Below are positions 1 to 6,439 of a stretch of 6,439 nucleotides of DNA, in pieces. Source of the DNA: Chloroflexota bacterium (GTDB taxonomy: Bacteria > Chloroflexota > Anaerolineae > UBA4142); assembly GCA_023380675.1 (NCBI GenBank), contig JAMCRS010000121.1, positions 1-6,439 of the forward strand, in the 5' to 3' direction. A program made the translations under genes and the position numbers. Positions within the stretch are counted from its first letter, which is position 1, and each line of letters opens with the position of its first letter. The notes below the pieces were generated by a model that did no database searches, had not been told where the DNA came from, and saw only the letters and a list, made by a program, of their open reading frames with translations.

Positions 1-30
1 CACCTGAAATTGCATATAATCCCATCGTGG
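1..30. repeat. Inverted repeat, arm 1 (partner at 393-422)
   Basis: The first 30 bases are the reverse complement of 393-422 with one difference (T25 opposite G398). The match stops abruptly at 30/393 and may continue past the window edge. It includes the TATAAT of the permease promoter. It could be a true inverted repeat, or a fold-back chimera formed at the microhomology TGGG shared by both arms. Confidence 0.85.
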
Positions 31-328
31 CCGGGAGCGTGAGGAGAGCGTAGGTGAGCGTGGTGACGAGCGAATTCCAGAAATCGGAGCTCGTCAGGGC
101 GCGAGCATAGTTGTCGGCGCCCACGAACGTAAAATTGTTGATCGGTCCTTTGTTCAGGCTGACGTAGACCGCGTACAGGACCGGTAGAATGTGAAATGCG
201 GCGATAATGGTGAATGCTGGGAGGATGTAGAGGTAGCCGGTCCATTCGACGGAACGACGCCGCGCGCGGCCGGCCATTGCCGCGGCCGGTGTCCGGCTTG
301 TCTCAGCAGTTCTTGCAGAATCGGCCAC
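1..328 (-). CDS. Sugar-type ABC transporter permease, N-terminal part (cut by window edge)
   Basis: Inner-membrane permease of the MalF/UgpA kind, which would pair with a second permease, an ATPase and a periplasmic binding protein to import a carbohydrate or similar solute. 109 codons are visible of a protein normally near 300. The basic N-terminus (RARRR, residues 21-25) is followed by a membrane segment at about 31-58. A periplasmic stretch containing FVGADNYARAL (69-79) and then DFWNSLVTTLTYAL (82-95), typical of this family, precedes the second membrane segment. I chose the GTG at 328 because an in-frame TGA lies 11 codons upstream and GAGGG sits 7 nt before it; the ATG at 277 is the alternative. 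The last ~8 residues, from about base 24 to the edge, look unlike the family and coincide with the inverted repeat at 1-30, so they may not be genuine. The substrate is unknown. Confidence 0.82.
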   Translation of the reverse strand, partial: MADSARTAETSRTPAAAMAGRARRRSVEWTGYLYILPAFTIIAAFHILPVLYAVYVSLNKGPINNFTFVGADNYARALTSSDFWNSLVTTLTYALLTLPATMGLYAISG

Positions 329-392
329 GCTGGATCCCTCGCAGGCCCTCAAGAATCAGTCGCTCGAACGAACCGGCGACGCGGGGTGGATG

Positions 393-422
393 CCACGGTG
401 GGATTATATGCAATTTCAGGTG
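393..422. repeat. Inverted repeat, arm 2 (partner at 1-30)
   Basis: Matches the reverse complement of the window's first 30 bases at 29 of 30 positions. This arm sits in its expected context, the divergent promoter region, so it is probably the original copy. Confidence 0.85.
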
Positions 423-430
423 TTTGACAA
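403..430 (-). promoter_or_regulatory. Sigma70-type promoter for the permease
   Basis: On the minus strand TTGTCA (430-425) is followed by a 16-nt spacer and a perfect TATAAT (408-403). Transcription would start near 396, giving a leader of about 68 nt before the GTG at 328. Confidence 0.65.
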
Positions 431-444
431 CAGCCTTTTCGCGC

Positions 445-458
445 CGAATGCGCATTCG
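445..458. promoter_or_regulatory. Perfect 14-bp palindrome, candidate operator
   Basis: CGAATGCGCATTCG is a perfect palindrome with a central CG. It lies between the divergent permease (403-430) and folB (482-510) promoters, and a second short palindrome, CGCATGCG, follows at 462-469. Many LacI-family operators are palindromes with a central CG and control sugar transporters, so a site regulating the permease is a reasonable inference. No regulator gene is in the window. Confidence 0.4.
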
Positions 459-481
459 CGACGCATGCGGCCGCGCTCGGA

Positions 482-510
482 TTGACAAGCCTTGTGGAAG
501 CAGGTACAAT
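482..510 (+). promoter_or_regulatory. Sigma70-type promoter for folB-cobO
   Basis: A perfect TTGACA (482-487), a 17-nt spacer and TACAAT (505-510). Transcription would start near 517, about 25 nt before the folB ATG at 542. This is also why folB should not be extended upstream to 482. Confidence 0.8.
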
Positions 511-541
511 CGCACGCGAGAGTTCGCAAGGCGTTCCGAAC

Positions 542-904
542 ATGGCCGACAAGATCCTCCTGATGGGCGCGCAGTTTTTCGGACACCACGGCGTCGACGA
601 CGACGAGCAGCGGGTCGGCGCGCATTACGTCGTCGACGTGGAACTGGAACGCGATCTGTCGCGGGCCGGCGCGAGCGACGATTTGGCGGACACGGTGAGC
701 TACGCGCAGGTGTACCAGACCGTCCGGGAGATCGTCGAGGGTAAGCCGTGTCGCTTGATCGAGACCCTCGCCGACAAGGTCGCGCACGCCGTGCTGTCGC
801 GCTACGGCGTCGAATCCGTGACGGTGTGCGTGAAAAAACAGCCGCCGCCCATCTCCGGGGTCGTGGACTATGCCGGCGTGCAGATAACCCGGAATCGTCG
901 ATGA
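542..904 (+). CDS. folB: Dihydroneopterin aldolase
   Basis: Cytoplasmic folate-pathway enzyme that splits 7,8-dihydroneopterin into 6-hydroxymethyl-dihydropterin and glycolaldehyde. The 120 residues match the usual length. Visible family motifs are FFGHHGV (12-18) with E22, TVSYAQVY (51-58) with Y54, RLIETLA (71-77) with E74 in the pterin-binding position, and the C-terminal VKKQPPPISG (97-106), where K99 fits the catalytic lysine. The usual KP there is KQ, a mild deviation. The ATG at 542 was chosen because the promoter at 482-510 lies just upstream and translation from it gives the standard N-terminus. AAGG (528-531) is a modest ribosome binding site. The TGA stop overlaps the cobO start by 4 bp, so the two are probably co-translated. 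Other folate genes are absent from the window. Confidence 0.93.
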   Translation: MADKILLMGAQFFGHHGVDDDEQRVGAHYVVDVELERDLSRAGASDDLADTVSYAQVYQTVREIVEGKPCRLIETLADKVAHAVLSRYGVESVTVCVKKQPPPISGVVDYAGVQITRNRR

Positions 905-1443
905 AAGAAAAGGGCAACCGCGGCTTTGTCATCGTTTACACCGGCGACGGAAAAGGCAAAACCACGGCCGCGCTCGGAATGGCGTTGCGCGCGATCGGCC
1001 GCGGTTGGAAGGTGCTGATGGTTCAGTTCATGAAAGGCACCTGGCACTATGCGGAGCTGGACGCGGCCCGGCGATTGGCGCCCGATCTCGAGATCGTTCC
1101 GATGGGCAAGGGCTTTTACAAGATCCTGGACGATCACTATACGGACGAGGCGCACCGTGAGGCCGCGGCGGCCGCGCTGCAATTCGCGCGCGAGAAGATG
1201 GAGTCAGGGCTGTACGATTTGCTCATTCTGGACGAGATCAACAACGCCGTGGACACAGGGCTCTTGCCGCTGCAGGCGGTCCTCCAGTTGATCGACGCGA
1301 AACCGGCCGATCTAAACCTCGTGCTGACCGGGCGCGGAGCGCCGGCGGAATTCGTCGAGCGAGCCGATTTGGTTACCGAAATGCGCGAGATCAAGCACCC
1401 GTATCAAAAAGGAGTCTTCGCCCAAAAGGGCATCGATTTTTGA
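901..1443 (+). CDS. cobO: Cob(I)yrinic acid a,c-diamide (corrinoid) adenosyltransferase
   Basis: Adds the adenosyl group from ATP to cob(I)alamin or a corrinoid precursor, completing or salvaging coenzyme B12 in the cytoplasm. The 180-residue protein is of the CobO/CobA/BtuR type and unlike PduO or EutT. It has the P-loop GDGKGKTT (15-22), VQFMKG (41-46), a Walker-B-like DLLILDEINNA (106-116), LVLTGRGAP (140-148) and the family's C-terminal ADLVTEMREIKHP (155-167) plus a terminal GIDF. Its ATG lies inside the folB stop (ATGA, 901-904), so translation is probably coupled; only a weak CCGGA precedes it. A start at 748 would add an out-of-family extension that merely overlaps folB. No terminator is obvious after the stop. 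Confidence 0.94.
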   Translation: MKEKGNRGFVIVYTGDGKGKTTAALGMALRAIGRGWKVLMVQFMKGTWHYAELDAARRLAPDLEIVPMGKGFYKILDDHYTDEAHREAAAAALQFAREKMESGLYDLLILDEINNAVDTGLLPLQAVLQLIDAKPADLNLVLTGRGAPAEFVERADLVTEMREIKHPYQKGVFAQKGIDF

Positions 1444-1546
1444 GGCGAGCGGCGGCGGTTGCGCGATGTGCCACGCGGCCGCGGGTTCGCGATTATCATC
1501 CCATCGTCCAATACCGCCGGAATCCGAACGAAGCAAGGAGAGAGAC

Positions 1547-2041
1547 ATGGCAGACAAGGTGGACCTCAAGATCGGCGACGCCGCGCCCGATTTCTCGGCG
1601 TCGGCGGTCATTACCAAACCGCAAGTTCAGCGCATTGAGATTACGTTGAGCGATTATCGCGGCCGCAAGAACGTCGCGCTGGCGTTTCACCCGTTCGCGT
1701 TCACGGCCACCTGAGACAAACAGATCCCTTCCTACGAGGCGCAGAGCGCCGACTTTGAGAAGGTGAATAGCCAGGTACTGGCTATCAGCTGTGACCCGGT
1801 CCAGTCCAAGCAAGCGTGGGGCAAGTCGCTGGGAGGCATCGGATACCCCCTCGTCGCCGACTTTTGGCCGCACGGCGAGATCTCACGCAAGTACGGCGTC
1901 TTCGACGAGAAGCTGGGACGGCCCGACCGGGTGATCTTTGTGATCGACCGGGAAGGCATCGTCCGCTGGATCAAGCGTTACGAGCCGGGGGTACTGCCCG
2001 GAAACGCCGAGCTCCTGGAGGAACTCGCGAAAATCACCTAG
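1547..2041 (+). CDS. AhpE-like peroxiredoxin, selenoprotein (in-frame TGA = Sec56)
   Basis: Peroxidase that would reduce hydrogen peroxide, organic hydroperoxides or peroxynitrite, using selenocysteine as the attacking residue. The frame from ATG 1547 to TAG 2041 encodes 164 residues, a usual length for the family, and is interrupted only by TGA at 1712-1714. Upstream, DAAPDF (11-16) and NVALAFHPFAFT (42-53) and downstream ADFWPHGEISRKYGVF (104-119) and RVIFVIDREG (128-137) resemble mycobacterial AhpE closely. The family active site is P-x3-T-x2-C; here it reads P49, T53, then TGA exactly at the cysteine position. R128 fits the conserved catalytic arginine. The only other cysteine is C82 (AISCDP), not an obvious resolving residue, so this is a 1-Sec type. 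AAGGAG (1535-1540) is a strong ribosome binding site. A SECIS-like hairpin follows the TGA. A nonsense mutation is the alternative but would be a striking coincidence at this codon. Confidence 0.9.
1712..1763 (+). promoter_or_regulatory. UGA Sec codon and candidate bacterial SECIS element
   Basis: After the TGA (1712-1714) comes an upper stem GGCGC (1738-1742) pairing with GCGCC (1746-1750) around the loop AGA, with G in the second loop position. A lower stem CCTTC (1727-1731) pairs with GAAGG (1759-1763), with an internal loop between. The apical loop starts 28 nt after the TGA. Bacterial SECIS elements lie within the coding sequence at about this distance and usually have a G among the first loop bases, bound by SelB. 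The fold was drawn by hand. Confidence 0.65.
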
Positions 2042-2058
2042 CCGCCGAGGAAAGAGGC

Positions 2059-2430
2059 TTGAAGACCTTTACGCTGGAACAGGCAAACGCATTGGTGCCT
2101 CAGTTGGACGACTTGCTGGGCGAAATGGTCGACGTTCGGGATAGGCTTGTCTCGATGAGTGCGTCGCTGCAGACGATGCTGGAGCACGCTGGCGGAAACG
2201 GCGGCAGCAAGGCGGGCGGCGAATACGTTTTGCTGCTGCAGCGATTCAATGCGTGTATCAGTTTCATCCAGGAGATTGGATGCGAGCTCAAGGACCTGGA
2301 CCAGGGATTGGTCGATTTTCCATCCTATCGCGAAGGCAAGCTGGTGTACTTGTGCTGGAAACGCGGCGAAGCGCGGGTGGCGTACTGGCACGACCTGGAG
2401 GCCGGCTTTCCGGGACGACAGCCGCTTTGA
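2059..2430 (+). CDS. DUF2203 family protein
   Basis: Small cytoplasmic protein of unknown function belonging to DUF2203. The 123 residues start MKTFTLEQANALVPQL, the family's usual opening, and carry its signature C-terminal half: EIGCELKDLDQGLVDFP (72-88), VYLCWKRGE (96-104) and YWHDLEAGF (109-117) followed by GRQPL. Two predicted helices with a glycine-rich turn (45-54) come before that. There is no signal peptide or membrane segment. The TTG at 2059 gives the standard N-terminus and is preceded by GAGGAAAGAGG. It begins 17 nt after the peroxiredoxin stop on the same strand, so the two are likely one transcript; whether they work together is not known. Confidence 0.88.
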   Translation: MKTFTLEQANALVPQLDDLLGEMVDVRDRLVSMSASLQTMLEHAGGNGGSKAGGEYVLLLQRFNACISFIQEIGCELKDLDQGLVDFPSYREGKLVYLCWKRGEARVAYWHDLEAGFPGRQPL

Positions 2431-2682
2431 GCGGGCTGCGACATCTTAAGAGCAAAATCCGCAGATTCCGCAGATTACACAGATGGGCAGAGAACAAGCA
2501 TCACGATTCTCCGGAGAGCTCGTAGCGAGGTCAGGCGACAGGCCGGTGGGATGATCTGATTCGGACGCGCCAACGCCGGCCTAGCTCCGCGACGAGTCAA
2601 CATACCCCAGCATCGATCGGATAGAGTGCGAGTCTGTTTGCCCTCGAGCTAGTGCAGCGCGAGCGGCGATGATCGATCGGAA
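2431..2682. other. 252-bp spacer before lipB
   Basis: No convincing gene. It holds the 9-nt tandem repeat at 2459-2485, a 9-bp stem (2540-2548 with 2574-2582, including one G-U) without a T-run, and two copies of ATCGATCGG 60 nt apart (2612-2620 and 2672-2680), the second just before the lipB start. I see no clear promoter or terminator. Confidence 0.6.
2459..2485 (+). repeat. Short tandem repeat (three 9-nt units)
   Basis: CCGCAGATT (2459-2467), an exact second copy (2468-2476) and a diverged third ACACAGATG (2477-2485). Similar CGCAGATTA-type intergenic repeats occur in unrelated bacterial genomes, as I recall; this one sits 28 nt after the DUF2203 stop. Confidence 0.6.
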
Positions 2683-3411
2683 ATGAATCAAGTATGGTTG
2701 GTTAATCTTCCGGCGGTGCCGTACGCGGATGCGCTCGCGTTGCAGCACCGTGTGGTCGCAGCGCGCAAACGCGGTGCGCTAAACGACACGCTTCTCCTGC
2801 TGGAACACCCCGCGGTCTTTACGCTCGGACGGAACGCGAACGACGGAAACATCCTCGTATCGCCGGAGCACCTCAAGAAACTGGGAATAGAGGTGTTTCG
2901 GGTCGAGCGCGGCGGGGACGTGACGTATCACGGCCCCGGCCAACTGGTCGGCTATCCGATCCTCGATCTTCACAATTTTCGAACCGACGTCGGCTGGTTC
3001 GTGCGCTCGATCGAAGAGACGCTGATCCGCGTGCTGGAGGATTTTGGGATCCACGGCAAGCGAATCGAAAAACTGGTCGGCGTGTGGGTCGACCAGGCCT
3101 CGCCGGTCCAGCCGGAGGCGAAGGTCGTCCAGATCGGCGCACGGATCGAGCAGTGGATCACGTATCACGGATTCGCGCTCAACGTCGATCCCAACGTGGC
3201 GCACTTTGATCTGATCGTCCCGTGCGGCATCAGCGACAAGGCAGTGACTTCGATGGCGCGAGTGCTCCAGAAACCGGTGGACGCCGGCAAGGTGCGTGCA
3301 AGCGTCGCCGCTCGATTCGGAGAGGTTTTCGGCGCCGAGATGGTTCCGGTATCTGCACAAGAGCTCTACGAGAGATTGGGAGAAGAGTATGCGGGCCCCA
3401 CGCCGGTTTAG
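2683..3411 (+). CDS. lipB: Octanoyl-[acyl-carrier-protein]:protein N-octanoyltransferase
   Basis: Transfers octanoyl from acyl carrier protein to lipoyl domains (such as pyruvate dehydrogenase E2 and glycine cleavage H protein), the first step of endogenous lipoate synthesis; LipA would then insert sulfur. The 242 residues cover the whole fold. Family motifs are LLLEHPAVFTLGR (38-50), RGGDVTYHGPGQLVGYPILD (76-95), the lysine loop AKVVQIGARI (146-155) with catalytic K147, WITYHGFALNV (158-168) and FDLIVPCGI (175-183) with catalytic C181. Both K and C are present, so it should be active. The ATG at 2683 gives the expected N-terminus, though only a weak CGGA precedes it. The 3' end is overlapped by 23 bp by the next gene. 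lipA is not in the window. Confidence 0.95.
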   Translation: MNQVWLVNLPAVPYADALALQHRVVAARKRGALNDTLLLLEHPAVFTLGRNANDGNILVSPEHLKKLGIEVFRVERGGDVTYHGPGQLVGYPILDLHNFRTDVGWFVRSIEETLIRVLEDFGIHGKRIEKLVGVWVDQASPVQPEAKVVQIGARIEQWITYHGFALNVDPNVAHFDLIVPCGISDKAVTSMARVLQKPVDAGKVRASVAARFGEVFGAEMVPVSAQELYERLGEEYAGPTPV

Positions 3412-4447
3412 AGACAGCATGCCTTCTCGCCGGCGCGCGTCCTGGCTGGTTACGCTATCCTTTGTCACGCTCGCGCTGCCGGCGTGCGCGTCGACTGCCG
3501 GCCCCGCCCCGGCAACAGTCCCACGCGCGACCCTGACTGGCGAAGCGTCTTCAACCATATCCCCCTCGACATCGAGAACGTCCACGACCACTAGCGTCAA
3601 GCCAACGGCAAGCGCGGGGCCGACGGCGGCAACGGGCGGCCAGAGCATATCGGCTCTCTCGCCGACCGAGCTCAAGTATGCGTTGATCGCTCGTTTCGGA
3701 GCGCCGTTTTTTTGCGATCCGGATGTCTATCCGGTGGCACGCCGGCTTGGTCCGAGCGAGATCGAGCAGCGTTTGTCACAGATCGAACAGAACACGGAGG
3801 AGTACCAGGCGATCTTGCAGCACCTGGGGTACGGCGGCAGCGCGACGCTGTCGGCCGACCAGGAGCAGCAGGTCTATTCTGAGCACAAGATGCTGGCCGC
3901 GATCGCGCTCGAGGCCGCGGACGGCGCCTATCGCTTCAATTTGCGTATCTCGCAAACCAAGGCCAACGGATTCGTCATTACCGGTACGATCGATTCGAGC
4001 GGTGTGATCCAGGTCGCCAGCCGGCAGGCGACCGTCACGACATGCCCAATCTGTCTCGCCGGCGACACGCTGATCAGCACCCCCGAGGGGCCGGTGCCGG
4101 TGAAGGAACTCGCTCGCGGGATGGGCGTGTGGACGATCGATCTCGCCGGCGCCCGGCAGCCTGCCGTCGTGGTGCAGACGGCAAAGCGGAGCGTGCCGGC
4201 CGGTACTCCGCTCGTTCAGATCGTGCTGGACGACGGGCGAGAGCTGACCGCATCGGCGTTCCATCCGACGATGGACGGCCCGGTGTTAGGTGACTTGGCG
4301 CGCGGAGACTGGCTCGACGGCGCGCGGGTCAAGAGTGTCAAGGGCGTGCCGGACGCGCAGGGTGAAACGTACGATCTGCTCCCGTCGGGCGAGACGGGTG
4401 CGTACTGGGCGAACGGGATCTTAGTGAAGAGCACGCTCGCGCGGTAA
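3389..4447 (+). CDS. Putative lipoprotein with C-terminal Hint (intein/hedgehog-type) domain
   Basis: Uncharacterised 352-residue envelope protein. A basic start (RRFR, RRR) and hydrophobic segment (19-32) end in LPAC, with C33 as probable lipidation site; P at -2 is unusual. A Ser/Thr/Ala/Pro-rich linker (about 34-85) follows. A helical domain (about 90-185) with ARFGAPFFCDPDVYPVARRL (101-120) leads into a short beta region. The Hint domain runs 222-350: CLAGDTLISTPEGPVPVKEL starting at C222, SAFHP (289-293) carrying the block-B histidine, and YDLLPSGETGAYWANGI (328-344). C219 and C222 form CPIC. It ends in KSTLAR without the His-Asn of splicing inteins and with no C-extein, so protein splicing is unlikely; self-cleavage at C222 is possible but unproven. 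GGAG precedes the ATG at 3389, which overlaps lipB by 23 bp; ATG 3419 is an alternative. Confidence 0.8.
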   Translation: MRAPRRFRDSMPSRRRASWLVTLSFVTLALPACASTAGPAPATVPRATLTGEASSTISPSTSRTSTTTSVKPTASAGPTAATGGQSISALSPTELKYALIARFGAPFFCDPDVYPVARRLGPSEIEQRLSQIEQNTEEYQAILQHLGYGGSATLSADQEQQVYSEHKMLAAIALEAADGAYRFNLRISQTKANGFVITGTIDSSGVIQVASRQATVTTCPICLAGDTLISTPEGPVPVKELARGMGVWTIDLAGARQPAVVVQTAKRSVPAGTPLVQIVLDDGRELTASAFHPTMDGPVLGDLARGDWLDGARVKSVKGVPDAQGETYDLLPSGETGAYWANGILVKSTLAR

Positions 4448-4465
4448 GGCGCACGCGAATTTGAT

Positions 4466-4494
4466 TTGACAGCCCCCAGCAGGTATGCTATAGT
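4466..4494 (+). promoter_or_regulatory. Promoter of the tRNA-Asp gene
   Basis: A perfect TTGACA (4466-4471), 17-nt spacer and TATAGT (4489-4494) with an extended -10 TG at 4486-4487. Transcription would start near 4501, just before the tRNA. Confidence 0.8.
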
Positions 4495-4506
4495 TGTCTT
4501 GGTCGT

Positions 4507-4580
4507 GGGGGCGTGGTGTAGCGGCCTAACATGCAGCCCTGTCAAGGCTGAGATCGCGGGTTCGAATCCCGTCGCTCCCG
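4507..4580 (+). tRNA. tRNA-Asp (anticodon GTC)
   Basis: A full cloverleaf of 74 nt. The acceptor is 4507-4513 with 4573-4579 (one G-U), the D stem 4516-4519 with 4529-4532, and the anticodon stem 4534-4538 with 4546-4550. The loop has GTC at 4541-4543, and the T stem is 4556-4560 with 4568-4572 around TTCGAAT. The discriminator is G4580; CCA is not encoded. It carries its own promoter and terminator. The 3' end of the serine recombinase gene overlaps it on the other strand, and it is the likely integration target. Confidence 0.95.
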
Positions 4581-6121
4581 CAGAGGCAACTTTCCATAAC
4601 ACGAAGGTTGCCTTTATCTTTTTGTAGGAATGGCGGCAATTGCCCGGGATCGATGTCCTTGACGGCACCGTCTTGGATCGCCTGGTGGACAGAAACGTAA
4701 TAGCTTGGTCGCAACATCAATGCGCAGACGTGGTCGTCGCACACCCAAACTTGCTTCAGAATGACATTCAGTAGGCGTTGACGTCCTTCGATGCCGGCTT
4801 CGTTCCACCGGGTTGGAAACTCTTTCAACATCCGGTGGGCCTCGACCAGTTCCTCTTGTGGAATAGGCTTTAGCTGAGCAAGCTGCGCCTTGAGATCCTC
4901 GCGCTTTTCGACGTATTCCTCCTGCTTCAGGTACCCCATGTCCCAGCGAAAGTCAAGCCGCTCGATGATCTTTTCGATTTCCTTGATGCGTTCATCGAGG
5001 TGCTCGATGCCCAGCAGTTCTCCCACGGCATTGACGGCGGATTGCTCCCACTCCTCCGGTACCTTCATGCTGCTAAGGAAATTGGCAAGCTTCTGTTCGA
5101 TGTCATCTGCGTCAACCATCCCCTGAGGGCAACCGTTTGTCCAATCGATACGCCCGGAACAGCGATAATAACGCTGACCCCGAGGATTCTTCTGGGCTCG
5201 CATTTTGGAGTTGCAGTGGCCGCAGTAAAGCAGCCCTGACAGTGGATACGTAAGGACATTTCGAACCGCGGTGCGTCGGCCGTTGGCCAAATTGCGCACG
5301 TCTTGGCAGCGGTCGAATAGCTCCTGCGAAACGATCGCTTCGTGCTGACCCTTGAACCATTGAGTTGGCCCAGATTTATCGCGTCGGCCATTTGGCTGTT
5401 TCTTGTATGACTGATATCGGATCAACCCCAAGTATGTCTGGTTCTTGAGCATTGAACGAACCATCTCGCGATTGAAAGGCGCTCCTGTCTTCGATCGATA
5501 CCCCGCCGAGTTCAATAAGTTGGCGAGTTCCCGGTCGGAATAGTTACCAGTTGAGTATTCCTCGAACGCGCGCAGCAGCCCTTCCGCCTCTTTCTCATTA
5601 CGCACAAGGACCCCCTTGTCATTCTTATCATATCCAAACGGCGCGAGGTTGTTTTGCTTGCCCTGAGAGGCCTTCTCGCGCTTGCCCTTTTTCGTTTCTG
5701 AACTGAGGTTGCGGCTATGCCACTCGGCGACGAGCTCGAGCACACCTTCGGTCAGCATGCCGGCAAGACTATCCTCATCCTCAGAAAGTTCAGTGACTGA
5801 GAACACTTTGATTCCCAGGTCGGCGCGAAAAAGTGACTTGTATACGCTTGAATCGCGGCGACTACGGGCGAGACGATCAAACTTGTGCACTACGATGGCG
5901 TCGAATTCTTTGCGACGAGCGCCGAGGACCATTTCCTGAAAAGCAGGCCGATCGTCAGTCGTGCCGGTGAATGCCTCATCCTCGAAGAATCGCACAACCA
6001 CACCTTCCAGTCCGTTCTTCTGTTGGGCGACCCACAAACGAATGCCGTGCTTTTGGGCGTCGAGACTATAGTTGCCCCGTTGATCCTCTGAACTGATTCG
6101 AACATAGCCGACGTACCGCAT
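4526..6121 (-). CDS. Large serine recombinase (site-specific integrase), 3' end running into tRNA-Asp
   Basis: DNA integrase/excisionase of the large serine family. Its 531 residues begin with a resolvase domain: YVRISSEDQ (6-14) with S10 as catalytic serine, F46-D48 and FDRLARSRRD (81-90). A recombinase domain follows (about 158-285; LAPFGYD at 159-165). The zinc ribbon has C300, C303, C321 and C331. A Glu/Lys-rich coiled coil (about 375-435) and a tail complete it. ATG 6121 is preceded by GGAGG (6136-6132), 10 nt away. Base composition is less GC-rich than the flanking genes, suggesting transfer. The tail is odd: residues ~492-513 are encoded across the tRNA terminator and its flank, and ~514-531 (GSDGIRTRDLSLDRAAC) by the antisense strand of tRNA-Asp. 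This is what insertion beside a tRNA would create, with the pre-insertion C-terminus different. The recombinase core is intact and probably functional. Confidence 0.9.
   Translation of the reverse strand: MRYVGYVRISSEDQRGNYSLDAQKHGIRLWVAQQKNGLEGVVVRFFEDEAFTGTTDDRPAFQEMVLGARRKEFDAIVVHKFDRLARSRRDSSVYKSLFRADLGIKVFSVTELSEDEDSLAGMLTEGVLELVAEWHSRNLSSETKKGKREKASQGKQNNLAPFGYDKNDKGVLVRNEKEAEGLLRAFEEYSTGNYSDRELANLLNSAGYRSKTGAPFNREMVRSMLKNQTYLGLIRYQSYKKQPNGRRDKSGPTQWFKGQHEAIVSQELFDRCQDVRNLANGRRTAVRNVLTYPLSGLLYCGHCNSKMRAQKNPRGQRYYRCSGRIDWTNGCPQGMVDADDIEQKLANFLSSMKVPEEWEQSAVNAVGELLGIEHLDERIKEIEKIIERLDFRWDMGYLKQEEYVEKREDLKAQLAQLKPIPQEELVEAHRMLKEFPTRWNEAGIEGRQRLLNVILKQVWVCDDHVCALMLRPSYYVSVHQAIQDGAVKDIDPGQLPPFLQKDKGNLRVMESCLCGSDGIRTRDLSLDRAAC
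4584..4623 (+). terminator. Rho-independent terminator of tRNA-Asp
   Basis: AGGCAACTTTC (4584-4594) pairs with GAAGGTTGCCT (4603-4613), 11 bp with one G-U, around an 8-nt loop. The T-rich run TTATCTTTTT follows. It begins 3 nt after the tRNA. The same bases are read on the minus strand as part of the recombinase frame. Confidence 0.85.
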
Positions 6122-6140
6122 GGGTGGGTAACCTCCAAAA

Positions 6141-6184
6141 GGAATCGCCTTCTCTCCGTGTGCACACAGAAAGAAGGCGATTCC
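6141..6184 (-). repeat. 13-bp perfect inverted repeat with nested palindrome, next to the recombinase RBS
   Basis: GGAATCGCCTTCT (6141-6153) is exactly inverted at 6172-6184. The loop contains the perfect 10-bp palindrome GTGTGCACAC (6158-6167). On the minus strand it is followed by TTTT and then the GGAGG of the recombinase, so as RNA it would be a strong hairpin abutting the ribosome binding site. As DNA it could be a protein-binding site. Confidence 0.8.
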
Positions 6185-6203
6185 GCTTCGTGAAAACGAA
6201 GTG
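6184..6203. repeat. Short hairpin with 4-nt loop
   Basis: CTTCGT (6186-6191) pairs with ACGAAG (6196-6201), extended by C6184-G6203 and a G-T pair. The loop is GAAA on the plus strand and TTTC on the minus strand. Confidence 0.6.
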
Positions 6204-6305
6204 CTGAATCAACGTTGGCTCAACGTCCAACGGCAACTTGTTCCACCACGTCCGGCGTGATAGAATAGGTTAGCCCTTCCCGTGCTAACTCACGGTGTCG
6301 GGTCA

Positions 6306-6340
6306 GCGGCTAGGTAATGCTTCCAACATTGCCTAGCCGC
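6306..6340 (-). repeat. 14-bp inverted repeat, first hairpin of the recombinase leader
   Basis: GCGGCTAGGTAATG (6306-6319) pairs with CATTGCCTAGCCGC (6327-6340), with one G-U type mismatch (6315/6331) and a 7-nt loop. It starts about 15 nt after the predicted transcription start on the minus strand. Confidence 0.8.
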
Positions 6341-6361
6341 GCACATTTGTTCTACACCCTC

Positions 6362-6389
6362 ATTATAACATGAACTCGCGCGGTGTCAA
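6362..6389 (-). promoter_or_regulatory. Consensus promoter for the recombinase
   Basis: On the minus strand a perfect TTGACA (6389-6384), 16-nt spacer and perfect TATAAT (6367-6362). Transcription would start near 6355. A promoter this strong for an integrase suggests that expression is held back elsewhere, perhaps in the structured leader. Confidence 0.75.
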
Positions 6390-6439
6390 CAGGCCGTATC
6401 AAGACATCTAAAATGTAACCGTAGCTAGTCTAGTCGGCT

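Follow-up and report, generated by a model that had tools for sequence, protein, structure and literature searches.

The window, by which we mean the whole analysed stretch of 6,439 nucleotides, carries a peroxiredoxin gene whose direct neighbours are cobA/btuR and a DUF2203 gene; folB lies on the upstream and lipB on the downstream side. The reading frame extends from the ATG at position 1547 to the TAG at 2039-2041 and has the TGA at 1712-1714 as its sole internal stop (Table 1). Read through, it codes for 164 residues with U at position 56, which together with P49 and T53 gives the motif PxxxTxxU. The sequence-only reading had placed this TGA at the peroxidatic cysteine, had seen AhpE-like sequence in one frame on both sides of it between a ribosome binding site and the TAG, and had expected gene callers to split the gene. 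Frame and alignment bear this out. With the PF00578 (AhpC/TSA) profile the read-through product scores 103.5 bits (cut-off 26), and the separate pieces score 24.5 and 51.1 bits in the correct profile order. The AAGGAG motif and the TAG were confirmed, and the database protein P0006, flagged as a product of the window, comprises the 92 residues from the GTG at 1763 onwards. P0006 opens a run of 39 consecutive entries of the ranked protein list (P0006-P0044) with 91-105 residues each, a grouping by length in which the sequences of P0006, P0007 and P0014 were inspected.

Table 1. Features of the peroxiredoxin gene and of the proposed RNA structure in the window
Feature	Position	Strand	Remarks
Proposed Sec-peroxiredoxin gene	1547..2041	+	164 codons plus TAG, single in-frame TGA
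AAGGAG, resembling a ribosome binding site	1535..1540	+	6 nt 5′ of the ATG; from reading the sequence
TGA, proposed selenocysteine 56 at the peroxidatic position	1712..1714	+	TGA in 19/19 close genes, Cys in other relatives
Helix C, 5′ arm	1727..1731	+	starts 12 nt after the UGA; covariation in relatives, minimum-energy fold of the window
Hairpin A, within helix C	1738..1750	+	spacing 28 nt, loop AGA; not conserved across the clade
Helix C, 3′ arm	1759..1763	+	in most relatives the register lies 2 nt further 5′
Hairpin B, proposed SECIS	1767..1785	+	8 bp stem, loop GUA at 1775-1777, 60 nt after the UGA

Elsewhere in the window a 31-nt inverted repeat (1-31/392-422, 97% complementary) surrounds the start of an ABC-permease-like frame. 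It lies at the very start of the window and may be genuine or an assembly fold-back. The frame 3419-4444 has a Ser/Thr-rich, lipoprotein-like start and a weak Hint-domain match of 25.1 bits, below the cut-off of 28.4. A frame for a large serine recombinase (4526-6121, -) extends with its 3′ end into the tRNA-Asp gene at 4507-4581 (+), an arrangement that looks like an integration site. Among phage records nothing matched positions 1441-2440.

The best solved relative of the peroxiredoxin is AhpE of M. tuberculosis (Rv2238c; E = 2.1e-31 over residues 7-153), which has a Cys opposite residue 56, where the window protein has the proposed selenocysteine. The two proteins differ further in about 6-8 extra residues of the window protein near positions 21-30 and in its Cys82, which is Val in AhpE. 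The top seven PDB matches are named as AhpE proteins or are presumably such. Being closest to AhpE by sequence, the peroxiredoxin is assigned to the AhpE subfamily. Characteristic of this subfamily is a 1-Cys mechanism in which a reductant of the mycoredoxin type takes part. PrxU of Eubacterium acidaminophilum (NCBIfam NF040737) likewise has a PxxxTxxU motif in which Sec is the peroxidatic residue; by sequence, however, the window protein is nearer to AhpE, and with 74 bits it does not reach the NF040737 cut-off of 270. Cys82 (1790-1792) adjoins the strand coded by hairpin B and is kept in 18 of the 19 close genes introduced below (it is missing from L080); it might act as the resolving residue for Sec56.

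A scan of genome contigs retrieved 19 loci. At exactly the aligned codon 17 of them have TGA and two, one from GN15 and one from Nocardioides, have Cys. The records of the 17 TGA loci are labelled Chloroflexi, Chloroflexota, Anaerolineae, Anaerolineales and, in one case, Candidatus Aquidulcis. In the order of one relative the gene was found at E ≤ 1e-50 in 17 of 20 genomes with one TGA each, the locus L080 being new among these. The window, the 17 TGA loci and L080 make up our close set of 19 genes for which DNA is at hand. All 19 have TGA at the peroxidatic codon; thus the TGA is no sequencing error. Three database proteins that are about as distant (P0003-P0005, 57-60% identity) share the insert but have Cys. 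In P0002 and P0065 the residue is W, which may reflect a TGA read by another code. With Cys in P0003-P0005 and W in P0002, TGA is not universal in the subfamily. P0065 and P0079 are peroxiredoxin-glutaredoxin fusions, the former perhaps a further Sec-peroxiredoxin translated with a different code. In a sample of 400 genomes from the phylum, 115 contained matches at E ≤ 1e-20, 118 in total. One of them duplicates L002, and the remaining 117 comprise 34 TGA, 82 Cys and 1 Ser gene. We divide the 34 other TGA genes into 21 wider distal-type genes and 13 without hairpin B; the former were picked by hairpin B, so that only helix C is an outside test there. The 82 Cys genes together with the two from the contig scan form the comparison set of 84. 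In the phylum of Nocardioides, 17 of 396 genomes have a match at E ≤ 1e-30, three of them with TGA.

The TGA could also be a true stop, yielding two polypeptides or a decayed gene, or it could code for tryptophan. Database pieces that begin after the TGA, the GTG start at 1763 and the two entries with W would fit such readings. They are nevertheless highly improbable, as the TGA is kept at the catalytic codon of all close genes while relatives have Cys there, and as the codons beyond it show purifying selection (dN/dS 0.09-0.21 3′ of the TGA in four pairs of genes). Furthermore folB (902-904), cobA (1441-1443) and the DUF2203 gene (2428-2430) end in TGA, and thus TGA is a stop codon in this DNA. 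On these three grounds, conservation, downstream selection and TGA-ended neighbours, we reject the decayed gene, the stop with restart and the decoding as tryptophan.

The selenocysteine reading proposed from the sequence is supported by the TGA opposite Cys, by the coding sequence beyond it, by an RNA element that goes with TGA and not with Cys (see below) and by the machinery in the genomes of the relatives. In the 17 draft genomes of the TGA genes from the contig scan, we found above curated cut-offs selB in 15, tRNA-Sec in 15, selA in 14 and selD in 17, all four in 11 genomes, three in 5 and two in 1. Every selD in these genomes itself contains one in-frame TGA. The GN15 genome with a Cys gene has all of the machinery but selB, and the Nocardioides genome with a Cys gene has no Sec machinery gene above cut-off. 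selA hardly discriminates, being present in 34/34 genomes of the other TGA genes versus 73/80 genomes with Cys or Ser genes only. By these numbers the Sec trait is common throughout the phylum, and the TGA genes lie within it. One draft genome (G010) contains two tRNA-Sec genes above cut-off (C347:3035-3126 and C435:1037-1130) and could be a mixed bin. Taken together, selenocysteine is almost certainly inserted at the UGA in this host.

Bacterial SECIS elements are described by a model (bSECISearch, with the limits given in the text of PMC13188914) in which the apical loop lies 16-37 nt from the UGA; the same range appears in the text of PMC10778597. We applied the limits literally, that is, a loop of 3-9 nt, a stem of 4-16 bp, a G in loop position 1 or 2 and an energy of at most -7.5, with unbroken stems only. 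At the spacing of 16-37 no hairpin fits this model in any of the 19 close genes. Hairpin B passes in all 19 apart from its spacing, which is 59-60 nt (scanned range 52-66). Counting the U of the UGA at window position 1712 as nucleotide 1, nucleotides 56-63 pair with 67-74 and leave the apical GU at 64-65; all eight pairs are formed in 18 close genes and seven in L008. The numbers of genes with a match at 16-37 and at 52-66, respectively, are 7/21 and 20/21 for the wider distal-type genes, 0/13 and 0/13 for the 13 other TGA genes, 2/14 and 10/14 for the TGA genes of the GN15 phylum, 12/84 and 5/84 for the Chloroflexota-set Cys genes, and 0/27 and 0/27 for the Cys genes of the GN15 phylum. Matches in Cys genes and in the other sets mean that the proximal and the distal scan both have a chance rate.

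Several observations set hairpin B apart from a mere coding sequence. When codons 19-25 were resampled synonymously, p < 0.05 was reached in 18/19 close genes, 9/34 other TGA genes and 0/84 Cys genes. At 57-73, 11 close genes have U-A and the other 8 have C-G, without any mismatch. The best tree built from the remainder of the gene implies at least three changes of this pair; its backbone is weak, with 8 of 16 inner branches falling below support. The change at nucleotide 57 falls on a third codon position and that at nucleotide 73 is an Ile/Val change. All 19 close genes use the Ala codon GCT at nucleotides 70-72, although GCT makes up 13% of their Ala codons. Hairpin B alone folds in the window with -9.5 kcal/mol (z = -3.50), and RNAalifold, unprompted, recovers hairpin B together with the inner base pairs of helix C. 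Hairpin B is very probably the SECIS bound by SelB.

Alternatively, hairpin A could be an ordinary SECIS and the SelB site, hairpin B then being accessory or unrelated. Hairpin A lies within the published spacing, its -7.1 kcal/mol falls just short of the limit of -7.5 and becomes -8.5 with the neighbouring bases folded, and its pair 30-36 covaries. However, only 7/19 close genes have its AG-type triloop, the nearest relative (L001) having CAA, and its cells are paired to 72.6% in the close and 40.0% in the wider set versus 99.3% and 89.3% for hairpin B. We therefore regard this alternative as unlikely.

With at least seven of eight pairs and the GU, hairpin B is found in 19/19 close, 16/34 other TGA and 1/84 Cys genes. 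With a strict definition, the five core pairs (58-62 with 68-72) and the GU, the numbers are 19/19, 21/34 and 4/84, and in the GN15 phylum 13/14 TGA and 1/28 Cys genes, the non-TGA matches being given as loci of which one repeats L017. Pooled over the two phyla, this core is present in 53/67 TGA peroxiredoxins versus 5/112 Cys or Ser homologues; 14/67 TGA genes do not have it. Three TGA genes of the Nocardioides phylum stand outside the 53/67: one has the five core pairs and the GU, and two have four and the GU. Of the Cys genes of that phylum five were looked at, with two to four core pairs and the GU in three. The Gln-Val-Leu coding stretch alone favours an apex of the hairpin B type, and the apical GU occurs at this position in 43/84 Cys genes; it is thus the stem and not the apex that sets the TGA genes apart. 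A quick tree shows 11 changes between TGA and Cys and 17 changes of the hairpin. A contrast that takes kinship into account leaves four supported independent TGA/Cys pairs, of which on average 2.5 go in the same and 0.0 in the opposite direction (median p = 0.25).

We also considered whether a proximal SECIS replaces hairpin B in the 13 TGA genes without it. This idea was only partly borne out, as none of the 13 passes the literal model. Six of them (L166, L167, L173, L183, L184 and L193) have a strong UCACCUC[CUUGC]G(A/G)GGUGA hairpin at spacing 17, the loop of which has no G in the first two positions. Weaker proximal hairpins are found in the TGA genes L142, L147, L182 and L060, and L053, which also belongs to the 13, has a shorter distal hairpin of 5 bp at spacing 60.

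The selD genes of the same genomes offer a comparison. Their hairpins have the same kind of apex as hairpin B, CA-N-GU-...-UG, as seen in CAAGUUUUG and CAGGUUCUG. The spacing differs: the SelD SECIS mostly lie at the ordinary distance of 32-33 nt versus 59-60 nt for hairpin B, and the literal model finds 14/18 of them at 16-37 and 1/18 at 52-66, the lone distal match being a GN15 gene. One SelB would presumably serve both hairpins, and a folded spacer would explain how. A covariance model built from 17 SelD SECIS was intended to detect such hairpins independently. Its 20 hits in the window were all weak and out of register with hairpin B; one of them (4.9 bits) overlaps the 3′ arm of the hairpin. 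Of 14 hits in the 17 close loci, two reached the hairpin B apex, in L087 and L090 (7.6 bits, E = 9.7), and both were weak and partial. Among the wider TGA genes (22 loci), hairpin B accounted for 5 of 17 hits (L061, L113, L139, L148 and L152; 8.3-10.2 bits, E = 1.9-5.7). The 21 Cys loci gave 15 weak hits, counted irrespective of position. The model had learned the SelD sequence, and we count its result as negative for hairpin B.

Between the UGA and hairpin B the spacer can form helix C. Among 819 possible helices, helix C ranks second by pairing in the close genes; the top one is without covariation. In the fixed register 16-20/46-50 the fraction of paired cells is 0.92 in the close genes (complete in 13/19), 0.70 in the wider distal genes (6/21), 0.43 in the TGA genes without hairpin B (0/13) and 0.37 in the Cys genes (1/84). 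As the outside test, helix C pairs in 72.0% of the cells in the wider 21 genes. The minimum-energy fold of the window contains helix C and hairpin B together (-26.1 kcal/mol, z = -2.25).

It is conceivable that hairpin B is the SECIS and that SelB merely tolerates 60 nt, helix C being incidental. The register of helix C does vary. It is shifted to 16-20/48-52 in the window and L001, and in the GN15 TGA genes the fixed register is complete in 0/14 while five pairs form in some register in 11/14. When the best register is allowed, six pairs are reached in 14/19 close, 12/21 wider distal, 1/13 other TGA and 4/84 Cys genes, and five or six of six pairs in 29/84 Cys genes. Against an incidental helix stand the fixed-register pairing of the close genes versus that of the Cys genes and the pair 18-48, which occurs as five standard pair types with one mismatch. 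In our view SelB tolerance alone is improbable. Helix C is less certain than hairpin B, and we think it fairly likely from the sequence comparisons that it shortens the distance between UGA and SECIS.

We also examined the three helices as a whole. In the close genes 87.7% of the cells are paired and eight pairs have changes on both sides, and in the wider 21 genes 71.0% are paired with such changes in 16 pairs (1/500 shuffles). The covariation is 0.240 versus 0.132 after shuffling in the close genes (0/500) and 0.302 versus 0.175 in the wider ones (0/500); further pair types number 18 versus 14.5 (18/500) and 33 versus 30.1 (74/500), respectively. These shuffle tests are to be read with the structure being drawn from the close set and with kinship of the rows alone being able to beat such shuffles. 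Sliding the partner columns by 1-3 lowers the pairing to at most 44.4% (close) and 44.7% (wider).

We suggest that selenocysteine insertion proceeds as follows. SelB would bring the Sec-tRNA to the UGA by binding hairpin B with its apical GU loop 60 nt downstream. Helix C would fold the spacer, beginning 12 nt after the UGA and finishing 3 nt before hairpin B. With the UGA in the A site, about 12 nt after it lies the mRNA entry of the ribosome. With helix C folded, the path from the UGA to the SECIS loop would be about 12 + 3 + 8 = 23 nt, which is within 16-37. The resulting Sec56 is predicted to reduce peroxides via an ordinary peroxiredoxin cycle. The gene is probably a Sec-peroxiredoxin gene of an uncultured Chloroflexota (Anaerolineae-type) bacterium which uses a displaced SECIS and a spacer helix. 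More generally, we lean towards a two-part mRNA structure that directs the insertion, a SECIS about 60 nt away and a covarying helix that folds out the spacer. The rule of 16-37 nt would then describe a path length rather than a distance along the sequence, and such a structure would be usual in AhpE-like Sec-peroxiredoxins of several phyla.

Sec-peroxiredoxins are an established family according to the text of PMC1794560, PMC5029168, PMC2398784, PMC1088965 and PMC13188914, and the text of PMC1794560 lists three selenoproteins for Chloroflexi. Some bacterial SECIS fall outside the model, as stated in the texts of PMC13188914, PMC12013277 and PMC9312934, and PMC1242214 describes in its text divergent SECIS in Photobacterium profundum, with a search range of -10 to +100 around the UGA. 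The published model has a spacing of 16-37, whereas hairpin B lies at 59-60 nt with a covarying helix in between. A SECIS at such a distance combined with a spacer helix was not met in searches of an open library and in text passages of the papers named here and of PMC11431864. Within this scope, the displaced SECIS with its spacer helix is likely, but unproven, to be a new form of bacterial Sec recoding.

In summary, the protein taken alone is a further branch of the known Sec-peroxiredoxin family that has been hidden by gene callers. If the displaced SECIS is true, the quantitative rule for finding bacterial selenoproteins would be systematically incomplete and searches with a linear spacing would miss such genes. 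The spacing tolerance of SelB on the ribosome would then become directly testable, and one could look for selenoproteins with folded spacers. A built-in control is provided by selD, which in the same genomes mostly has ordinary spacing.
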